Assembly: GCA_024640085.1 (NCBI GenBank) | Contig: JAHEFR010000006.1 | Coordinates: 1 to 64,000, forward strand | Source: Gammaproteobacteria bacterium | Lineage (GTDB): Bacteria > Pseudomonadota > Gammaproteobacteria > Steroidobacterales > XN24 | Direction of reading: 5' to 3' | Length of the DNA: 64,000 bases | Part shown: piece by piece, positions 1-64,000 of the stretch | Numbering within the stretch: position 1 is the stretch's first letter | Layout: each line of letters opens with the position of its first letter | The notes under the pieces: model-generated | The model's database searches: none | What the model saw: the letters and a program-made list of their open reading frames with translations, nothing else | What the model was told of the DNA's origin: nothing | Made by a program: the position numbers and the translations under genes

Positions 1-1
1 C

Positions 2-820
2 TCAGGTCTCCACGGAGACGACGTAGGAACGGAATTTCCGTACGTTGATCACGCCGGTGTTCAGGATCAGGTACTGCCCCTTGATCCCTTGCAGCCGGCC
101 CTGGATATCGGGGGTGCGGTCGAAACTCAGGGATCGGATTTTGTCGGGATAGTCCAGCACCGGGAATTCCAGCCTCGTCACCTCAGCGGATTCTATCCGC
201 TGCACGGCATCCGGGCCGAACCGGGCGCCGATCCCGTCCAGGTCCGATCGGCACAGGTCCAGCAGCCCGCCCCGTTCCGCTACGAGATCCACCGGGTCCG
301 GCGGGCCCCTGAGCAAGGCTCTCCAGTCCGTGCGGTCGGATACGTGCTGTGCAAGGGCAGACTCGATCAGCCCCGAAATCTGGCGGGTCGCGACCTGGAA
401 GATCGGTAGCGCCTGAGTGGCGCCCTGGTCGGTCCATCGGGTCATGGACTGGTGGACGCGGGTAATGCCGACCTTCAGGCCCGAGGTGTTGGCCAGATAG
501 ACCAGGTGTGGCTGCATGCAGTGTGACTGACCCCATTCCGGTTCACGGCAGGTCCCCAGATGGAAGTGGCACCGGCTCGGCTGCAGCACGCACAGGTCGC
601 AGGCGGCCAGCTTCTGGCTGCAGGGGAAGCAATATCCCTGGCTGTAGCTCTTCTTTGTGCCACGACCACAGTGAGAGCAGAGGATCTCGCCCTGGAAGCG
701 GAGTTCGATGTCGTGGCCGATCACCGGTTGCAGGTCCAGTAACGCGTCGCCCACGGGCAGCCGGTAGGCCACCGGCGAGACCGGCGTGATTCGCATCTTG
801 CGCAAGGGTCCGGCGATCAC
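2..820 (-). CDS. DUF2797 family protein
   Basis: Complete 272-aa protein. Its N-terminal third carries a dense set of cysteines in C-x2-C style pairs (CSHC, CFPC, CDLC, then single Cys and His residues up to about residue 100), which suggests a zinc-binding domain. A segment reading LVYLANTSGLKVGITR follows. This pattern is what I know from the DUF2797 family of gamma- and actinobacteria, whose function is not established. The start is GTG; an in-frame ATG eight codons later (796) is an alternative. The next minus-strand gene (phospholipase D) lies 52 bases upstream, so both could be on one transcript. The family call is fairly secure; no biochemical role can be given. Confidence 0.8.
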   Translation of the reverse strand: MIAGPLRKMRITPVSPVAYRLPVGDALLDLQPVIGHDIELRFQGEILCSHCGRGTKKSYSQGYCFPCSQKLAACDLCVLQPSRCHFHLGTCREPEWGQSHCMQPHLVYLANTSGLKVGITRVHQSMTRWTDQGATQALPIFQVATRQISGLIESALAQHVSDRTDWRALLRGPPDPVDLVAERGGLLDLCRSDLDGIGARFGPDAVQRIESAEVTRLEFPVLDYPDKIRSLSFDRTPDIQGRLQGIKGQYLILNTGVINVRKFRSYVVSVET

Positions 821-872
821 ATCGCCGAGCCCAGATGCCAGGGGGGGAAAGCGGCCCGGGGACGCAGGCAGC

Positions 873-2408
873 TCACAGCTGGCCCTTGATGGGCAGCATC
901 CGGTAGACCCCGACCTTGAATCGTTCCCACCAGGTCGTTTCCGGGTCTTTGGTGTACACCTGCTCCTGCCCGTCGACCCAGGTCGTCCATCTCAGGTCGC
1001 CTTGCTCGTCGAGGGTGACGGTGTAGGTCCTGCCCGGGATGTCCAGATCGATCAATTCCGCCAACGCCCCGGCGAAACGGGGCGATTCCAGGATGATGCC
1101 CATCTCCGTGTTCAGGTTCTTCGATCGCGGGTCCCAGTTGAAGGTACCGATGAACAGCTCCTCGCGGTCGACGATGAAAAACTTCGCGTGCAGGGTACCG
1201 CCCGACTCGGCAAAGCCGGTCTTCTCCGTGCCCCGTATGCTGGCGTCAGGCTTGACCTCGTACAGTTCAACTCCCATACGCAGTAACGGCTTGCGGGCCG
1301 GCGCGTAGCCCGCATGCACGGCAAGATGGTTGTTGGCGGCCAGCGAGTTGGTGATGATCCTGACCCGCATGTCCCGTTCGCGGAGCTGACGAAAGCCCTC
1401 CATTGTCGTGGTCGGCACGAAGTAGGGGGAGACGATGATCAGTTCCCGCCGCCCGGCGAGGATAGCTTCGCGCAGGGACGGCACCATGGTTTCCGCAAGC
1501 CGGGCGAGATGCTTGTCGGCCTTGTCGGGGGAGTCGTACACCAACCTGTACGGCACCCATTCAATGTCCCCGGGCTTGATCTTCTCCTGGTCCATTATTT
1601 CCTGGACCACGGCTTCGTAGTCTTGGACGTTGGCGTCCACAAGGACATTGGCAATCTGCGATCGTAGCAGCGCCGATTCCTGGTTTGGCATGTCCGGCGG
1701 GTCGATCACCGCATGGACGGGCACGGACAGCCGGTTGTTCCAGTAGAGATCGAACATCTCCGAGACCTCGCGCACGACAGGACCCACGCAGACCACGTCC
1801 AGATCGCCGAAGTTGGCCACTTCGTGACCCGCAAAATACTCGTCACCGATATTGCGGCCGCCGATGATGGTGAACTCGTTATCGGCAGTGAAGGACTTGT
1901 TGTGCATGCGGCGGTTGAGCCGTCGAAAGTCGCCAGCGAAATTCAGGGATCGAGCCGATCTCCGGGCAAACGGGTTGAAGACCCGGATTTCTATGTTTGG
2001 GTGGGCATCCATAGCTACCATGCCCCGGTCGTGGCCCTTGGTGAGGATATCGTCTACCAGGATGCGAACCCTGACGCCCCTGTCGGCGGCGTTCAGTAGC
2101 TCGTTGATGATCAGCAAACCGGCCTTGTCTGCCTTGATCAGGTAGTACTGCACATCGATGGTCCGTTCCGCCATCCGGGCGCCGGCGATTCTGAGGGCCA
2201 GAGCCGAAACGGCATCCGGGACAATCACGAATCCGGACCGGCCGCCGTGATCGCCGACAAAATGGGCTGCGCGGCGCCCCAACAAGGTATCGGCAGTATC
2301 GGTGACGGCGTAGCTCGGTGTCTTTGGAGCATCGAAGTCGACCGAAGCGCATGCCGCGAGAGTCAGCAGCAGGAGGATCAGTGCCGGACGTAGGAGAGCG
2401 GAATTCAT
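873..2408 (-). CDS. Phospholipase D-family lipoprotein, cardiolipin synthase C-like
   Basis: 511-aa protein with a lipoprotein signal peptide: hydrophobic residues 7-18, then LTLAAC with the lipidated Cys at 20. Two PLD (HKD) motifs are visible. The first has HNK at 169-171 followed by IIGGRN; the second has HAKFFIVD at 407-414 followed by GTFNWDPRS. The spacing and length fit ClsC/YmdC-type enzymes, which make cardiolipin by phosphatidyl transfer between phospholipids. The ATG at 2408 was chosen because it puts the signal peptide at the N-terminus; an upstream in-frame extension of 27 codons gives a non-signal sequence. ymdB, the usual ClsC partner, is absent. A general phospholipase D remains possible. 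Confidence 0.85.
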   Translation of the reverse strand: MNSALLRPALILLLLTLAACASVDFDAPKTPSYAVTDTADTLLGRRAAHFVGDHGGRSGFVIVPDAVSALALRIAGARMAERTIDVQYYLIKADKAGLLIINELLNAADRGVRVRILVDDILTKGHDRGMVAMDAHPNIEIRVFNPFARRSARSLNFAGDFRRLNRRMHNKSFTADNEFTIIGGRNIGDEYFAGHEVANFGDLDVVCVGPVVREVSEMFDLYWNNRLSVPVHAVIDPPDMPNQESALLRSQIANVLVDANVQDYEAVVQEIMDQEKIKPGDIEWVPYRLVYDSPDKADKHLARLAETMVPSLREAILAGRRELIIVSPYFVPTTTMEGFRQLRERDMRVRIITNSLAANNHLAVHAGYAPARKPLLRMGVELYEVKPDASIRGTEKTGFAESGGTLHAKFFIVDREELFIGTFNWDPRSKNLNTEMGIILESPRFAGALAELIDLDIPGRTYTVTLDEQGDLRWTTWVDGQEQVYTKDPETTWWERFKVGVYRMLPIKGQL

Positions 2409-2596
2409 CGATCTTTTCTTTTCATGCGCACGGTCGGTCGGGCAGCGGGTACGCCAGAACAAGCCACCACGGCCCACACCGCGGTGCACGGCGTCCCTGT
2501 CTGGTCAGCGTCAGTATAGCGACCACGGCCAGATCCCCGGCGAACCCTGTCCAACCGACGCGCCGGCCGACGGCTGGCCGATAGCGCCAGCGGGCC

Positions 2597-3382
2597 CTAG
2601 GGCCGGCCCTCCACCTGAAAACCGTTGACGGCGAAGCCGCCGTCGATGGCAAGGCATTGGCCGGTCACATACCCCGAACCCGGCATGCAGAGGAAGGCGA
2701 CCACGGTGGCGACTTCCTCCGGTTCCCCGATCCGTCCCATAGGAGTCCGGGACAGCACCGCCGATCGGAAGCCGTCGTCCTCGAGGACCTGGCGGGCCAG
2801 GGGCGTATCGATATACCACGGCGCGACGGCATTGACCCTTACGCCGAGTGACGCCCACTCCACGGCCAGGTTCCGGGTCATCTGGATCATCGCGGCCTTG
2901 GTCATGGCGTAGGGCGCTCCCGTGCAGATATGGGTCAGCCCGGCCACCGAGGAGACGTTGACGATGCTGCCGCCGGAATCCCGCATGTGCGCCAGGCACA
3001 GTCGGCTCATGTGATAGGCGGAGTCGAGATTACAGCGGAAGATCCGTTCGATCTCCCCATCGCTGTAGTCCGCGGCCGGCTTCCGGATGTTGGTGCCGAC
3101 GTTGTTCACCAATGCGTCCAAGCGGTCTCCGCGGGATTCCACGGCGACGAGGACCTGCTCACGCCCCTCGGCGGTCGCGACGTCGCTGACGACACCATGG
3201 GCACTGAGCCCACGCTCCCGGTACGCTGCGTTCTGCTCTTCCACCAGCCGGGGGTCTCGTGCAGCGAAATATACCTGTGCCCCGAGAGCGAGGAATTCCT
3301 CCACTACGGCTTTGCCGATGCCCCGGGTACCTCCGGTCACCAGCGCGGTCCGGCCTTTCAGATTCCATCGTTCCCTGGTCAT
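2597..3382 (-). CDS. SDR family oxidoreductase, tropinone reductase-like
   Basis: 261-aa classical short-chain dehydrogenase. It has the nucleotide-binding motif TGGTRGIG near residue 16, the NNVGTN variant of the NNAG motif, and an active-site Ser/Tyr/Lys arrangement (VNVSS, then YAMTK). The wording of these motifs resembles the plant tropinone-reductase-like subfamily. The start at 3382 is preceded by GAGGAA at nine bases; an upstream in-frame ATG gives an arginine-rich extension with no support. The gene is divergent from lipA. The substrate cannot be inferred from sequence. Confidence 0.85.
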
Positions 3383-3520
3383 GCTTGGAGATTCCTCTAG
3401 CCGCGATCGACGACGGGAGCGGGGATGCATGTGCCCGCGAGCCAACGCGCCCACGTTTCATTGTCCCCCGCCCCGTGCGAGAATAGCCAGTCCCGCAATC
3501 ATTCTCCAAAGACGTTATTC

Positions 3521-4525
3521 GTGAGCACATTCAAGGGCATACCGGTCGTCCGGAGCGGTTCGAAATTCCGCACGGAGCAGGGCTTCTCTGCCATCAAGAA
3601 CGGCGTGAAGTCCAATGCCCGTCACAGCGCGTCGCCGATCGAGCGCAAACCCGCCTGGATCAAGGCCCGTATGCCTTCCGGTCCCGGCTACCAGCGTGTC
3701 AGGGAGAATGTCCGCGAGCATCGTCTGGCGACGGTCTGCGAGGAGTCCATGTGTCCCAACATCGGCGAGTGCTGGAACCATGGCACCGCCACTCTGATGA
3801 TCATGGGATCCGTCTGTACGCGGGCGTGCCAGTTCTGTGCCGTGGATACCGGGAATCCGGGTGGCTGGCTGGACCCGGAGGAACCGTCGAATTCCGCTCG
3901 CTCCGTCCAGTTGATGGGCCTGCGTTACGTGGTGATCACCTCCGTCGATCGCGACGACCTCACGGATGGCGGCGCAGCCCATTACGCGGCCTGCGTGCGT
4001 GAGATCAAGCGGCTCAATCCGGACACCGCCGTCGAAGCGCTGACGCCCGATTTCCGCGGCAGGCTGGCTGACGTCGACACGGTGCTTGCTTCAGGACTCG
4101 ACGTGTTCGCACAGAACATCGAGACCGTGCGCCGGCTGACCCATCCGGTCAGGGATCGACGGGCAGGTTACGCACAGACCCTTTCGGTGCTGGGCCACGC
4201 CAAACGGACGCGGGGGGATGTGCTCACCAAGACCAGCCTGATGCTGGGCCTGGGAGAAACCGACGAGGAGATCCATCAGAGCCTCCGTGATCTCCGGGCC
4301 ATCGGAGTGGACGTGGTCACACTTGGCCAGTATCTCCGGCCCACCGCCAACCACCTGCCGGTCGAGCGGTTCGTGACGCCCGAAGAGTTCGCGCGTTACC
4401 GCCGATGGGGCCTCGATCTCGGTTTCCTCGAAGTCGTTTCCGGCGCCCTGGTCCGCTCAAGCTACCGGGCCGACCAGGTGCTCGAGCGCAACAACGTCGG
4501 CCTGTCGGATCCGGCACTCGTCTGA
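3521..4525 (+). CDS. lipA: Lipoyl synthase
   Basis: Radical SAM enzyme that inserts two sulfur atoms into octanoyl groups bound to E2 or H proteins. From the GTG at 3521 the protein is 334 aa. The auxiliary cluster cysteines are C73, C78 and C84 (C-x4-C-x5-C), the radical SAM cysteines are C99, C103 and C106 (C-x3-C-x2-C), and the C-terminal RSSY motif is at 312-315. All seven hallmark residues are therefore present. The start is uncertain: the frame is open upstream to an ATG at 3425, but that segment overlaps the divergent SDR promoter and looks non-coding. lipB is not in the window, so lipoylation may rely on an unlinked lipB. Confidence 0.95.
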
Positions 4526-4595
4526 TCGCAGCGAGCTGCAACCCTTCGGGCTCCTCCGGCGTCTAATCCGATGAACACGCCCGAGGAGACACGAC

Positions 4596-4754
4596 GTGAA
4601 CAGACTGCAGAAGATCAGCTTGAGGCTGGCCAGGGAAAGCCGGTCAAAGCCCCCCGGAAGGCGGTCCGACAGCGAGTCGCGCCGTCTTCGCAAGGGCACC
4701 TGGCGCAAGATCGCCGAGCGGCTCGGGCGATATCCTCACCGCTATGACGACTGA
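4596..4754 (+). CDS. Possible small basic protein (52 aa)
   Basis: Short frame starting GTG with GAGGAG seven bases upstream, a better Shine-Dalgarno than many real genes here have. The peptide is strongly basic, rich in Arg and Ser, with a WRKIAERLGRYPHRYDD-like tail. It fills the otherwise empty 320-base gap between lipA and sohB. A second overlapping frame opens at the ATG at 4571. I recognise no family. Arg-rich reading is common by chance in high-GC DNA, so this is a low-confidence call resting on the ribosome-binding site. Confidence 0.3.
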   Translation: MNRLQKISLRLARESRSKPPGRRSDSESRRLRKGTWRKIAERLGRYPHRYDD

Positions 4755-4845
4755 ATTTCCAGACTACCCGCCGCCCCCGATGTATAGCGGGCCGTAAGCC
4801 GGTACCATAGCCCGTCTTCTGGCATTCGGGTGCCGAGGGCGAGCA

Positions 4846-5874
4846 GTGACCGAATTCTTCGTCGACTACGGCCTCTTTCTGGCCAAGACCCTTACCGTCG
4901 TGGCGGCGGCGGTATTCATTATCGGGGCCGTGACGGCTGCGTCCAGGAGACAACGGGATCCAGGCGGACTGACCGTCAGGAATCTCAATGATCGTTACCG
5001 CGAACTTGCGGACAGCCTGCGCAAGGAGATCCTTCCCAAAAAGGAGTACAAGGCCCTCGCCAAGAAGGCAAAGTCCGAGCGCAAGGCGCGGGGCAAGCAA
5101 ACCGCCGAGCGACGTCCGCGTCTCTACGTGCTCGACTTCCATGGGGATATCAAGGCCACTGCGGTCACCAGTCTGCGCCACGAGGTGAGCGCCGTGCTCT
5201 CCGTCGCCGGTGAGCACGACGAGGTTCTGCTGCGGCTGGAGAATTACGGCGGACTGGTCCACGAGCACGGCCTGGCGGCCTCACAGCTGGCCCGTCTCCG
5301 CGAGCGCGATATCCCGTTGACGGTGGCGGTGGACAAGGTGGCCGCCAGCGGTGGCTACATGATGGCCTGTGTGGGCAACCGCATCGTCAGCGCGCCCTTC
5401 GCCGTCATCGGCTCCATCGGTGTGCTGGCCCAGATCCCGAATTTCTACCGACTCCTGGACCAGCACGGCGTGGAGGTCGAGCAGGTCAAGGCCGGTCGCT
5501 TCAAGCGCACCGTGACGATGTTCGGCAGGAATACGGAGGAGGACCGGGCCAAGCTGGCAGAGGAACTCGAGGATGTCCATCGTCTCTTTCGCGATCTGAT
5601 TGTCAGGTACCGGCCGGAGCTCGACATCGACAAGGTTTCCACCGGCGAGCACTGGTATGGCCGTATGGCCATGGAACTGGGTCTGGTGGATGCGCTGGAG
5701 ACCAGCGACGATCGCCTCATGGCGAGCTTCGAGACCAGGGACCTCTATTCCGTCCGCTGGAAAGGCCGCAAGACGCTGACAGAGAAAGTGGTCGCTGCCG
5801 TGGAAGGCAGCGCGGATGCTATCGTCAGGGGTGTCACCCGGGCGGCCGAAGAGAGCCGCTTCGGGAAGGGCTGA
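4846..5874 (+). CDS. sohB: SohB-type inner membrane S49 protease
   Basis: 342-aa signal-peptide-peptidase-like protease. One N-terminal membrane segment (about 10-31) is followed by a charged linker (50-90) and the S49 domain. The nucleophile lies in AASGGYMMA (Ser168), with a candidate general-base lysine in VKAGRFK around 215-220, followed by the APFAVIGSIGV segment typical of the family. Length and the N-terminal SohB-specific region match SohB rather than SppA. The start is GTG preceded by GAGGGCGA. It probably degrades membrane-inserted signal peptides or misfolded periplasmic proteins. An L,D-transpeptidase follows only 4 bases downstream, so the two are likely cotranscribed. Confidence 0.92.
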   Translation: MTEFFVDYGLFLAKTLTVVAAAVFIIGAVTAASRRQRDPGGLTVRNLNDRYRELADSLRKEILPKKEYKALAKKAKSERKARGKQTAERRPRLYVLDFHGDIKATAVTSLRHEVSAVLSVAGEHDEVLLRLENYGGLVHEHGLAASQLARLRERDIPLTVAVDKVAASGGYMMACVGNRIVSAPFAVIGSIGVLAQIPNFYRLLDQHGVEVEQVKAGRFKRTVTMFGRNTEEDRAKLAEELEDVHRLFRDLIVRYRPELDIDKVSTGEHWYGRMAMELGLVDALETSDDRLMASFETRDLYSVRWKGRKTLTEKVVAAVEGSADAIVRGVTRAAEESRFGKG

Positions 5875-5878
5875 ATCC

Positions 5879-6964
5879 ATGACCCGCGCCAGGCTTCCGT
5901 TACCGACCAGACGCCCTGCACGCGCTCCGATATGCCGTGGAGCTGTCCTGGCGGCGATCCTGGCGGCCCCCATGACATCCGTTGCCACCGAGCCGCATCC
6001 GGATCCCATCCGCTCACATGAGTTCGAATTACGAGCCGACGACCCGGTCGTCGGCGGACTCCAGCGGATTCGTGCCCGCCAGGAAGATACGCTTTCGGAT
6101 CTGGGGCGCGTCTTCAACCTGGGTTACGAAGAGATCACGCGAGCCAATCCGGGCGTGGATCCATGGCTGCCCGGCAACGGCACCGAGATCCTCCTGCCGA
6201 CCCTGTTCGTGCTTCCCGAGGCGGAGCCCAGGGGCCTGGTACTGAACATGGCCGGTATGCGGCTCTATTATTTCCGCCCCGCCGGGGCGGGCGGTGCACG
6301 GACGGTTTACACGCACCCCATCGGCATCGGCCGGGTCGGCTGGTCGACTCCGCTGGGTAAGACTCGTGTCACCGCCAAGGCGACGGACCCGAGCTGGTAC
6401 GTTCCCGAGTCCGTGCGCGAGGAACATGCGGCCGAGGGCGATCCGCTGCCCAGGATCGTGCCGCCGGGGCCGGACAATCCCCTGGGCCGGCACGTGCTGA
6501 GGCTGGCGATGCCGAGTTACCTGATTCACGGGACCAACAAGCCCTGGGGTGTCGGCATGCGTGTGAGCCACGGTTGCATCCGGCTATACCCGGAAGACAT
6601 CGAGGCCCTTTTTGCCATGGTGCCGGTGGACACCCCGGTAGTGATCGTGGATCAGCCGTATCTGGCTGGCTGGCACGAAGGCCGCCTGCTATTCACCGCA
6701 TATCACCCGCTCGAGGAAAAGGGCGGTGACTGGCTGGAGGCCCTCGAACTCCTCGACCGGCGCATGAAGTCGGCACCGGAGGGTGCGTCAATGGCGCCCA
6801 TCGACTGGGGGAGGGTGGCCCGTATCACCCGGGAGGGTATGGGGGTCGCGTTCCCGGTTCAGGAAGACGCTCCGGATCTGCGGCAGTGGCTGTCCGCCGC
6901 GCCTACTGTGAGGATAGAAGCCGTGGCGAACTACAGTCCCGAATCGGGCGCGGCCCGCGAATAG
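5879..6964 (+). CDS. L,D-transpeptidase with LysM-like domain (YkuD family)
   Basis: 361-aa exported cell-wall enzyme. A basic N-terminus and hydrophobic stretch (about 19-32) form a signal sequence, then a LysM-like region (about 65-108, with TLSDLGRVF and GTEILLP), then the YkuD domain. The catalytic signature is HGTNKPWGVG (His218) followed by SHGCIRL (Cys233). This is the ErfK/YbiS/YcfS type, which forms 3-3 peptidoglycan cross-links or attaches lipoprotein to peptidoglycan. The ATG start lies 4 bases after sohB stops. The C-terminal 110 residues beyond the catalytic domain are the usual tail of the YbiS type. Confidence 0.93.
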   Translation: MTRARLPLPTRRPARAPICRGAVLAAILAAPMTSVATEPHPDPIRSHEFELRADDPVVGGLQRIRARQEDTLSDLGRVFNLGYEEITRANPGVDPWLPGNGTEILLPTLFVLPEAEPRGLVLNMAGMRLYYFRPAGAGGARTVYTHPIGIGRVGWSTPLGKTRVTAKATDPSWYVPESVREEHAAEGDPLPRIVPPGPDNPLGRHVLRLAMPSYLIHGTNKPWGVGMRVSHGCIRLYPEDIEALFAMVPVDTPVVIVDQPYLAGWHEGRLLFTAYHPLEEKGGDWLEALELLDRRMKSAPEGASMAPIDWGRVARITREGMGVAFPVQEDAPDLRQWLSAAPTVRIEAVANYSPESGAARE

Positions 6965-7030
6965 CCCAGCAATGCCCGCAACCGTCCCCGCGGGGCTCTC
7001 CCGGCCACCCACGCCGAGCGAGGTTCGGCG

Positions 7031-8092
7031 ATGAGTCAATCGCCCGCCGTCTCCCTCGGGCGGGTCTGCGTCATCCGCCTGTCCTCTATCGGTGACGTCT
7101 GCAATGCGGTGTCGGCCGTCCAGGCAATACAGAGACACGACCCCGGGTGCCGGATCACCTGGGTCATCGGCGCCGTGGAGGCAGGGCTGATCGGCGACAT
7201 CCCCGGGGTCGAGTTCCTCGTCTACGACAAGGACCGCGGGCTCGGCGGGGTCCGCGACCTCCGGCGCAGCCTCAAGGGCCGGCGTTTCGACGTGCTCCTT
7301 CACATGCAGGTGTCCCTGCGTGCCAGCGTCGTGAGCCTGATGACCCGCGCGCCGCTTCGCGTAGGATTCGATCGCGCGCGGGCGGCCGAGGGGCAGTGGC
7401 TGTTTACCAATCGCCGCATTGACGCCCGCCAGCACGCCCATGTGCTTGACGGGTTCCGCGCATTCGCCAGCGCCGTCGGCGTACCCGAGAATGAGCCGTC
7501 CTGGGATATCCCGGTGCCCGAGACCGACCGGGAATGGGCCCGCAGCGTGTTGCCTGACGGCCGGCCAGTGCTAGGGATCGTGCCCGCCGCGAGCGATCCG
7601 GAGCGCGACTGGACCGCGGACGGCTACGCGGCACTCGCCGCCCACGCCCTTGACCGGGGATTCAGGGTGGCGCTCTTCGGCGGAGGATCGGAGCGGGAAA
7701 GGGATCTCGGCGGGGAGATACGCATGCGCCTCGCGCGGCCGGTCTCGGACCTCATCGGACACACCACGCTGAAGCAGCTCCTCGCCTTGCTCGAGAGGAC
7801 AGGGCTCCTGTTGGCGCCGGACACCGGGCCGGTTCATATGGCCGTGGCCCTGGGTGTCCCCGTGATCGGACTGTACTGCCACTCGAATCCGCGCAGGACG
7901 GGGCCCTACCACTACCGGGAGTACGTGGTTAACCACTACGACCGCCTGTGCGAGGAGCGTCGCGGGGCACCGTGGCAGCAGCTTCCCTGGGGGGGGCGCA
8001 TCAAGGGCCACGGCTTGATGGCGGGGATCCGCCCCGAGGAGGTCGTCGCCATGTTCGAGCGTGTCGTCGCCGAGCAGCAGCTTGCTCCCTGA
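7031..8092 (+). CDS. Glycosyltransferase family 9 protein (heptosyltransferase-like)
   Basis: 353-aa protein starting with VCVIRLSSIGDVCNAVSAVQAI, the N-terminal Rossmann signature of GT9 enzymes such as WaaC, WaaF and WaaQ. The C-terminal half has the sugar-nucleotide-binding pattern APDTGPVHMAVALGVPVIGLY. GT9 enzymes add heptose to the lipopolysaccharide core. No other LPS genes are adjacent, so the acceptor is unknown. SD-like GAGCGAGG precedes the ATG at 7031. It ends 10 bases from a convergent SDR gene. Confidence 0.9.
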   Translation: MSQSPAVSLGRVCVIRLSSIGDVCNAVSAVQAIQRHDPGCRITWVIGAVEAGLIGDIPGVEFLVYDKDRGLGGVRDLRRSLKGRRFDVLLHMQVSLRASVVSLMTRAPLRVGFDRARAAEGQWLFTNRRIDARQHAHVLDGFRAFASAVGVPENEPSWDIPVPETDREWARSVLPDGRPVLGIVPAASDPERDWTADGYAALAAHALDRGFRVALFGGGSERERDLGGEIRMRLARPVSDLIGHTTLKQLLALLERTGLLLAPDTGPVHMAVALGVPVIGLYCHSNPRRTGPYHYREYVVNHYDRLCEERRGAPWQQLPWGGRIKGHGLMAGIRPEEVVAMFERVVAEQQLAP

Positions 8093-8102
8093 ACAGCCGG
8101 GA

Positions 8103-8927
8103 TCAGTCCCGCCAGACCTTGCTCTTGATGATGCTGTCTCGCAGGGCGTCCGGGAGCCAGCGGAGCACGGCCAGTGATCTGGCGTCGGTTCCGACCAGGT
8201 ATCGGTTGTTCGGCGACTCATCCGTGAGGGCCTTTAGCACCACCTCGGCGACCCGTTCCGGCGGTATGCCCCGGGGATCCCGGTTGAGCTTTTCCAGCAG
8301 CGCGACCAGCGGCGCGTACAGCTTGCGCAGCGAGGCGCTCTCCGATCTCCTGCCCTCGTCCCGCTCAGCGCCCTTGGTCCAGATCTCGGTCTGGATGCTG
8401 CCGGGCTCGACGGCGATCACCCGGATCCCGAAAGGCGACAGCTCCACCCGCAGCGACTCGGTGATGGCCTCTACCGCGAATTTGGATCCCGCGTACACCG
8501 ATACACCGGGGAGGGCCACCAGCCCCGATATGGACGAGATATTGACGATGCGGCCGCCGCTTTCCCGGAGCATGGGCAGGCAGGCCCGCGTCAGCAAGAC
8601 CAGGCCCAGGACATTGACATCGTAGGTGGCGCGGATCTCCTCCTCGGACATCAGTTCCAGCGGTCCGCCAAAGTACAGGCCGGCGTTGTTCACCAGTGCG
8701 CCGAGCCCGCCATCGTCCTCGATCCGGCAGACGGTCGCGGTGATGTCCTCCGGGCGGGTAACGTCCAGCCGGACGGGACGCAGGTCGCCGACGGCGGCCT
8801 CGGCCAGGTCGGCCTCGTCCCGGGTCTTGCGGACCCCGGCATAAACGGTCAGGCCACGCTCGGACAACATCAGGGCGGTGGACCGCCCGATCCCCGTCGA
8901 GGCGCCGGTCACCAGTACGCTGGTCAT
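8103..8927 (-). CDS. SDR family oxidoreductase
   Basis: 274-aa classical SDR. VLVTGASTGIGRST is at the N-terminus, NNAGLYFGGP is in the middle, and the catalytic SSISG...YAGSK pair follows, then PGSIQT. The length with an about 30-residue C-terminal extension (RYLVGTDARSL) matches the family often annotated as oxidoreductases related to retinol/17-beta-hydroxysteroid dehydrogenases. The start has GGGAGA six bases upstream. It sits 20 bases downstream of the Calx-beta protein gene in the same direction, so the two are probably cotranscribed although no functional link is evident. Confidence 0.87.
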   Translation of the reverse strand: MTSVLVTGASTGIGRSTALMLSERGLTVYAGVRKTRDEADLAEAAVGDLRPVRLDVTRPEDITATVCRIEDDGGLGALVNNAGLYFGGPLELMSEEEIRATYDVNVLGLVLLTRACLPMLRESGGRIVNISSISGLVALPGVSVYAGSKFAVEAITESLRVELSPFGIRVIAVEPGSIQTEIWTKGAERDEGRRSESASLRKLYAPLVALLEKLNRDPRGIPPERVAEVVLKALTDESPNNRYLVGTDARSLAVLRWLPDALRDSIIKSKVWRD

Positions 8928-8947
8928 GTGGGTCTCCCGGTAGCGGG

Positions 8948-10420
8948 TCAGGCTGTCGGGGTTCGCCGGCGCCGCCGCCCCAGATTCAGACCGAGCAATC
9001 CGACGAGGAGGGTGCCGAGGGTCACGGCCGGGTGTTCGATGGTGAACACCAATGGCCAGAGGGCCCCGCGAGTCACGGTCCGTAGCGATTCCCTGGCGGC
9101 GATGAAATCGGCCACCGGCGGACTGTAGCGGTAATAGGCTTCGACGAAGGCGCGACCGGCCCCGAAGCGCATCAGCACTTCGTCCCTGAATCGCCGCAGG
9201 CTGGCCACGTGCCTGTCCATGGGGCTGCCGTAAGCGGCGGTGGCGATGAAACAGAGGCTGTTGCAGAAGATCTGACAGTCGTCGTCGTCCTCGACGCCGT
9301 CGTCCTCGACGACGCCGATGGTCACGGTGTCCGCGTCGGGATCGATCGAGGACATTTGGGTCGGGTTGACGATATAGACGTTGAAATACACCGGGGAGGG
9401 CCCCGAGTTGTCGTCGTCGATCAGCATCACCAGGAACTGCTGCACCGTTTCCCCGTCGGCGAAGTCCAGGGTCTGGGTCTCGGCCACGTAGTCTTCGCCC
9501 GCGACAGCCATATTGCCCGTCGCTCCGTCGGCCATGGAATAGTCCACGGTCACCGCCCCGGTGGATCCGCCGCGGCGGTTGACCTGCATCGTCACCGTGC
9601 CGGAAGATTCGGACGGTGTCGCGTCGCCGATCACCTCCAGATCGAACTCACCGGGCTGGCCGGGCTCGTCGTCCTCGATGATCACCAGCCGCGTGGTCCC
9701 GCCCGGGACCACCTCGCCATCCGGGCTGCCGTTGCCTGAGACCAGGGTCAGGGTCTCGTTACCCTCGAGGATATCGTCCTGGAGCGTCATCACCTCGAAG
9801 CTGTTGCTGCCCTGGTTCTCGTCCAGCTCCACGGTTTGGGTGACGTCCGTATAGTCCACGCCCAGGGTCGCGGAGCCCGGTTGCCCGGAGACCTCGATGG
9901 ACGCCGCGATGCCGGTGCCCGTTCGCAGAACGTCCACGGGCAGGTTGTCGCCCTCGGTCACCCTCAACGTGTCGTTTCCGTCGAAGCTGAGTTCCACTGG
10001 AGCCTGTTGGGAATCAAGGATGTTCAGCGTCAGGCTGGTGGCGCTCCCCAGGGTCGCATCGGAAGGTGAGCTCAGCGTGATAGTGGCGAACTCAGTGCCT
10101 TCCCTCTTGCCGTCGTCGAAGGCTTCGACCGCGATATTGGCAAACAGAGCGCCATCCTCGATCTGGACGACACCCAGGGGCAGGTTGATATCGAAGTCCG
10201 GCCCGAGTTGCGCGGTCCCACCCACGCCGACGCTGAGGATGGCCGACACCGCTCCGTCCGGAGAACCGCTGCGGACGACCGTGATATATCCTTTCTTGCC
10301 CTCCTCGACAGTCAGGCGGGTCTCGCCGAATTGCATCACGCCGTCCGCCCTGGCGAGGGCGCCGGAGAACTGCAGCATGACGGCGAGCACCAGGGGGACT
10401 AGGCGAGCGACTGAATTCAT
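8948..10420 (-). CDS. Calx-beta domain surface protein with CFI-box C-terminus
   Basis: 490-aa secreted protein. A Sec signal peptide ends after about residue 24 (SGALARA-D). Three Calx-beta-like repeats follow (roughly 27-130, 135-240, 245-365), recognised by EEG/TEGD openings, DD.. calcium-type turns and GxEF/GNETLTL endings. A run of acidic residues (EDDGVEDDDD) precedes a Cys cluster and CFIATAAYGSP at 390-400, the hallmark of the CFI-box C-terminal domain. A final hydrophobic segment (about 463-482) and an Arg-rich end (GRRRRR) look like a sorting or anchoring tail. Calx-beta repeats usually bind calcium in adhesins. The ATG at 10420 was chosen because it starts the signal peptide. Confidence 0.85.
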   Translation of the reverse strand: MNSVARLVPLVLAVMLQFSGALARADGVMQFGETRLTVEEGKKGYITVVRSGSPDGAVSAILSVGVGGTAQLGPDFDINLPLGVVQIEDGALFANIAVEAFDDGKREGTEFATITLSSPSDATLGSATSLTLNILDSQQAPVELSFDGNDTLRVTEGDNLPVDVLRTGTGIAASIEVSGQPGSATLGVDYTDVTQTVELDENQGSNSFEVMTLQDDILEGNETLTLVSGNGSPDGEVVPGGTTRLVIIEDDEPGQPGEFDLEVIGDATPSESSGTVTMQVNRRGGSTGAVTVDYSMADGATGNMAVAGEDYVAETQTLDFADGETVQQFLVMLIDDDNSGPSPVYFNVYIVNPTQMSSIDPDADTVTIGVVEDDGVEDDDDCQIFCNSLCFIATAAYGSPMDRHVASLRRFRDEVLMRFGAGRAFVEAYYRYSPPVADFIAARESLRTVTRGALWPLVFTIEHPAVTLGTLLVGLLGLNLGRRRRRTPTA

Positions 10421-10568
10421 TGATCGTGGATCCGTTGGCTGGCGTCTGGGGACGGATTCTAGGCTTCCGGAGTCCCCGACTCCACTTTGCCGCCGAGAAC
10501 GGCGGCGGGATCGAATTGTGAACCGGTTCGCAGCCGCGCCCTGCCGGTTTGTCGCAAGCTTTGTGCCC

Positions 10569-10766
10569 ATGAGCACGCCGTATTACGCCAGTTTCTTCGT
10601 CCACGACTCGCGCGAGCGGGCCGTGACGCAGTACTGCGGCATCATAGAGATGGCGCGGCGGAATCCCCGGGACCTGGGGACCCGGGACCTGGCGGTGCTG
10701 TTGGCACGAAATCTCGACGTGGACTCCGCAGACGTGGAAGTCCTCCAGTGGGGCCCGGTCCACTGA
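10569..10766 (+). CDS. Conserved-looking small protein (65 aa), function unknown
   Basis: 65-residue frame beginning MSTPYYASFFVHDSRERAV and ending EVLQWGPVH. Composition is balanced and globular-looking (Tyr, Phe, Cys, Trp present), unlike the Arg/Pro-rich shadow frames of this GC-rich DNA, which argues that it is coded. It is divergent from the Calx-beta gene, and a convergent thioesterase-like gene ends 7 bases away. No clear Shine-Dalgarno is visible. I recognise no family or motif. Confidence 0.5.
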   Translation: MSTPYYASFFVHDSRERAVTQYCGIIEMARRNPRDLGTRDLAVLLARNLDVDSADVEVLQWGPVH

Positions 10767-10773
10767 TCGGGAC

Positions 10774-11160
10774 TCAGCCCGACCAGCCAGCAGTCGAAAC
10801 CATACCCGTAGCCACCGCGCAGAGGCGGTTGGCGCAGTAAAGCCCGCTCTCCACGAACGCCAGGTTATCCGCTCTCTTGCGCGCGCCTGCCTGGGCCGTC
10901 AGCGAATCCCCCCGCGTCGGTCGGATGAATTTGATAGATAGTTCCACCGTGCCCGCGCGCTGATCCGGGAACTGGAGTCTGCCAGCCACCCTGGGGGCGC
11001 AATCGAAAAACCCCGCCAGCACGGCGCCGTTGACGGCATCCGTGCCGAGATCGTCCCGATGGTCGGCCCCGGCCTCCGCCGGGTCTGTCACGTTGCGGTG
11101 CGTCCTGAGAAGATTCCGGCTGCGAGCCCGGATCCGGGCGAGGAATTCGGATGCCGTCAT
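10774..11160 (-). CDS. Hot-dog fold thioesterase-like protein (PaaI/YiiD type)
   Basis: 128-aa protein. The second half (TVELSIKFIRPTRGDSLTA... then ANRLCAVATGMV) matches the two central strands of PaaI-like acyl-CoA thioesterases. The first half holds the segment where the family usually has HGG(x)nD; here it reads VNGAVLAGFFD, so the usual His is Asn while the Asp remains. The substrate is unknown and activity may differ from canonical enzymes. The start at 11160 (MTASEF) is preferred over a longer frame because the upstream eight codons overlap the promoter of the divergent gene. Confidence 0.7.
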   Translation of the reverse strand: MTASEFLARIRARSRNLLRTHRNVTDPAEAGADHRDDLGTDAVNGAVLAGFFDCAPRVAGRLQFPDQRAGTVELSIKFIRPTRGDSLTAQAGARKRADNLAFVESGLYCANRLCAVATGMVSTAGWSG

Positions 11161-11213
11161 CCCGGAGTCCTGGAGTAGAATCACCCGCGCTCTCTTCAGC
11201 CAATGATCAGTCG

Positions 11214-12230
11214 ATGAAGAACTTTCCCACGGTCCGCCGTCTCGTTCTGGTTCTTTTCCTCTGGGCGTTGCTCACGGGCGGGACCGCGATCAGGTGCGGT
11301 AGCGATCCGGGCAATCTGGGTCCGGACAGGGATCCGCCGGTGGCCGCCGACGGCCTGTACACCATCGGCGTCACAGGGACGCTGACCGCTTTCATGAAGG
11401 CCTCCGATCCGAATGGGTTTCCGCTGACCTATTCCATCGTCTCCGGTCCCGGCCAGGGCAGCCTCCAGGACGTCGATACGAAGACGGGGCGATTCACCTA
11501 CCTGCCGGGCGCCGTGGGCGTCGACAGTTTCTCCTTCCGGGCCACCAACAGCTTTCAGGCGTCCAATGTCGCCGTTGTCACCATCCAGGTTTTGGAGGCG
11601 CCGCTGGAGGCGGCGGCGACAAAGCCGTCAGGCGCCGATCAGGTCGCAGACGACCCCCTGACGCCCGGCGCCATGATCGTGCTGTGGGACGACGGGATCG
11701 GGACTCTACAGCGCGTGTATCGTGGCCTGCCGATCCCGGCCGATACCCTGGCAACAGGCGTGGTCCGATTCGACCTGGACCCTCTCCGGCCTGGCAGGAT
11801 CAGGGCGTCGCTCGGGTCGGCGAGCGGGATCGTCAGCGACGACGGCGGTGATCGGTGGCGTGACGGGCCGGAGCCCCCGTCAGACTGCTTGTCCGGGCGC
11901 GACGCGGGGACTCATGGGCCGCCGGGAACGGCAGCCTGTGCCGTATTGACCGATTCGCTGTCTCTTGCCCTCGGGAGCGATGACAGGGGTCGCAAGACGG
12001 ACAGTGAGACCTGGTCGCTGCTGCAGGACACCCTCCGGGCCGGTGCGTGGCGGCTGGCGATTTCCGGGCCCCGGACGGTCGTTCTCGAGACCCGGGACGA
12101 CGGACACTCCTGGACCATTCTGAGGGAACTGGCGATAGGTGATCTGCGGCTGGTCGCGTGCGCGGACCGAAATATATGCCTCATGGACGTGACCGGCACG
12201 GCCCTGTGGCGGTTCGAAACGGGGCCATGA
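11214..12230 (+). CDS. Secreted protein with cadherin-like domain and Asp-box repeats
   Basis: 338-aa protein. The N-terminus has a basic stretch and a hydrophobic segment (VLVLFLWALLTGGTA) as signal peptide or anchor. Residues about 50-145 form a bacterial cadherin-like/Ig-like domain (DPNGFPLTYSIVSGP, then TYLPGAVGVDSFSFRATN). The C-terminal half carries Asp-box (BNR) turns, SDDGGDRW and TRDDGHSW, suggesting part of a beta-propeller similar to sialidase or YCF48-like repeats. A likely role is an envelope or surface protein. The ATG start was chosen for the signal peptide. Function is unknown. Confidence 0.7.
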   Translation: MKNFPTVRRLVLVLFLWALLTGGTAIRCGSDPGNLGPDRDPPVAADGLYTIGVTGTLTAFMKASDPNGFPLTYSIVSGPGQGSLQDVDTKTGRFTYLPGAVGVDSFSFRATNSFQASNVAVVTIQVLEAPLEAAATKPSGADQVADDPLTPGAMIVLWDDGIGTLQRVYRGLPIPADTLATGVVRFDLDPLRPGRIRASLGSASGIVSDDGGDRWRDGPEPPSDCLSGRDAGTHGPPGTAACAVLTDSLSLALGSDDRGRKTDSETWSLLQDTLRAGAWRLAISGPRTVVLETRDDGHSWTILRELAIGDLRLVACADRNICLMDVTGTALWRFETGP

Positions 12231-12277
12231 GGGGATTGGTGTAAACTCGGCCGCCCCCGGGGACGGATGGGCGCAGA

Positions 12278-13105
12278 ATGTCATCTCGAGCTTCACATAC
12301 CGGCGCCGGGCGCCCGTTTGCCGGCGCTCTGGTGGTCGAGGCCGTCATCGCCAGCCTCCGGCAGACGAGGCAACTGGTCAGCGGCCAGGCGCGACTCGAG
12401 GAGTCCAACGTCCACGAAGCCCGCAAGACTCTCAAGAAGATCCGCGCGGGGCTGCGTATGCTGGCAGACGCGGCGGCGGTGGACCTCCGGCGGGCGAACG
12501 AACTCTGCCGCGATCTCGGCCGGCTCCTGTCGGGTCTCCGGGACCTTGACGTCTGCCTTCTGACCCTCCAGGGATTGCCCCGCGTCCCGGCGGAGGAGTC
12601 CAGGGGGCTCGAAAGCAAACTGCGTTCCCGGCGCGAGGAGATTCACAACGCGTTGAGGCCCGACCCGGAAGCGGATGCCGAGATCGTCGAAGACCTGAAG
12701 GGGATCGAGCAGGCGCTCGTCGACCTGAATGCAGGGGCATTCACGAGGCCGCGGCTGGACGATGCGGTGGACCGATCACGGCTGGCAGGCGTGCAGCGGT
12801 TCCAGGCCGTCCAGTCCGACGGTAGTGAGGAGGCATTCCACGATTTGAGGAAGGCCGCCAAGCGGGAACTGTATCAGCGGCGATATCTCGCCGATGCCGG
12901 CGCCAGCCACGATTCCCGTCTGGAATTGCTCGATGTCCTGGGGGAGCACCTCGGGCGTCACCAGGACCTCTCGGTCCTGCGCGAGCTGGCCACCGAGCTG
13001 GGCGGGCTTGGCGCCGGGCTCGCCGGGGTCATCGAAGACGAGATCGTGACCGAACGGGAACGCTGTCTCGAGATTGCCGGCCACGCTTATGGATGTGAGC
13101 CATGA
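12278..13105 (+). CDS. CHAD domain-containing protein
   Basis: 275-aa helical protein. The conserved CHAD histidine/lysine helices are visible as VHEARKTLKKIRAGLRML near residue 45 and FHDLRKAAKRELYQ near residue 188, with HQDLSVL and DVLGEHLG later. CHAD domains bind inorganic polyphosphate and can associate with polyphosphate granules. The usual CYTH/triphosphatase partner is not fused and not adjacent. The product would be cytoplasmic. The downstream Rieske gene starts 31 bases later and may share the transcript, with no obvious functional connection. Confidence 0.85.
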   Translation: MSSRASHTGAGRPFAGALVVEAVIASLRQTRQLVSGQARLEESNVHEARKTLKKIRAGLRMLADAAAVDLRRANELCRDLGRLLSGLRDLDVCLLTLQGLPRVPAEESRGLESKLRSRREEIHNALRPDPEADAEIVEDLKGIEQALVDLNAGAFTRPRLDDAVDRSRLAGVQRFQAVQSDGSEEAFHDLRKAAKRELYQRRYLADAGASHDSRLELLDVLGEHLGRHQDLSVLRELATELGGLGAGLAGVIEDEIVTERERCLEIAGHAYGCEP

Positions 13106-13136
13106 CGAATCGCGGGTCGGGCGCCGGAGACAATTG

Positions 13137-14300
13137 ATGTCCTCAGGGCGGTCAGCCGGAGAGGCCGGCGGTCCGAAACTCGGCCTGCCAGGCTGGGTAT
13201 ACCGGGACGAGCGTTTCTTCCGCGGCGAGATCGACAAGGTTCTGCTGCCGTCCTGGCAGGTGGTCTGTCACCAGAGTGATATCCCCGCGCCCGGCGACTT
13301 CCGGCGGCTGGACTTTGCCGGTAAGCCCATATTCGTGGTGCGGGGCGAAGATACGGAGGTCAGGGCGTTCTATAACGTCTGCCGTCATCGGGCCTCGCGC
13401 CTGCTGGACGGGGATGCGTCTGGGGCCGGGCACTGCCGGCGCGGCCGGATCGTCTGCCCCTATCACGGCTGGACCTATGATCTGGAAGGACGTCTCAGGG
13501 GCGTCCCCGACAGGGCGGCCTATGACGACTTCGAGGACGCGGGCTGGGGTCTGAATACTCCCGAGATCGAGATCTGGCACGGGTTCATCTTCATCCGATG
13601 CCGGCCCGGGGGAGCCGGCGTGGCCGAGATGATGGCGCCCTGGGAGGACGCGATCGCCCCCTATCGGTTTGCGGACATGCGGGCCCTGGGGCGGGTCACC
13701 CTGAGACCGAGAGCGGTGAACTGGAAGACCATCGTCGAGAACTATGCCGACGGCCTGCATATACCGGTCGCCCACCCGGGCCTGTCGGCCCTCTCGGCTG
13801 GCAGCTACCGCCTGGAAGCCGACGAGAGTGTCATGCACATGAGTGCGGACGTGCCGGAGCAGGGAACCGGATCCTGGTCAGTGCGGGGCTACAGCCGTTA
13901 CCTGCCGCCGGTGGAGCACCTGCCACCGGCGCTGAGACGCCGGTGGAACTACTTCCTGCTATGGCCGAACCTGGCGTTCGACATCTATCCGGACCAGGTG
14001 GACTTCATGCAGATGATCCCCCTCGGTCCCCGGCACACCCTGATACGGGAGATTCCCTACGGTCACCCGGACGGCCGCCGGGAGATGGCCGCGGCGCGAT
14101 ACCTGAACTGGCGCATCAACCGGCAGGTGAACGCGGAGGACCGGGATCTGATCGAGAGAGTCCAGGCGGGGATGGACAGCGGCGTTTTCCGACAGGGCCC
14201 GCTGTCCCGGAACGAGATATGTCTCCGGGCGCTGGCCCAACGACTCAGGGAAGCGCTGCCGGAAGCCATCGAGCCCGACCCACCCGCGTACCCGGAATGA
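13137..14300 (+). CDS. Rieske non-heme iron oxygenase, large subunit
   Basis: 387-aa ring-hydroxylating-type oxygenase. The Rieske [2Fe-2S] ligands are C82-x-H84 and C107-x2-H110 (CPYHGWTYDLEGRLRG). The mononuclear iron site is NYADGLH-x4-H with His208 and His213, bridging Asp205, and a third ligand expected in FDIYPDQVDF. The ATG at 13137 has GGAG seven bases upstream; earlier in-frame starts (13074 TTG, 13089 ATG) overlap the CHAD gene. No ferredoxin, reductase or small subunit gene is adjacent, so electrons must come from unlinked partners. Its stop overlaps the start of a rhomboid gene. The substrate is unknown. Confidence 0.9.
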   Translation: MSSGRSAGEAGGPKLGLPGWVYRDERFFRGEIDKVLLPSWQVVCHQSDIPAPGDFRRLDFAGKPIFVVRGEDTEVRAFYNVCRHRASRLLDGDASGAGHCRRGRIVCPYHGWTYDLEGRLRGVPDRAAYDDFEDAGWGLNTPEIEIWHGFIFIRCRPGGAGVAEMMAPWEDAIAPYRFADMRALGRVTLRPRAVNWKTIVENYADGLHIPVAHPGLSALSAGSYRLEADESVMHMSADVPEQGTGSWSVRGYSRYLPPVEHLPPALRRRWNYFLLWPNLAFDIYPDQVDFMQMIPLGPRHTLIREIPYGHPDGRREMAAARYLNWRINRQVNAEDRDLIERVQAGMDSGVFRQGPLSRNEICLRALAQRLREALPEAIEPDPPAYPE

Positions 14301-14974
14301 TCCCGATCCGGGACGACAACCCGGTCTACCGGACCCCGGTCGTCACTTACGCATTGATCGGACTGTGCGTGCTCGTATTCCTGGCTCAGCTGACCCTGGG
14401 CAAGGGTGGGGTCGAACGGATGTTCTACACGTTCGGCCTGATCCCGGCCGTTCTCACTGGCCGGGCGGCACTGGCACCAGGACTCGAGGTGGTGCCGCCG
14501 GCGGCCACCATCGTCACCTCCATGTTCGTTCACGCCGGGTTCTTCCACCTGGCGGGCAATCTGCTCTATCTGTGGATATTCGCTGACAACGTGGAGGACC
14601 GACTCGGCCGCTGGCGCTTCGCGGTCTTCTATCTTGTCTGCGGAACAGGCGCCGCTATCGCCCAGGTGCTGCCCGACGCCGGCTCGCGGATTCCGATGAT
14701 CGGTGCGAGTGGCGCCATATCGGGTGTCCTGGGCGCTTACCTGGTCATGTACCCCCACGCCCGGGTCCTGGTCGCACTGCCGATCGTGCTGGTCCTGCAG
14801 ATCGTGAGGCTCCGTGCCGTCACGGTGCTGGGGTTCTGGTTCCTGCTCCAGTTGCTGAGCTCACTGATGGCGACATCGGGCGAGGGCGGTGTCGCGTTCA
14901 GGGCCCATCTGGGCGGGTTCGTGACGGGCCTGGCCGTTCTGCCGTTGTTCAGGCGGGCCGGCCAGAGGGGGTGA
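14297..14974 (+). CDS. Rhomboid family intramembrane serine protease
   Basis: 225-aa membrane protein with about six transmembrane segments. Motifs follow the rhomboid order: HAGFFHLAGNLLYLWIF (about 79-95), then GASGAISG with catalytic Ser138, then AHLGGF with catalytic His204. The N-terminus MIPIRDDNPV is typical of the bacterial group. The ATG shares its bases with the TGA of the Rieske gene (ATGA), so translation is probably coupled. Rhomboids cleave membrane-spanning segments of substrates; none can be named, though the Calx-beta protein upstream ends in a membrane tail. Confidence 0.92.
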   Translation: MIPIRDDNPVYRTPVVTYALIGLCVLVFLAQLTLGKGGVERMFYTFGLIPAVLTGRAALAPGLEVVPPAATIVTSMFVHAGFFHLAGNLLYLWIFADNVEDRLGRWRFAVFYLVCGTGAAIAQVLPDAGSRIPMIGASGAISGVLGAYLVMYPHARVLVALPIVLVLQIVRLRAVTVLGFWFLLQLLSSLMATSGEGGVAFRAHLGGFVTGLAVLPLFRRAGQRG

Positions 14975-15049
14975 CCCGGGGACCAGGTCGTTACAATCCC
15001 TGTCAGAGTTTATGTGCTGGCGTTCGTCGCCGGCGGGGAGTCATGGATC

Positions 15050-17086
15050 TTGTTCTCGTACCAAAGAACGATCGTTGCCTGGCTGCTGACTGCCGCCCTG
15101 CTGTACGGCCCGGTCACCGCGTCCGCCCGCGTGCTGGAATTGACCGTCGAGGACAGGGCACCGGTGCTCGACGGACTCGAGTTTGGCGAGGTTGGCGCCT
15201 ACGAGAAACTTCGCGGCACCGTGCGATTCTCGTTCGATCCGGGGAGTGCGGCCAACACGTCGGTCACGGACCTGGCCCTCGGGCCGATAGGCCCTTCCGG
15301 CGGCGTCGAGGCCGAAGCGAACTTCGTTGTTCTGCAACCTGCGGAGTCGGGGCGCGGGTCCGGCGTGGGCTTCCTCGAGGTCAGCAACCGGGGTGGCAAG
15401 GCGTCACTCCGGTATCTCAACGGCGCGGCCAGGTTCGCCGCCGACCCCGTTGAATCCGGGGATTTCGGCGACGGACTGCTGATGCGTCTCGGCCTGACCA
15501 TCATCTGGGTGGGCTGGCAGTTCGACGTGCCGGAGGAGCCCGGAAATCTCAGATTGACGGTCCCGGTGGCGACGACCCCCGGTGGGCCGATCACGGGGCT
15601 GGTTCGAAGCGACTGGGTGGTCGAGGAGTCAGTGACCGAGCTACCCCTGAGCCACCGGGACCACGTGCCTTACCCTGTGGCCGATCCGGACGATGACCGC
15701 AACATCCTTTACGTGCGGGACGGACGTGACCTGCCGCGCCGGATAGTGCCGCGGGATCGATGGCGGTTCGTTGGCGAGGTCGGGGGGATAGTCCCGGGCC
15801 AGATTTCCATGGACGGAGGCTTTGCCCCAGGCCGTATCTACGAGCTGGTTTATGTATCGAAGGACCCTGCGCTCGTCGGCCTCGGGCTGACCGCGGTCCG
15901 GGACATGATGTCCTTTGCAAAATACGATCCCGACTCACCCTTCCGGGTCCGGTACGGGATCGCCTTCGGTGTCTCTCAGACCGGGCGCTTCCTGCGGCAC
16001 TTCCTCTATCAGGGATTCAATCTGGACGAGGACGACCGCAAGGTCTTTGACGGCATGCTCATCCACACGGCCGGCGCGGGCCGGGGGAGTTTCAACCACC
16101 GATTCGCCCAGCCCTCCCGGGACGCCCACCGGTTTTCGACATTCTTCTATCCGACCGATCTCTATCCATTCACGAGCCTGCCGGCCAGGGACCCTGTCAC
16201 CGGGCTGGACCAGGGCCTGCTGGATCGGCTCGCGCCGCGGGACAGGCCGAAGGTCATGGTGACCAACACCGGATACGAGTACTGGGGGCGGGCAGCCTCG
16301 CTGATCCACACGACGCCGGATGGCGGGAGTGATGCGGACCCCGCGCCCCAGGAGCGCATCTATCATCTGGCCTCCGCCCAGCACTTCGTCGGCCGATGGC
16401 CGCCGCTGGTCGAGCGCCGCATCCCCGGTGCCGACGGCTGGATTGGAAACCCGGTGGACTTCCTCGTCAATCTCCGAGCCCTCGTTGCCAGACTGGTGGC
16501 ATGGGTGGTCGATGATAAACCGCCGCCGGCAAGTCGATATCCCCGCATGGCCCAGGGGGAACTCGTTCCGGCGGAGGCGGTGGCGTTCCCTCTGGTACCC
16601 GGCGTGCGGCTTCCGAATGAGGCTCACCTCGCCTACCGCGCTGACTACGGGCCCCGGTGGAAAGAGGGGATCGTCAGCCTGCAGCCGCCATGGCTCGGTC
16701 CGCCGTTCCAGACGCTGGTGCCCCAGGTCGACTCCGTCGGCAACGAGATCGGCGGAGTGAGGAACGTGGAGGTAGCCGTCCCGTTGGCGACGTACACGCC
16801 CTGGAGTCTTCGCTGGGGACAGATCCAACCCGTAGAGATGCGCGATTTCCGCGGCACCCTGCTGCCGCTCCCGAGGGATCGGGAGACGGCGTCGTCGGAT
16901 GGCGATGAGCGACCCACCATCGCGGATCTGTACCCCGATTTGGATTTCTACATGGTTTCCGCCAGCCACGCCGCGAACCGGCTCGTCGAGCAGGGGTTCC
17001 TGTTGCCCGAGGATCGTGAACGGGTCCTGCGGCGGGCCCGGGAACTCTGGCAGCGCTTGGGCGACGAGGAGGGCGCAGACCGGTGA
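15050..17086 (+). CDS. Secreted alpha/beta hydrolase domain protein
   Basis: About 678 aa from a TTG at 15050, chosen because GGGGAG lies nine bases upstream and the product then begins with a clean Sec signal peptide (FSYQRTIVAWLLTAALLYG, cleavage after ASA). The frame also opens at a GTG at 15014. Signature stretches are FLEVSNRGGKA, IIWVGWQFDVP and GVSQTGRFLRHFLYQGFN, where the Ser of VSQTG is the probable nucleophile, matching the large alpha/beta hydrolase domain family Abhydrolase_10. Substrates of these periplasmic proteins are poorly known. A charged 52-codon frame overlaps its stop. Confidence 0.8.
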   Translation: MFSYQRTIVAWLLTAALLYGPVTASARVLELTVEDRAPVLDGLEFGEVGAYEKLRGTVRFSFDPGSAANTSVTDLALGPIGPSGGVEAEANFVVLQPAESGRGSGVGFLEVSNRGGKASLRYLNGAARFAADPVESGDFGDGLLMRLGLTIIWVGWQFDVPEEPGNLRLTVPVATTPGGPITGLVRSDWVVEESVTELPLSHRDHVPYPVADPDDDRNILYVRDGRDLPRRIVPRDRWRFVGEVGGIVPGQISMDGGFAPGRIYELVYVSKDPALVGLGLTAVRDMMSFAKYDPDSPFRVRYGIAFGVSQTGRFLRHFLYQGFNLDEDDRKVFDGMLIHTAGAGRGSFNHRFAQPSRDAHRFSTFFYPTDLYPFTSLPARDPVTGLDQGLLDRLAPRDRPKVMVTNTGYEYWGRAASLIHTTPDGGSDADPAPQERIYHLASAQHFVGRWPPLVERRIPGADGWIGNPVDFLVNLRALVARLVAWVVDDKPPPASRYPRMAQGELVPAEAVAFPLVPGVRLPNEAHLAYRADYGPRWKEGIVSLQPPWLGPPFQTLVPQVDSVGNEIGGVRNVEVAVPLATYTPWSLRWGQIQPVEMRDFRGTLLPLPRDRETASSDGDERPTIADLYPDLDFYMVSASHAANRLVEQGFLLPEDRERVLRRARELWQRLGDEEGADR

Positions 17087-17241
17087 ACGAGTGGCTCAGG
17101 ATCATGATCGAGGAGATCAGGCGCAAGAAAGAGGAGCATGACCAGGATCGGGAGGAGCGTCGGCGGCGGTCAGATGGGGCCGCCCGCCGGGACGGCGCGG
17201 ACGAGCGGCCCCGGCGGCCGGACGGTCGTCCCCCGGGTTGA
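17083..17241 (+). CDS. Small highly charged protein (52 aa), overlapping both neighbours
   Basis: GTG start within the TGA of the previous gene (GTGA). The TGA stop at 17239-17241 overlaps the TTG start of the next gene (TTGA). The peptide begins VNEWLRIMIEEIRRKKEE, an amphipathic helix, then becomes Arg/Asp/Glu-rich. The exact overlap on both sides suggests coupled translation through the operon. I recognise no family; it may serve mainly to carry ribosomes to the permease gene. Confidence 0.5.
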   Translation: MNEWLRIMIEEIRRKKEEHDQDREERRRRSDGAARRDGADERPRRPDGRPPG

Positions 17242-18164
17242 ATGTTCCCTCGCATACGCCGTTGCCGCGGGCGGCAGTGCAGGATTGGTTGCTACTGGCG
17301 ACGCTGGTGGTCCTCTGGGGCTCGGCCTTCGTTTTCACGGAGATCGCCCTGGTCGGGTTCTCGCCGTTGCAGGTAGTGACCGGGCGTCTGTGGATCGGGG
17401 CGATGGTCCTGGTGGGACTAATGATCCTGCTCCGACAGCCCTGGCCGCGGGACCCGCGGACCTGGGTCCATTTCACATTCATGGCGGTGCTCGGCAACGT
17501 ACTGCCTTTCCTGCTCATCTCCTGGGGCCAGCAGACAATCTCGTCCGGCCTGACGGGGATACTCATGGCCGTCATGCCGTTGGTGGTGCTGGTGCTGGCG
17601 CACTTCCTGCTGCCGGGCGAGCGACTGAATGCTCCCAGGGTGGCCGGGTTCCTGCTGGGCTTTACCGGCATAGTCCTGCTCACGGGGCCTTCCGCGCTGG
17701 CGGGGCTGGGCGGTGATGCGGGAGAGATTCTCGCCCAGCTGTCGGTGCTTGCCGGCGCAGTCTGCTATGGCCTGAATCTGATCGTCGCCCGGCTCCGGCC
17801 GGAGCTGCCGCCGTTCCAGGTGGCGGGCTGCGTGTTGCTTGCTGCAGCCGTCCTGGCAACAGTGGCGACCGTCACTGGCGGCGATCCGATGCCCGTCCGA
17901 CCCCCGCCGGCCGCGGCCACGGCGCTACTGGGGCTCGGGTTGCTGTCCACCGGGCTGGCGACGGTCGTCTACTATCGGGTCGTGGCCCGGGCCGGTGCCA
18001 CGTTTCTTTCGCTGATCAACTACATGATCCCCGTATACGCTGTCCTGGCCGGAGCCGTGTTCCTTGGCGAGCGCCTGCCCGCCCGCTCTCTGGTGGCGCT
18101 GGGGGTGATCCTCGTCGGCATCGTCGTCTCCCACGGACGACGGTCCCGGAGCGGCAAGCCTTGA
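17238..18164 (+). CDS. EamA family transporter (DMT superfamily)
   Basis: 308-aa integral membrane protein with ten predicted transmembrane helices in two EamA repeats. LVVLWGSAFVFTEIAL opens the first repeat and SVLAGAVCYGLNLIVAR the second; NYMIPVYAVLAGAVFLGERL is the characteristic end of EamA proteins. It begins at a TTG inside the stop of the upstream small ORF and ends overlapping the TTG of the flavoprotein gene, so three genes form a coupled series. DMT-superfamily members export metabolites such as amino acids or nucleotides; the substrate is unknown. Confidence 0.88.
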   Translation: MNVPSHTPLPRAAVQDWLLLATLVVLWGSAFVFTEIALVGFSPLQVVTGRLWIGAMVLVGLMILLRQPWPRDPRTWVHFTFMAVLGNVLPFLLISWGQQTISSGLTGILMAVMPLVVLVLAHFLLPGERLNAPRVAGFLLGFTGIVLLTGPSALAGLGGDAGEILAQLSVLAGAVCYGLNLIVARLRPELPPFQVAGCVLLAAAVLATVATVTGGDPMPVRPPPAAATALLGLGLLSTGLATVVYYRVVARAGATFLSLINYMIPVYAVLAGAVFLGERLPARSLVALGVILVGIVVSHGRRSRSGKP

Positions 18165-19279
18165 GGATCGTCGTTGTCGGTGGCGGCTACGCCGGGCTGA
18201 GCTGCCTGATGGAACTCGCGGATCTGATGCCGGACTCCCGCCGGGTGCTGGTCGATCCGGTCGATCATCATCTCAAGGTGACGCGTCTCCAGGAAGCCCT
18301 GCGCAGGCCCCTGGATGAAATCAGGGTCTCATTCGCTAGTCTCGGCGAGCGGTATGAATTCCGCCACCTCAAGAGCCGTCCGGTCATGTCGCCCGACGCC
18401 GTGATGCGGGCGGACGCCGCGGGGCGCCTCACCGCAGCCGGTATCGACGAGCCCTTCGACGTACTCGTCGTGGCGGCAGGTCTGAAGACTCGGCCCCGAC
18501 CGAAGCTGGCGGGATGCGTCGGCCTGGCAGACCTGAAGCGTATGGACGGCCGCCGGCTGGTGCGGCGAATTGCCGCCGAGGCAGGCGGCGCCCGCGATCG
18601 GATCACGGTCGTCGGAGGCGGCGCCACAGGGCTGCAATACCTTTTCGAGTTGAGGGACGCCCTGCGTCGCGAGGGCGCCCGGACCCGCGTCGCCCTGGTG
18701 GACCCCGGCGAACGCCTGCTGCCGTATCAGCCCCGCCGATTCCACCAGTATGTGCTCAAGCGCATGAAGCAGTCGGGGATCAGTTACCTCAAGGGTTATC
18801 TGCTGGGCTCTGCCGAGCCCGGAAAGCTGGTGCTCGTCGGGCCCCGGGCCGGCAGGCGCGAATTGTCCTCTGCGTTTTCGATGATGTTGACCGGCAGCCT
18901 CGGCAACCCGACGGTATTCGACGCCGACGCGCACGGGCGCGTAGTGCTGCATGGCGAATCCCGGCAGCGGGTCTTCGTGGCCGGCGACTGCAGCCGCTTC
19001 CAGGGCGGCGGGTTCAACACGCCGAGCGCGCAGGCTGCGGTTCGCAAGGGCAGGCTGGTGGCGGCCAATATCCGGCGACTCGCGGCGGGACGACCGCTTG
19101 CGTCCTATGACGCGCGTGAACTCGGTTTCTTCCTGAGCATGGGCCTGCTCGACGGCGTGGGCTGGGTCGGGAATCGCCGGGCCGTCGTCACTGGCGCCCC
19201 GGCATTTGCAGTGCGCGAAGCGATCGAAGCCCGGTACGAGCTTTTCGTCCGCGGTTTCGACACCTTCCAGTTACTCTGA
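18161..19279 (+). CDS. FAD-dependent NDH-2-like oxidoreductase
   Basis: 372-aa flavoprotein of the pyridine nucleotide-disulfide oxidoreductase fold. The FAD site is VVVGGGYAGL at the N-terminus; a second dinucleotide site is VVGGGATGLQ near 147-156; RVFVAGDCSRF precedes TPSAQAAVRKG, the pattern of type II NADH dehydrogenases and sulfide:quinone reductases. No redox-active Cys pair is seen, favouring NDH-2 over disulfide reductases. TTG start, TTGA overlap with the permease. Its 3' end overlaps the convergent PLP-enzyme gene by 9 bases. The acceptor could be quinone or another carrier. Confidence 0.82.
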   Translation: MRIVVVGGGYAGLSCLMELADLMPDSRRVLVDPVDHHLKVTRLQEALRRPLDEIRVSFASLGERYEFRHLKSRPVMSPDAVMRADAAGRLTAAGIDEPFDVLVVAAGLKTRPRPKLAGCVGLADLKRMDGRRLVRRIAAEAGGARDRITVVGGGATGLQYLFELRDALRREGARTRVALVDPGERLLPYQPRRFHQYVLKRMKQSGISYLKGYLLGSAEPGKLVLVGPRAGRRELSSAFSMMLTGSLGNPTVFDADAHGRVVLHGESRQRVFVAGDCSRFQGGGFNTPSAQAAVRKGRLVAANIRRLAAGRPLASYDARELGFFLSMGLLDGVGWVGNRRAVVTGAPAFAVREAIEARYELFVRGFDTFQLL

Positions 19280-20386
19280 GCCCGCCTCCGGGTCCAGTGG
19301 TTGCAGAGGCTCCTCGAAGTAGTAGTGGAATGGCTCCGGCAACCGCCGGTAGTCGGCCGCCATGGCGGCCGGGTCCAGGGGGCGCGAATTGTAGGTATTC
19401 CAGAACAGCACCGTCTGGTCTTCGAGGCGGCCCTGGCGGGCATCCTCGGCGAGCGCAGCGAATGCCTTGCCCGTATAGGTGCCTTCCAGCTTGAGGCCCA
19501 GTTGACGGCGCGCCAGCTCCATGGCCGCTATGCCTTCAGGCGTGAAGCGGGCGTACCCAGGACCGAGGAACTCGTGACGGATGTCCGGCAGTTCATCGCC
19601 GAGGACGTCGGCGCAGCCGAGCAGTCGCCGGGTATCGCGCATGAGGCCTGCCAAACGCTCGGGTCTCGCCACGTCCTCCCTCACTACCCTGACGGCCACC
19701 ATACGCGTGGCCAACCCGGCGAGCCGCAAGCCCAGCAGCAGGCCCGATGCGGTGCCGACCGTGCCGAGCGCGAGATACATCTGATCGGGCTCCGGGAGGC
19801 CGAGTGCGCGGATCTGCGCGCCCAGCTCCAGGCCGGCGTTGACGAAGCCGAGACAGCCCACGGAAGATGATCCGCCGCCGGGGATGCCTACGACGAGTTC
19901 TCCCCGCTGTCCCGAGTCCCGGATGAGGTCTCTTGCGCCGGCTGCGGCCGACGCCTCGCTGTCGAAGGGCATCAGTCGGGCTCCCGTGTGAAATCCCGCC
20001 AGCAGATTCCTCCGGACGTAGGCCGCATTGCTCTGGCGGGTGAGCATGGAATAGCTCCTCAGACCGCAAATCTGCGCGTAGATGCTGGTGGCGAGGGCAT
20101 GGTTGGATCCCGCCACGCCAAAGGTCAGGACCCCGCGGGCGCGGTGGTGGAGAGCCTCGCCGAGCAGGAACTCCAGTTTCCTGACCTTGTTACCTCCATA
20201 GGCGCGACCGCTGAGGTCATCGCGCTTCACCATCAGGCGGCCCAGTCGCAGGCCCGTGTCACTGCCCTCGTGAATTTCCAGCGGTGTCGGAAGTTCCGCC
20301 AGCGCGGCCCGATGGACGGTGCCGGCCAGCTCGGGGAAGGCATCGAAAATCGGCAGCGGCGAAACCGGTTCCATGATATCCGTCAT
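19271..20386 (-). CDS. PLP-dependent ACC deaminase/D-cysteine desulfhydrase family enzyme
   Basis: 371-aa fold-type II PLP enzyme. LMVKRDDLSGRAYGGNKVRKLEFLL holds the Schiff-base lysine (Lys67 in GGNK), followed by TFGVAGSNHALA and LGTVGTASGLLLGL, the phosphate-binding loop. This matches 1-aminocyclopropane-1-carboxylate deaminase and D-cysteine desulfhydrase, which cannot be separated here with confidence. It is slightly longer than the usual 330-340 aa because of N- and C-terminal extensions. It lies 34 bases downstream of the EamA gene and could be the last gene of that minus-strand operon. Confidence 0.85.
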   Translation of the reverse strand: MTDIMEPVSPLPIFDAFPELAGTVHRAALAELPTPLEIHEGSDTGLRLGRLMVKRDDLSGRAYGGNKVRKLEFLLGEALHHRARGVLTFGVAGSNHALATSIYAQICGLRSYSMLTRQSNAAYVRRNLLAGFHTGARLMPFDSEASAAAGARDLIRDSGQRGELVVGIPGGGSSSVGCLGFVNAGLELGAQIRALGLPEPDQMYLALGTVGTASGLLLGLRLAGLATRMVAVRVVREDVARPERLAGLMRDTRRLLGCADVLGDELPDIRHEFLGPGYARFTPEGIAAMELARRQLGLKLEGTYTGKAFAALAEDARQGRLEDQTVLFWNTYNSRPLDPAAMAADYRRLPEPFHYYFEEPLQPLDPEAGSE

Positions 20387-20420
20387 GGTAACGAAGCCAT
20401 GGGCCGGGCACCCACGCCGC

Positions 20421-21353
20421 TCAACCCGGACGGGGTTGGCGGGCGCCGCCGAGGGCGCAGACGGCCGAGCCGACGACCACGATCATCGCCCCGAGGAGGC
20501 TGAGCGCATCAAGCGAATCCTCGCTCCGGTATCCGGTCGGCAGCGCCGTCAACAGGGCGCCGAATGCCACTGTCAGCAAGGGAGTGACCGCCAGCACGGC
20601 GCTGACTCGCGATGCCTGCCAGTGGCGCAGCGCCTCCGCGAAGCTTCCATAGGCCACCAGGGTGTTCACGCTGCAGAACGCCAGCAGGAACAACCCCCAG
20701 GGGCTCAGGGTGTACACACTCGCCGGCGCCGAGGCCGGCAACAGCGCGATGCTGGCCGACACGTAGATCACAAGCAGGATGCTCTGGGCGGTCATCCGGC
20801 TCTGCAGCAGTTTCTGGGCGATGCCGTACGCCGCCCATACCAGAGACGCCAGCACGATCAGCATGACGCCCAGCCCAAGTTCTCCGTCCGGGTCCACCAG
20901 TTCATCCATGCGGTCGTGGAAGAACGTCCCCAGCCCTATCAACAGCGCGGCAAGCCCGATCCACTGCAAGCGGCTGAAGGGCTCGTGAAAAATCACCAGG
21001 CCGCCAAGCAGCAGGAAAAGTGGCGCAAGCTGGACCAGCACCTGGGTGGAGGCCGGGGAGGCGTGGGAAAGACCGAGCAGGTAAAGGACATAGTTGCCGG
21101 TCAGTCCGGCGATCGCCATCAGCAGCAGGCCGATACCGCGCCGATCCAGCCGGCCGAGTCGCGGCAGGCCGCCACGGGCCCAGAGGACGCCGCCGGCGAT
21201 CACTGCCGCAGCCAGGAACCGGTACCAGGTGATCGTGTACGGATCCATGACGGTCAGCATGACCTTGAGCGCGATGGGCAGCAGACCCCAGGCCGTGGCC
21301 GTGACGAGGGCGAAAATGAAGCCCAGCCGCCAGTCGCCCGGCCGCTCAGCCAT
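20421..21353 (-). CDS. EamA family transporter (DMT superfamily)
   Basis: 310-aa membrane protein with about ten helices in two repeats, opening FIFALVTATAWGLLPIALKV; the second repeat contains LIVLASLVWAAYGIAQKLL. It resembles EamA permeases of the YtfF/RhaT-like kind. The ATG at 21353 overlaps the last eight bases of the upstream cupin gene (ATGGCTGA), which decides the start over an in-frame GTG at 21380. It is third in a coupled set of 66-aa protein, cupin and permease. Substrate unknown; it may export whatever the cupin or deaminase acts on, but that is inference. Confidence 0.87.
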   Translation of the reverse strand: MAERPGDWRLGFIFALVTATAWGLLPIALKVMLTVMDPYTITWYRFLAAAVIAGGVLWARGGLPRLGRLDRRGIGLLLMAIAGLTGNYVLYLLGLSHASPASTQVLVQLAPLFLLLGGLVIFHEPFSRLQWIGLAALLIGLGTFFHDRMDELVDPDGELGLGVMLIVLASLVWAAYGIAQKLLQSRMTAQSILLVIYVSASIALLPASAPASVYTLSPWGLFLLAFCSVNTLVAYGSFAEALRHWQASRVSAVLAVTPLLTVAFGALLTALPTGYRSEDSLDALSLLGAMIVVVGSAVCALGGARQPRPG

Positions 21354-21795
21354 CGCCGCGGTCCGGATCTTCGCCGTCACACCGCCGGTAGTCCGAACCG
21401 TCGAAGGCAGGCGTGCACATGCAATAGAAGATCAGGTCCTTCTTCCCGGTGTTCGTCACTTGCTGCGGGACGCCCGGGGGAATGAACACCACGTCGCCGG
21501 CGACGACCTCGACCTGTCGGATGGCGCCGATCCGGACCATGCCCGAACCCTCGATGATCAGGTAACGTTCTGCCGTCCGGTCCAGGCGATGAGTCTCCGT
21601 AGCCTGCCCGGCGAAAAGGCGGGCGCGGGCGATGGAGAGGCCGGGGTCGCGAGAGGTGTTCCAGGATTCCAGGATCGACACGTTCTCGGTGCTGGGGAAC
21701 TCGTCTCCCTGCGCGGGGCGGCAGATCACCTCTCCCCGGGGTCCCTCGGCGATCCGATGGCCAGCCTGCCGGGTCGGTCTCAGCCCAGCGGTCAT
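21346..21795 (-). CDS. Cupin domain-containing protein
   Basis: 149-aa single-domain cupin. Motif 1 is read as THRLDRTAERYLIIEGSG and motif 2 as GDVVFIPPGVPQQVTNTG, giving the two conserved beta-barrel motifs with a His, Glu and Gln/His set able to hold one metal ion. Similar proteins are annotated as mannose-6-phosphate isomerase-like cupins. Its ATG overlaps the stop of the 66-aa gene (ATGA) and its stop overlaps the permease start. Role unknown. Confidence 0.85.
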   Translation of the reverse strand: MTAGLRPTRQAGHRIAEGPRGEVICRPAQGDEFPSTENVSILESWNTSRDPGLSIARARLFAGQATETHRLDRTAERYLIIEGSGMVRIGAIRQVEVVAGDVVFIPPGVPQQVTNTGKKDLIFYCMCTPAFDGSDYRRCDGEDPDRGDG

Positions 21796-21992
21796 CCCGG
21801 GTCCTCCCCTCGCAGAAGCCTGGTCTGGGACAGCAGGAATTCCTCATCCGCGGGCGACAGGTCAAACCGGCGGCAGGCTTCCTCTACGGCCCCCGGGTCG
21901 TGGCGGCCTTCGTCGGACAGCCAGCGCAGCGCGCGCCTCAGGGCCTCGCTCCTGGGCAGGACGCCGCCTCGTTTCCGATCCGCTCCATTCAT
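21792..21992 (-). CDS. Small helical protein (66 aa), function unknown
   Basis: The frame begins MNGADRKRGGVLPRSEALRR, with AGGGGA suitably placed upstream, and ends in ATGA overlap with the cupin gene. The peptide is helical and charged, with RRALRWLSDEG and ACRRFDLSPADEEFLLSQ. It heads a three-gene minus-strand operon and faces the sheath gene across 133 bases. I do not recognise the family, though the coupled arrangement and good ribosome-binding site support expression. Confidence 0.65.
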   Translation of the reverse strand: MNGADRKRGGVLPRSEALRRALRWLSDEGRHDPGAVEEACRRFDLSPADEEFLLSQTRLLRGEDPG

Positions 21993-22125
21993 AATCGTTC
22001 CCCTGGACGCCAAGTGGGTGATTATCGGCTGCTTGCCGTGGGGGTGCGACCCCGGCAACCAGCGCGCTTGCGCGGGCCACATCCGTTTATGTTAATTTCT
22101 CTCAAACCACACGCTGGAGCCCCCG

Positions 22126-23694
22126 GTGCCCGAAAGGCCAATCCCAGGCATCTTCGTAGAAGAAGCCCCCCGCGGCGAACAGCCGATCGCCGCGCCGAAG
22201 GCCATCGTGACAGCGTTTATCGGCAGAACTCTTCGCGGCCCTGTCGACGACCCTGTGATCGTGGAGAGCGTCGATGAGTTCCACCGGGTGTTCGGGGAGC
22301 CGTGGGATGGTTCCACCCTGGTTCCGTGCCTCTATGACTACTTCGAGAATGGCGGCCAGAAGGCTGTCGTTGTCAGGGTAGTGAATGGCGGTCGGCGCGC
22401 CGTACTAAGGATCCCGGCAGGGGATACTCACCTGGTCCTCGAGGCAGCGGACCCGGGCGGGCAGGAGTGGCTCCGGGGCTCGGTGGATTACGACAACATC
22501 GATCCGAAGGAGGATCTGAGCTTCAATCTGGTCCTGCAACGGACGCGCGGGCCGGGGTCGGAACGCATCACGGACCAGGAGATCTACGCACGGGTTTCCG
22601 TGGATCCTTCGTCCAGCCGCTACGTGGGCGACGCTTTGCTCGAGTCAAGGCTGATGCGGTTGCAAGGTGCTGTCCCGAGGCAGCGCCCGGACAGAACCGT
22701 GGGCCCCGGCGTCGGATCACCGGTGGCGTGGATCTCGACGGGCAGTCGTGGTACCGACGGGCAGCGGCTGACCGACTACGACATCATCGGATCTGCCACC
22801 GAGGCCCGCGGACTGTTCGCCCTGCAGAAGGTGCCCGCGTTCCAGTTTCTATGCATCCCGCCGCCGTCACCGGTAGGCGACGTGGGGCCGACTGCTCTGC
22901 TCGCTGCCATCCGTTACTGCCGGCAGCGCCGGGCCATCCTGGTCATGAACCCACCGGCGTCCTGCCTTGGCGCGGACGATCTCACGGCCTATCTGCGGCA
23001 ACTGAACCTGAACAGCGAGAACGCCGTGATGGCGTTTCCCCGGCTCAGGGGCGGGAGCCTCCTGCCCGATGAGACCACGCGGGCGGGGTGTGGTGCGGTG
23101 GCGGGGTTGCTGGCGCGATCGGAGCGGGGCGCCGATGCGTGGAGGCCCTGGTCTACGGCCCCCCGATTGTTGCGTGGCAGCGCCAGGCCGGCATACGACG
23201 TGCCGGCCACGGACGTGGACCGGCTGGTTGCCCTCGGCGTGAACGTTTTCCATAAGCTGAGTGGCGGCCGGGTCGCCATGGCCGGCGAGCGGACCCTGGC
23301 CGGGGTGGATTGTCCGACTCCCACGCTGAGGTCTGTTCGGATCCGGAGGCTCTCGTTGCTGATCGAGGACGCCCTTCGCAACGGTACGCGGTGGGTGGTA
23401 TTTGAAGTGCCCGGGGAGGATCTCCGCGGCCGGGTACGCCGCCAGGTCGAGCAATTCCTGGCCGGACTCGAGGCCCAGGGGGCCTTCCCCACCGGTGGGG
23501 GCTTTCCGCCATTCTTCGTCAAATGCGACGTCGAGACCAACCCCCAGGGATCGGAAATCCGCGGAGCGCTCCACTTCATCGTCGGATTCGCGGTCGGGGC
23601 ACCGGGCAATTACATGATCTACCGCGTCAGCCAGACGGTCGAGGCCGCCAGGGTCGTGCCTGTCAACATGGACCGGTTCCGGTTCTCGGGCTGA
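22126..23694 (+). CDS. Contractile phage tail sheath-like protein
   Basis: 522-aa full-length tail sheath protein of the type used by myophages and extracellular contractile injection systems. The N-terminus MPERPIPGIFVEEAP is the classical sheath start, PVIVESVDEFHRVFGEP and YDYFENGGQKAVVVRVV follow, and the C-terminal domain has LIEDALRNGTRWVVFEV then LAGLEAQGAFPTGG. GTG start. No tube, baseplate, tape-measure, spike, ATPase or capsid genes flank it; neighbours are a cupin/permease operon and a gamma-glutamylcyclotransferase-like gene. It is therefore an orphan in this window. It may be a domesticated gene with a structural or other role; a distant partner locus cannot be excluded. Confidence 0.88.
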   Translation: MPERPIPGIFVEEAPRGEQPIAAPKAIVTAFIGRTLRGPVDDPVIVESVDEFHRVFGEPWDGSTLVPCLYDYFENGGQKAVVVRVVNGGRRAVLRIPAGDTHLVLEAADPGGQEWLRGSVDYDNIDPKEDLSFNLVLQRTRGPGSERITDQEIYARVSVDPSSSRYVGDALLESRLMRLQGAVPRQRPDRTVGPGVGSPVAWISTGSRGTDGQRLTDYDIIGSATEARGLFALQKVPAFQFLCIPPPSPVGDVGPTALLAAIRYCRQRRAILVMNPPASCLGADDLTAYLRQLNLNSENAVMAFPRLRGGSLLPDETTRAGCGAVAGLLARSERGADAWRPWSTAPRLLRGSARPAYDVPATDVDRLVALGVNVFHKLSGGRVAMAGERTLAGVDCPTPTLRSVRIRRLSLLIEDALRNGTRWVVFEVPGEDLRGRVRRQVEQFLAGLEAQGAFPTGGGFPPFFVKCDVETNPQGSEIRGALHFIVGFAVGAPGNYMIYRVSQTVEAARVVPVNMDRFRFSG

Positions 23695-23708
23695 CTGTAC
23701 TCGGCCTG

Positions 23709-24251
23709 GTGGCGCGACTCTCTCACTATTTCGCCTACGGGCCGGACATGCACCCGTTGCTCGGGCCGGCGGCGCCGGGCTGCCGCCTCCTGGGCGTGGC
23801 CTCCCTGGCCCGCTACAGCCTTCGCTTCCACAGGTGTAGCCCGGATTCCACCGACGATTCAGGCAAGTGCGACGCTCTTTATACGGGCAGGGCCGGCGAC
23901 ATCGTCCACGGGGTGTTGTTTCAGATACACGAGCGCAGGGTGCGGCCCGACCGGTCTGGCCGCGGCCGCAGGAGTGTTCCCGTCCGCGTGATGGCGGAGA
24001 CGGGGATGCGGGATGCCTGGATCCAGGTCGCGGACCCCCTGTGGATCGATCCGGCGCGGCTGCCGTTCGACTGGTATATGGCTCTGGTGGGAAGCGGAGC
24101 GCGCATTCACGGGCTCCCGGCCAGCTATCAGGCGCGTTTGCGTGTGGTCGGGACCCGCATCGATCCGGATCGCAAGCGTGCCGCCGGTTTTTTCGAGATC
24201 GCGCGCGGGACGCGCAAGATCCGGCCGTTCTTCAGGAGGCCGCTCGCCTGA
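23709..24251 (+). CDS. Gamma-glutamylcyclotransferase-like protein, probably catalytically altered
   Basis: 180-aa protein of the GGCT fold. YFAYGPDMHPLLGP near the start corresponds to the family's YGSN-M substrate loop, HGVLFQI to the second strand, and WYMALVGSGARIHGLPASYQARL to the C-terminal helices. Two key positions differ from what I expect: the loop Ser-Asn is Pro-Asp, and the segment that normally reads D-R-x-E (catalytic Glu) reads D81-R-S-G84. The enzyme may be inactive or have another substrate. The GTG at 23709 lies 14 bases after the sheath stop, without a clear Shine-Dalgarno, so translation may depend on the sheath gene. Confidence 0.7.
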   Translation: MARLSHYFAYGPDMHPLLGPAAPGCRLLGVASLARYSLRFHRCSPDSTDDSGKCDALYTGRAGDIVHGVLFQIHERRVRPDRSGRGRRSVPVRVMAETGMRDAWIQVADPLWIDPARLPFDWYMALVGSGARIHGLPASYQARLRVVGTRIDPDRKRAAGFFEIARGTRKIRPFFRRPLA

Positions 24252-24588
24252 GCCAAACCCGGTCCGGGGCATCCTGCTCCAGAACCAGGTGTGCTCGTGC
24301 CCGTTGTCTCTGCTCCTTCGCCAACTCGGTCCTGATTGCCTGGTCCAGCGCCGCCACGGCCGCCTCGAAACCCCGGGCGTGTGCGATGACGAAGAGAACG
24401 TCCTGCAAGGGGTCGGGATACTCGGCCACGCTGACCCAGAAAAGCTTCGCGTGACGACGGTCCATCCGACCGGTGTTGCCCGCCGGGTCGTCTATCCGGA
24501 TCGGATACTCGCGCAGCAGCCTGCGCCAGACGTCCAGCGGATCCCAGGATGGCGGCGTGGGGGCTTCGGGTTTCGATACCGGGTGCAT
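24232..24588 (-). CDS. Hypothetical protein (118 aa)
   Basis: Frame starting at an ATG at 24588 (MHPVSKPEAPTPPSWD), which overlaps the convergent GGCT-like gene by 20 bases. It contains WDPLDVWRRLLREYPIRIDD, a central KLFWVSVAEYPDPLQDVLFV stretch and a helical, alanine-rich end. The composition looks coded. An upstream ATG (24642) gives 18 more residues. I do not recognise the family. It lies between the sheath locus and the 3' end of the oxoprolinase operon. Confidence 0.55.
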   Translation of the reverse strand: MHPVSKPEAPTPPSWDPLDVWRRLLREYPIRIDDPAGNTGRMDRRHAKLFWVSVAEYPDPLQDVLFVIAHARGFEAAVAALDQAIRTELAKEQRQRARAHLVLEQDAPDRVWLRRAAS

Positions 24589-24692
24589 ATTCCGACTGAA
24601 TTGTTTGGAGGGATGAATCCAGCGCCAGCGGATCGACGCCACTGGACGGCACCGTAGACGATGCTAGCAGCCGCGGCGCGAAGCGTAAGTGA

Positions 24693-24721
24693 AGCTTTCG
24701 TGACGGAACGTCAGGAAAGCT
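24693..24721. terminator. Near-perfect inverted repeat at the end of the DUF4442 gene
   Basis: AGCTTTC-G-TGACG, a GAA loop, then CGTCA-G-GAAAGCT: 12 paired bases per arm with a single central G/G mismatch. It overlaps the stop codon of the minus-strand DUF4442 gene and lies upstream of the 118-aa gene. There is no U-tract on either strand, so it may be a Rho-dependent or mRNA-end-stabilising hairpin rather than an intrinsic terminator. Confidence 0.5.
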
Positions 24722-25193
24722 TTCTGGACGGGGAGACGTACATCGTGATGGTCGCGCGGACGACTTCTTGCCCCGCCGCGTCGGTCACCACCACGCCCAC
24801 CGGCACGTCCTCGGTCTCGCCCCAGTCACGGAGCGCCAGCGAGGCCTCGGCGATCACTCGTGATTCCGCCTTGCGCAGATAGGCGATCTCCATCCCCCGC
24901 GGTATCCAGCGAGTATCCGGCGGCAACGTCGACTCCATCACCAGCCCGGCAGCGAGTTCGCACAGGTTACCCATGGCCAGCGCGTGCACCGTGCCGATAT
25001 GGTTCTGGACCTTCCGGCGTTTGGGCATCGAGACGATCGCAGTCCCGGGTCGGAGATCCATGAACAGCGGTCTGATGGAGCCGAAATAGGGGGCGCGGAG
25101 ACAGATGATCCTGGTAAAGATCCAGCGCCCGAAGGGCAGGCCCGAGAGGCTGTTGTAGAGGCGGTATGCCTGTCTGGCCGTTTGTTCACTCAT
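24711..25193 (-). CDS. DUF4442 family hot-dog fold protein
   Basis: 160-aa protein. The N-terminal helices (YRLYNSLSGLPFGRWIFT) and then APYFGSIRPLFMDLRPG, KRRKVQNHIGTVHALAMGNLCE and MEIAYLRKAESRVIAEA match DUF4442, a thioesterase-like hot-dog family. NHIGTVHA contains the expected Asn-His pair. The start is fixed by an 8-base overlap with the end of the oxoprolinase gene (ATGAGTGA). A likely role is acyl-CoA thioester hydrolysis or binding, inferred from the fold only. Confidence 0.82.
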   Translation of the reverse strand: MSEQTARQAYRLYNSLSGLPFGRWIFTRIICLRAPYFGSIRPLFMDLRPGTAIVSMPKRRKVQNHIGTVHALAMGNLCELAAGLVMESTLPPDTRWIPRGMEIAYLRKAESRVIAEASLALRDWGETEDVPVGVVVTDAAGQEVVRATITMYVSPSRKLS

Positions 25194-28100
25194 CGCCGTT
25201 TCCGCTCGCGACATGGCCGTGCGCTCTGCCCGGCGGTCCATAACCGCCGCCCCCGGGCGTCTCCACGATAAGTACATCCCCCGGCTCAGCCTGGACTGCT
25301 CCCGTCGGACCCAGGTCGATGGTCTTGCCGTCTGCCCGCACAAGCCTGTTGCGGCCGACCACTCCGTCGTGTCCGCCGGCCATTCCGAAAGGCGCGACCT
25401 TCCGATGCCCCGACAGCACCGCCGCCGACATGGCCTCGCGGAATTCGATCTCACGGATCGCGCCGTCGCCACCCCGGAAACGACCGTCTCCGCCAGACCC
25501 TCGCCGGATCGAGAATCGTCTCAGCAGGATCGGGTAGCGCCACTCCAGCACCTCCGGATCCGTCAGCCTCGAGTTGGTCATGTGCGTATGTACCGCGCTG
25601 GCTCCCGCGAAGTCCGGTCCCGCCCCCGCACCGCCGCACACCGTCTCGTAGTACTGGTAGCGCTCGTTACCGAAAGTCACATTGTTCATGGTGCCCTGGG
25701 ATGCGGCCATCACGCCGAGAGCGCCGTACAGGGCGTCGACGACGCACTGCGACGTTTCGACATTACCTGCCACGACAGCAGCTGGCGGTCTGGGATTGAG
25801 CAGAGTGCCTTCGGGGACCACCAGCTCGAGTGGACGCAGGCACCCCTCGTTCATGGGGATGTCGTGATCCACCAGGGTCCGGAAAACGTACAGCACGGCG
25901 GCCCGGCAGACGGAGAGCGGAGCGTTAAAGTTTCTGTCGCTTTGGGAAGACGTCGCGGAGAAATCGATCCGCGCCGATCGCTTGGTCTCGTCCACGCTTA
26001 TGCTGACGCCGATGCGGCTGCCGTCATCCATGTGATAGATGAAATCGCCGCTGGACAGGTCGGTTATCGCCCGTCGCACGGCCTCCTCGGCATTGTCTTG
26101 CACGTGCTCCATGTAGGCGCAGGTCGTCTCGACACCGAACTGGCCCAGCATCCGGGCGACTTCCTCCTGGCCCCGCGCATTGGCGGCCAGCTGGGCCCGG
26201 AGATCGGCGATGTTCCGGTCTGGATTGCGGGCGGGAAAGGGCCCCGACGCCAGGATCTCGCGGATTTCCTCCTCGAGGAAACGACCGCTCCGCACCAGGG
26301 GGCGGCAGGGGATCATCACCCCTTCCTCGTCGATCCGGCGGCTGTGAGGCGGCATGGACCCCGGAGTAATGCCGCCGATATCCGCGTGGTGCGCACGCGA
26401 GGCGACATAGAACATTGGCGCGGTGTCCTCCGGCGTGGCGTAGCAGGGCGTGATCACGGTAACGTCGGGCAGATGGGTCCCGCCTCCGTAAGGCGCGTTG
26501 AGCACGAAACCGTCGCCCTGGGACATGTCGCCGCCGAATTCCCGGATGACCGTACGCACGCTGTCGCCCATGGACCCGAGGTGGACCGGCATGTGTGGCG
26601 CGTTGGCAACCAGCCCACCTTTCTGGTCGAACAGCGCGCAGGAAAAATCCAGGCGTTCCTTGATGTTGACCGAGTGCGCCGTCTTCTCCAGCACCACGCC
26701 CATCTGCTCGGCGATGTGCATGAACAGGTTGTTGAAGACTTCCAGCAGGATCGGATCAGCCTCCGTGCCGAGCCCGGCCTGCCGCGGGCGGGGGCGGATG
26801 CGGTTGAGCGTCAGGTTGCCGAGTTCGTCTGCGCGCAACCGCCACTGGGGCGTCACCACCGTGGTGGCATTGGCTTCCACTACGAGTGCCGGCCCGTCGA
26901 TGACGGTACCGGGCCCGATGGCGTCCCGCCGGTAGACCGGCGCGTCCCGCCACCTGCCGGCCAGATACACCGGTCGGACCGTCACGGGATCGGCCTCGCC
27001 CCGGGCGGCGACCGAGTCGATCTTTCCGTCGCTGCCCCCGCCCGGCGCAGTGGACTCGAGGGCGATGGCCTCGACGATCCGCTCCCGCTTCTCCGCAAAC
27101 CCGAACTGCTGGCGGTGTGCGGCGTCGAAGGCCTCGGCCACCTCCTCGGCGCCACCGGCCGGTAGTTCCAATGGCGTATCGGTACCGCCGTAGCGGATCA
27201 GCAGGCGTCGCTGGTGATGCACCGATGCCGGGTCCGCGCCCTGCTGCGCCAGCGCCGCCAGCGCCGCCGATTCGAGACGGCGGAAACGCTCGCCGAGGGT
27301 GACCAGGGCCGCGTCCGTCAGCGGTTCTTCCACCGCTTCGTGCCGGATGTGGCGCAGATCGGCCAGGCCCATGCCGTAGGCAGACAGGACCCCGGCCAGT
27401 GGATGGATAAGGACGTCTTGCATGCCCAGGGCATCCGCCACATCGCAGGCGTGCTGTCCGGCCGCGCCACCGAAGCAGCACAGGGCGAAAGCACTGACAT
27501 CGTAACCGCGCTGGATCGAGATCTGCTTGATGGCCTGGGCCATCCGGTCGACTGCGATCCGCAGACATCCGTCGGCGATCTGCTCTACCGGGAGGTCCTG
27601 TCCCGATTCCTTCGCTATCCGGGATCTCATGCGACCGAAGGCAGCGCGGACGGATTCCGCGTCCAGGGCCAGGTCGGCTCCCGGACCGAATACTCTGGGG
27701 AAAAACTCCGGCTGGATCCTCCCCAGGAGGAGGTTGGCATCGGTCACGGTCAGAGGGCCGCCCCGGCGATAACAACAGGGGCCCGGATCAGCGCCGGCGG
27801 ACTGCGGCCCGACCTGAAGGCGGCCGTCGACAAGGTCGACGACCGAGCCGCCGCCGGCGGCCACAGTGTGTACCTTCATCATCGGCGCCTGGATCCTGAC
27901 GCCAGCGACGACGCTGTCCAGAGTGCGCTCGAAAACACCGTCGTAGAGGGAAACATCCGTGGACGTCCCCCCCATGTCGAAGCCGATCATCCGGGAGCGC
28001 CCCGCGCGCAGGGCCGTCTCCACCATTCCCACGACCCCGCCGGCCGGCCCCGAAAGGACGCTGTCTTTGCCTCGGAAATGAGCGGCTTCTGCGAGTCCGC

Positions 28101-28827
28101 CGTTGCTCTGCATGAACAGCAGCCGGGTGTCGCCGAGGGTGCCTGCCACGCCATCGATATAGCGCCTGAGGACTGGCGAGAGGTAGGCATCAGCCACCGT
28201 GGTGTCGCCTCGGGCGACCAGTTTTGCGAGGGCCCCGACGCGGTGAGAGACTGACACCTGCGGGAAGCCCGACTCCCGGGCAATTCTCTCGGCCATCCGT
28301 TCGTGATGGTGATGGCGGTAGCCGTGCATGAATACGATGGCGACCGACCTGTATCCGTCCCTGACCGCTTCCCTCAGATCGCGGCCCAGGGCCTCCTGGT
28401 CCAGCGGAGTGATCACCCCGCCGTCACTGTCGATCCTCTCGTCGACTTCGACGACCCGGCGGTAGAGGCTTTCCGGGAGTCGGATCTCCCGGTCGAACAG
28501 CCGCGGTCTTTGCTGGTAGCCGATTCGCAGCGCATCGCCGAAGCCCCGCGTAATCACCAGGACCGTGTCTTCGCCGTGTCGTTCCAGCAATGCATTCGTG
28601 GCCACTGTCGTGCCCATCTTGACCGCGTCGACGGCATCGTAGGAGCCCGGTGGCTGCCCGGCTTCGGCGAGTATCCGGTCGAGGCCGGCGATGGCGGCGT
28701 CATCGTAGCGATCCGGGTTCACCGACAGCAGCTTCCGGGCGATCAGACTGCCATCCGGGCAACGGGCGACCACGTCGGTGAACGTGCCGCCGCGATCGAT
28801 CCAGAATTGCCAGCCGCCTTGCGCCAA
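25186..28827 (-). CDS. Fused hydantoinase A/B-type protein, 5-oxoprolinase-like
   Basis: 1213-aa ATP-dependent amidase combining both subunits in one chain. The A half starts WIDRGGTFTDVVARCPDG, has MGTTVATNALLERHGE, GFDMGGTSTDVSLYDG and a glycine-rich AAGGGSVVDL. The B half begins near residue 690 (PILLEVFNNLFMHIAEQMG), with MPVHLGSMGDSV, NAPYGGGTHLPD and the C-terminal TPGGGGYGPP. This arrangement is that of eukaryotic-type 5-oxoprolinase OPLAH, which opens 5-oxo-L-proline to glutamate using ATP. Its length is close to those enzymes. TTG start with GGAG eight bases upstream. The gene diverges from the symporter operon. A hydantoinase or acetone-carboxylase-like activity is the main alternative. 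Confidence 0.88.
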   Translation of the reverse strand: MAQGGWQFWIDRGGTFTDVVARCPDGSLIARKLLSVNPDRYDDAAIAGLDRILAEAGQPPGSYDAVDAVKMGTTVATNALLERHGEDTVLVITRGFGDALRIGYQQRPRLFDREIRLPESLYRRVVEVDERIDSDGGVITPLDQEALGRDLREAVRDGYRSVAIVFMHGYRHHHHERMAERIARESGFPQVSVSHRVGALAKLVARGDTTVADAYLSPVLRRYIDGVAGTLGDTRLLFMQSNGGLAEAAHFRGKDSVLSGPAGGVVGMVETALRAGRSRMIGFDMGGTSTDVSLYDGVFERTLDSVVAGVRIQAPMMKVHTVAAGGGSVVDLVDGRLQVGPQSAGADPGPCCYRRGGPLTVTDANLLLGRIQPEFFPRVFGPGADLALDAESVRAAFGRMRSRIAKESGQDLPVEQIADGCLRIAVDRMAQAIKQISIQRGYDVSAFALCCFGGAAGQHACDVADALGMQDVLIHPLAGVLSAYGMGLADLRHIRHEAVEEPLTDAALVTLGERFRRLESAALAALAQQGADPASVHHQRRLLIRYGGTDTPLELPAGGAEEVAEAFDAAHRQQFGFAEKRERIVEAIALESTAPGGGSDGKIDSVAARGEADPVTVRPVYLAGRWRDAPVYRRDAIGPGTVIDGPALVVEANATTVVTPQWRLRADELGNLTLNRIRPRPRQAGLGTEADPILLEVFNNLFMHIAEQMGVVLEKTAHSVNIKERLDFSCALFDQKGGLVANAPHMPVHLGSMGDSVRTVIREFGGDMSQGDGFVLNAPYGGGTHLPDVTVITPCYATPEDTAPMFYVASRAHHADIGGITPGSMPPHSRRIDEEGVMIPCRPLVRSGRFLEEEIREILASGPFPARNPDRNIADLRAQLAANARGQEEVARMLGQFGVETTCAYMEHVQDNAEEAVRRAITDLSSGDFIYHMDDGSRIGVSISVDETKRSARIDFSATSSQSDRNFNAPLSVCRAAVLYVFRTLVDHDIPMNEGCLRPLELVVPEGTLLNPRPPAAVVAGNVETSQCVVDALYGALGVMAASQGTMNNVTFGNERYQYYETVCGGAGAGPDFAGASAVHTHMTNSRLTDPEVLEWRYPILLRRFSIRRGSGGDGRFRGGDGAIREIEFREAMSAAVLSGHRKVAPFGMAGGHDGVVGRNRLVRADGKTIDLGPTGAVQAEPGDVLIVETPGGGGYGPPGRAHGHVASGNGDE

Positions 28828-28930
28828 GTGCCCGTCTCCACCGTGCTACTGACGGCATTCTAACCGGCGACCGGCGCGGGCGTTCCGGAGGCGGTGATAC
28901 ACTCCGGCCAGCCCGGGAAGGCGCAGCGTC

Positions 28931-30343
28931 ATGACCAAGACACAGTCCATACTCGTCACTCTGGTGGCTTACAAGATGCTCCTGATCCTGATAGGTATCT
29001 GGGCCACCCGGAGGACGACGAGTCATGGCGAATTCTTCCTCGGAGGGCGGCGCCTCGGCGGGATGGTCGCGGCGATCAGCGCATCGGCCAGCTCGTCCTC
29101 GGCCTGGACCCTCCTGAGCGTCAGCGGCATGGCCTACCTGTGGGGGCTGCCCGCTCTGTGGCTGTTTCCCGCCACTCTGTCCGGATTCCTGATCAACTGG
29201 CTGTTTGTGGCGCCGCGGCTGATGCGGGAGAGCAACGCCAGCGGCGCCATTACGCTGACGGAATTCCTGGCCGGCTCGGTGGAGGAGCGGCGGCGTCCCG
29301 CCGTGCTCCGGCTGGGATCGGGCATCATTCTGTTCTCGTTCATGTTCTACATCGCCGCCCAGTTCCAGGCGGCGGGCGCGGCGTTCGCGAGTACCTTCGG
29401 CATGAATCTGGTGGTGGCCGTGCTGATCGGCGCCGGGGTCATCGTCCTGTATACGCTGCTCGGCGGTTTCTGGGCGGTGAGCGTAACCGATACGGTGCAG
29501 GGCCTGGTGATGGCCGGGACCGCGCTCTTCCTGCCCGCCGTCGCCCTGGCGGCCGCGGGCGGACCCGGTCCGTTGATCCAGGGCCTGGCCGCCCTGGATG
29601 GCCAGGGTATCCAGCCTCCGGCGGCCGGCATCGCCGGGCTGGGGTTCGTTCTCGGCATCCTCGGGATCGGTCTCGGTTATCCTGGACAACCCCACGTCGT
29701 CAACCGGTTTATGGCGCTTAGAGATGAGCAGGCGCTGCGTCGGGCCCGGGTCATCGCCATCGGCTGGGCGGTGGTTATCTACAGTGGCATGCTGCTGCTT
29801 GGGCTGGCCGGCCGGGTGCTCTATTTCGGGCTGGTGGACTCCGAGCAGATACTCTTCGAGGTGGCCAATCGGCTCATCTCGCCCGTCGCGGCTGGCATCA
29901 CGATCGCCGCCGTTCTATCCGCCATCATGTCTACCGCCGACAGCCAGCTGCTGGTCGCGGCGTCTTCCGTGACCCACGATCTGCCGGGCGCGCGGCTTGC
30001 GGGTCGGCAGACCCTGGCCCGGTCCCGGTGGGTGGTTGCGGCGCTGTCCGCCGTGGCTGTCTCGCTGGCCGTCGGCATCCCCGACTCCATCTTCAGCCGC
30101 GTCCTTTTCGCCTGGGCCGCGATCGGATCCGCCTTCGGCCCGCCCCTGGTCCTGGTCCTGCTGGGTTTCCGGCTGAGCGGCAGGGGACTGTTCCGGGCGA
30201 TGCTCGCCGGGTTCTCGCTGACGGTGCTGTTCCACTGGCTGCCGGACCTGCCGGCTCCCGGAGATGCTGTGGAACGCCTCGTCCCGCTGGCGGCGTCGGC
30301 ATGGATCGCCTATGCCACGCGAAAACGGGGGCCCGGGCAGTGA
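28931..30343 (+). CDS. Sodium:solute symporter family protein (PutP-like)
   Basis: 470-aa membrane protein with about 13 helices. The N-terminal portion EFFLGGRRLGGMVAAISASASSSSAWTLL is typical of SSSF/PutP symporters, and AAVLSAIMSTADSQLLVAAS, the conserved second sodium-site helix, is near 335-355. The start is preceded by GGAAGG nine bases upstream. It probably takes up proline or another solute with sodium. It heads a six-frame operon joined by overlaps and lies opposite the oxoprolinase gene across 103 bases; uptake of pyroglutamate or proline derivatives would link them, which is speculation. Confidence 0.9.
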   Translation: MTKTQSILVTLVAYKMLLILIGIWATRRTTSHGEFFLGGRRLGGMVAAISASASSSSAWTLLSVSGMAYLWGLPALWLFPATLSGFLINWLFVAPRLMRESNASGAITLTEFLAGSVEERRRPAVLRLGSGIILFSFMFYIAAQFQAAGAAFASTFGMNLVVAVLIGAGVIVLYTLLGGFWAVSVTDTVQGLVMAGTALFLPAVALAAAGGPGPLIQGLAALDGQGIQPPAAGIAGLGFVLGILGIGLGYPGQPHVVNRFMALRDEQALRRARVIAIGWAVVIYSGMLLLGLAGRVLYFGLVDSEQILFEVANRLISPVAAGITIAAVLSAIMSTADSQLLVAASSVTHDLPGARLAGRQTLARSRWVVAALSAVAVSLAVGIPDSIFSRVLFAWAAIGSAFGPPLVLVLLGFRLSGRGLFRAMLAGFSLTVLFHWLPDLPAPGDAVERLVPLAASAWIAYATRKRGPGQ

Positions 30344-31785
30344 AGCTCTCCCGCCCCGCCCGGGCCATGCTTGCGCTGGCCATCGTGCTTGCCGTCCTGG
30401 CCGCATCCGCCGCGGCCGTGAACCTCGCCGGATCCCTCGCGGACATCTGGCAGCGACTCAGGGACGGGCCGCTGCCCGTGTTTCTCGGGTTGCTGGTGTT
30501 CCTGGCGACCGTCGGTTGCGTGGGCGCGTGGCTGCTCTGGCGCCTGCTTGTACCGAGACGACGGCCACTGTCGAAGGCGGCTGCGCCGGACAAGGCGTCC
30601 CTGGAGCAGCGGATTTCTGAAGGACGGGTGCAGGGCATCGACGTGACCGCGGCGGAACGGGAACTGGAGGAACTCGCTCGCCGCAGGAATGCTGGGCGGC
30701 TCTACCTCTGCCTGTTCGGGGAGATCAGCACCGGAAAGTCGTCGCTGGTGAGGGCGCTGGCGCCGGAAGCGGAGACGGACGTAGGCGTATCGGGCGGCAC
30801 CACGCGGCAGGTCGGCCACTATCGGTGGCGTACGCCGGCGGGCGACGAAGTCCTGTTGGCAGACGTTCCCGGATCGGCACTGGATGCCGCGGATGACGAG
30901 GCCGGGCTGCAGGAAGCGATTCGTGCCCACGTGGTGCTCTACGTCTGTTCGGCGGACCTGACTCGGCGCCAGTTCGAGGATCTTACGGTCCTGGCGGCCG
31001 TGGAGAAACCCCTGGTGCTGGTGCTGAACAAGACTGACCTGTACACCGAGGACGAGGCGTCGCGGATCATGGACCGGCTGCGGCAGCGGCTGACCGAGGC
31101 CGGTGCAACGCGGGATTCGGAGGTGATAAGCGTCTCCACCCGGCGATCCGGCGAGGATGGTCGGACAGCCGGGATGGAATCGCTTCGCAAAGCGATCCAG
31201 CGGCGTATCGACTGCAGCCCGGAGGCCCTGGAGGCGCTCCGCGATCGCGCCGTCTTCTCGCTCGTGGACGAACGTCTGACGGCCGCAGAGCGCGCCCGTC
31301 GCCAGACGCACGCGGAAGCCCTGGTGGGCGGGTATACCCGCAAGGCGGTCATCGGGGCCCTTGCGGCTGTCAGCCCCGGAACCGACATCCTCATCCAGGG
31401 CTATCTCGGCCGCGGCATGATCCGCGACCTGTGCGGGCTGTACGAGGTGCCGGCCCGGGACGTGGACGTGGGCCGGCTGCTGGACCTGAGCCAGGGCTAC
31501 GTGGGCAAAATGCTGCCGATCACGCTGGCGTTGGCGGGAAATGCCCTGAAGGCGTTCCCCGGAGTCGGTACCATAGCGGGAGGGGTCACCCACGCAGTGG
31601 CCTATGGACTGATTTTCGACGCCCTCGGCAAGGGGCTCTCACGGTCGCTGGCGGAGGGAGGGGAGTTGCGTCCCGCGGCCGCCGCCCGGCGATTCAGGGA
31701 ATCCATGAGTGAGGATCTTGGCGCGCGCACGGTCCGCATTGCGCGGATGGTTATCCAGGAAGACAGAGAGACCGACCGCAACTGA
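30340..31785 (+). CDS. Membrane-anchored GTPase with DUF697-like C-terminus (first of two)
   Basis: 481-aa protein with two N-terminal transmembrane segments (about 8-30 and 46-70), then an Era/dynamin-like G domain: G1 GEISTGKS at 127-134, G3 DVPG at 175-178, G4 NKTD at 230-233. The C-terminal part (KAVIGALAAVSPGTDILIQGYLGRGMI, then LAGNALKAFPGVGTIAGG) resembles DUF697, a hydrophobic domain of the YcjF/YcjX-related proteins. Starts GTG inside the symporter stop (GTGA). It is followed with 77 bases of overlap by a second GTPase. A role in membrane stress or remodelling is inferred only from the architecture. Confidence 0.82.
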   Translation: MKLSRPARAMLALAIVLAVLAASAAAVNLAGSLADIWQRLRDGPLPVFLGLLVFLATVGCVGAWLLWRLLVPRRRPLSKAAAPDKASLEQRISEGRVQGIDVTAAERELEELARRRNAGRLYLCLFGEISTGKSSLVRALAPEAETDVGVSGGTTRQVGHYRWRTPAGDEVLLADVPGSALDAADDEAGLQEAIRAHVVLYVCSADLTRRQFEDLTVLAAVEKPLVLVLNKTDLYTEDEASRIMDRLRQRLTEAGATRDSEVISVSTRRSGEDGRTAGMESLRKAIQRRIDCSPEALEALRDRAVFSLVDERLTAAERARRQTHAEALVGGYTRKAVIGALAAVSPGTDILIQGYLGRGMIRDLCGLYEVPARDVDVGRLLDLSQGYVGKMLPITLALAGNALKAFPGVGTIAGGVTHAVAYGLIFDALGKGLSRSLAEGGELRPAAAARRFRESMSEDLGARTVRIARMVIQEDRETDRN

Positions 31786-33022
31786 TGTCGGCGGCGACGC
31801 TCACCTCGCTCTGGCGAAGGAGAGCCTGCGGGATCTGCTCGATGATCCCAGGGTGCCGCCCCAGGTCCGTTCGCACCTGGCTCAGGACTACGCCGCGGTT
31901 CGCCAGATGCTGGACAAGCTGGAGCACGGCCACGTCCACATCGCCGCCTTCGGCCGTGTCGGCGTGGGCAAATCTTCGTTGCTGAACGCCTTGCTGGGCG
32001 AGCCTCGCTTCTCGGCGAGCCCCCTGCACGGTGAGACCCGGGAAGCCGGCCGGGCGGTCTGGACCACGGCCGGCGACGGCGGCGTATTCCTGATCGATAC
32101 GCCGGGTATCGACGAGATCGGTGGCGAGGAACGGGAGCAGGCAGCTCGGGACGCCGCGGATCGGGCCGACCTTCTGATCTTCGTCGTCGAGGGCGACATG
32201 ACCGGGTCCGAACTCGATGTCCTCGGACACATGGCCGGCCAGGGCCGGCCCCTGCTGCTGGTCCTGAACAAGTCCGATCGTTATTCCATGGCTGAACTCG
32301 AGCAGTTGCGGCGACGGCTGGAGGAACGCACGCGGGGCCTGATCGCGTCCGAGAACATCATCCCGGTGGCCGCTGACCCGAGGGCGGGGCGGGCGTCTGA
32401 CGTCGAGGGGCTGCGGTCGAGACTGTGGTCGATCCTGGAGTCCGAGGGCAAGACCCTGGCCGCAATGAACGCCAGCATCTTTGCCGGGCACCTCAGCGAG
32501 GCAGTCGGCCGGCGCGTCGTCGAAGTGAGGAAACAAGTGGCCGATCGGGTCGTGCGGACCTACTGCGTGGCGAAGGGTGTGGCGGTGGCGTTCAATCCGG
32601 TACCCGTCGCAGACCTGGCCGCCGCGGCGCTGGTGGACGCCGGCATGGTGGTGCACCTGTCCCGCGTCTACGGACTCCCCCTGACGCGCAACGAGGCCGG
32701 TTCCCTGATATCCGTGATTCTGACCCAGATGGCGGCACTGATGGGTGCCGTCTGGGCCGTGCACCTGCTGTCGTCGGCGCTCAAGCTCGGCACCGGGGGC
32801 GCGTCTGTCTTACTGACCGCGGGCGCCCAGGGGGCCGTGGCGTACTACAGCACCTATGTCGTCGGCCGGGCGGCGGAGAGGTACTTCTCCCTGGGCAAGT
32901 CCTGGGGGGACGGCGGGCCGCGGGCCGTGGTGGCCGAGATCCTCGAGTCGGTGGATCGCCGGTCCATCCTGAAGCAGGCCCAGCAGGAACTCGGCGAGCG
33001 GTTACGGGGCGTCCGAGCGTGA
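31709..33022 (+). CDS. GTPase with hydrophobic C-terminal domain (second of two)
   Basis: 437-aa protein without N-terminal membrane segments. G1 is GRVGVGKS at 82-89, G3 DTPG at 130-133, G4 NKSD at 187-190. The C-terminal third has hydrophobic helices (ADLAAAALVDAGMVVHLSRVYGL, then MAALMGAVWAVHLLSSALKL and VLLTAGAQGAVAYYSTYVVGRA), again DUF697-like. The frame starts GTG at 31709, overlapping the end of the first GTPase by 77 bases; the first ~30 residues are basic and could be trimmed by later starts. Two tandem GTPases of this kind suggest a heterodimer, as in paired bacterial dynamin-like proteins. Confidence 0.82.
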   Translation: MRILARARSALRGWLSRKTERPTATDVGGDAHLALAKESLRDLLDDPRVPPQVRSHLAQDYAAVRQMLDKLEHGHVHIAAFGRVGVGKSSLLNALLGEPRFSASPLHGETREAGRAVWTTAGDGGVFLIDTPGIDEIGGEEREQAARDAADRADLLIFVVEGDMTGSELDVLGHMAGQGRPLLLVLNKSDRYSMAELEQLRRRLEERTRGLIASENIIPVAADPRAGRASDVEGLRSRLWSILESEGKTLAAMNASIFAGHLSEAVGRRVVEVRKQVADRVVRTYCVAKGVAVAFNPVPVADLAAAALVDAGMVVHLSRVYGLPLTRNEAGSLISVILTQMAALMGAVWAVHLLSSALKLGTGGASVLLTAGAQGAVAYYSTYVVGRAAERYFSLGKSWGDGGPRAVVAEILESVDRRSILKQAQQELGERLRGVRA

Positions 33023-33372
33023 AATCTCCGTGGGCAGAGGTCGCGAAGCGGGTCCGGGACACGGTGGCGCGGATCCCGGCCGGACAGGTAGCGACCTACG
33101 GGCAGATCGCCCGGGAATCAGGACTCGGACGACGGGCCAGGATGGTGGGCAGGGCCCTGCGAAGTCTCCCTGACGGCAGCGAGGTCCCGTGGCACCGCGT
33201 GGTCAACGCTCGCGGGCAGATCTCCCTGCCCGACAGCAGCGAGGCCGGGCAGGAGCAGAGGCGGCGCCTGGAATCAGAGGGCGTGGTGTTCAGGGCGGGT
33301 CGGATCGATCTGGCCGAATACCGGTGGCGACCGTCGCTGGACGAATTACTCTGGGGTCCACCGGATTCATGA
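33019..33372 (+). CDS. Alkyltransferase-like (ATL) DNA-repair protein
   Basis: 117-aa MGMT-fold protein. The motif that contains the alkyl-accepting Cys in MGMT (PCHR) reads P57-W-H-R60 here, as in Atl1/YbaZ, so it cannot dealkylate DNA itself. YGQIARESG and GRALRSLPDG supply the DNA-binding helix-turn-helix region. ATL proteins bind O6-alkylguanine, flip it out and recruit nucleotide excision repair. It starts GTG overlapping the GTPase stop (GTGA) and ends overlapping a 45-codon frame (ATGA). The presence of a DNA-lesion sensor in a membrane-GTPase operon is unusual. Confidence 0.9.
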   Translation: MKSPWAEVAKRVRDTVARIPAGQVATYGQIARESGLGRRARMVGRALRSLPDGSEVPWHRVVNARGQISLPDSSEAGQEQRRRLESEGVVFRAGRIDLAEYRWRPSLDELLWGPPDS

Positions 33373-33506
33373 ACGACGGGTCGGCCTGTCCGGTTTCGTC
33401 CGAGGGCCCCTTCCTCGAGGTCCTGACGCCCTGGCGGCCGGCAGGCCCGCCACCGGCCGATGGCGCCGGCCCCCCCGCCGCCGGTTTTCAGGGACCGCCA
33501 CGTTGA
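33369..33506 (+). CDS. Possible Pro/Gly-rich small ORF bridging two genes (45 aa)
   Basis: ATG start inside the stop of the ATL gene (ATGA) and TGA stop inside the TTG start of the hydrolase (TTGA). The peptide starts MNDGSACPVSSEGPFLEVL and then is dominated by Pro, Ala and Gly. Exact overlap at both ends is what links it to the operon. It could be a coupling leader rather than a functional protein. No family recognised. Confidence 0.35.
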   Translation: MNDGSACPVSSEGPFLEVLTPWRPAGPPPADGAGPPAAGFQGPPR

Positions 33507-34012
33507 CGCTGCCGCTCGTCTGTTTCTCGCACGGTCAGGATAGCGGGCCCTGGGGGACCAAGATTTGCGCCATGGCCGAGGCTGCCCGCAAAGGGGGATT
33601 CCCGGTCGAGTCAGTGGACTACCGGGGAATGCCGGACCCGGCCGACAGGGTGGCGAAGCTCGTGGATTACTGCCGAAGTCTGGCCCTGCCCCCGCTGCTG
33701 GTGGGGTCGAGCATGGGCGGCCACGTCGCTGCCGCGGCTTCCGCGGTGATCCGCGCCGGCGGCCTCTTCCTGATCGCACCGGCGTTCTACATGCGTGGAT
33801 ACGAGGGCCTGACGCCCGAGCCCGGGTGCAAGAGGATCGTTATCGTGCACGGCTGGAGCGACGAAGTGGTGCCGGTGGAGAACAGCATCCGCTGGGCCCG
33901 GGATCATGGCGCAGACCTGCACTTGATCCGCGGCGACCACAGACTGACCGCCGAACTGGACAAGGTGCTCTCCTTGTTCGGCAGTTTTCTGTCCGACCGG
34001 GCAGGCCGTTGA
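33503..34012 (+). CDS. Alpha/beta hydrolase
   Basis: 169-aa small alpha/beta hydrolase. The nucleophile elbow is GSSMGGH, with FSHGQDSGPWG at the N-terminus as oxyanion region, and the late acid/base residues are suggested by HGWSDEVVPVE and GDHRL. TTG start with AGGGA eight bases upstream, overlapping the small ORF (TTGA). It resembles the short YqiA/RBBP9-like esterases more than the larger lipases. It is the last gene of the 29-34 kb operon; a terminator overlaps its stop. Confidence 0.8.
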   Translation: MTLPLVCFSHGQDSGPWGTKICAMAEAARKGGFPVESVDYRGMPDPADRVAKLVDYCRSLALPPLLVGSSMGGHVAAAASAVIRAGGLFLIAPAFYMRGYEGLTPEPGCKRIVIVHGWSDEVVPVENSIRWARDHGADLHLIRGDHRLTAELDKVLSLFGSFLSDRAGR

Positions 34013-34034
34013 GCCTGGGCTCAGAATTTTTTTT
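34010..34034 (+). terminator. Intrinsic terminator at the end of the GTPase/ATL operon
   Basis: TGAGCC-TG-GGCTCA (functionally a 5-bp stem with a CTGG loop) begins in the stop codon of the hydrolase gene and is followed after GAA by eight T residues. It is one of only two U-tract hairpins I found in the window. It lies over the 3' end of the convergent SDR gene, where it encodes that protein's last residues on the other strand. Confidence 0.7.
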
Positions 34035-34824
34035 CGATCGCCTTCCTGGCGATACGGTCGATCAGCCCCGGCGCCAGCACCTTTAGCCATCGCCCGAGCC
34101 TGCCTCGTCGGGACGTGATCAGCAGTCGTTGCCGTCCGGCCATGGCGTCTACGATCAGGGCTGCGCAGCGCTCGGCCGTCATGATGCGGCTCTCGTGCAT
34201 CGGTGTCTCGCCCAGCGGCCTGCCGTCCGCGCCGAGTGCCCGGCGGTGGATCTGGGTGACCACGAAATCCGGGGCGACCACCGTCACCGATACGCCGCTT
34301 TCGGCCAGTTCGATGCGGAGCGAGTCGAAGAAGCCGATCATGGCGTGCTTGGAGGCGCTGTATCCGGTGCGTTCGGGGACCCCGGTGAGCCCGGCGACGC
34401 TGGCTACCGCCACGATACGGCCGCGGCTCTGTTTGAGGTATGGCAGGGCGGCCGCCGTGCAATACGCGGCGCCGAAGTAATTCACGTCCATGACGGTCCT
34501 GAGGACCCCGAGATCCTCCAGGCGGTCCAGTCGCGACCACATGGTGGCGCCGGCGTTGGCCACCAGCGTATCGATTCGGCCGAAAGCGTCCACCGCCTGT
34601 CGGATCAATTGCCGGCACTGGATCTCGTCCGTGACGTCCGCCGGGACTGCCAGACACTCCGCGCCCATGGCGTGACACTCTCCCGCCAGGCTCTCGAGGC
34701 GCTCGCGATTCCTGGCCGACAGAACCAGCTTGGGCTTCTGGGGCGCCAGGGCAAGTGCCAGCGCCCGGCCGATACCTTCGGACGCGCCCGTCAGGATGAT
34801 GACGTTGCCGGTGAATGTACTCAT
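34021..34824 (-). CDS. SDR family oxidoreductase
   Basis: 267-aa SDR. IILTGASEGIGRALA near residue 8, VANAGATMW in place of NNAG, and AVASVAGL...YSASKHAM with the catalytic Tyr and Lys. The C-terminal stretch RGRLGRWLKVLAPGLIDRIARKAI is a basic helix often seen in membrane-associated SDRs related to 17-beta-HSD/ DHRS7. Start chosen at 34824 (MSTFTGNV); the longer frame adds a segment unlike SDR N-termini. It is convergent with the hydrolase operon. Substrate unknown. Confidence 0.85.
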   Translation of the reverse strand: MSTFTGNVIILTGASEGIGRALALALAPQKPKLVLSARNRERLESLAGECHAMGAECLAVPADVTDEIQCRQLIRQAVDAFGRIDTLVANAGATMWSRLDRLEDLGVLRTVMDVNYFGAAYCTAAALPYLKQSRGRIVAVASVAGLTGVPERTGYSASKHAMIGFFDSLRIELAESGVSVTVVAPDFVVTQIHRRALGADGRPLGETPMHESRIMTAERCAALIVDAMAGRQRLLITSRRGRLGRWLKVLAPGLIDRIARKAIEKKF

Positions 34825-34951
34825 TTGGGTGCCGCCCGCCGGTTGAATCCGGACCACGCAGACTATCATGGGACCGGAGTACCTGCGGCGTTTGCAAGGC
34901 ATGCGGGGACGGGATTACCTTGTTGAGGTCACCAGACCGGGAGTGTCCACC

Positions 34952-35158
34952 ATGTCACGAACCATTGCTGTCGCCGCCCTTGCCCTGGCCGCGTTGGCCG
35001 GATGCGATCCGTCCAAGGACGAGCCACCGCCTGACGTCAAGGACACGATCTTCGACGAGCAGGTCAGGGCGCTGGACAAGGCCCGGTCGGTGGAAGACAT
35101 CCAGGACGAGCACATGAAGAAGTTGCGCGAGTCCGAAGAGAAGTCCGGAGGCAAGTAA
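34952..35158 (+). CDS. Small lipoprotein (68 aa)
   Basis: The frame begins MSRTIAVAALALAALAGCD; the lipobox LAGC gives lipidation at Cys18. GGGAG sits eight bases before the ATG. The mature part is about 50 residues, charged and helical (FDEQVRALDKARSVEDIQDEHMKKLRESEEK), like the short alpha-helical lipoproteins of gammaproteobacteria. Probably in the outer membrane or periplasmic face. It is followed after 7 bases by a methyltransferase gene. Function unknown. Confidence 0.8.
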   Translation: MSRTIAVAALALAALAGCDPSKDEPPPDVKDTIFDEQVRALDKARSVEDIQDEHMKKLRESEEKSGGK

Positions 35159-35165
35159 ACAAGCC

Positions 35166-35837
35166 ATGGATCGCACCCCGGAACCGGAATTGATGGACGA
35201 CCTCGGGCAGGCCCGCGCCTATGCGGAAGCGGACTTCGAGGAACCCAATCGGATGTTCGTGGACCTGTTCCTGTCGCGTTTCCCGGAATGGGACGGGCAG
35301 GGGGCGATCCTCGATCTGGGCTGCGGTCCCGGAGACATTGTCCTCCGCCTGGCCCGTGCATTCCCGGCCTGCGACGTGACGGGGCTGGACGGCTCGGCCG
35401 CCATGCTGGAATTCGCCTGTGCGGCCCTGGCCGAAAGCGGGTTGGATGACCGGGTGCGTTTTGTCCGCGGGCTGCTGCCCGGCGCCCAGTTGCCGCGGCC
35501 TCGCTACCAAGCCATCACCAGCAACAGCCTGCTGCACCACCTGCACCGCCCTGGCGTTCTCTGGGAGGCGATCAGTGAGCTCGCGGGACCGGGGGCGCCG
35601 ATATTGGTGATGGACTTGATGCGACCTGGCAGCAGGGACCTGGCACAGAAGATCGTCGAAACCTACGCGGCCGAGGAGCCACCGGTACTCAAGACCGATT
35701 TCTACAATTCCCTGCTGGCGGCTTTCGAACCAGGCGAGATCATCGAGCAGCTGCGCGAGGCCGGGCTGGGGGGGTTACGGGTGGAGGCGGTCAGCGACCG
35801 GCACCTCGCCGTCTGGGGGCGAATGCCCGGCGTTTAG
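35166..35837 (+). CDS. Class I SAM-dependent methyltransferase
   Basis: 223-aa Rossmann-fold methyltransferase. Motif I is AILDLGCGPGDIVLRLA near 46-62, followed by VTGLDGSAAML (acidic residue binding the ribose), and AITSNSLLHHLHRP as the post-II segment. This resembles the ubiE/Coq5-like and Methyltransf_25 groups. The N-terminal AYAEADFEEPNRMFVDLF is typical of small-molecule methyltransferases of unknown substrate. The ATG lies 7 bases after the lipoprotein stop; a GGAGG lies further upstream, inside that gene. Confidence 0.85.
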   Translation: MDRTPEPELMDDLGQARAYAEADFEEPNRMFVDLFLSRFPEWDGQGAILDLGCGPGDIVLRLARAFPACDVTGLDGSAAMLEFACAALAESGLDDRVRFVRGLLPGAQLPRPRYQAITSNSLLHHLHRPGVLWEAISELAGPGAPILVMDLMRPGSRDLAQKIVETYAAEEPPVLKTDFYNSLLAAFEPGEIIEQLREAGLGGLRVEAVSDRHLAVWGRMPGV

Positions 35838-36000
35838 CCCGAGCTTGCGCCCGCGGCATTTCCCGATGCCGACGGCGTCTCCGTCGCGTGGGCCCGCCCG
35901 GCCCACAACAGGGTGGCGGCGTCGGGCTCCGGAATTTCCTGGGGGAGGCACCAGCGCCGCTAATCGAGCCGGCCAAGCGCATACCGAAACGATCTCCGGC

Positions 36001-37374
36001 CTACTGGAAGCTCTCCAGAGTTTCGACGAAGCGGGTGCGCCAGACATCGATGTCATTCTTCCGTAGCACTTCGATCATCGCCTGATAGCGCTCGCGACGT
36101 TCCGGCGACGGCATGTTGGCGGCCTGCTGGATCGCTTCCGCCATACCCTCCACGTCATAGGGATTGACCAGTATGGCTGCATCCAGTTCGGCGGCGGCGC
36201 CGGCCAGCCGTGAGAGGACGAGGACCCCCGGCGATTTCGGGTCCTGGGCCGCCACGTACTCCTTCGCCACCAGGTTCATGCCGTCTCTCAGCGGCGTCAC
36301 CAGGCCGATCTGCGCAGAACGCATCAGACCCATGAGCATGTTGCGGGAAAAGCCTCTGTTCAGATACCGGATCGGGACCCAGTCCGGTTCGGCGAATCGC
36401 CCGTTGATATGGCCGGCCGACTGTTCCAGTTCCTCTCTGATGTCCTGGTACGCCCGGACCCCGGTTCGGGTCGGTGGCGCGAACTGCATGTATACGAGCC
36501 GGCGCCTGGTGTCCGGGTACCGGGCGAGCAACTCCTCGAAAGCCCTGAACCGTTCCGGCAGGCCCTTGCTGTAGTCCAGTCGGTCCACGCCCAGGATCAG
36601 TTCCCGGTCTGCCAGCCCTTTGACGGTCCGACTCACTGTGGCGCTCGAGAGCGCTCGTTCGGCAGCCTGGCAGATGCCGTCCACGTCGACCCCGATGGGG
36701 AAGGCCGAGACGACGATCTCCCGGCCGCCGGATCGGAAACGATCGTGCCCGAGCTTGGCCTGCAGCAGGTTTTCCCGAGCCAGGCCCTCGGTAAAGTTGC
36801 GTGCATCATTGGGGGTCTGGAATCCCACCACGTCATAGGCCGTCAGGCTCCGCAGCAGGTCCCGGTAGCCCGGCAGCGTCCTGAGGACGTCGATGTTGGG
36901 GAACGGCACGTGCAGAAAGAAGCCCATGGGTTGCGAGACGCCGGCGGCCCGCAACTCGGCCGCCAGAGGGATCAGGTGATAGTCGTGCACCCAGATGACA
37001 TCGTCGTCTTTCAGAAGCGGCAGGAGTTTCCGCGCGAACAGGGCGTTGACCCTGCGGTACGCGTCCTTGAAACGCCGTTCGTATCGGAAGAAACCGAGCA
37101 TGTAATGGCACAGCGGCCAGAGGCAGATGTTGCTGTAGCCGTTGTAGTAGTCGTCGTAATCGGACTCGTACAGATCGATCGTGGCGTATTCGATCTTGCC
37201 CTTCTTGACGATCTTCGGGGCCGACGGCGCGCCACCGCGCGTTTTGCCGCCCCATCCGAACCAGAGTCCGCCCTTCTGGTTGAGGGCGGCAAGCAGGCCC
37301 ACCGCCAGGCCGCCTGACGACTTTCCGCCGGAGGGATCGGCGACCCGGTTGGATACTGCTACGAGCCGGCTCAA
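36001..37374 (-). CDS. otsA: Alpha,alpha-trehalose-6-phosphate synthase
   Basis: 457-aa GT20 glycosyltransferase making trehalose 6-phosphate from UDP-glucose and glucose 6-phosphate. Taking the TTG at 37374 as start (GGGAGGA upstream; TTGA overlap with the GH15 stop), active-site residues fall at the E. coli OtsA positions I remember: Arg10, Trp41, Tyr77, Trp86, Asp131, His155. Also visible are GVDRLDYSKGLPERF and LVTPLRDGMNLVAKEYVA. Trehalose is a compatible solute and stress protectant. Third gene of otsB-GH15-otsA. Confidence 0.95.
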   Translation of the reverse strand: MSRLVAVSNRVADPSGGKSSGGLAVGLLAALNQKGGLWFGWGGKTRGGAPSAPKIVKKGKIEYATIDLYESDYDDYYNGYSNICLWPLCHYMLGFFRYERRFKDAYRRVNALFARKLLPLLKDDDVIWVHDYHLIPLAAELRAAGVSQPMGFFLHVPFPNIDVLRTLPGYRDLLRSLTAYDVVGFQTPNDARNFTEGLARENLLQAKLGHDRFRSGGREIVVSAFPIGVDVDGICQAAERALSSATVSRTVKGLADRELILGVDRLDYSKGLPERFRAFEELLARYPDTRRRLVYMQFAPPTRTGVRAYQDIREELEQSAGHINGRFAEPDWVPIRYLNRGFSRNMLMGLMRSAQIGLVTPLRDGMNLVAKEYVAAQDPKSPGVLVLSRLAGAAAELDAAILVNPYDVEGMAEAIQQAANMPSPERRERYQAMIEVLRKNDIDVWRTRFVETLESFQ

Positions 37375-39155
37375 AACGCGTCCTCCCAGGCCCGACTGAG
37401 CCGCAGCGCTCCGTTGATGATACCGGCCATGCTGTAGGTCTGGGGGAAGTTGCCCCACATCTCCTCGGTAGAGGGATCGAGGTCTTCCGCCAGCATTCCG
37501 AGGGAGTTCCTGCGTCCGAGCATGGCCTCGAACAGGTCACGGGCCTCGCTGTTTCTTCCCATGGCCGCCAGGGCGTTGATATACCAGAAGGTGCAGATGT
37601 TGAATGCGCTCTCCGGCAATCCGAAATCGTCCTCTGCTCGGTAGCGGAAGACATGACCGTCCTGCAGGAGAGACCGTTCCACGGCCAGGACGGTCCCGAC
37701 GAAGCGGGGATCGTCGGCGCTCAGGAAGCCGAGTTCGTTCACGAGCAGCATGCTGGCATCCAGATCCCGACCTCCGAAGCTGTCGACGAAACACCGCTCC
37801 TCCTCGTTCCATCCGCGGGCGAGGATCTCATCGCGGATGTGCGCAGCATCCGTCGCCCATCGCCGGCTCTTCTCATCCTGGCCGAGTTGCGCGGCAATAC
37901 GCGCGAGCCGGTCGCATCCGGCCCAGCACATGAGGCTGGAGAACGTGTGGACTCGCTCCCGGCCGCGATACTCCCAGATACCGGCGTCGGGAGCCTTGTA
38001 GAGTTCCCTGGCGTGATCGCCCAGCACCTCGAGTAACTCGAACTGCCGCAGGTCGCCGGTCACGGAGAGCCGCTTGTCGAAGAAGAACTGGGTGGCCGAC
38101 ATGATCACCGAGCCGTAGACATCGTTCTGGATCTGCTCACAGGCCTGGTTGCCCACGCGGACGGGCCCCATCGAGCGGTATCCCGGCAAGGAGTCGATCA
38201 CCCTCTCGGGCAAGTGGGACTCTCCCCGGATGCCATAGACCGGCTGCAGCCGGCCCCCGTCTGTCGCGGCGGCGACGTCGAGGATATATCGCAGGTACGC
38301 CTCCATGGTGTTGGTCGCCCCGAGGCGGTTGAGCGCGTGGACCACGAAAAAGCTGTCGCGCAGCCAGCAGAACCTGTAGTCCCAGTTGCGCCCGCTGTCC
38401 GCGGACTCCGGTATCGACGTCGTCATCGCCGCCACCAGTGCACCGGTATCTTCGAAGGTACAGAGTTTGAGGGTGATGGCGGCACGGATGACCGCGTCCT
38501 GCCATTCGAACGGTATCGAGAGGCTGCGTACCCAGCGGCGCCAGTAATCCCGTGTCTGTTCGTAGAACCGGCGGCCAGTGGTAACGACCGAATCGCGCAG
38601 GCTCTCGTCGGGACCGAGGACGAAGGTGAGGGGCCGGTTGAGTACGAACGCGTACTCATCGAGCACATGGCTGAGCGACGCATCCGTCGTCAGGCGCAGG
38701 GTGATATCAGAGCCGATGTAGCGTATGTGGTTGCTGCCGAATGTGATCTCGGGACGGCCACTCCCGTAGTCCCGCGCGGGGCGCAGTCTCACACGGACCT
38801 TGGGCGCGCCTTTCAGTGGCTCCAGGTAACGGATGATCATGGTCGGTCTGTAGTGACGGCCGAACTGCCCGAAGCGAGGCGCGAAATCCACGAGCTTGAC
38901 GGCCCCGCCGTGGGCGTCAACCAGGGTGGTCTCCAGGATCGGGGTATTGGTGACGTATCGCTGCTCGGTTTCCACCAGGTCTTCGACTTCCACGTCGAAG
39001 AATCCGGTGGCCGGCTCCCCGTTGCCTGCCAGCAGCGAGCAGAAAACGGGATCACCGTCGAAGCGCGGGAAGCATGACCACACGATGCGACCGTTGCCGT
39101 CGATCAACGACGAAATCTGGCAATTGCCGATGACACCCAACTCAAGACTCGGCAT
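37371..39155 (-). CDS. Glycoside hydrolase family 15 protein (glucoamylase/trehalase-like)
   Basis: 594-aa GH15 protein. N-terminal beta-sandwich (GNCQISSLIDGNGRIVWSCFP), then the (alpha/alpha)6 barrel with RNWDYRFCWLRDSFF, RGESHLPERVI and, near the C-terminus, GNFPQTYSMAGIINGALRL with the likely catalytic acids in the ...GESHLPE and AEDLDPSTEEMWGNFP regions. GH15 members hydrolyse alpha-glucosidic bonds; some are trehalases. Its position between otsB and otsA suggests it works on trehalose or on glucan. It is not a signal-peptide protein, so it is probably cytoplasmic. It overlaps otsB by 14 bases. Confidence 0.88.
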   Translation of the reverse strand: MPSLELGVIGNCQISSLIDGNGRIVWSCFPRFDGDPVFCSLLAGNGEPATGFFDVEVEDLVETEQRYVTNTPILETTLVDAHGGAVKLVDFAPRFGQFGRHYRPTMIIRYLEPLKGAPKVRVRLRPARDYGSGRPEITFGSNHIRYIGSDITLRLTTDASLSHVLDEYAFVLNRPLTFVLGPDESLRDSVVTTGRRFYEQTRDYWRRWVRSLSIPFEWQDAVIRAAITLKLCTFEDTGALVAAMTTSIPESADSGRNWDYRFCWLRDSFFVVHALNRLGATNTMEAYLRYILDVAAATDGGRLQPVYGIRGESHLPERVIDSLPGYRSMGPVRVGNQACEQIQNDVYGSVIMSATQFFFDKRLSVTGDLRQFELLEVLGDHARELYKAPDAGIWEYRGRERVHTFSSLMCWAGCDRLARIAAQLGQDEKSRRWATDAAHIRDEILARGWNEEERCFVDSFGGRDLDASMLLVNELGFLSADDPRFVGTVLAVERSLLQDGHVFRYRAEDDFGLPESAFNICTFWYINALAAMGRNSEARDLFEAMLGRRNSLGMLAEDLDPSTEEMWGNFPQTYSMAGIINGALRLSRAWEDAF

Positions 39156-39924
39156 TCACCGACTCCCCTGGAGCAATGTCCCCGTCCAGCAGTCCGGATT
39201 CCATCCAGGCCAGGAGTTCATCCACATTGGCGACCCGACAGCGGGCCTGCGTGGGTCCCTCGATCCCGACACGAATCGACAGCCCGCCGAGTTCGTTGAC
39301 TGCCCCGAAGCCATCTTCGTCGGTCACGTCGTCACCGGCGAATACCGGCGTTCTGCCGAGAAACGGCGGCTCCCGCATGAAGTGTTTCACGGCACTGCCC
39401 TTGTCATGGCCCGACGGTTTGAGCTCGAGAACCATCTTACCCTCCTGCAGGTGGAAGTCCGGCCCGGCAGCACGGGCCAGGTCGGTCATCATGTGAATGC
39501 TCTGATCCTTTAGGCGTGGAGCGTTGCGGTAATGGAGGGCGATGGCAGCGCCTTTGTCCTCCACAAGTATGCCGGGATGGCGTTCGGCGAATTCCATCAA
39601 ATGGTGTTTCAGCGCATGGAGGCGATCGTCCATGGCTGCTGAATACTGCATCGCGCCGTCCGCGCGCCGCCGCTCCACTCCGTGAAGGCCGGCGGCCGGC
39701 AGCACCAGGGGAGAGAAGAGCCGATCCAGGTTGGCGATGGATCTGCCGCTCACCAGGGCCACGCTGCCGCCGAGCCTGCCCTGGGCGCGCCTGAGCAGGA
39801 GCTTGAGTCTAGGCGTGGTGCGGACATCGTCAGGATGGGCGGCGATATCCAGCAACGTCCCGTCCACGTCGAGAAACAAGGCCCACCGGTCGCTCCAGTG
39901 CGGCAAGTCCGTTGGATCGGCCAT
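39142..39924 (-). CDS. otsB: Trehalose-6-phosphate phosphatase
   Basis: 260-aa HAD-superfamily phosphatase. The nucleophile motif is ALFLDVDGTLLDI (Asp19, Asp21), SGRSIANLDRLF is the second motif, GLHGVERR the cap region, and the acidic motif is FAGDDVTDEDGF. It removes phosphate from trehalose 6-phosphate. The start at 39924 (MADPTDL) is preferred; the longer frame overlaps the plsB promoter. First gene of the operon, divergent from plsB across 109 bases. Confidence 0.94.
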   Translation of the reverse strand: MADPTDLPHWSDRWALFLDVDGTLLDIAAHPDDVRTTPRLKLLLRRAQGRLGGSVALVSGRSIANLDRLFSPLVLPAAGLHGVERRRADGAMQYSAAMDDRLHALKHHLMEFAERHPGILVEDKGAAIALHYRNAPRLKDQSIHMMTDLARAAGPDFHLQEGKMVLELKPSGHDKGSAVKHFMREPPFLGRTPVFAGDDVTDEDGFGAVNELGGLSIRVGIEGPTQARCRVANVDELLAWMESGLLDGDIAPGESVNAES

Positions 39925-40033
39925 CACAAAACCATAAGGGAGCGCGGCGGCGATTCCTAGTGCGACGCATCTGAAGTGATAGTATTTCGGCCCCCGGTGC
40001 CCCGCAGCGAGCGCCCGCAATGGTCAGGGTCAT

Positions 40034-42466
40034 ATGAGTCTTCATGGTCTCTGGATTGGGCTGGTCCGGCGAGTGCTGTTCCTGTGGGTACGCACACGTC
40101 TTCCGGAGGACCAGCGGGAGATCCTCGGAAACCTCGGTGACGGTCCCGTGTGTTTCGTGCTCGAGCGCCAGGGGCTGGCCGAGTCCGCGGTGCTGGACCA
40201 GGAATGCATGCGGGCCGGCATTGTGCCGCCGAGCCGTGGGTTGCGGTTCCCGGGACTGCGGGAATCCAGCGCCACCGTGTTCCTTCGTCGCTCGGGTCGG
40301 GCCCCGGAACTGTCAAGGCTGGAACGGATCGTGAAGGCCGTCGGCGGCGGCCAGCCCGAAGACGTGAGCATCGTGCCGGTCGCGGTGTTCTGGGGTCGAT
40401 CTCCCGACAAGGAGGGGGGATCCGCTCTGAAGCTGCTGCTCTCCGATGACTGGGCCATCGGCGGCACCCTGCGAAAGGTGTTCATGGTCCTTTTTCATGG
40501 CCGGGACGTCATGGTCCAGTTCAGCGCCCCCGTGTCGGTGCGGGATTTCGTCGCCGAAGGGCTGACGCCGGAGCGGACGGTCCGCAAGCTCGCCCGGGTC
40601 CTGAGGGTGCACTTCCGCAGGCAGCGTATGTCGGCGATCGGTCCGGATCTGTCGCACCGCCGGACCCTGGTCAATCAGATCCTGCAGTCCCACTCCGTCC
40701 AGGCGGCGATCACACGGGAGATACAGGTCAACGACCTCAGCGAGGCCCAGGCTTGGGCCGAGGCTCGCGGCTACGCCTACGAAATAGCGGCGGATTTCTC
40801 CTATCCGTTCGTGCGCTTCATGGAGCGTTTGCTGGCGCGGCTCTGGGACCGCCTGTACGAGGGAGTGGAGATCGGTCATATCGACCAGGTCAAGGCGCGC
40901 GCAGAGGAGGGCGAGATCGTCTATGTGCCCTGCCACCGCAGCCACATCGATTACCTGCTCCTGTCCTATGTCGTGTTCCGCCGTGGCCTGATGTGCCCGC
41001 ACATAGCCGCGGGCATCAATCTCAATCTGCCGCTGATCGGCCCGTTTCTCCGCCGTGGAGGCGCCTTCTTCCTGCGGCGGAGTTTCCGGGACAATCCCTT
41101 GTACGCAGCCGTATTCAACCGGTACCTGTCGCTCAATCTGAGCAAGGGCGTGCCGATCGAATACTTCATCGAGGGCGGCCGCAGCCGTACTGGCCGCCTG
41201 TTGACGGCCAAGCCCGGCATGCTGTCGATGACGGTACGCAGCTACCTGAGGCGGCCAGTCGGACCGTTGACCTTCATCCCGGTCTACTTCGGATACGAGC
41301 GACTGCTCGAAGGAGAGAGCTATATCTCGGAACTCTCCGGTCAGCCGAAGAAGCGTGAGACGCTGTTTGGTCTGCTGAAAAGCCTGAAGGCTCTGCGCAG
41401 CCGCTTCGGCAAGGTCTACGTCAATTTCGGCGAGCCGATCAGCCTGGGCCGGATGCTGGACGAGGAGGTCCCGGACTGGCGAGGTCAGGTACGGGAGCCG
41501 GAGGATAAGCCGGCCTGGGTGCAGCCGCTGGTGCGCAGGCTCGGCGAGCGCATCCTCACCGGGATCAACGCGGCCGCGGCGGTCAATCCGGTAAATCTGG
41601 TGGCTACAGCCATGCTGTCGACGCCGAGGCAGAGCATGCTGGAGACCGAACTCGTCAGACTGCTCGACCTCCACCTCGCAATCCTGAGGAAGGCGCCTTA
41701 TTCCCCCCTGGTCACGGTCTGCGACATGACCGGTCGACAGGTGGCCGATTATGCGGAGCAGTTCGGGCTGCTGAAGCGCGAATACCACAAGCTTGGCGAC
41801 ATCATGTATATCGAGGAGCGGAACGCGGCGCTGGTCAGCTATTTCCGCAACAATGTCGCGCATCTGTTCACCCTCCCTTCCCTGGTCGCCTGCTGCTTCT
41901 TCGACACCGTGACCATGGAGGAGACGCGGATCCTGGAACTCCTTGACCGGGTGTATCCCTACCTCAGGGGCGAGCTGTTCATGCATTGGGATACCGCGGA
42001 CCTGCCGGTGGCGGTGGACGGGATCGTCGGGGCCATGATCGAGACCGGTCTACTGTCCCGGGAGGAGGATACCGGCGTCCTGCGCCGGGCGCGGGTGACT
42101 ACCGGGGAGTCGATCCGCCTGTCGGTGATCGCCCGCAGCGGACTGCAGGCCCTGGAGCGCTACTACGTCACGGTCGCGCTGCTCCTGAAGCATGGTCCGG
42201 GGGTCCTGACTCAGAAGAAGTTAGAGGAGCTCTGCCAGCTGATGGCCCAGAGAATATCCATCCTCTACCAGTTCAACGCGCCGGAGTTCTTCGATCGCTC
42301 GCTGTTCCGGGCGTTCATCGGGCGGCTGCGGCAGAACGGCGTAATCTCCGTGGACGAGCATGGGCACATCCTTTACGACGAGGCGCTGGAGCGGGCCGAC
42401 GCCGATGCGCGCGCCATGCTTGGCGAACGTCTCCGCCACGATATCCTTCAGGCCGTCTACCTTTGA
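40034..42466 (+). CDS. plsB: Glycerol-3-phosphate acyltransferase
   Basis: 810-aa inner-membrane enzyme that makes lysophosphatidate from sn-glycerol 3-phosphate and acyl-CoA/ACP, the first step of phospholipid synthesis. The acyltransferase motif H-x4-D is at His301/Asp306 (CHRSHIDYLLLSYVV), followed by GAFFLRRSF, YFIEGGRSRTGR and IPVYFGYERL, as in PlsB. The length matches E. coli PlsB (807 aa). No plsX/plsY pathway genes nearby. Weak ribosome-binding site. Confidence 0.95.
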   Translation: MSLHGLWIGLVRRVLFLWVRTRLPEDQREILGNLGDGPVCFVLERQGLAESAVLDQECMRAGIVPPSRGLRFPGLRESSATVFLRRSGRAPELSRLERIVKAVGGGQPEDVSIVPVAVFWGRSPDKEGGSALKLLLSDDWAIGGTLRKVFMVLFHGRDVMVQFSAPVSVRDFVAEGLTPERTVRKLARVLRVHFRRQRMSAIGPDLSHRRTLVNQILQSHSVQAAITREIQVNDLSEAQAWAEARGYAYEIAADFSYPFVRFMERLLARLWDRLYEGVEIGHIDQVKARAEEGEIVYVPCHRSHIDYLLLSYVVFRRGLMCPHIAAGINLNLPLIGPFLRRGGAFFLRRSFRDNPLYAAVFNRYLSLNLSKGVPIEYFIEGGRSRTGRLLTAKPGMLSMTVRSYLRRPVGPLTFIPVYFGYERLLEGESYISELSGQPKKRETLFGLLKSLKALRSRFGKVYVNFGEPISLGRMLDEEVPDWRGQVREPEDKPAWVQPLVRRLGERILTGINAAAAVNPVNLVATAMLSTPRQSMLETELVRLLDLHLAILRKAPYSPLVTVCDMTGRQVADYAEQFGLLKREYHKLGDIMYIEERNAALVSYFRNNVAHLFTLPSLVACCFFDTVTMEETRILELLDRVYPYLRGELFMHWDTADLPVAVDGIVGAMIETGLLSREEDTGVLRRARVTTGESIRLSVIARSGLQALERYYVTVALLLKHGPGVLTQKKLEELCQLMAQRISILYQFNAPEFFDRSLFRAFIGRLRQNGVISVDEHGHILYDEALERADADARAMLGERLRHDILQAVYL

Positions 42467-42957
42467 TATCGGGCTGACACGCGGCCGGATGAGACACTGG
42501 ATTCTGCGCCAGGGATCCCATTTTTCGTTGTGCACTGCAACGCGCATCCGATATTGCGCCGCGGCCTGCGGGAGAACACGGCGGGCGATCCACCCCCGGA
42601 GCGATATCCGAGGTATGTCACCAGGCTGACCGGGCCGTCGCTACTCGGGTTCCCGGACGGCTCTGATTTGCGCCAGGCCTTTGTATTTGTTGGCGAAGCG
42701 CCACGCCGCGGTCTACAGTGTGAAAGCGGGCGGACGCCATGCGCCGACGGAGCCGAGGATCGGGCAGTCCCCGGGTCTCAGGCGCTCGGAGGTGATGATG
42801 ACGGGATTTTCCGTGCGATGTTGTTTTCTCAGCCCGTAATGGGTTAGAAACACTGTGATACGGCGATTCTTTGCTACTCGCACATGAGCGGACATCGCTC
42901 CGTTTATGCCGCCATAAAAATAAGGTTTTATCGAGAAAATCACACCTGGGGAGCACA
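42467..42957 (+). promoter_or_regulatory. 491-base upstream region of the DUF1302 operon
   Basis: I see no convincing gene: a frame from 42530 is Arg/Gly-rich and atypical. The last 130 bases are AT-richer than the surroundings and probably hold the promoter. Two symmetric elements stand out: an imperfect palindrome at 42825-42850 (TTTCTC-AGCCC-GTAAT-GGGTT-AGAAA) and a GAGCG-gacat-CGCTC hairpin at 42886-42900. Either could be an operator or leader structure. I could not pick out confident -35/-10 boxes. GGGGAG precedes the ATG closely (4 bases). Confidence 0.4.
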
Positions 42958-45072
42958 ATGAGAACACGACATGTCTCGCGTCCCGTTGAACTTGTCCGGA
43001 CTCTCCTCAAGGCCGCGATCGCGATGGCCGCCGGGTTGGCGGTGTACACGCCCGGTCTGGCCGTGGACTTCGGTAGCCCCGTCTCCGGCGTCAGCGGCAC
43101 ATGGGATACAACTCTGACCTACGGGTCCACGTGGCGGGTGCAAAGTCCGGCCAACAAGATCGTATGCACCAGCAACGGGGGTGCCTCCCGAAGCTGCAAC
43201 TACGACGACGGCACTCTCAACTACGACACCGGTCAGGTTCAGAATATCTTCAAGGCCCTGACCGAAGTGTCGCTCAAATACAACAATTTCGGTTTCTTCG
43301 GACGGGCTTCCGGCTTCGTGGATACGGAGGCCGACAACACCAAGCGCACAAAGCTTTCCGGCGATGCCAAGGACAAGGTGGATCACAGGTGGGACCTGCT
43401 CGATGTCTACGGCTACGCAAACTTCGACATCGGCTCCATGCCTGCGCAGGTTCGCGTCGGCAAACAGGTGGTGAACTGGGGCGAGAGCACCTTCTACGTT
43501 TCGGGCATGAGTTCCCTGAATTATTTCGACGTCTCTAAGCTGAGGGGAGCTGCCGTCGAGCTGAAGGAAGGTCTCCTGCCCCAGGAGCAGGTCTACTTCA
43601 GTATCTCCCCCACGGACAATCTTTCGCTTGAGGCCTTCTATCAGCTGAAATGGCACGGCACCAAGCCAGAACCTGACGGCACCGTCTTCTCGACCAACGA
43701 TTTCGCCACCGAAGGCGGGAGATTCCTCATGATCGGGTTCGGCGCCTGGAGCGATCAGGGGACCGACTTCACCCCCTACGGCGGTTTCTTCGATGAAAAC
43801 TTCTCGAAGGTGCCCCGCATCTCTTCCGAGAAGCCGGACGACACGGACCAGTATGGCCTGGCCCTGCGGTATTTCTTCCCCGGCCTGCTCGGTGGGACGG
43901 AGTTCGGCCTGTACTATGCCAAGTACAACAGCCGGCTGCCGGTACTCAGCGGCATGACCGGCACCCAGGCGGGATACGGCAACGGCACAGGCGCTGGCAC
44001 GGCGGCAGGCGCCACGGCCCTCGGCCTCGCCTCCGGCCTTTCCTTCGACGCAGCCGTCGCCCAGGGCACCATCGCCGGTGCAGGCACTGCGGCGGCCAAC
44101 GGCGGCGACATCACGAACTCGGAGTTGCAGTCCTGGGCCACGGTCGGCGGCAACATCTTTCTCTCAGGCGGTAATGTGAGCTCGCTGGCTTCGAGTATCG
44201 CGTCCAGCGAGCTGGGTCAGACATCGGGGTATTTCGCCGAGTACCCGGAGGGCATCGAGCTATACGGGCTCAGCTGGAGCACCGATGTCTTCGGCTGGTC
44301 ATGGCAGGGTGAGTACACCTACAAGAAGGACACCCCGCTGCAGCTCGACGACGTGGAACTGTTGTACAAGGCACTGTCGCCCCTGGACAACTTCAACCCC
44401 GGTACACCGGGTTTCTGCCAGACGGCCGGGTGCTCGAATCCGGACGCCGTCGGGCCGCTGGGTGGCTACGGACAGCAGGGGCCGGCCTACGGGCCTGACA
44501 ACCCGCTGGGTCTGAACGAGTATCTGCGTGGCTGGACACTCAAGGATGTCAGCCAGCTTCAGAGTACCCTGACCTACCTGTTCGATCCGGTTCTGGGGGC
44601 ACAGGTTGGCGCCTTCGTGATCGAGGCCGCGGCCACCAAGGTCCACGGATTCAATGACAAGAAATCCGGCGGGCCCAACGGTTACGGGCTCCGCTATGAC
44701 GCGCCGGGAACGTTCATCAGCGGCAACGCCAATCTGGCCTACACGCAGTTCAACGAAGTGGAGGGCAACAGCCATTTCGGCAGCGAGTTCTCCTGGGGCT
44801 ATCGTATGCTCGCCTCCCTCACCTACGACAACCTGATCGGCGCCTGGTCCATCACGCCGCGCCTCGGTTGGGCACAGGACGTCACGGGATATACGCCGGG
44901 TCCCGGCGGCAACTTCGTCGAGGGCCGGACCACTCTGAGCCTTGGCCTGCGGGGCGTCTACCAGAACAAGTACCAGCTCGATCTGGGATACACGCAGTAC
45001 AGCGGGGCCGATCAGCAGAACCTCATCACGGACCGCGACTACATCGCTTTCTCCGCGAGCGTTTCATTCTGA
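42958..45072 (+). CDS. DUF1302 family outer-membrane protein
   Basis: 704-aa protein with a signal peptide (AAIAMAAGLAVYTPGLA). The body is beta-strand rich with repeated aromatic-alternating strands (TWDTTLTYGSTWRVQ, NFGFFGRASGFVDTE, YGLSWSTDVFGWSWQGEYTYK) and it ends in FSASVSF, a terminal Phe that fits the outer-membrane beta-signal. A Gly/Ala/Thr-rich surface-loop-like insertion lies around 350-420. DUF1302 proteins are beta-barrels found with DUF1329 partners. First gene of the four-gene envelope operon; probably forms the outer-membrane channel for a hydrophobic compound. Confidence 0.85.
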   Translation: MRTRHVSRPVELVRTLLKAAIAMAAGLAVYTPGLAVDFGSPVSGVSGTWDTTLTYGSTWRVQSPANKIVCTSNGGASRSCNYDDGTLNYDTGQVQNIFKALTEVSLKYNNFGFFGRASGFVDTEADNTKRTKLSGDAKDKVDHRWDLLDVYGYANFDIGSMPAQVRVGKQVVNWGESTFYVSGMSSLNYFDVSKLRGAAVELKEGLLPQEQVYFSISPTDNLSLEAFYQLKWHGTKPEPDGTVFSTNDFATEGGRFLMIGFGAWSDQGTDFTPYGGFFDENFSKVPRISSEKPDDTDQYGLALRYFFPGLLGGTEFGLYYAKYNSRLPVLSGMTGTQAGYGNGTGAGTAAGATALGLASGLSFDAAVAQGTIAGAGTAAANGGDITNSELQSWATVGGNIFLSGGNVSSLASSIASSELGQTSGYFAEYPEGIELYGLSWSTDVFGWSWQGEYTYKKDTPLQLDDVELLYKALSPLDNFNPGTPGFCQTAGCSNPDAVGPLGGYGQQGPAYGPDNPLGLNEYLRGWTLKDVSQLQSTLTYLFDPVLGAQVGAFVIEAAATKVHGFNDKKSGGPNGYGLRYDAPGTFISGNANLAYTQFNEVEGNSHFGSEFSWGYRMLASLTYDNLIGAWSITPRLGWAQDVTGYTPGPGGNFVEGRTTLSLGLRGVYQNKYQLDLGYTQYSGADQQNLITDRDYIAFSASVSF

Positions 45073-45093
45073 GATCCTAGGAGAATCGGACAA

Positions 45094-46476
45094 ATGATCA
45101 GAACAACAATCATCAGAGCTGCAAGTATCGCGGCCCTGGCGATGGCTGGCGGCGCCGCGATAGCGGGCGAGCTTTCCGCCGACCAGGTCGCCCGTCTCGA
45201 TAATGACCTCACACCCATGGGCGCGATCCGGGCCGGCAACGAGGCCGGCACTATCCCGGCCTGGGAAGGCGGGATCACGAGCCCGGCCGACGCGGGCTTC
45301 CCCGACTTCAAGTCGGGCGGCCACCACCCGGACCCGTTCGCCGACGACCCGGTCCTGTACACGATCAACGCGGCCAACATGGCGCAGTATGCGGACATCC
45401 TGGCGGAAGGGAACAAGGCACTGCTCCAGGCCTATCCCGACACCTATTTCATGAACGTCTACAAGACCCACAGGTCCGCCGCGTTCCCGCCGCGCATCTA
45501 TGAGGCTACGAAGCAGTATGCATCCACCGCGCGCCTGATAGAGGGCGGTAACGGCGTAACCGGCGCCATCAACGGCACGCCGTTCCCCATCCCGGAGAGC
45601 GGGCTTGAGGCGATCTGGAACCACATCCTGCGTTTCCGCGCCGACATGGGTATCCGGGCCATCGGCCAGGCGGCGGTGACCCGGGACGGCAACTACACCC
45701 TGGTGAAGTTCATCGATAATTACATGGGTGTCTACGGTATCCAGGGCATGACCGAAGCGGAACTGGACAATGTCATCATCTACTTCAAGCAGCGGGTCGC
45801 GGCGCCCGCGCGGCTTGCCGGCGAGGTGCTGCTGGTCCATGAGACCATGGACCAGAACAAGGAGCACCGCCGGGCCTGGATCTACAACCCTGGCCAGCGC
45901 CGGGTGCGGCGGGCCCCGAACGTATCGTTCGACAATCCCCGGACCGCCAGCGACGGCCTGGCGACGTCGGACCAGTTCGACATGTATAACGGCAGCCCGG
46001 AGCGCTACAACTGGGAGATCGTGGGCCGCAAGGAGATACTGGTCCCGTACAACTCCTACAAGCTGCACAGCAACAAGCTCAAATACACGGACGTCCTCAA
46101 TCCGCTGCACGTCAACCAGGAGAACGTCCGCTACGAACTGCACCGCGTCTGGGTAGTGGATTCCGTGCTCAAGGAAGGCACGCGGCACATATACAAACGT
46201 CGGACGTTCTATATCGACGAGGATTCCTGGCAGACGCTCGTGGTGGATTGCTACGACAACCGCGACGAGCTGTGGCGGGTCCAGGAAGGCTATGGCATGA
46301 ACTATTACGACGTCCCGGACATGTGGAGTACGCTCGAGACCACGATGGACCTGCAGTCGGGACGATACCTGGCGATCGGATTGAACAACGAGGAGCCGAT
46401 CACCTACGACTTCAACGTCACCCTGACGTTGGACGATTTCAGTCCAGGTTCCCTGCGGCGCTCTGGCGTCCGGTAG
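45094..46476 (+). CDS. DUF1329 family periplasmic protein
   Basis: 460-aa protein with a Sec signal peptide (AASIAALAMAGGAAIAG). The mature start LSADQVARLDNDLTPMGAIRAGNEAGTIPAWEGG is the DUF1329 signature. The family is predicted to have a LolA/LolB-like fold that can bind lipid. AGGAGA lies nine bases before the ATG. It is 21 bases downstream of the DUF1302 gene. The likely role is a periplasmic carrier or adaptor between barrel and pump, inferred from context. Confidence 0.87.
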   Translation: MIRTTIIRAASIAALAMAGGAAIAGELSADQVARLDNDLTPMGAIRAGNEAGTIPAWEGGITSPADAGFPDFKSGGHHPDPFADDPVLYTINAANMAQYADILAEGNKALLQAYPDTYFMNVYKTHRSAAFPPRIYEATKQYASTARLIEGGNGVTGAINGTPFPIPESGLEAIWNHILRFRADMGIRAIGQAAVTRDGNYTLVKFIDNYMGVYGIQGMTEAELDNVIIYFKQRVAAPARLAGEVLLVHETMDQNKEHRRAWIYNPGQRRVRRAPNVSFDNPRTASDGLATSDQFDMYNGSPERYNWEIVGRKEILVPYNSYKLHSNKLKYTDVLNPLHVNQENVRYELHRVWVVDSVLKEGTRHIYKRRTFYIDEDSWQTLVVDCYDNRDELWRVQEGYGMNYYDVPDMWSTLETTMDLQSGRYLAIGLNNEEPITYDFNVTLTLDDFSPGSLRRSGVR

Positions 46477-46489
46477 CCTGACGGGTCAA

Positions 46490-46514
46490 GGCGGGCCCCG
46501 CACCGGGGCCCGCC
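46490..46514 (+). terminator. Strong GC hairpin between the DUF1329 and YCF48 genes
   Basis: GGCGGGCCCC-GCACC-GGGGCCCGCC: 10 perfect base pairs and a 5-base loop, 13 bases after the DUF1329 stop. No U-tract follows. In operons this kind of hairpin often reduces downstream expression or protects the upstream mRNA 3' end, which would make the barrel and DUF1329 more abundant than the pump. Confidence 0.55.
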
Positions 46515-46539
46515 GCTATCGTTAGCTGGAGTCCTGAAC

Positions 46540-47637
46540 ATGGGCCGAATCGGCGCGCGGATTGCCTCCTTGACGGGAATCCTGTTTTGTCTGGCGGGCG
46601 TGCTGGCGCCGTTTTCCGGTGCCGTGGCGCAGGAAGCCGGCGAAGTCTCTCAGGACGAATATTCGGATCTCGCCCCCCTGGCGACCAGAGCGTTGCTCCT
46701 CGACGCCACGTCCGTGGACGGGCGTCTCGTGGCGGTGGGTGACCACGGGATCGTTCTGGTCAGCACAGATGACGGTGCGTCATGGACGCAATCCCTGGTG
46801 CCGACCCGCAGCATGCTGACCGGGGTCTGGTTTCACGACGCGGATCTCGGCTGGGCAGTCGGCCATGACGCCGTCATCCTGAAGACCACGGACGGCGGTG
46901 CCACCTGGCGGCGCGTGAACTTCCAGCCCGACCTGCTGCTGCCGCTGTTCGACGTCTGGTTCGCCGATGCGGAAAACGGCATCGCCGTGGGGCCCTACGG
47001 ATTCGTGCTCGCCACCTCGGACGGCGGAGAGACCTGGGAGGAACGGACCCTCGATGCGGAGCCAATCGAGGTGGACGTCGATGATGTGGCAGAGCAGATT
47101 GTCGAGGAGATCACCGAGGAGGATGCAGGCGAGGAAGCTGAATTCTGGGAGGAGGACCTCTCCGGGGCGCAGGACCTCCATCTCAATGAGATCACCGAGG
47201 ACGCCCAGGGCCGGCTGTACATTGCTGCGGAGGCGGGACACCTGTACCGGTCGGACGACCAGGGCCAGACCTGGGTATCCCTGCCGTCAGACTACACGGG
47301 ATCGTTCTTCTCGGCCGTGTCGTTGCCAGACGGTGAGCTGCTTGTATTCGGATTGCGGGGAAATATGTTCGCCTCGGCCGACGGCGGGCTCACCTGGCGG
47401 GACAATGAGACGCCCGTGGAAGTATCCCTGAACGGCGGGACGGTGACGTCGGATGGCGTGGTAGTGGTCGTCGGCATGTCCGGCGCCATCCTGGTGAGCC
47501 GGGACGGGGGCGAGAGTTTCGAGCTCGTGCAACGGGACGACCGCAAGGCAATGACCGCCGTGGTCGCCCGCCAGGACGGCGGGGTCCTGCTTTTCGGCGA
47601 AGGAGGCATCGTCGGCCTGGACAGCGGTGAATTTTAG
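46540..47637 (+). CDS. YCF48/Asp-box beta-propeller protein
   Basis: 365-aa exported protein (signal peptide to about residue 30, ending AVAQ). Several Asp-box/YCF48 repeats are clear: STDDGASWTQSL, TTDGGATWRRV, TSDGGETWEER, SDDQGQTWVSL, SADGGLTWRDN and SRDGGESFELV, so a 6-7-bladed propeller is likely. Between the third and fourth lies an acidic insertion (about 176-210) rich in Asp, Glu and Val. GGAG precedes the ATG. Third gene of the operon; a periplasmic partner of the RND pump. Confidence 0.82.
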   Translation: MGRIGARIASLTGILFCLAGVLAPFSGAVAQEAGEVSQDEYSDLAPLATRALLLDATSVDGRLVAVGDHGIVLVSTDDGASWTQSLVPTRSMLTGVWFHDADLGWAVGHDAVILKTTDGGATWRRVNFQPDLLLPLFDVWFADAENGIAVGPYGFVLATSDGGETWEERTLDAEPIEVDVDDVAEQIVEEITEEDAGEEAEFWEEDLSGAQDLHLNEITEDAQGRLYIAAEAGHLYRSDDQGQTWVSLPSDYTGSFFSAVSLPDGELLVFGLRGNMFASADGGLTWRDNETPVEVSLNGGTVTSDGVVVVVGMSGAILVSRDGGESFELVQRDDRKAMTAVVARQDGGVLLFGEGGIVGLDSGEF

Positions 47638-47700
47638 CGTGGGCCGGCCGGACGGAGTGCCCGTACATGGGGATGGCCGGTTGCGGCCTGAAGGGATTTA

Positions 47701-50055
47701 ATGATGAGCGACACTGGCATCATCGCCTGGCTGGAACGACTGATCTTCGGTTACCGCAAGGTCGTTATCGGGCTGTTCGCCCTGATCACAGTCCTGCTGG
47801 CCTACTCCGCGGCCACGAGCCTGCGTATCGACACCGCCTTCAGCAAGCAGCTGCCCACCGGTCACGAATATATGCAGACCTTCCGGGAGTACTACGACCG
47901 GTTCGGCGGGGCCAACAGGGTGGTAGTGGCGCTGGTGGCCAAGGACGGGGACATGTTCGACCCCGAGTTTTTCGAGACCCTCAAGAACGCCACCGACGCC
48001 GTGTTCTTCATCCCCGGGGTCGATCGGCCCAAGGTCCAGTCCATCTTCACGCCGAACGTCCGTTACCTGGAGGTGGTCGAGGACGGCATCGAGGCTGGCA
48101 ATGTCATCGACGCGGATTTCCAGCCCACGCCCGAGGGCCTTGGCAAGGTCCGCGAGAATATCCTCAAAGCCAACATCGTGGGCCGGCTGATAGCCAATGA
48201 CTTCTCCGGCGCCATCATCAGCGCCCAGTTGCTGGAAGTGAACCCCGAGACCGGGGAGAACCTGAACTATTTCGAGGTGGCGCGGCTGCTGGACGAACAG
48301 GTCCGGGAGCCGTTTCAGACTGATGAAATCAGTATCCACATCATCGGGTTCGCCAAGGTGGTCGGCGATATCAAGGACGGCGCCACGCGGGTGGGCGTGT
48401 TCTTTATCATGACCATCCTCATCACCGCGATCCTGGTGTACATCTATTCCCAGTCCGCCAAGACCACGATCATCCCCCTGGTCTGCTCCTTGCTGGCGGT
48501 GATCTGGCAGCTCGGCATGCTGCCGCTAATGAATTTCGGTATCGACCCCATGGGTCTGCTGGTGCCGTTCTTGGTGTTCGCCATCGGGGTGAGCCACGGT
48601 GTCCAGATGGTCAGCTCGTTCCGCGCCGAGATGTTCAAGGATGGCGTCACTATCGAGATGGCTGCCCGGACGGCATTCCGGCGCCTTGCCGTCCCCGGCT
48701 TCATCGCCCTGGCCAGTGACACCATCGGATTTGTCACCATTCTGCTGATCGACGTGCCCATCATCCAGGAGATGGCGATCGCGGCCAGCGTCGGCGTGGC
48801 GTCGATCATCCTGACGAACCTGGTACTGATGCCGCTGTTACTATGCAATATCAAGCTGGATGCCGGTTACCATGATCGCATCCTCGCCCGCGCCAAGCAG
48901 CTTGACCCCATGTGGAAAGCGCTGTCCTCGGTCGCAGTCAGGCGGCCTGCGGCGATCATCATCCTGATATCCGCGGCCCTGTTCGCATTCGGCGCGTGGA
49001 AGGGCTCGGAGGTGAAGATCGGCGATCTGCATGCCGGCGTCCCGGAACTCAGGCCAGACTCGAGGTACAACATCGACAGCCGCATGGTCACCGAGAAATT
49101 CTCCATCGGTGTCGATCTGATATCTGTGATCGCCGAGACCGGACCGGACGGGTGCATCGATTACGACAAGATGGAGGCGATAGACCGGTTCGCATGGCAC
49201 ATGCGCAACGTGGAAGGGGTCCAGGACGTGATCGCGTTGCCCCAGGTGCTCAAGATCGTCAACGCGGGCTGGAACGAGGGCTATCCCAAGTGGCGAGTGC
49301 TGTCGAGAGACCCGCAGGTGCTGGTCCAGTCAGGGGCCCGGATCGAGACCAGCACCGGCCTGCTGGATCGCGTATGCAGTGCCATGCCGGTCATGATGTT
49401 CACCACAGATCACAAGGCCACCACCATCGACAGGATCGTTGCGGAGGCCAAGGCATATCGCGAAGCGCATCCTACGGAAGGAGTGGATTTCAGGCTTGCC
49501 ACGGGCAACGTGGGCGTCATGGCGGCCCAGAACGAGGAGGTTTCGGCGTCCCAGTTCCCCATCCTTCTTGGCGTCTTCAGCGCTGTCATCCTCATGTGCT
49601 GGGCGACTTTCCGGTCATTACGGGCGGTGTTGTGCATCGTCATCCCGCTGGGGCTGGTATCGGTGCTTGCCTATGCGCTGATGACCTACCTGGAGATTGG
49701 CCTGAAGGTGAACACCCTGCCCGTGGTCGCTCTTGGTGTCGGTGTCGGTGTCGACTATGGAATCTACATCTACAGCCGGTTCAAGGAGTACCTGGAGAGG
49801 GGAGAGCCTATCCAGGCGGCTTACGAGCACGCGCTGCGCGTCACGGGCTCAGCGGTCATCTTCACCGGCATCACCCTGGGGATCGGCGTCTTCACCTGGA
49901 TATTCTCGCCCCTGCAACTGCAGGCGGACATGGGTATCCTGCTGACTTTCATGTTCATGGTGAACATGCTGGGCGCGATCCTGGTGTTGCCCGCGCTGGC
50001 CGGCTGGATTTTGCCGCAGCGTTTTCACCAGCGGGAAGTTGGCGCCGCGGGTTGA
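47701..50055 (+). CDS. RND/MMPL-family transporter
   Basis: 784-aa inner-membrane protein with the RND half-repeat layout: one TM (about 18-36), a periplasmic domain (40-220), a block of five TMs (about 230-385), TM7 near 420, a second periplasmic domain, and final TMs from about 610. LGVGVGVDYGIYIYSRF and AVIFTGITLGIGVFTWIFSP are conserved. It is like the HpnN/MMPL type that moves lipids rather than a three-component AcrB pump. GAAGGGA precedes the start. Fourth gene of the operon. Confidence 0.88.
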   Translation: MMSDTGIIAWLERLIFGYRKVVIGLFALITVLLAYSAATSLRIDTAFSKQLPTGHEYMQTFREYYDRFGGANRVVVALVAKDGDMFDPEFFETLKNATDAVFFIPGVDRPKVQSIFTPNVRYLEVVEDGIEAGNVIDADFQPTPEGLGKVRENILKANIVGRLIANDFSGAIISAQLLEVNPETGENLNYFEVARLLDEQVREPFQTDEISIHIIGFAKVVGDIKDGATRVGVFFIMTILITAILVYIYSQSAKTTIIPLVCSLLAVIWQLGMLPLMNFGIDPMGLLVPFLVFAIGVSHGVQMVSSFRAEMFKDGVTIEMAARTAFRRLAVPGFIALASDTIGFVTILLIDVPIIQEMAIAASVGVASIILTNLVLMPLLLCNIKLDAGYHDRILARAKQLDPMWKALSSVAVRRPAAIIILISAALFAFGAWKGSEVKIGDLHAGVPELRPDSRYNIDSRMVTEKFSIGVDLISVIAETGPDGCIDYDKMEAIDRFAWHMRNVEGVQDVIALPQVLKIVNAGWNEGYPKWRVLSRDPQVLVQSGARIETSTGLLDRVCSAMPVMMFTTDHKATTIDRIVAEAKAYREAHPTEGVDFRLATGNVGVMAAQNEEVSASQFPILLGVFSAVILMCWATFRSLRAVLCIVIPLGLVSVLAYALMTYLEIGLKVNTLPVVALGVGVGVDYGIYIYSRFKEYLERGEPIQAAYEHALRVTGSAVIFTGITLGIGVFTWIFSPLQLQADMGILLTFMFMVNMLGAILVLPALAGWILPQRFHQREVGAAG

Positions 50056-50081
50056 GCGGGATCGTGGCTGCACGATAAGAG

Positions 50082-50101
50082 CCGGGTCCGGACGGGCCCG
50101 G
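50082..50101 (+). terminator. GC-rich hairpin after the RND gene
   Basis: CCGGGTCC-GGAC-GGGCCCGG, eight pairs including one T/G wobble, lies 27 bases after the RND stop. It is not followed by a T-run. It may end the four-gene operon, probably with Rho, and also faces the end of the convergent DUF465 gene. Confidence 0.45.
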
Positions 50102-50130
50102 AGGGCGGATACCTTGCCTCTGCGTCGTCG

Positions 50131-50346
50131 TCAGGCGTTGAGGTCAGGGATCATCGAACTCTCCATTCGAGAGATCTGATCCTTGAGCATCAACTTCCGT
50201 TTCTTGAGTCGGCGCAATTCCAGTTGATCAACACATGGATCGCCAGACAGACGATCGATAACGTCGTCCAGGTCCCTGTGCTCGATTCTTAGCTGCTTGA
50301 GTCGGTCAACATTCAGGAAAAGCTGCGTATCCACGTTGTCAGCCAT
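50131..50346 (-). CDS. YdcH/DUF465 family small protein
   Basis: 71-aa protein (MADNVDTQLFLNVDRLKQLRIEHRDLDD...) with the DUF465 features: a helical coiled-coil-like stretch, a short RLSGDPCVDQLELRRLKKRKLMLKDQI and the loop between two helices. DUF465/YdcH proteins are small cytoplasmic proteins of unclear function, with a short helical hairpin. The downstream gene on the same strand is cysQ, 154 bases upstream in coordinate terms. Confidence 0.85.
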   Translation of the reverse strand: MADNVDTQLFLNVDRLKQLRIEHRDLDDVIDRLSGDPCVDQLELRRLKKRKLMLKDQISRMESSMIPDLNA

Positions 50347-50500
50347 GGTTGCTCATTGGTCGAATGCTCCGCGCCGGTAGGAGGGCCGGCGCCACTCTTA
50401 GCGGACCGCCCTCGGGTGGCCGCTTCCGCCTAGAGTAGACAAGTCCGCCGGTATCTGCCAGTGGTCTCGGGAGATGCTGCACCGCAAACCCTGCATTTCA

Positions 50501-51310
50501 TCAACTTCCGGTGTCGGCGTAACCGATCCAGTCTCTCGAACCGTCTCCATAGGCGATAAAAAACGGGTTCAGGTACTCGTCCTTCGTGTTGTAACGGAGA
50601 GGTTCACCGGTCAGGTCCACCACCTGGCCGCCCGCCGCCTCGACCACGCCCTGAGCGGCGGCGGTGTCCCACTCGCAGGTCGGGCCCAATCGCGGATAGA
50701 CATCGGCCTCTCCCGAGGCCACCAGGCAGATTTTGAGAGAGCTGCCCATGGGTACCATCTCGTGATCGCCCAGTCGCGCCAGGTATCCGTCGAGGGAACT
50801 GCCCCTGTGGGATCGGCTCCCCACCACCCGCACTGGTCCCGTTCCCAGAGTGGACACGTGGATGGGCTCAGGCGGCGTGCCGCCGGTCTTGCGGTAGGCT
50901 CCCAGGCCATCAGCCCCGTAATAATCCGTGTCTTTCGCCGGCACATGCACCACTCCGAGCACCGGGCGGCCGTTCAGGATCAATGCAATGTTGACCGTGA
51001 ATTCCCCGTTGCGCTTGATGAATTCCTTCGTCCCGTCGAGGGGATCGACCAACCAATACTCTCCCCAACGACGCCGTTTTTCGAAGGGGATTTCGCCGGA
51101 CTCCTCCGACAGCACGGGGATGTCCGGCGTCAGTTCGCCGAGACCGGCGACGATGGCTCGGTGGGATGCCATGTCCGCCTCCGTCAAGGGCGAGGTGTCT
51201 TCCTTGGCCTGGACCGCGAAGTCGCTCTGGTAGATTTCGAGGATGCGGTGACCGGCGTCCCTGGCGATCTCAAGGACAGGGTCGATCAATTCGGCGGGAG
51301 TATGGCTCAT
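50501..51310 (-). CDS. cysQ: 3'(2'),5'-bisphosphate nucleotidase, CysQ-like
   Basis: 269-aa inositol-monophosphatase-superfamily phosphatase. Metal-binding motifs: SEESGE (Glu69/Glu70), DPLDGTKEF (89-97) and CEWDTAAAQGVVEAAGG near the C-terminus. CysQ hydrolyses 3'-phosphoadenosine 5'-phosphate to AMP, protecting sulfur assimilation. GAAGGA lies seven bases before the ATG at 51310. It is divergent from yrfG across 42 bases, a common pairing. An inositol monophosphatase is the alternative. Confidence 0.88.
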   Translation of the reverse strand: MSHTPAELIDPVLEIARDAGHRILEIYQSDFAVQAKEDTSPLTEADMASHRAIVAGLGELTPDIPVLSEESGEIPFEKRRRWGEYWLVDPLDGTKEFIKRNGEFTVNIALILNGRPVLGVVHVPAKDTDYYGADGLGAYRKTGGTPPEPIHVSTLGTGPVRVVGSRSHRGSSLDGYLARLGDHEMVPMGSSLKICLVASGEADVYPRLGPTCEWDTAAAQGVVEAAGGQVVDLTGEPLRYNTKDEYLNPFFIAYGDGSRDWIGYADTGS

Positions 51311-51352
51311 ACTCGGATCCTTCAGTTGGAGAGCCGTATATGATAACCCGTC

Positions 51353-52063
51353 ATGCAGATCGCAGACGCTCGTCGGTTCGACTGGTCCGGGGTGGACACC
51401 GTCCTCCTGGACATGGACGGGACCCTGCTCGACCTGCGATTCGATAATTTCTTCTGGCAGGAATTCGTCCCGCGGCGATACGGCGAGCTCAAGGGCATCG
51501 GCCTGGAGCGTGCCGTTGAGGAACTCGTGCCCCGGTTTGCCGCCAGGCGCGGCACCCTCGAGTGGTACTGCCTCGATCACTGGAGCCGCGAGCTCGGCAT
51601 GGACATCGCGAAGCTCAAGGAAGAGGTCGATCAGTACATCGAGTTTCTCCCTGACGTGCCGGAGTTCCTCGTCGCCATGCGGTCGGCCGGGAAACGCCTG
51701 GTCCTGGTGACCAATGCCCACCGCGACACGCTGGCGGTGAAGATCCGCCGCACGGGGCTGTCGAGTTTCTTTGACGCCATGTTCACATCCCACGAGATCG
51801 GCAGACCCAAGGAGGATCCGGCGTTCTGGGAAGCGTTGCGGCAGTGTGAGTCCTTCTCGCCGGAACGGACGGTTCTGGTGGACGACAGCCTGCCGGTGCT
51901 CCGTTCGGCCCACAGCTACGGGATTGCGCGCCTGGTGGCCATCCGCCGTCCGGACAGCTCCCGGCCACCGGTGCCGGTCGAGGCTTTTCACGCGGTGGAT
52001 GCCCTCCCCGATCTGGGGCGCCCCGACCGGCCGGAGGAGGAAGACGGGCCGGACGGAGGCTAG
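51353..52063 (+). CDS. yrfG: GMP/IMP 5'-nucleotidase YrfG-like (HAD)
   Basis: 236-aa HAD-superfamily phosphatase. The nucleophile motif is [13 protein letters not shown] (DMD), the second VLVTNAH (Thr), the third with Lys in [10 protein letters not shown], and the acidic motif [10 protein letters not shown]. Length and the order of motifs match YrfG, a nucleotidase acting on GMP and IMP. The C-terminal 30 residues ([14 protein letters not shown]) are a non-conserved acidic tail. The stop overlaps the end of the convergent rhlB by four bases. Confidence 0.88.
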
Positions 52064-53385
52064 CGGCCGGCCGGCTTCGGGGGCCCGGACCGGCGCCGGC
52101 GGGGCTTCCCGGAGGACGAAGGCGGAGGACCCTTGCGGCCGGAACGGCCGCCCTGGCGCCGGCCGCCCGCGTTCCTGGGCGGACGTTCGCGCCGCGGCGG
52201 CCGCACGATCTCTTCGGCGAGGAGTCCTGGCTCAACTGCCTCGACCGGAATCTGCATGTCGATGAACGCCTCGATGTCGGGGAGTGACATGACGTAATGC
52301 TCGCAGCCGAAACTGATGGCATCGCCCGCGGCGCCGGCTCTCGCCGTCCGGCCTATGCGGTGGACATAGTCCTCGGCGTCCTGCGGCAGGTCGTAGTTGA
52401 TGACGTACTCCACATCCGGGATGTGCAGGCCCCTCGAAGCCACGTCGGTGGCGATGAGCACGGGCAGGGCGCCGCTCTGGAAATCCCTCAACATCGAGAG
52501 CCGTCGGGTCTGGCGGACGTCGCCGGACATGGCCTCAGCCTGCACGCCATTGGCGTTTAGGAAATCCGCCAGCCTCTCCGCCTCGCGCTTGGTGTTGACG
52601 AAAACCATGGTCCGCTTGGCCTGCATCTTCCTCAGCAAGCCTATGAGAAGCGGGATCTTCTCGTTGTTCGACGGGTAGTAGATCCGCTGGCGCACCCGCT
52701 CCGCGGTCACCTTCTCGGCCTCGATCTTGATCAACTGGGGATCGTTCATGTGCTCGTAGGCAAGCTCCAGGACCCGGTAGGACAGGGTCGCCGAGAACAG
52801 CATGTTCAGGCGATCTCCCGCCGGCGGCAGGCGCCGCAGCACGTAACGGATGTCCTTGATGAAGCCGAGGTCGAACATCCGGTCGGCCTCGTCCAGCACC
52901 ATCACCTGGATGGCGCGCAGGCTGAACACCCGCTGCTTGAAGTAGTCGATAATGCGTCCCGGGGTGCCGATGAGGATATCTACGCCCGCTTCGAGGATCC
53001 GCCGCTGCTTCTCGTAATCGGTCCCGCCGAATGCCAGCCCGAGGCTGAATCCCGTGAATTGCCCCAGCAACTCCGCGTCCTTGTGGATCTGCACCGCGAG
53101 TTCGCGGGTGGGCGCGAGCACCAGCATCCTGGGGTCGTTGGTACGGCGCTCCGGTGGCGCCGGATGCCTCAACAGGTAATCGAACGCCGCCACGAGGAAT
53201 GCGGCGGTCTTGCCCGTCCCGGTCTGCGCCTGTCCCGCCACGTCCTTGCCGTCGAGCGCGATTGGCAGAGTGCTGGCCTGGATGGGCGTGCAATGGTCGA
53301 ATCCAGCTTCCTCTATGCCCTGCACCACGCGTTCGTGGAGCGGCAGATCGGCGAACTGCACGTTGCTCAAATGTGATTCAGGCAT
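52060..53385 (-). CDS. rhlB: ATP-dependent RNA helicase RhlB
   Basis: 441-aa DEAD-box helicase. Motifs: Q-motif PIQASTLP, Walker [22 protein letters not shown] ([10 protein letters not shown]), SAT (FSATL), and [10 protein letters not shown] in the second domain. The C-terminal 60 residues are Arg/Gly/Pro-rich ([14 protein letters not shown]...), typical of RhlB for RNA and degradosome contact. It diverges from trxA-rho, the usual proteobacterial arrangement. RhlB unwinds RNA and, in the degradosome, aids mRNA decay. Confidence 0.94.
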
Positions 53386-53669
53386 GGTGGCTCAATTTTC
53401 ACCGATAAAGCTGTCATAAAAACTTGAAATTAGCGAGGCAGGCAGTCCACAATAGGCCCCGGGCACACGCCCCGTCCTCGCCTTCCGAGACGCTCTGTCA
53501 CCGAACGAATCCTTGAGAACCCAAGATAGAAGCGGCTAGAGGCTGCGACATTTTGCCTTAACGGGCGTGACGCGTCACATTTTCGATTGACACGACTTGA
53601 CCGTGTTCGCGTTCTTCGCCCCATTCAGGGTTCCGGACCCGCGATCCCGTGTAAACGGAGGTATGTCTA
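53386..53669. promoter_or_regulatory. Divergent rhlB / trxA-rho regulatory region
   Basis: A 284-base intergenic region. It contains a perfect 12-base palindrome GTGACGCGTCAC at 53567-53578, flanked by two ACATTTT repeats (GACATTTTG before and CACATTTTCG after). TTGACA at about 53586 could be a -35, but I see no good -10 at 17 bases. A GGAGG Shine-Dalgarno sits eight bases before the trxA GTG. The left portion is AT-rich and likely holds the rhlB promoter. Confidence 0.5.
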
Positions 53670-53996
53670 GTGAGCGAGCACATCGTCTATACGACTGATG
53701 CCAAATTTATGTCCGACGTACTGGAGTCGGATGTCCCGGTCCTGCTGGATTTCTGGGCGGAATGGTGCGGACCCTGCAAGATGATCGCGCCGATCCTCGA
53801 CGAGGTCGCCCAGGAGTATCGCGGCAAGGTGACGGTGGCGAAACTCAACATCGACGAGAATCCGCTGACGCCCCCCCGATATGGGATCCGCGGCATTCCC
53901 ACCCTGTTGCTGTTCAAAGACGGCACTGTCGAATCTCAGAAGGTGGGGGCGGTCTCGAAGAAACAGCTGACTGATTTTCTGGATGCAAACCTGTGA
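53670..53996 (+). CDS. trxA: Thioredoxin
   Basis: 108-aa thioredoxin. The active site is WAEWCGPCK (Cys33, Cys36), followed by the cis-Pro loop [14 protein letters not shown] start with GGAGG eight bases upstream. TrxA is the general dithiol reductant for ribonucleotide reductase, methionine sulfoxide reductase and PAPS reductase. Its stop shares bases with the rho start (GTGA), a closer arrangement than in E. coli where the two genes are separated. Confidence 0.97.
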
Positions 53997-55438
53997 GGGG
54001 ATACTTGGGTAATACAGCAAGGGGCAATCGCCCCAACAAACCGCCGCGTTCAAAGTCCGGGAATCAGGGCGCGAAGAAGAAGGGGCGTCGCAACAAGCCC
54101 CAGTTCCCATCGGAAGAATTTCCCGATTTCGACGACGTCGAGGTCATCTCCCAGGAGGATCTTGCCAAAAGCAAGAATGCCATGAACCTTACCGAGCTCA
54201 AGAAGCGGCCCGCGGCCGACCTGGTCGACCTGGCCCAGTCCATGGGTCTCGAGAACCTGGCCCGCTCACGGAAGCAGGACATCATCTTCTCCGTTCTGAA
54301 GGCCCACGCGAAGAATGGAGAGGATATCTACGGCGACGGCGTGCTGGAGATCCTGCAGGACGGCTTCGGTTTCCTGCGTTCGGCCGACAGCTCTTTCCTG
54401 GCCGGTCCCGACGACATCTATGTCTCGCCCAGCCAGATCCGGCGTTTCAACCTGCGCACCGGAGACAGCATCTCCGGTCTGATCCGCCCGCCGAAGGACG
54501 GCGAGCGCTACTTCGCCCTGCTGAAGGTCGGAGAGATCAATCTTGATGCGCCGGAGAACGCCCGCAACAAGGTGCTGTTCGAGAACCTGACGCCCTATTT
54601 CCCCACCGAGCGTCTCCGGATGGAGCAGGGGACCGGGAGCACCGAGGACCTGACGGCCAGGATCATCGACATGTGTGCGCCCATCGGCAAGGGTCAGCGG
54701 GGACTGATCGTGTCTCCGCCGAAAGCCGGCAAGACCATGCTGCTGCAGAATATCGCCACTTCCATCGCGGCCAATCATCCGGACTGCTACCTCATGGTCC
54801 TGCTCATCGACGAGCGGCCCGAGGAGGTGACGGAAATGCGGCGCACGGTGCGGGGCGAGGTGGTCAGTTCGACTTTCGACGAGCCCGCCAGCCGCCACGT
54901 CCAGGTGGCCGAGATGGTCATCGAGAAGGCGAAGCGGCTGGTGGAGCACAAGCGGGACGTGGTGATCCTGCTGGATTCGATCACGCGCCTGGCGCGCGCC
55001 TACAACACCGTGGTGCCTTCTTCCGGAAAAGTGCTGACCGGTGGCGTGGACGCCAATGCGTTGCAGCGTCCAAAGCGGTTCTTCGGCGCGGCCAGGAACA
55101 TCGAAGAGGGCGGCAGCCTGACCATCATGGCCACGGCCCTGATCGACACGGGATCGCGGATGGACGACGTCATCTACGAGGAGTTCAAGGGCACCGGCAA
55201 CTCGGAGATCCATCTCGACCGCCGTATCTCGGAGAAGCGCATCTTCCCGGCCATCAACATCAATCGCTCCGGCACCCGCAGGGAAGAGCTGCTGACCAAG
55301 CCCGATGAACTCCAGAAGATGTGGATCCTGCGCAAGTTGCTGCACCCGATGGACGAGCTGGCGGCGATCGAGTTTCTCCTCAGCAAGCTACAGGACACGA
55401 AGACCAACGAGCAGTTCTTCGACTCCATGAAGCGTTAA
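53993..55438 (+). CDS. rho: Transcription termination factor Rho, with 63-residue N-terminal extension
   Basis: 481-aa hexameric RNA helicase. From Met64 (54182) the sequence [19 protein letters not shown] matches the start of E. coli Rho (419 aa), then [29 protein letters not shown] and the RNA-binding domain, Walker [22 protein letters not shown] and the C-terminal [15 protein letters not shown]. The preceding 63 codons stay open and encode a basic then acidic segment ([24 protein letters not shown]). The GTG at 53993 overlaps the trxA stop; an internal start at 54182 would give the E. coli length. The extension may be translated through coupling to trxA. Confidence 0.93.
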
Positions 55439-55468
55439 CGTCCCCGGGGACGGTCGGAAGATCAGTCG

Positions 55469-56317
55469 GTGACGAGGATTGGGCTGGTAAGCTGCGCGCC
55501 GCTCCCGGAGCCCGACCCTGACGAGCGCCTGCTGCTGGGCGCCTTGACCGGCGCCGGCCTGTCACCGGCGCTGTTGCCGTGGAACGAACCCCGGTCGAAT
55601 CCCAACGGCTTCGACCTCTGCGTGTTGCGCTCCTGCTGGGACTACCACCTCGCCCCGGAGCGGTTCCTCGCATGGATCGGGGAAGCCGCGGCCCGGACCC
55701 GCCTGCTGAATCCGCTCCCCGTGGTGCGCTGGAATATCCACAAGGGCTATCTCCGCGAACTCGAGGCCGCCGGTGTCCCAGTGGTCCCCACCGCCTGGAT
55801 CGGCGCCGGCGACGCGGCCGATCTGGCGAGGCTGATGTCTGCCAGGAGCTGGGCGGACGTGGTCGTGAAACCCGCGATCGGCGCCGGGTCTTACCAGACC
55901 CGCCAGTTCGGGGTGGACGAGGTCCGTCAGGAGGGCAGGGACTTCGTCGGATCCCTGGCCGCGCGGGGCGACGTCATGGTCCAGCCCTTCATGACATCCG
56001 TGTTGACCCGCGGGGAGCGCTCGCTGGTGTGGATCGACGGCGAGTTCACCCACCAGGTGGTCAAGCGGCCCCGTTATCACGGCCAGGACGAGAGTGTCTC
56101 CGGCGCCGAGGCGCCGGATCCGGCGGACGTCCGGATCGCGGAGCAGGCTCTGGGCTGCGTGTCCGGAGAACTCCTGTATGCGAGAGTGGACCTGATCGAG
56201 GACCTCGACGGAGCGCCACTGGTATCGGAACTCGAGCTGATCGAACCGTCGTTATTCCTGTTGCAGCACCCGCCGGCCCTGGAGCGACTGGTGTCGGCCA
56301 TCGCGGGCTGCCTATGA
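55469..56317 (+). CDS. ATP-grasp domain protein
   Basis: 282-aa protein. The N-terminal part (VLRSCWDYHLAPERFLAWI, then NPLPVVRWNIHKGYL) and the ATP-grasp core (DVVVKPAIGAGSYQTRQF, VQPFMTSVLTRGERSLVWIDGEF, DLIEDLDGAPLVSELELIEPSLFL) match a family of short ATP-grasp enzymes related to D-cycloserine-ligase/RimK-like proteins. Such enzymes join carboxylates to amines with ATP. GGAAGA precedes the GTG by seven bases. It sits 30 bases after rho, separated by a 14-base palindrome (55439-55452). Substrate unknown. Confidence 0.82.
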   Translation: MTRIGLVSCAPLPEPDPDERLLLGALTGAGLSPALLPWNEPRSNPNGFDLCVLRSCWDYHLAPERFLAWIGEAAARTRLLNPLPVVRWNIHKGYLRELEAAGVPVVPTAWIGAGDAADLARLMSARSWADVVVKPAIGAGSYQTRQFGVDEVRQEGRDFVGSLAARGDVMVQPFMTSVLTRGERSLVWIDGEFTHQVVKRPRYHGQDESVSGAEAPDPADVRIAEQALGCVSGELLYARVDLIEDLDGAPLVSELELIEPSLFLLQHPPALERLVSAIAGCL

Positions 56318-56411
56318 GACCGCCTCTTGGGTTGCGCGTCGATCCTTCGCGGTTGCACGGGGTTAAGATCGAGTGGCAATGATTCCCATCAGTCTGGCAG
56401 GAGGTCGGGAC

Positions 56412-56813
56412 ATGTCGATAGAAGGCGGTTGTCTGTGTGGTGCCATCCGATACCGGGTGCAGGGCGATCTGGCCCGGTCCGGCAGCTGCCATTGCTCCAT
56501 GTGCCGGAAGGCGCATGGAGCGGCATTCGGGACCTATGCGGAAGTCCCGGAGGGCGGTTTCCGCTGGACCGCCGGCGAGGAGATGGTACGAATCTACGAA
56601 TCGTCCCCCGGTGGTGGCCGGGCATTCTGCCCGCGCTGCGGCTCGACGCTGGGTGCCGTCGATCAGGGCAAGCTGCGGTGGGTGACCCTGGGGACCGTCG
56701 ACGGCGATCCCGGAATCCGGCCGCAGGCGCACATTTTCGTGGCATCGAAAGCCCCATGGGACGACATCAACGATGATCTTCCCTGCTTCGACGAGTATCC
56801 GCCCACGGCCTGA
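56412..56813 (+). CDS. GFA family protein (glutathione-dependent formaldehyde-activating fold)
   Basis: 133-aa zinc protein of the GFA/CENP-V family. Cysteines: C7-x-C9 in GGCLCGAIRY, C26, C28 and C31 in CHCSMCRK, and C73-x2-C76 in FCPRCGS. The ATG at 56412 has AGGAGG seven bases upstream; an ATG 13 codons earlier lacks this. Family members include the glutathione-dependent formaldehyde enzyme Gfa, but most are uncharacterised, so a formaldehyde role is not implied. Confidence 0.88.
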   Translation: MSIEGGCLCGAIRYRVQGDLARSGSCHCSMCRKAHGAAFGTYAEVPEGGFRWTAGEEMVRIYESSPGGGRAFCPRCGSTLGAVDQGKLRWVTLGTVDGDPGIRPQAHIFVASKAPWDDINDDLPCFDEYPPTA

Positions 56814-56840
56814 TGGCCATTTCGCCGGGAGACGCAACCG

Positions 56841-57236
56841 ATGAGCGACCGAGGGGCATTTCGGCAGGCGGTGGAGGCCGGCGACGTGGGCGCGATGATC
56901 GACGCATTCGCCCAGGACGCGGTCCTCAACAGTCCCGTGTCTTTCCGGCCCTTCCGTGGCCGGAAGGCCGTGGGCGCTCTCCTGTATGTATTGATGGAGG
57001 TCTTCGAGGACTTCCGCTATACGGACGAGTACCAGTCGGCAGACGGCGGCAGGGCCCTGCTTTTCGGGGCAAGGGTCGGCGACAGGGAACTACAGGGCGT
57101 CGACCTGCTCAGCTTCGACGCCGACGGGCTGATCAGGGAACTCACGGTGCTGGTGCGTCCCCTGTCCGGGCTGCAGGCGTTGATGGCGGCCGTCGGGCCC
57201 CGCCTCGCGTCCGGCCAGGAAGGATCGGGCGGGTGA
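56841..57236 (+). CDS. Nuclear transport factor 2-like / SnoaL-like protein
   Basis: 131-aa alpha+beta cone protein. The layout of helix 1-2 (FRQAVEAGDVGAMIDAFAQDAVL), NSPVSFRPFRGRKAVGALL, and the final beta-strands (LLSFDADGLIRELTVLVRPLSGLQALMAAVG) match NTF2-like SnoaL_2 proteins. GGGAGA precedes the ATG by eight bases. It follows the GFA gene by 27 bases. Some relatives are isomerases or hydratases, others are ligand-binding; nothing decides here. Confidence 0.78.
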   Translation: MSDRGAFRQAVEAGDVGAMIDAFAQDAVLNSPVSFRPFRGRKAVGALLYVLMEVFEDFRYTDEYQSADGGRALLFGARVGDRELQGVDLLSFDADGLIRELTVLVRPLSGLQALMAAVGPRLASGQEGSGG

Positions 57237-57264
57237 TGATCGCCGCTTCCGAAAGGGTCGCGAC

Positions 57265-57330
57265 TTGAACATCGGAGAGACCCGGGATTACGCCAAGTAC
57301 TGCCTGCTTGAGCTGGAAAAGGATAACTGA
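57265..57330 (+). CDS. Possible tiny ORF (21 aa)
   Basis: TTG start with AAGGG seven bases upstream, encoding MNIGETRDYAKYCLLELEKDN. The composition is protein-like (Tyr, Asn, Lys) in a GC-rich setting. It lies between the NTF2-like gene and the convergent purD. Too short to judge; it could also be the remnant of a longer gene. Confidence 0.15.
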   Translation: MNIGETRDYAKYCLLELEKDN

Positions 57331-57353
57331 CCCGGCGCCCCCGGGCCCGGCGA

Positions 57354-58643
57354 TCAGGTCTCCCGGGCGACCGCCCGGTACCCGATGTCCTTGCGATAGA
57401 ACATCCCGTCCCAGTGGATCCCACGCACCACGTCGTAGGCCACCGCCTGGGCCTGGGATACGTTGGCGCCCAGGCCCACGGCGCAGAGGACCCGGCCACC
57501 GGCCGTGACCACGCGGTCATCTTCGTCAAGGGCCGTACCGGCGTGGAAGACCTTGGCGTCGTCGCGGCCCTCCAAGGCCTCGAGACCACTGATCGGATCA
57601 CCCTTCCTGTAGCTGCCCGGATACCCGCTGGCGGCCAGGACCACGCCCAGGGCTGCTCTGGGGTCCCACTGCACTTCCGCGTCATCGAGGGTCCCGTCGA
57701 GGGCCGCCAGGCAGAGCCCGGGTAGATCGGACCGCAGCCGCATCAGGATCGGCTGCGTCTCCGGGTCTCCGAATCGGCAATTGAATTCGAGCACGGCTGG
57801 CACGTTGTCTGCGGAGATCATCAGCCCGGCGTACAGGAACCCGGTGTAGGGCATGCCTTCGGCAGCCAGGCCCCGGACTGTCGGTCGCATCACTTCGTCC
57901 ATGATCCGGCTGTGGACCGCAGTGGTCACGACCGGGGCCGGCGAGTATGCCCCCATGCCACCGGTGTTGGGCCCTTCGTCGCGGTCGTCCCTGGCCTTGT
58001 GATCCTGGGACGTCGCCAGCGGAAGAATCGTCTCACCTGCCACGATGGCGATGAAGCTTGCTTCCTCGCCCTGCAGGAACTGTTCGACGACGATGCGCGC
58101 CCCTGCGTCGCCGAAGGCATCGTCTTCCAGCATCGATCTGGCTGCCGCCTCCGCTTCCTCGACGGAATGCGCGACGATGACGCCCTTTCCGGCAGCCAGG
58201 CCGTCCGCCTTGACTACCAGCGGGGCCCCCCGTCTGCGAATGTATTCGACCGCCGGCGCCAGTTCCGTGAACTTCTCGTAAGCGGCAGTCGGGATATCGT
58301 GCCGCTTCAGGAAGTCTTTTGTGAAGGCCTTCGACCCCTCGAGCCGGGCGGCTGAGGCTGTCGGCCCAAAGCAGTTCAGTCCGGCGGCGCGGAACCGATC
58401 GGTGATGCCCGCTACCAGGGGTGCTTCGGGGCCAACGATGGTCAGGTCGATTCGGCGCCCGGTCGCGAAACCGACCAGACCGTCAATATCCTCCGCGCCG
58501 ATGGCGACGTTCTCGACCTCCGGCTCCCGGGCGGTTCCCGCGTTGCCCGGCGCCACGTAGACGGTCCGTACCGAGTCCGAACGGGCGCATTGCCAGGCCA
58601 GCGCATGCTCGCGACCGCCCCCGCCGACGACAAGTATCTTCAT
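57354..58643 (-). CDS. purD: Phosphoribosylamine--glycine ligase
   Basis: 429-aa ATP-grasp enzyme forming glycinamide ribonucleotide from phosphoribosylamine and glycine, the second step of purine synthesis. MKILVVGGGGREHALAWQ at the start, VGPEAPLVAG, PLVVKADGLAAGKGVIVA, EEASFIAIV, TGGMGAYSPAP and GFLYAGLMI are all conserved. GGGGAGA precedes the ATG at 58643. It follows purH on the minus strand with a 31-base gap (purHD operon). Confidence 0.97.
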   Translation of the reverse strand: MKILVVGGGGREHALAWQCARSDSVRTVYVAPGNAGTAREPEVENVAIGAEDIDGLVGFATGRRIDLTIVGPEAPLVAGITDRFRAAGLNCFGPTASAARLEGSKAFTKDFLKRHDIPTAAYEKFTELAPAVEYIRRRGAPLVVKADGLAAGKGVIVAHSVEEAEAAARSMLEDDAFGDAGARIVVEQFLQGEEASFIAIVAGETILPLATSQDHKARDDRDEGPNTGGMGAYSPAPVVTTAVHSRIMDEVMRPTVRGLAAEGMPYTGFLYAGLMISADNVPAVLEFNCRFGDPETQPILMRLRSDLPGLCLAALDGTLDDAEVQWDPRAALGVVLAASGYPGSYRKGDPISGLEALEGRDDAKVFHAGTALDEDDRVVTAGGRVLCAVGLGANVSQAQAVAYDVVRGIHWDGMFYRKDIGYRAVARET

Positions 58644-58674
58644 CGTTGTCTCCCCTTCACCGGCGCGGGCCCCT

Positions 58675-60234
58675 TCAGTGTCGGAAATGCCGTGCGCCTG
58701 TGAATGCCATGGCCAGGCCGTGCTCGTCGGCTGCCGCGACGACCTCCTCGTCACGAATGGATCCGCCCGGTTGGATGATCGCCCTGATACCGTGCTCGGC
58801 GCCAGCGTCCACGCCGTCCCGGAACGGGAAGAAGGCATCGGAGGCCATCACCGACCCGGCCACCTGCAGACCTGCGTCGGCGGCCTTGATGGCGGCTATG
58901 CGAGTGCTGTATACGCGACTCATCTGGCCAGCACCAATCCCCACCGTCATCCGATCCCGGGCGAATACGATGGCGTTGGACTTGACGAACTTGACCACCT
59001 TCCAGGCGAACAGCAGGTCGATCATCTCTGCCTCGGTCGGAGCCCGTTTCGTCACGATCCTCAGGTCGTTCCCACTGACGACCAGATCGTCCCGGGTCTG
59101 GACCAGCAGCCCACCGGCCACACGCTTCAGGTCGTCGCCCGGCGGCGGTTCAGACAGGGACGGGACTCGCAGCACCCTGACGTTCTTCTTGGCAGCCAGC
59201 GCCTCTGCCGCCCCGTCGTCCACCTCCGGGGCGACGACTACCTCGACGAACTGCTGTTCGACGATGGCAGCGGCGGTGGTCCGGTCGAGCGGGCGATTGA
59301 ATGCGATGATGCCGCCGAACGCCGAAGTAGGATCGGTGCTGTAGGCCTGCCGATAGGCCTCTCCGATGTCTGTGGCGAGGGCGACCCCGCAGGGATTCGC
59401 ATGCTTGACGATGACGCAGGCAGGCTCGTCGAATTGGCGGACGCATTCGAGCGCGGCGTCCGCATCGGCGATGTTGTTGTAGGAAAGATCCTTGCCCTGA
59501 AGTTGTTCCGCACCGCCGATACCAGGCGCGCCTGGTCCTTCAGCGTAGAAGGCGGCACGCTGATGAGGGTTCTCGCCGTAGCGCAGGTCGAAGCGCTTCT
59601 CAAAGGCCACTGCATAGTCGTGGGGAAAGCCATCGGCCCGCCGGTACTCTTCGCGCCCGTTGAGATAGGCGGCGATGGCGGCGTCGTAAGCCGCGGTGTG
59701 ACCGAAAGCTCTGGCAGCCAGCCTGCGGCGCAGCCCTTCCGGCACTTCGCCCCCGGTCTCCGTCAGGGCTCCGAGAAGCTCCGGGTAGTCCTCGGGATCG
59801 ACCACGACCGCCACGTCGGCGTGATTCTTCGCCGCCGCCCGGATCATGGCAGGTCCGCCGATGTCGATGTTCTCGATCGCATCGTCGATGGTGCAACCGG
59901 GCCGCGCGATCGTTTCCCGGAACGGATAGAGATTGACCACCAGGAGGTCGATGGGCGCCATGCCGTGTTCCGCCATCACCGCGTCGTCGATGCCGCGTCG
60001 ACCGAGAAGCCCGCCGTGGATCGCCGGGTGCAGGGTCTTGACGCGACCGTCCATGACCTCCGGAAAACCGGTGATCTCGGACACCTCAATGACGGGCACG
60101 CCGCTGGCCCGCAGCAGACTGGCGGTGCCGCCGGTGGACAGGATCTGGATGCCTCGAGAGACGAGCGCGCCGGCAAGTTCGGCGACGCCGCGCTTGTCAG
60201 AAACGCTGATCAGCGCCCGCTTGACCGCAGACAT
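58675..60234 (-). CDS. purH: Bifunctional AICAR transformylase / IMP cyclohydrolase
   Basis: 519-aa enzyme for the last two steps of purine synthesis. The N-terminal MGS-like domain has [28 protein letters not shown] and [18 protein letters not shown]; the C-terminal AICARFT domain has [24 protein letters not shown] and the end [11 protein letters not shown]. The ATG at 60234 has GAGGGG seven bases upstream; a TTG one codon earlier is also in frame. Last-but-one gene of the fis-purH-purD block. Confidence 0.97.
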
Positions 60235-60287
60235 CAACCGACCCCTCTATCTGTGCGCGGGCTCCGCCTGCGCGGGCCGCGGCCCGT

Positions 60288-60560
60288 TCAGCCCAGGAGC
60301 CCGTAGGTGCGGAGCTTCTTTCGCAGGGTGCCCCGGTTGATGCCGAGGACCTGCGCCGCCCGGCTCTGATTGCCGCCAGTGTAATGCATGACGGTCTTGA
60401 ACAACGGTGCTTCGACTTCGCTCATGACGAGGGAGTAGAGTTCGTTGGGTTTCTGCCCGTTCAGATTGGCGAAGTAATTACCCAGGGCCTCCTCCGTGAC
60501 TTTGCAGAGCGGCCTGTTCCCCTTGGATACTTCGAAAAGAAAATTGTCCTTGTTGCTCAC
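60288..60560 (-). CDS. fis: DNA-binding protein Fis
   Basis: 90-aa nucleoid protein. The C-terminal helix-turn-helix [28 protein letters not shown] is the Fis signature, and the N-terminal [13 protein letters not shown] the dimerisation helix. Fis bends DNA, activates rRNA and tRNA promoters and shapes nucleoid structure. It lies 20 bases downstream of dusB (dusB-fis, as in enterics), and a terminator-like hairpin sits upstream in the dusB 3' end. A GC palindrome CGGGCCGCGGCCCG at 60273-60286 separates it from purH. Confidence 0.96.
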
Positions 60561-60580
60561 GATGCGTGACTTCCCGATGT

Positions 60581-61597
60581 CTATGCTGCCAGCTCTTCTG
60601 TCGGAGTCTGGTCAAAAAAATCTGCGACCAATCGCAGCTGTCTGGCTGCGGTTTCAGCACGCACGGCACCATACCTGAAAGATGCTGTTCCCGGGCGGGC
60701 TTGGCAGTACCAGGAGAGATGCTTGCGGGCCACCCGGACGCCGCTGGACTCGCCATAAAACGAGTAGAGGGTGTCCAAGTGGGCGAGCATGATATCACGT
60801 ACCTCTGCGGCTGTCGGGGGCGCAATTTTCATACCGGTCCGGAGGTAATGGACAACCTCCCGGAAGATCCAGGGGCGCCCCTGGGCGGCCCGACCGATCA
60901 ACAATCCGTCAGCCCCGGTGCGGTCCAGGACGAGGGCGGCTGTCTCAGGGGAATTGATATCACCATTGGCCAAAACCGGTATGGATACCTCGCCTTTGAT
61001 TTGCCCGATGGTCTCGTATTCGGCCTCTCCGTCGAAGCGATCGGCGCGAGTCCGTCCGTGCACGGAGAGAGCGGCGATGCCTGCGTCTTCGGCAATCCTG
61101 GCTATGCGCAGGCCGTTGCGGTTCTCCCGGTCCCAGCCAGTCCGCATCTTGAGCGTCACCGGCACGTCGACGGCCGACACTACCGCCTCCAGAATGGAGG
61201 CCACCAGCGCCTCGTCACGGAGCAGGGCGGACCCGGCTGCCCGGTTGCACACCTTCTTCGCCGGGCAGCCCATATTGATGTCCACCATTCCGGCGCCAAG
61301 GCCGACGCTTCGACGCGCAGCTTCGGCCAACATGCCTGGCTCGCCGCCGGCGATCTGGACGATCACGGGCCCCGGTTCCCCCCTGTGGTCCAGCCGCCGC
61401 CGGGTCTTGCCGGTCTCCCACAGGCTCACGTCCGCGGTGACCATCTCCGAAGGACACAATCCGGCACCGAGGTGACGGCAAAGATGACGGAAGGGCCGAT
61501 CGGTGACCCCGGCCATCGGGGCGAGGCCGATATTGTTGTCGAAGATCAGGTCACCGATGCGCACTGTCTGTGTTTCCGGGACGACGGAGCGAAACAT
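60581..61597 (-). CDS. dusB: tRNA-dihydrouridine synthase B
   Basis: 338-aa flavoenzyme of the Dus family that reduces uridines in the tRNA D-loop. N-terminal [35 protein letters not shown], catalytic Cys in [18 protein letters not shown], and [11 protein letters not shown] plus IPVLANGDI and [10 protein letters not shown] mark DusB. It is cotranscribed with fis, the regular proteobacterial arrangement. Its last codons double as a hairpin plus T7 tract (60614-60637). Confidence 0.95.
60614..60637 (-). terminator. Intrinsic-terminator-like hairpin inside dusB, upstream of fis
   Basis: On the minus strand, CTGCGA-TTGG-TCGCAG is followed by A and seven T residues: a 6-bp stem, a 4-base loop and a U-tract. 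It is within the last 20 codons of dusB, encoding LRLVADFFD, and ends 54 bases before the fis start. If active, it would attenuate transcription into fis unless translation of dusB covers it. Confidence 0.6.
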
Positions 61598-61648
61598 GGT
61601 ACTGGCAGGTCCATACGGAGTGAAGCGGGTCAGGGTCGGGTCTGCGCG

Positions 61649-62773
61649 TCAGGGCTGCTCCGAGGCGCAGGTCAGGCGACCGGCGGCATCGGCCAGGCAG
61701 AGGTCGAGGCGAAATCCCACGGCGGCCGATGGCGGAGCTTCCACCGTCGCCCGGCCTTCCGTCCGGTCTCCGGGGGACATCAGCTGGCCCGAAACGAACC
61801 CGGAAAGATAGTCTCGTGGTGACAGCTCCCGACTCCCTATCTCATCGCCCCAGCGGTCCTCGAGGCTGATCCGCAACACCGGGTATGGCTGACTGAACCC
61901 GGCACCGTTGACGAATGCCAGCGTGACCTGGAGATCACCACCGCCGTCGATGCCGGCGGCGGAGTCGACGATCCGGTAGGCTGAAACATCCCATGCCGGC
62001 ACCAGCGGCAGGCCGAGGCGTCCGTAGATACCCTCCAGCCACGGCGCAAGCGTCGCGTTCCTCGCCAGGTTCGCCCGCTGGCTGTGCACCGCCGATGCCG
62101 CCAGCACCAGGACGGCGATCAGCAGAACGATCCGGCGGGTCCAGTGCAGCAGAGCCGACGACTGCCTGGTCAGCATCTCACCCGGCGGCGTCTCATCGGC
62201 GGCGTCGGGCTCTTCGATCTGGCCGGAGGGAAGGCCTTCGACGAACTCGAGTCCGTCGATGTCCGGCATGTCCTGGTCACCGAGTTCCTCGATCGAGAAC
62301 AACTCTTCGGCCGTAACGTCGAGATTGACCGTCGGGTCGTCATCGTCGTCGGCCGACAGAGACCAGGATGCACCGGCATCCCCGTCCCGCGTGGCGTCGA
62401 CGTCGGACACATCGGTTTCTATCTCTCCGTCGCTGGCCGCGGACTCGGTCGGCGCCAGGTCGGGGTCGGACTCCAGCGGCGCATCCGGCGTCGATTCGCC
62501 GGTCTCGATCGGCGCCGCCTCTGCATCATCGCCAGGCTCCGGGGCGGGCTCGGCCTCGCTCGACGGGTCCGGCGTGGGCGCCTGTTCCGCGGGAGGCTCC
62601 GGCTGTCCCTCGCCAGGTCCGACTGGGAGCGGCTGGGGATAGGTGTCGCTGAGGCGGTCCAGGGCGTCGAACCGCGAACCGCAGGCCCCGCATCGCACTT
62701 CACCGCCCGCATGCCGCAGGTGGGCGCTGGTAACCCTGTAGACGGCGTCACATTCAGGGCACTGCGTGTACAC
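61649..62773 (-). CDS. Zinc-ribbon (MJ0042) and DUF3426 membrane protein
   Basis: 374-aa protein. The N-terminus MYTQCPECDAVYRVTS...RCGACGSRFD is an MJ0042-type zinc ribbon (two C-x2-C pairs). A long acidic Pro/Glu/Asp-rich linker (about 45-190) follows, then one TM (RIVLLIAVLVLAASAVHS), then DUF3426 (FVNGAGFSQPYPVLRISLEDRWGDEIG). The start is GTG one base after the prmA stop. Such proteins commonly sit between prmA and dusB; their role is unknown, possibly an inner-membrane regulator or sensor. Confidence 0.87.
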   Translation of the reverse strand: MYTQCPECDAVYRVTSAHLRHAGGEVRCGACGSRFDALDRLSDTYPQPLPVGPGEGQPEPPAEQAPTPDPSSEAEPAPEPGDDAEAAPIETGESTPDAPLESDPDLAPTESAASDGEIETDVSDVDATRDGDAGASWSLSADDDDDPTVNLDVTAEELFSIEELGDQDMPDIDGLEFVEGLPSGQIEEPDAADETPPGEMLTRQSSALLHWTRRIVLLIAVLVLAASAVHSQRANLARNATLAPWLEGIYGRLGLPLVPAWDVSAYRIVDSAAGIDGGGDLQVTLAFVNGAGFSQPYPVLRISLEDRWGDEIGSRELSPRDYLSGFVSGQLMSPGDRTEGRATVEAPPSAAVGFRLDLCLADAAGRLTCASEQP

Positions 62774-62774
62774 G

Positions 62775-63656
62775 TCAGTTGGTCTCCAGTCGGCGTCCCG
62801 TCAGCCGGACCCATCCGTCTCTTTCCGCGGGATCGCGGAAATCGAACCACTCGGCATACGCGCTGATCACGGGTTCGGTCTGTTCTGCAAGGATACCGGA
62901 CATTACCAGCGTCGCGCCTGGCCTGAGGGCGCGGGCAAACCTCGGGGCCAGGTCGATCAGCGGCCCGGCCAGGATGTTGGCCATGACCAGGTCCGCCTCA
63001 GGCACCTGATCGTCAGCCGGCGTCACCCGGACACGCCCGGCGATCCGGTTCCTGGCGGCGTTGGCCCGGGTCGCGGTCAGGGCCTGGGGGTCGATGTCCG
63101 TCGCCGCCACCTCGCTGGCGCCGAGGCGCGCGGCGGCGATCGCGAGAATTCCAGATCCGCACCCGAAATCCACCACGCGCATGCCGACAGGTGGGTTGGC
63201 GTCGAGCCATTCCAGGCACAGTGCCGTGGTCGCGTGGGTTCCGGTCCCGAATGCAAGGCCGGGATCCAGATGAATCGTCACCGCGGATTGCTCGTCCGCG
63301 GGGCGCTGGTCTCCGGGACAGACCCACAGGTGCCGGCCGAAACGCATTGGCCGGAAGTCCCTGAGCCACTCGCGCTCCCAGGCTTTGTCCTCGATCCGGC
63401 TGAGATGGAATCCGCGTCGCGCCGACCAGACATCGGTATCTGCCATCGCCGTCAGTCGCCCCTCCGGCCCATCCTCGAAAAGGGCCGTGAGGACGATCTC
63501 GGGCCATAGCGGGGTATCCCCCGGGGCAGGCTCCAGCACCGGGTCGTCCCGGGCGTCCTCCAGGGTGACCGCTGCGGCCCCCAGCGCCTCGATTTCGCCG
63601 GCTGCCCGTTCGGCCAGGTCGCGATCGAAGTGCAGGGATATCTGCAACCAGGACAT
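62775..63656 (-). CDS. prmA: Ribosomal protein L11 methyltransferase
   Basis: 293-aa SAM-dependent methyltransferase that trimethylates ribosomal protein L11. N-terminal recognition domain starts MSWLQISLHFDRDLAERA; the catalytic domain has DPGLAFGTGTHATTALCLEWLD, VVDFGCGSGILAIAAARLGA and VMANILAGPL (NxxN-like), the PrmA signature. It lies 22 bases downstream of accC and one base upstream of the DUF3426 gene. Confidence 0.96.
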   Translation of the reverse strand: MSWLQISLHFDRDLAERAAGEIEALGAAAVTLEDARDDPVLEPAPGDTPLWPEIVLTALFEDGPEGRLTAMADTDVWSARRGFHLSRIEDKAWEREWLRDFRPMRFGRHLWVCPGDQRPADEQSAVTIHLDPGLAFGTGTHATTALCLEWLDANPPVGMRVVDFGCGSGILAIAAARLGASEVAATDIDPQALTATRANAARNRIAGRVRVTPADDQVPEADLVMANILAGPLIDLAPRFARALRPGATLVMSGILAEQTEPVISAYAEWFDFRDPAERDGWVRLTGRRLETN

Positions 63657-63678
63657 GGGGGAAGCCGTGACCAGGCCC

Positions 63679-64000
63679 TTAAAGACCCAGCCGTTTCTCG
63701 AGATAGTGGATGTCCGTGCCTCCGGTCTTGAAGGCGCTGTGGCTGAATATCTCCTGGTGGAGAGGGATATTGGTCTTGATGCCTTCGATGACCATCTCAG
63801 ACAGGGCCTGCTGCATCCGTGCGATCGCCGAGGCGCGATTGTGGCCGTGGGTGATGATCTTGCCGATCATGGAATCATAGAAGGGCGGCACAACGTAGCC
63901 GCTGTAGATGTGAGTATCCAGCCGCACCCCGGGACCTCCCGGAGAGTGCCACTGGTGGATGGGTCCGGGGCAGGGCATGAAGTTGGTCGGATCTTCGGCG
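63679..64000 (-). CDS. accC: Acetyl-CoA carboxylase biotin carboxylase subunit, C-terminal part
   Basis: The 3' end of accC; the gene continues past the right edge. The visible residues include [40 protein letters not shown] and [24 protein letters not shown], the C-terminal domain of biotin carboxylase with residues near the bicarbonate/biotin site. AccC carboxylates biotin on AccB at the start of fatty acid synthesis. It should be preceded by accB outside the window. Confidence 0.95.

Follow-up and report, generated by a model that had tools for sequence, protein, structure and literature searches.

A tube-less contractile tail sheath gene with inverted sequence constraint across the order containing Steroidobacteraceae

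Introduction

Contractile machines have been repurposed as whole assemblies, as in type VI secretion systems (T6SS), eCIS and R-pyocins. Functional sheaths are woven by a handshake between the N- and C-terminal strands of neighbouring subunits (PMC10457771), while an attachment helix contacts the tube and extra domains face outward (PMC8894135). The core genes of eCIS are linked, and comprise the gp19 tube, gp25, the Pvc16/DUF4255 cap, an AAA ATPase and the spike (PMC8213781).

In this study we analyzed a sheath gene located in a 64,000-nucleotide stretch of a gammaproteobacterial genome (GCA_024640085.1, contig JAHEFR010000006.1, positions 1 to 64,000), hereafter the window. A first-pass annotation, made from the letters of the window, had described it as an orphan among ordinary metabolic genes, and had offered a domesticated structure or a split locus as explanations.

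Results

The sheath gene occupies positions 22126-23694 of the forward strand, comprises 522 codons with a GTG start, and is defined by its open reading frame, by profile and structure matches, and by its orthologues. The PHROG_23 tail sheath profile aligns to residues 8-506 of the 522-aa protein (3.4e-29), and in Pfam the sheath C-terminal domain alone is matched, below the cut-off. Among solved structures in the PDB, the sheaths 8bky (Streptomyces CIS) and 9ezm (H. borinquense) match at 1e-31 to 1e-28. The AlphaFold model (mean pLDDT 87.9, with residues 1-16 and 517-522 below 50) adopts the sheath fold, its top PDB match being again 9ezm (E 2.2e-28, TM 0.70/0.74). By both fold and profile, the product belongs to the contractile tail sheath protein family. 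High-scoring orthologues contain no internal stops, and dN/dS (Nei-Gojobori) ranged from 0.07 to 0.26 in seven pairs; between the window gene and close relatives it was 0.12-0.20, values that are rough because dS is high. These ratios, together with the intact orthologues, indicate a real coding sequence, and the full-length, intact gene of 522 codons reported in the first-pass annotation is thereby confirmed.

No tail or eCIS gene had been seen near the sheath, and a search of the complete genome for tube and gp25 genes had been proposed. The absence extends past 20 kb: neither of these two families, nor Pvc16_N or CIS_tube, was detected by profile searches of the whole 3.19-Mb source genome, which covered these four families. 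The same genome holds no second sheath copy, so that the isolation of this single-copy gene is genome-wide, and of the linked core genes by which an eCIS is recognized, tube, gp25 and cap went undetected. Beside the window gene and the other lone sheaths, no match was obtained with any eCIS protein used as a query, the ATPase among them, and no remnant eCIS genes were found there.

This pattern is shared by the order containing Steroidobacteraceae, a group of soil and sediment bacteria: 209 of 247 genomes, belonging to 55 of 62 genera, carry the sheath, nearly always as one copy. A few of the 209 matches are weak (e.g., G011, G014, G021, G497) and may represent fragments or the sheaths of ordinary CIS. 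Profile searches of these genomes, mostly draft MAGs, recovered the gp19 tube in 11/247, Pvc16_N in 8/247 and CIS_tube in 8/247. The tube and other eCIS parts thus go undetected in about 95% of the order's genomes, and a split locus with its partner elsewhere is not supported. The same counts bear on whether the protein still serves a working injection machine, with tube and baseplate too diverged to recognize or shared with another system. Diverged proteins can indeed escape profile searches, and six genomes (G012, G014, G488, G545, G557, G610) own a real, separate CIS with gp19 tube, Pvc16_N and CIS_tube; however, three to four eCIS families would have to be missed jointly in that large majority of genomes, no small conserved gene goes along with the sheath, and the tube-facing and handshake residues are precisely those that drift, as described below. 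We therefore consider a surviving machine very improbable. In one genome of family f10, a short gp19-tube-like fragment of 48 profile positions was observed within an 81-aa open frame (L143, G028:C56:28933-29076), which may be left over from the lost machine.

Sheath homologues were found in 40 of 59 relatives. A GTDB-220 scan, queried with a 10-row sheath alignment, returned named matches in gammaproteobacterial, proteobacterial or unplaced records, including the isolates Steroidobacter gossypii and Povalibacter uvarum, whose sheaths group with family f11 in the tree and so identify the order as the one containing Steroidobacteraceae. Within a class sample of 370 genomes, the next-best sheath homologues (about 400-466 bits) belong to other orders. 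All 13 sister loci sampled, from other gammaproteobacterial orders, have a tube gene immediately after the sheath gene, and those examined also carry T4_baseplate, Pvc16_N, AAA ATPase and eCIS_core genes. When 71 sheaths were placed in a maximum-likelihood tree, the 44 lone sheaths formed a single clade (100/98), whose sister group is the 13 tube-bearing eCIS sheaths. Inside the lone clade, the sampled families each group apart and follow family taxonomy, as expected under vertical inheritance. The exception is L046 (9187-10704, forward strand), a more canonical sheath that genome G026 carries in addition to its lone sheath; it falls inside the tubed clade, yet its surroundings contain neither a tube nor any eCIS gene within 20 kb. 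Capture of an eCIS sheath thus happened a single time; its machine was then lost, and the sheath has been passed on vertically under purifying selection.

A decayed prophage, which the first-pass annotation had named as a finding that would overturn its reading, is refuted by the intact orthologues and by tblastn searches (1e-5) of 50,697 phage records, in which no relative was found; phage genes nearby are absent as well. A single isolated gene from a multi-gene machine is what a functionless, decaying remnant of a prophage or an eCIS could leave behind, but stop-free, full-length orthologues persist in many families with the low dN/dS given above, 80 positions are near-invariant over 107 lone sheaths, and phage relatives are lacking. 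Such a remnant can be dismissed almost entirely.

The genes flanking the sheath in the window are metabolic, as first annotated. Across lone-sheath loci the neighbours vary by family and include a PLP enzyme (named from its sequence, with no profile) in 20/37 loci, a hydantoinase/oxoprolinase in 17/37, EamA in 13/37 and a GGCT-like gene in 10/37. The GGCT-like gene noted after the sheath is present in the window as an open reading frame at about 23691-24251 of the forward strand (start not settled) with a weak GGCT/AIG2-like match (PF13772, E 0.0017, below the cut-off), but the order of sheath and GGCT is not general. GGCT was accordingly rejected as a general partner, its homologues lying near the sheath mainly in the window's own family. 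Oxoprolinase, the PLP enzyme and EamA were rejected as well, as shared chromosomal context that shifts by family; the oxoprolinase gene is convergent, and therefore offers no operon logic with the sheath. This gene (25186-28827) lies about 1 kb from the GGCT-like gene, and the two possibly form a pair making and using 5-oxoproline. In 78 of 116 loci a YkuD/LysM L,D-transpeptidase gene precedes the sheath on its strand, often at a distance of 80-350 bp (e.g., L103:5330-6568); it is absent in the window's own family, and was rejected as a required partner. Two small reverse-strand frames, both sheath-adjacent mostly in the window's family, match no Pfam family above the cut-off: one of 136 aa (24232-24642; six loci) and one of 96 aa with a weak ribbon-helix-helix hint (21792-22082; seven loci). 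A sigma-70 promoter scan found none. Since no gene is constant beside the sheath, the protein probably works by itself or together with factors encoded elsewhere.

To compare constraint along the protein, we fitted a single scale factor to each region on fixed trees; the resulting relative rates are given here in the order lone, sister-tubed and outgroup-tubed. The N-terminal handshake arm (residues 1-28, 22126-22209, forward strand as for all regions; low model confidence in residues 1-16) is fast in lone and slow in tubed sheaths (1.21, 0.27 and 0.45). The same holds for the C-terminal tube-facing and handshake region (residues 401-510, 23326-23655), both in residues 401-470 (1.21, 0.31 and 0.52) and in residues 471-510 (1.46, 0.30 and 0.49). 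The N-terminal core (residues 29-88, 22210-22389) is the slowest region of the lone sheath (0.65, 0.85 and 1.03), and the outward insertion domain (residues 89-235, 22390-22830) is likewise slower in lone than in tubed sheaths (0.85, 1.75 and 1.91). At a matched overall identity near 0.5, pairwise identity in lone versus tubed sheaths was 0.24 versus 0.81 in the N-terminal arm, 0.55 versus 0.28 in the insertion and 0.33 versus 0.73 in residues 471-510, these values being not independent and the sister comparison comprising 13 sequences. Most invariant residues of the lone sheath sit in the N-core and the insertion; among the near-invariant positions (at least 90% conserved), residues 91-235 hold 37, residues 1-25 and 471-522 hold none, and those of the insertion include Q138, R139, Q151, E152, R187, D217, Y218 and D219.

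Constraint is inverted: in tubed sheaths the arm and the C-terminal domain are slowest and the insertion is fastest, whereas in lone sheaths the arms and the C-terminus are fastest. The outgroup rates resemble those of the sister group, and the lone profile is therefore the derived state. Handshake arms and a C-terminal domain conserved as in tubed sheaths (0.27-0.52) were not found in lone sheaths (1.21-1.46), although the window's own family retains more canonical arm and C-terminal sequence than other families. With handshake and tube contacts drifting and the outward domain conserved, deep constraint has left the parts needed for assembly and now rests on the outward one. Neutral relaxation alone was rejected as an account of the C-domain: among close relatives its dN/dS is still low, so that purifying selection persists and the domain is not useless. 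Predicted by itself, the insertion domain still folds (pLDDT 84.8); its only structural match below E 0.001 was a sheath, and a profile search was empty, so that its resemblance to sheaths alone indicates no chemistry.

These rates also weigh on the possibility that the lone protein polymerizes by itself into tube-less, sheath-like tubules (polysheath), serving as an intracellular filament or scaffold. The sheath fold is kept, as the AlphaFold model and its 9ezm match indicate, and phage sheath proteins produced recombinantly can form polysheaths with no other viral protein present (PMC6357053). The weaving N- and C-terminal strands, however, lack deep conservation and are modelled with low confidence at the ends, and one orthologue (L037) is without most of the arm; we regard self-assembly as unlikely, though less so than a surviving machine.

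Discussion

By the definition in PMC8987985, an exapted gene is one that, once its parent system has been lost, is inherited vertically and stays under purifying selection. The lone sheath shows both vertical descent and purifying selection, as expected of an exapted (domesticated) mobile-element gene, and we hold its exaptation to be highly probable. The domesticated half of the "domesticated structure" first suggested is strongly supported by the order-wide, single-copy, vertical occurrence under purifying selection with no machine, whereas "structure" is open to doubt, since the arms needed for assembly are no longer deeply conserved.

The explanation that we favor, and judge likely as a whole, is that a tube-less sheath was kept as a vertically inherited single gene with a new, non-contractile role. 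The ancestor of the order would have borne an eCIS-type contractile machine, of which tube, baseplate, cap and ATPase were presumably lost and the sheath gene retained, to be inherited vertically thereafter as a single-copy, housekeeping-like gene. The present protein would make no woven contractile sheath, given the absent tube and handshake arms that are no longer deeply conserved. A cytoplasmic location is probable, as suggested by an N-terminus that, as read, is not hydrophobic, and the protein may work there as a monomer or small oligomer. Its rigid N-core could display the insertion domain, which once formed the outer part, to some partner or ligand, with the newly invariant polar residues Q138, R139, Q151, T191, Y218, D219 and S223 as candidate surface residues. 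That the sheath was converted once, long ago, into an order-wide core cellular protein, with an injection-unrelated function exerted through this former decoration domain, seems rather probable; for a non-contractile role through the insertion domain specifically, the balance is only slightly favorable.

The spring protein appears to have outlived its machine and to be now a near-universal gene of an order. If this is true, contractile machinery has been exapted in a way not described before, through one component instead of a whole assembly. The inverted constraint provides a natural experiment on the purpose of each sheath part, and the presence of the gene in cultured Steroidobacter gossypii and Povalibacter uvarum makes its role testable by deletion and microscopy.

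Comparison with known systems

The sheaths of eCIS (Streptomyces coelicolor CIS 8bky/8bl4, H. borinquense 9ezm, Afp2-4 and Pvc2-4) share the fold of the lone protein, with full-length homology in the nearest. They differ in that the lone sheath resides in a genome without detected gp19, gp25, Pvc16_N or CIS_tube, and in that its arms and C-terminal domain are fast instead of slow and its insertion domain conserved instead of variable. Likeness to the sheaths of myophages and R-pyocins (phage P1, T4 gp18, pyocin R2) consists of the sheath fold and the PHROG_23 profile, but the lone gene has no match in phage records and no phage genes around it. The type VI secretion sheath TssB/TssC (VipA/VipB) has a distantly related sheath fold; it is a two-protein sheath within a complete secretion locus, and the searches made relate the lone gene to neither protein. 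Surveys of eCIS demand clusters of core genes (PMC8213781), so that lone sheaths are filtered out by design, and in the open-access literature searched we found no description of a lone, orphan or domesticated sheath. The protein family is known, while its tube-less, order-wide and constraint-inverted form is new to the extent that this could be checked.

Follow-up and report, generated by a model that had tools for sequence, protein, structure and literature searches.

Tandem genes for two paralogous DUF697 GTPases that share a long double-coding overlap and may encode one membrane-bound complex

Most bacterial genes for dynamin-like proteins (DLPs) are described as sitting paired in operons, and the DLP pair of C. 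jejuni as forming 2:2 tetramers that tether liposomes (PMC6104087). This pair, LeoA/LeoBC, the BDLP tandem of Nostoc and IniA/IniC have in common with the locus described here tandem paralogous GTPases and, by prediction, helices on either side of the G domain and membrane contact. A further comparison is offered by YcjX and YcjF, encoded as neighbours and part of the enterobacterial Psp regulon, where a GTPase and a membrane protein carrying DUF697 (YcjF) also lie side by side but on different proteins; in our locus each protein has both a GTPase domain and DUF697 or, in g1, a DUF697-like domain. DUF697 keeps its designation as a domain of unknown function, and in our literature search it appeared in passing mentions and in no title or abstract. 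A cyanobacterial protein for comparison is slr1306, which Zhang reportedly presented in 2008 as a putative CO2-concentrating gene.

The window, i.e. the whole stretch of 64,000 nucleotides analysed, comes from a gammaproteobacterium of the order Steroidobacterales. The two tandem reading frames that a first-pass annotation had marked in it, here called g1 and g2, are both present with their 77-base overlap, and the features of the locus are as follows.

28931..30343, + strand: gene for a PutP-like sodium:solute symporter (SSF; Pfam SSF, 208 bits)
30340..31785, + strand: g1, membrane-anchored GTPase of 481 aa; GTG start at 30340, TGA at 31783-31785
30364..30420, + strand: predicted g1 TM1, residues 9-27; mean Kyte-Doolittle 2.61, model helix 5-41
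30478..30534, + strand: predicted g1 TM2, residues 47-65; mean Kyte-Doolittle 2.35, model helix 45-70
30718..30741, + strand: g1 G1/P-loop, GEISTGKS
30862..30873, + strand: g1 G3, DVPG
31027..31038, + strand: g1 G4, NKTD
31342..31719, + strand: g1 DUF697-like helical domain, by hhalign to the g2 profile; orthologue L062 lies above the Pfam cut-off
31696..31700, + strand: possible Shine-Dalgarno sequence AGGGA inside g1, 8 nt 5' of the g2 GTG
31709..31785, + strand: double-coding overlap of 77 nt; on the g1 side it takes in 24 complete codons, 2 further bases and the stop codon
31709..33022, + strand: g2, GTPase of 437 aa; GTG start at 31709, TGA at 33020-33022
31952..31975, + strand: g2 G1/P-loop, GRVGVGKS
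32096..32107, + strand: g2 G3, DTPG
32267..32278, + strand: g2 G4, NKSD
32486..32956, + strand: g2 DUF697 domain (PF05128); 115.1-118 bits, cut-off 27.7
32705..32890, + strand: g2 hydrophobic helical hairpin, residues 333-394, from hydropathy (1.98) and the model
33019..33372, + strand: alkyltransferase-like (ATL) gene (Pfam DNA_binding_1, 83.8 bits)
33503..34012, + strand: alpha/beta hydrolase gene (Pfam Abhydrolase_6, 33.3 bits)
34009..34024, + strand: terminator-like hairpin with T-run, from a pattern scan

The SSF gene is the first of an apparent operon and shares 4 nt (GTGA) with the start of g1, as g2 does with the ATL gene, in which PWHR replaces PCHR. The hydrolase gene is the probable end of the transcription unit; the pattern scan found three terminator-like sites in 28700-34100 where 1.7 were expected. 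When the neighbours were compared in 14 named loci and the window (ORFs of at least 90 aa), most of the named loci had no neighbour in common around the pair. To say that the pair lacks any conserved neighbour would be too broad, as the ATL gene, or at least its start, recurs within the order, lying 3' of g2 in 43 of the 47 loci L188-L234, mostly of family f7, and in 12 of the 23 loci L002-L024.

The architecture of g1 consists of two N-terminal TM helices, as the first-pass annotation had proposed, a compact G domain and a divergent DUF697-like domain containing a glycine-rich hydrophobic hairpin (KAFPGVGTIAGG...). Since basic residues flank both outer ends of the TM hairpin, the G domain is likely to face the cytoplasm. 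In g2 a basic N-terminal segment is followed by the G domain and DUF697. The G1, G3 and G4 motifs read in both proteins at the outset are intact and kept in orthologues: in the 23 g1 and 22 g2 sequences that were complete among 26 pair loci, G1 (GxxxxGK[ST]), G3 (D[VIL]PG) and NKxD were each found in 23/23 g1 rows, and DTPG and NKxD in 22/22 g2 rows, with G1 in 21/22 and masked letters at that place in the remaining row. Both G domains match MMR_HSR1, the TrmE-Era-EngA type of GTPase (g1 45.2 and g2 64.4 bits, cut-off 21.9). The proposed DUF697-like C-termini are borne out directly for g2; for g1 they rest on the profile alignment and on orthologue L062 (36.0 bits), as the window's own g1 gave no match to PF05128 at E 0.01 and orthologue L075 none at E 0.001. 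Searched alone against the PDB by sequence, DUF697 found no relative (best E 1.5). The profiles of g1 and g2 align over 356 columns, DUF697 domain included (hhalign probability 100, E 2.7e-49), and by this alignment the two are full-length paralogues. When a family tree was rooted with three Era-like outgroup rows, these attached to the long branch of g1, a placement for which the program warns of possible long-branch attraction.

The description of g2 as lacking TM helices is correct for its N-terminus, where hydropathy found no hydrophobic TM segment, but needs qualifying because the protein has a hydrophobic hairpin within DUF697 as well as a short basic N-terminus. Hydrophobic stretches lie at residues 291-309 and 333-351 (mean Kyte-Doolittle 1.78 and 1.98), and the model places helices at 327-359 and 365-394 with a hairpin tip of low confidence, making this hairpin a candidate for membrane insertion. 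The N-terminus of g2 is possibly an amphipathic membrane-targeting segment. Of 22 rows, 7 had a hydrophobic moment above that of shuffled sequences at a level of at most 0.05, and Trp was slightly raised (2.08, against a null mean of 1.75 and maximum of 1.94). Its net charge was not raised (3.95 versus 4.38 in a null preserving g1 coding), and the positive charge is nothing beyond what the g1 codons impose.

The overlap between g1 and g2 has to be set against a 2008 survey that judged all 715 co-directional overlaps of >60 bp to be errors and none genuine (PMC2478687). Genuine co-directional overlaps include holD-rimI, of up to 56 bp, and rnpA-rpmH of Thermus, described as fully nested, both of which g1/g2 resembles; it differs from them in its length of about 60-95 nt, in lying between paralogues and in being kept across several families. 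The overlap holds the first 25 codons of g2, and of 94 pair loci 86 have a g2 start at 60-95 bases 5' of the g1 stop, invariably in the same phase. The survey's verdict would favour a mispredicted start, with the true g2 start 3' of the g1 stop, yet several observations make such an error very improbable here. Synonymous divergence of g1 is about 0.61 and steps down to 0.24 from the predicted g2 start onward, and the g2 frame of the overlap contained stops in none of 85 loci where about 27 were expected. In 81% of 85 loci the g2 start follows a match of at least 4 nt to a Shine-Dalgarno sequence, compared with 15% at control positions (in this count the window's own g2 start was set to TTG 31718). 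Past the g1 stop the window offers no ATG/GTG/TTG in the g2 frame before a GTG at g2 codon 49, which already belongs to the conserved region. Within the overlap, identity in the frame of g2 was 0.161 versus 0.115 in a null preserving g1 coding, but identity alone proves nothing, because the third frame also exceeds its null (0.199 versus 0.144); it is the stop counts that carry the case. The eight pairs without a long overlap are a small and unfavourable control, as the last 24 g1 codons look conserved there also (18 of 53 fourfold site-pairs differ). We conclude that the g1/g2 overlap is double-coding and no product of chance.

Several families of the order retain an overlap of about 60-95 nt, which also occurs in a genome from another order of the class (G262, locus L237) and, for example, at the named loci from Sedimenticola, Plasticicumulans and Marinicella. 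In the distant pairs L238, L242-L245 and L247 it is reduced to 4 nt or absent, so that the long overlap is needless in some pairs. Among genes for the subunits of heteromeric complexes, short overlaps are reported to be over-represented (PMC10666635); the cited work on coupling covers short overlaps, not 77 nt. Translation of g2 may be coupled to that of g1. The Shine-Dalgarno-like sites would equally permit g2 to initiate on its own.

The pair had been proposed to be obligate, and among the proteobacteria sampled it is nearly inseparable. Of 246 genomes of the order, 78 carried g1 and 77 of these g2 as well; in the remaining one (G358) g2 is cut by the contig end and hence partial. Adjacency, whose conservation the first-pass annotation had named as a check, was seen on one contig in 75 of the 78 by the listed places, with two further pairs split between contigs. 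Both genes occurred in 11 of 299 genomes sampled across the phylum, adjacent in 10 and about 2 kb apart in G212, and at the thresholds used neither gene was found alone anywhere in this sample. Within each of families f4 and f10 g1 and g2 are absent in parallel. Family f7 accounts for 54 of the 78 pair genomes. Divergence of g1 is correlated with that of g2 (r 0.95 over 85 loci, with no control gene). The proposed obligate pairing is supported in part: co-occurrence, adjacency, correlated divergence and the conserved double-coding overlap speak for it in proteobacteria, whereas the separation in relatives that the first-pass annotation had set against it is seen in cyanobacteria. There the DUF697 GTPases, one of TM-hairpin and one of soluble type, lie mostly at separate loci, and the TM-hairpin type was unlinked to the soluble type (within about 3 kb) in 14 of 14 genomes.

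The likeness to dynamins is one of design. Tandem, operonic pairing, a feature of bacterial DLPs, is found in g1/g2, and the TM hairpin together with the first Foldseek ranks of the g2 model (mitofusin 2, mitofusin 1 and BDLP; LeoA follows at rank 11) agrees with the comparison originally drawn; TM-scores to dynamins were about 0.27-0.36 of the query. By VIA the g2 model aligned over 272 residues with Fzo1 (9kfd_B; Z 18.5, rmsd 6.0) and 268 with MFN1 (5yew_A; Z 18.4, rmsd 6.3). For the g1 model Foldseek placed immunity-related GTPases at ranks 5-9, LeoA at 31 and the C. jejuni pair at 37. Against this, the best VIA matches were to G domains outside the dynamins, Era for g2 (Z 21.1) and SelB (Z 21.0) and Era (20.7) for g1, and no dynamin was among the best 50 VIA rows of g1. 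Dynamin_N matched g2 at 37.1 bits (cut-off 27), but with a short best stretch of 24 residues, and g1 at 16.4 bits, below that cut-off; MMR_HSR1 outscores it in both. Compared with paired DLPs, the structural match is weak and not global, the proteins have a compact G domain with NKxD and only 437-481 aa in all, DUF697 replaces trunk and paddle, one partner has an N-terminal TM hairpin and the genes overlap by 60-95 nt. The best reading is of a two-part, GTP-gated membrane complex built like paired DLPs, of which membership in that group is not provable.

Near-invariable co-inheritance and shared, doubly read bases suggest that g1 and g2 work as one machine, and we hold, with a probability of about 0.6, that they are two subunits of one membrane-bound GTPase complex acting like heterotypic dynamin-like pairs. 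In such a complex the N-terminal TM hairpin would anchor g1 in the inner membrane; g2 would be recruited there through g1, through the basic segment at its own N-terminus, through its DUF697 hairpin or through several of these. The paralogous G domains would interact physically, pairing in a nucleotide-dependent manner, and GTP hydrolysis is expected of both; pairing would drive the helical DUF697 domains against the bilayer, which might then be tethered or reshaped, amounting to membrane remodelling, or an assembly there might be gated. The long overlap would make synthesis of g2 dependent on synthesis of g1 from a single mRNA.

That the two proteins are instead independent regulators which do not bind one another and share only an operon and its expression control, the overlap being a frozen accident, seems unlikely: it would suit the separate loci of the cyanobacterial TM-bearing and soluble members and the dispensability of the overlap in distant pairs, but not the nearly perfect co-occurrence with its parallel absences, nor a pair that in most of the 14 named loci travels without a common neighbour. 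We are similarly doubtful of a membrane-stress module acting with PspA as an analogue of YcjX-YcjF. PspA is present in 74 of 78 pair genomes and in 37 of 168 without the pair, and TIGR01620, which we take to be the YcjF family, matches g2 weakly at 18.7 bits. The association is strong in these raw counts but weak by family and confounded by phylogeny, since f2, f6, f8 and f9 carry PspA without the pair and f7 dominates the pair genomes; where located, pspA lies away from the pair, on another contig in G000 and >1 Mb distant in G365 and G387. None of the 246 genomes of the order yielded YcjX (PF04317, DUF463), with a positive E. coli control. The identification of g1/g2 themselves as YcjX/YcjF was rejected, given this absence, no PF04317 match in g1 or g2 at E 0.01, a TIGR01620 cut-off of 160 bits and no g1 among the TIGR01620 matches listed.

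That the pair is a GTP-gated regulator of a membrane transporter, e.g. one for uptake of inorganic carbon or for sodium:solute uptake, and does not remodel membranes, appears distinctly improbable. The SSF gene directly upstream speaks for it, similar genes preceding g1 in 10 of the 26 loci centred on it (the locus in the window included), as does the role given to slr1306 in a title (Zhang 2008). Yet SSF is absent from 14 of 14 named loci, four of which (L062-L064, L072) have almost no upstream sequence; RuBisCO is not associated with the pair; and g1 and g2, at 59.6 and 111.6 bits against the slr1306 family model NF049994, both lie below its cut-off of 490 and outside the family. In 246 genomes RuBisCO and the pair occurred together in 11, the pair only in 67, RuBisCO only in 25 and neither in 143 (odds ratio 0.94), and a link to CO2 fixation was rejected on this independence.

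Like g1/g2, the cyanobacterial proteins come in a TM-bearing and a soluble kind with DUF697 and P-loop domains, but they are mostly unlinked; in 2 of 14 genomes, by the listed places, an slr1306-family protein stands in tandem with a soluble DUF697 protein. NF049994 matches the TM-side proteins L285 (714 bits) and L282 (606 bits) above its cut-off and the soluble proteins at 131 and 126 bits, which ruled out slr1306 as the soluble type. Assignment to the TM-hairpin type was dropped too, the N-termini of four members being weakly hydrophobic (best segment 1.42-1.88, at least 1.8 in one of the four). On the model scores the family groups with the TM kind; two members scanned had no Pfam GTPase-domain match at E 0.001.

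A wider reading, which we offer tentatively and think rather doubtful, is that of an ancient two-part DUF697 membrane machine, locked by overlap in proteobacteria, with the phenotype of slr1306 in CO2 concentration, slr1306 falling in the TM-type clade, read as a defect of membrane organisation. If it were true, TM-hairpin and soluble DUF697 GTPases would predate the split between Proteobacteria and Cyanobacteria, several proteobacterial lineages would have locked the pair into one translational unit in which anchor and partner are made together, and the overlap would be among the longest conserved co-directional double-coding overlaps known in bacteria. If g1 and g2 do form one complex, they would supply a well-supported exception to the rule by which co-directional overlaps of >60 bp count as annotation errors, would provide a compact two-gene system for studying heterotypic GTPase pairing at the bacterial membrane and would link several orphan DUF697 proteins.

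The two genes, g1 for a predicted membrane-anchored GTPase and g2 for a GTPase with a DUF697 C-terminus, lie in tandem and share 77 bases, exactly as the first-pass annotation had described them. In the window the genes run sodium:solute symporter (SSF), g1, g2, alkyltransferase-like (ATL) gene, alpha/beta hydrolase; SSF/g1 and g2/ATL, the first and third junctions, each overlap by GTGA:

30340-31785, + strand: g1 open reading frame, 481 aa
31709-33022, + strand: g2 open reading frame, 437 aa
33019-33372: ATL gene, which shares 4 nt with g2 and whose sequence reads PWHR
34009-34024: terminator-like hairpin at the alpha/beta hydrolase end of the gene series

Both products contain a compact GTPase domain (Pfam MMR_HSR1, 45.2 bits in g1 and 64.4 bits in g2; cut-off 21.9). 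The DUF697-like C-termini proposed for the two proteins were found directly in g2 (115.1 bits; Pfam cut-off 27.7), whereas g1 of the window stayed under 27.7 bits in the same scan, yet the g1 and g2 profiles align over 356 columns spanning the G domain and DUF697 (E 2.7e-49), so that the two are paralogues across almost their full length. At the N-terminus g1 has two hydrophobic helices and g2 none, as had been claimed, but DUF697 of g2 contains a hydrophobic hairpin in the hydropathy profile.

The two genes are inherited together. Among 59 relatives g1 was found in 26 and g2 in the same 26, counting hits with E < 1e-50, the weaker ones being other GTPases or the paralogue. In the 246 genomes of the order, g1 was present in 78 and g2 in 77 (E 1e-60), the sole exception, G358, having g1 close to the end of its contig, followed by the initial part of g2. 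The genes adjoin on one contig in 75 of the 78; G358 is cut off by the contig end, and in genomes G454 and G497 they lie on different contigs with g1 truncated. Presence is patchy, families f4 and f10 each containing genomes with both genes and genomes with neither. Across a phylum sample of 299 genomes, 11 have both (the window's own counted) and none has just one (E 1e-20 and 1e-40); the genes are adjacent in 10 of the 11 and about 2 kb apart in G212. The intervening stretch there (locus L236, 3463-5423) holds other genes, one of which, judged by eye, we take to resemble cytochrome b561. Among the matches listed from the named collection, all 14 proteobacterial loci (L062-L075, including Sedimenticola, Thiotrichaceae, Leucothrix, Arenicellales, Marinicella, Plasticicumulans and others) have both genes, g1 being cut by the contig end in L063 and L064. 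Over 85 loci the pairwise distances of g1 track those of g2 (r 0.95), which, calculated without a control gene, indicates common inheritance and not contact. Additional g1-like GTPase frames occur away from the pair in genomes G068, G139 and G199 (168-232 bits with the g1 profile), two with one in-frame stop inside the match; no g2 was found in the stretch around each.

Within the order, an ATL gene lies behind g2 at 43 of the 47 loci L188-L234 and at 12 of the 23 loci L002-L024. Among the matches listed for the 14 named loci it occurs in one (L067), and neighbouring genes are common to one set of three only. The window's ATL gene has no obvious link to the two GTPases; with Trp where the catalytic Cys would stand, it is presumably of a DNA-repair accessory type.

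A 338-genome survey classed all 715 co-directional overlaps >60 bp as errors, and the longest real one it found was 56 bp (PMC2478687); a fully nested gene pair is described for Thermus (PMC9841429), and long overlaps are therefore rare, not unheard of. For g1 and g2, a g2 start is present 60-95 bases ahead of the g1 stop in 86 of 94 pair loci, in a single phase in all 86; of the other eight, L236 is separated, L238 and L242-L245 overlap by 4 nt, L246 by 20 or 41 nt and L247 not at all. Three tests asked whether both frames of the overlap are translated. Over 1264 sequence pairs, fourfold-degenerate sites of g1 differ in 2100 of 8892 site-pairs inside the overlap (0.236) versus 75001 of 123095 upstream (0.609). 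With the loci aligned on the g2 start, divergence drops from 0.62 over the four codons ahead of it to 0.35, 0.27, 0.04 and 0.31 over the four bins that follow (27/64, 0.42, at codons -8 to -5), although these site-pairs are non-independent and a few loci, including the window, used another start codon in range. Synonymous resampling of g1 codons predicts a g2-frame stop in a mean of 27 of 85 loci (minimum 20, 200 replicates) and none of the 85 has one, compared with 30 for the third frame. As a control, divergence at the 3' end of g2 hardly decreases at these loci (0.602 versus 0.624). A small control points the other way: where the long overlap is missing (eight pairs), the final 24 codons of g1 also diverge less (18/53, 0.34, versus 0.611 upstream), and this result, from few and dependent sites, is not fully dismissible. 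In 81% of 85 loci the g2 start is preceded by a Shine-Dalgarno-like match of 4 nt or more, versus 15% at control positions (the window start was set at TTG 31718; alignment with relatives favours GTG 31709), which suggests that g2 may be initiated directly, besides by coupling.

The AlphaFold2 models of g1 (mean pLDDT 80.5, pTM 0.68; 13 sequences) and g2 (82.5, 0.71; 32 sequences) hint at a dynamin-like arrangement through their Foldseek and VIA-align matches, more strongly for g2. With g2, Foldseek placed mitofusin 2, mitofusin 1 and BDLP in the lead and LeoA eleventh, with TM-scores near 0.3. VIA-align ranked Era at the top (Z 21.1, 167 residues), and the alignments to Fzo1 (Z 18.5, 272 residues, rmsd 6.0) and MFN1 (Z 18.4, 268 residues, rmsd 6.3) reach past the G domain into helices on either side. 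For g1, ribosome-factor G domains led in Foldseek, followed by immunity-related GTPases from rank 5, LeoA at rank 31 and the C. jejuni pair at rank 37; the VIA-align matches listed were to G domains (SelB 21.0, Era 20.7).

Adjacency, conserved in the proteobacteria sampled, does not extend to one cyanobacterial type. Sixteen genomes were searched, 14 cyanobacteria found by their soluble type and 2 proteobacteria. Besides the soluble type, all 14 cyanobacteria have an open frame of 509-628 aa that resembles both profiles and carries two hydrophobic segments at its N-terminus (at least 1.8 in 13 of 14; the second segment of L280 came from a further scan), and no soluble partner was found within about 3 kb in any of them. 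Two such TM-hairpin proteins scored 193.7 and 184.2 bits for DUF697. A further type, with four members, neighbours a soluble DUF697 GTPase in tandem in two of the 14 genomes (L282, L283). An NCBIfam scan of two members matched both to the slr1306 family, NF049994 (L285 714, L282 606 bits; cut-off 490). A Pfam scan of two members gave no GTPase-domain match at E 0.001, and the N-terminus of the type is only weakly hydrophobic. In L282 the member directly upstream of the soluble GTPase (2125-3681) has a degenerate G domain, with no Pfam GTPase match at E 0.001 and DxxG absent by eye, and is possibly a pseudo-GTPase partner. In a tree of 78 rows, each of five groups is a single clade: g1, g2, the soluble and the TM-hairpin types of the cyanobacteria, and the slr1306 family. 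The soluble type is the sister of g2, and the TM-hairpin type that of the slr1306 family; long branches make the position of g1 uncertain. The tree and the cyanobacterial types would fit, without proving, an old split into TM and soluble partners.

As to function, RuBisCO showed no association with the pair in the 246 order genomes, and YcjX was found in none of them. PspA occurs in 74 of 78 genomes with the pair versus 37 of 168 without (raw counts 74/4/37/131), a co-occurrence far above chance, confounded by phylogeny; because 54 of the 78 belong to family f7, and PspA is also present in families f2, f6, f8 and f9, which lack the pair, we regard it as a lead only. We favour, at a probability of about 0.6, the reading that g1 and g2 form a two-subunit membrane GTPase complex. 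By analogy with heterotypic bacterial dynamin-like protein pairs (PMC6104087, PMC5827413, PMC4159319), g1 and g2 may share the mechanism of such pairs.
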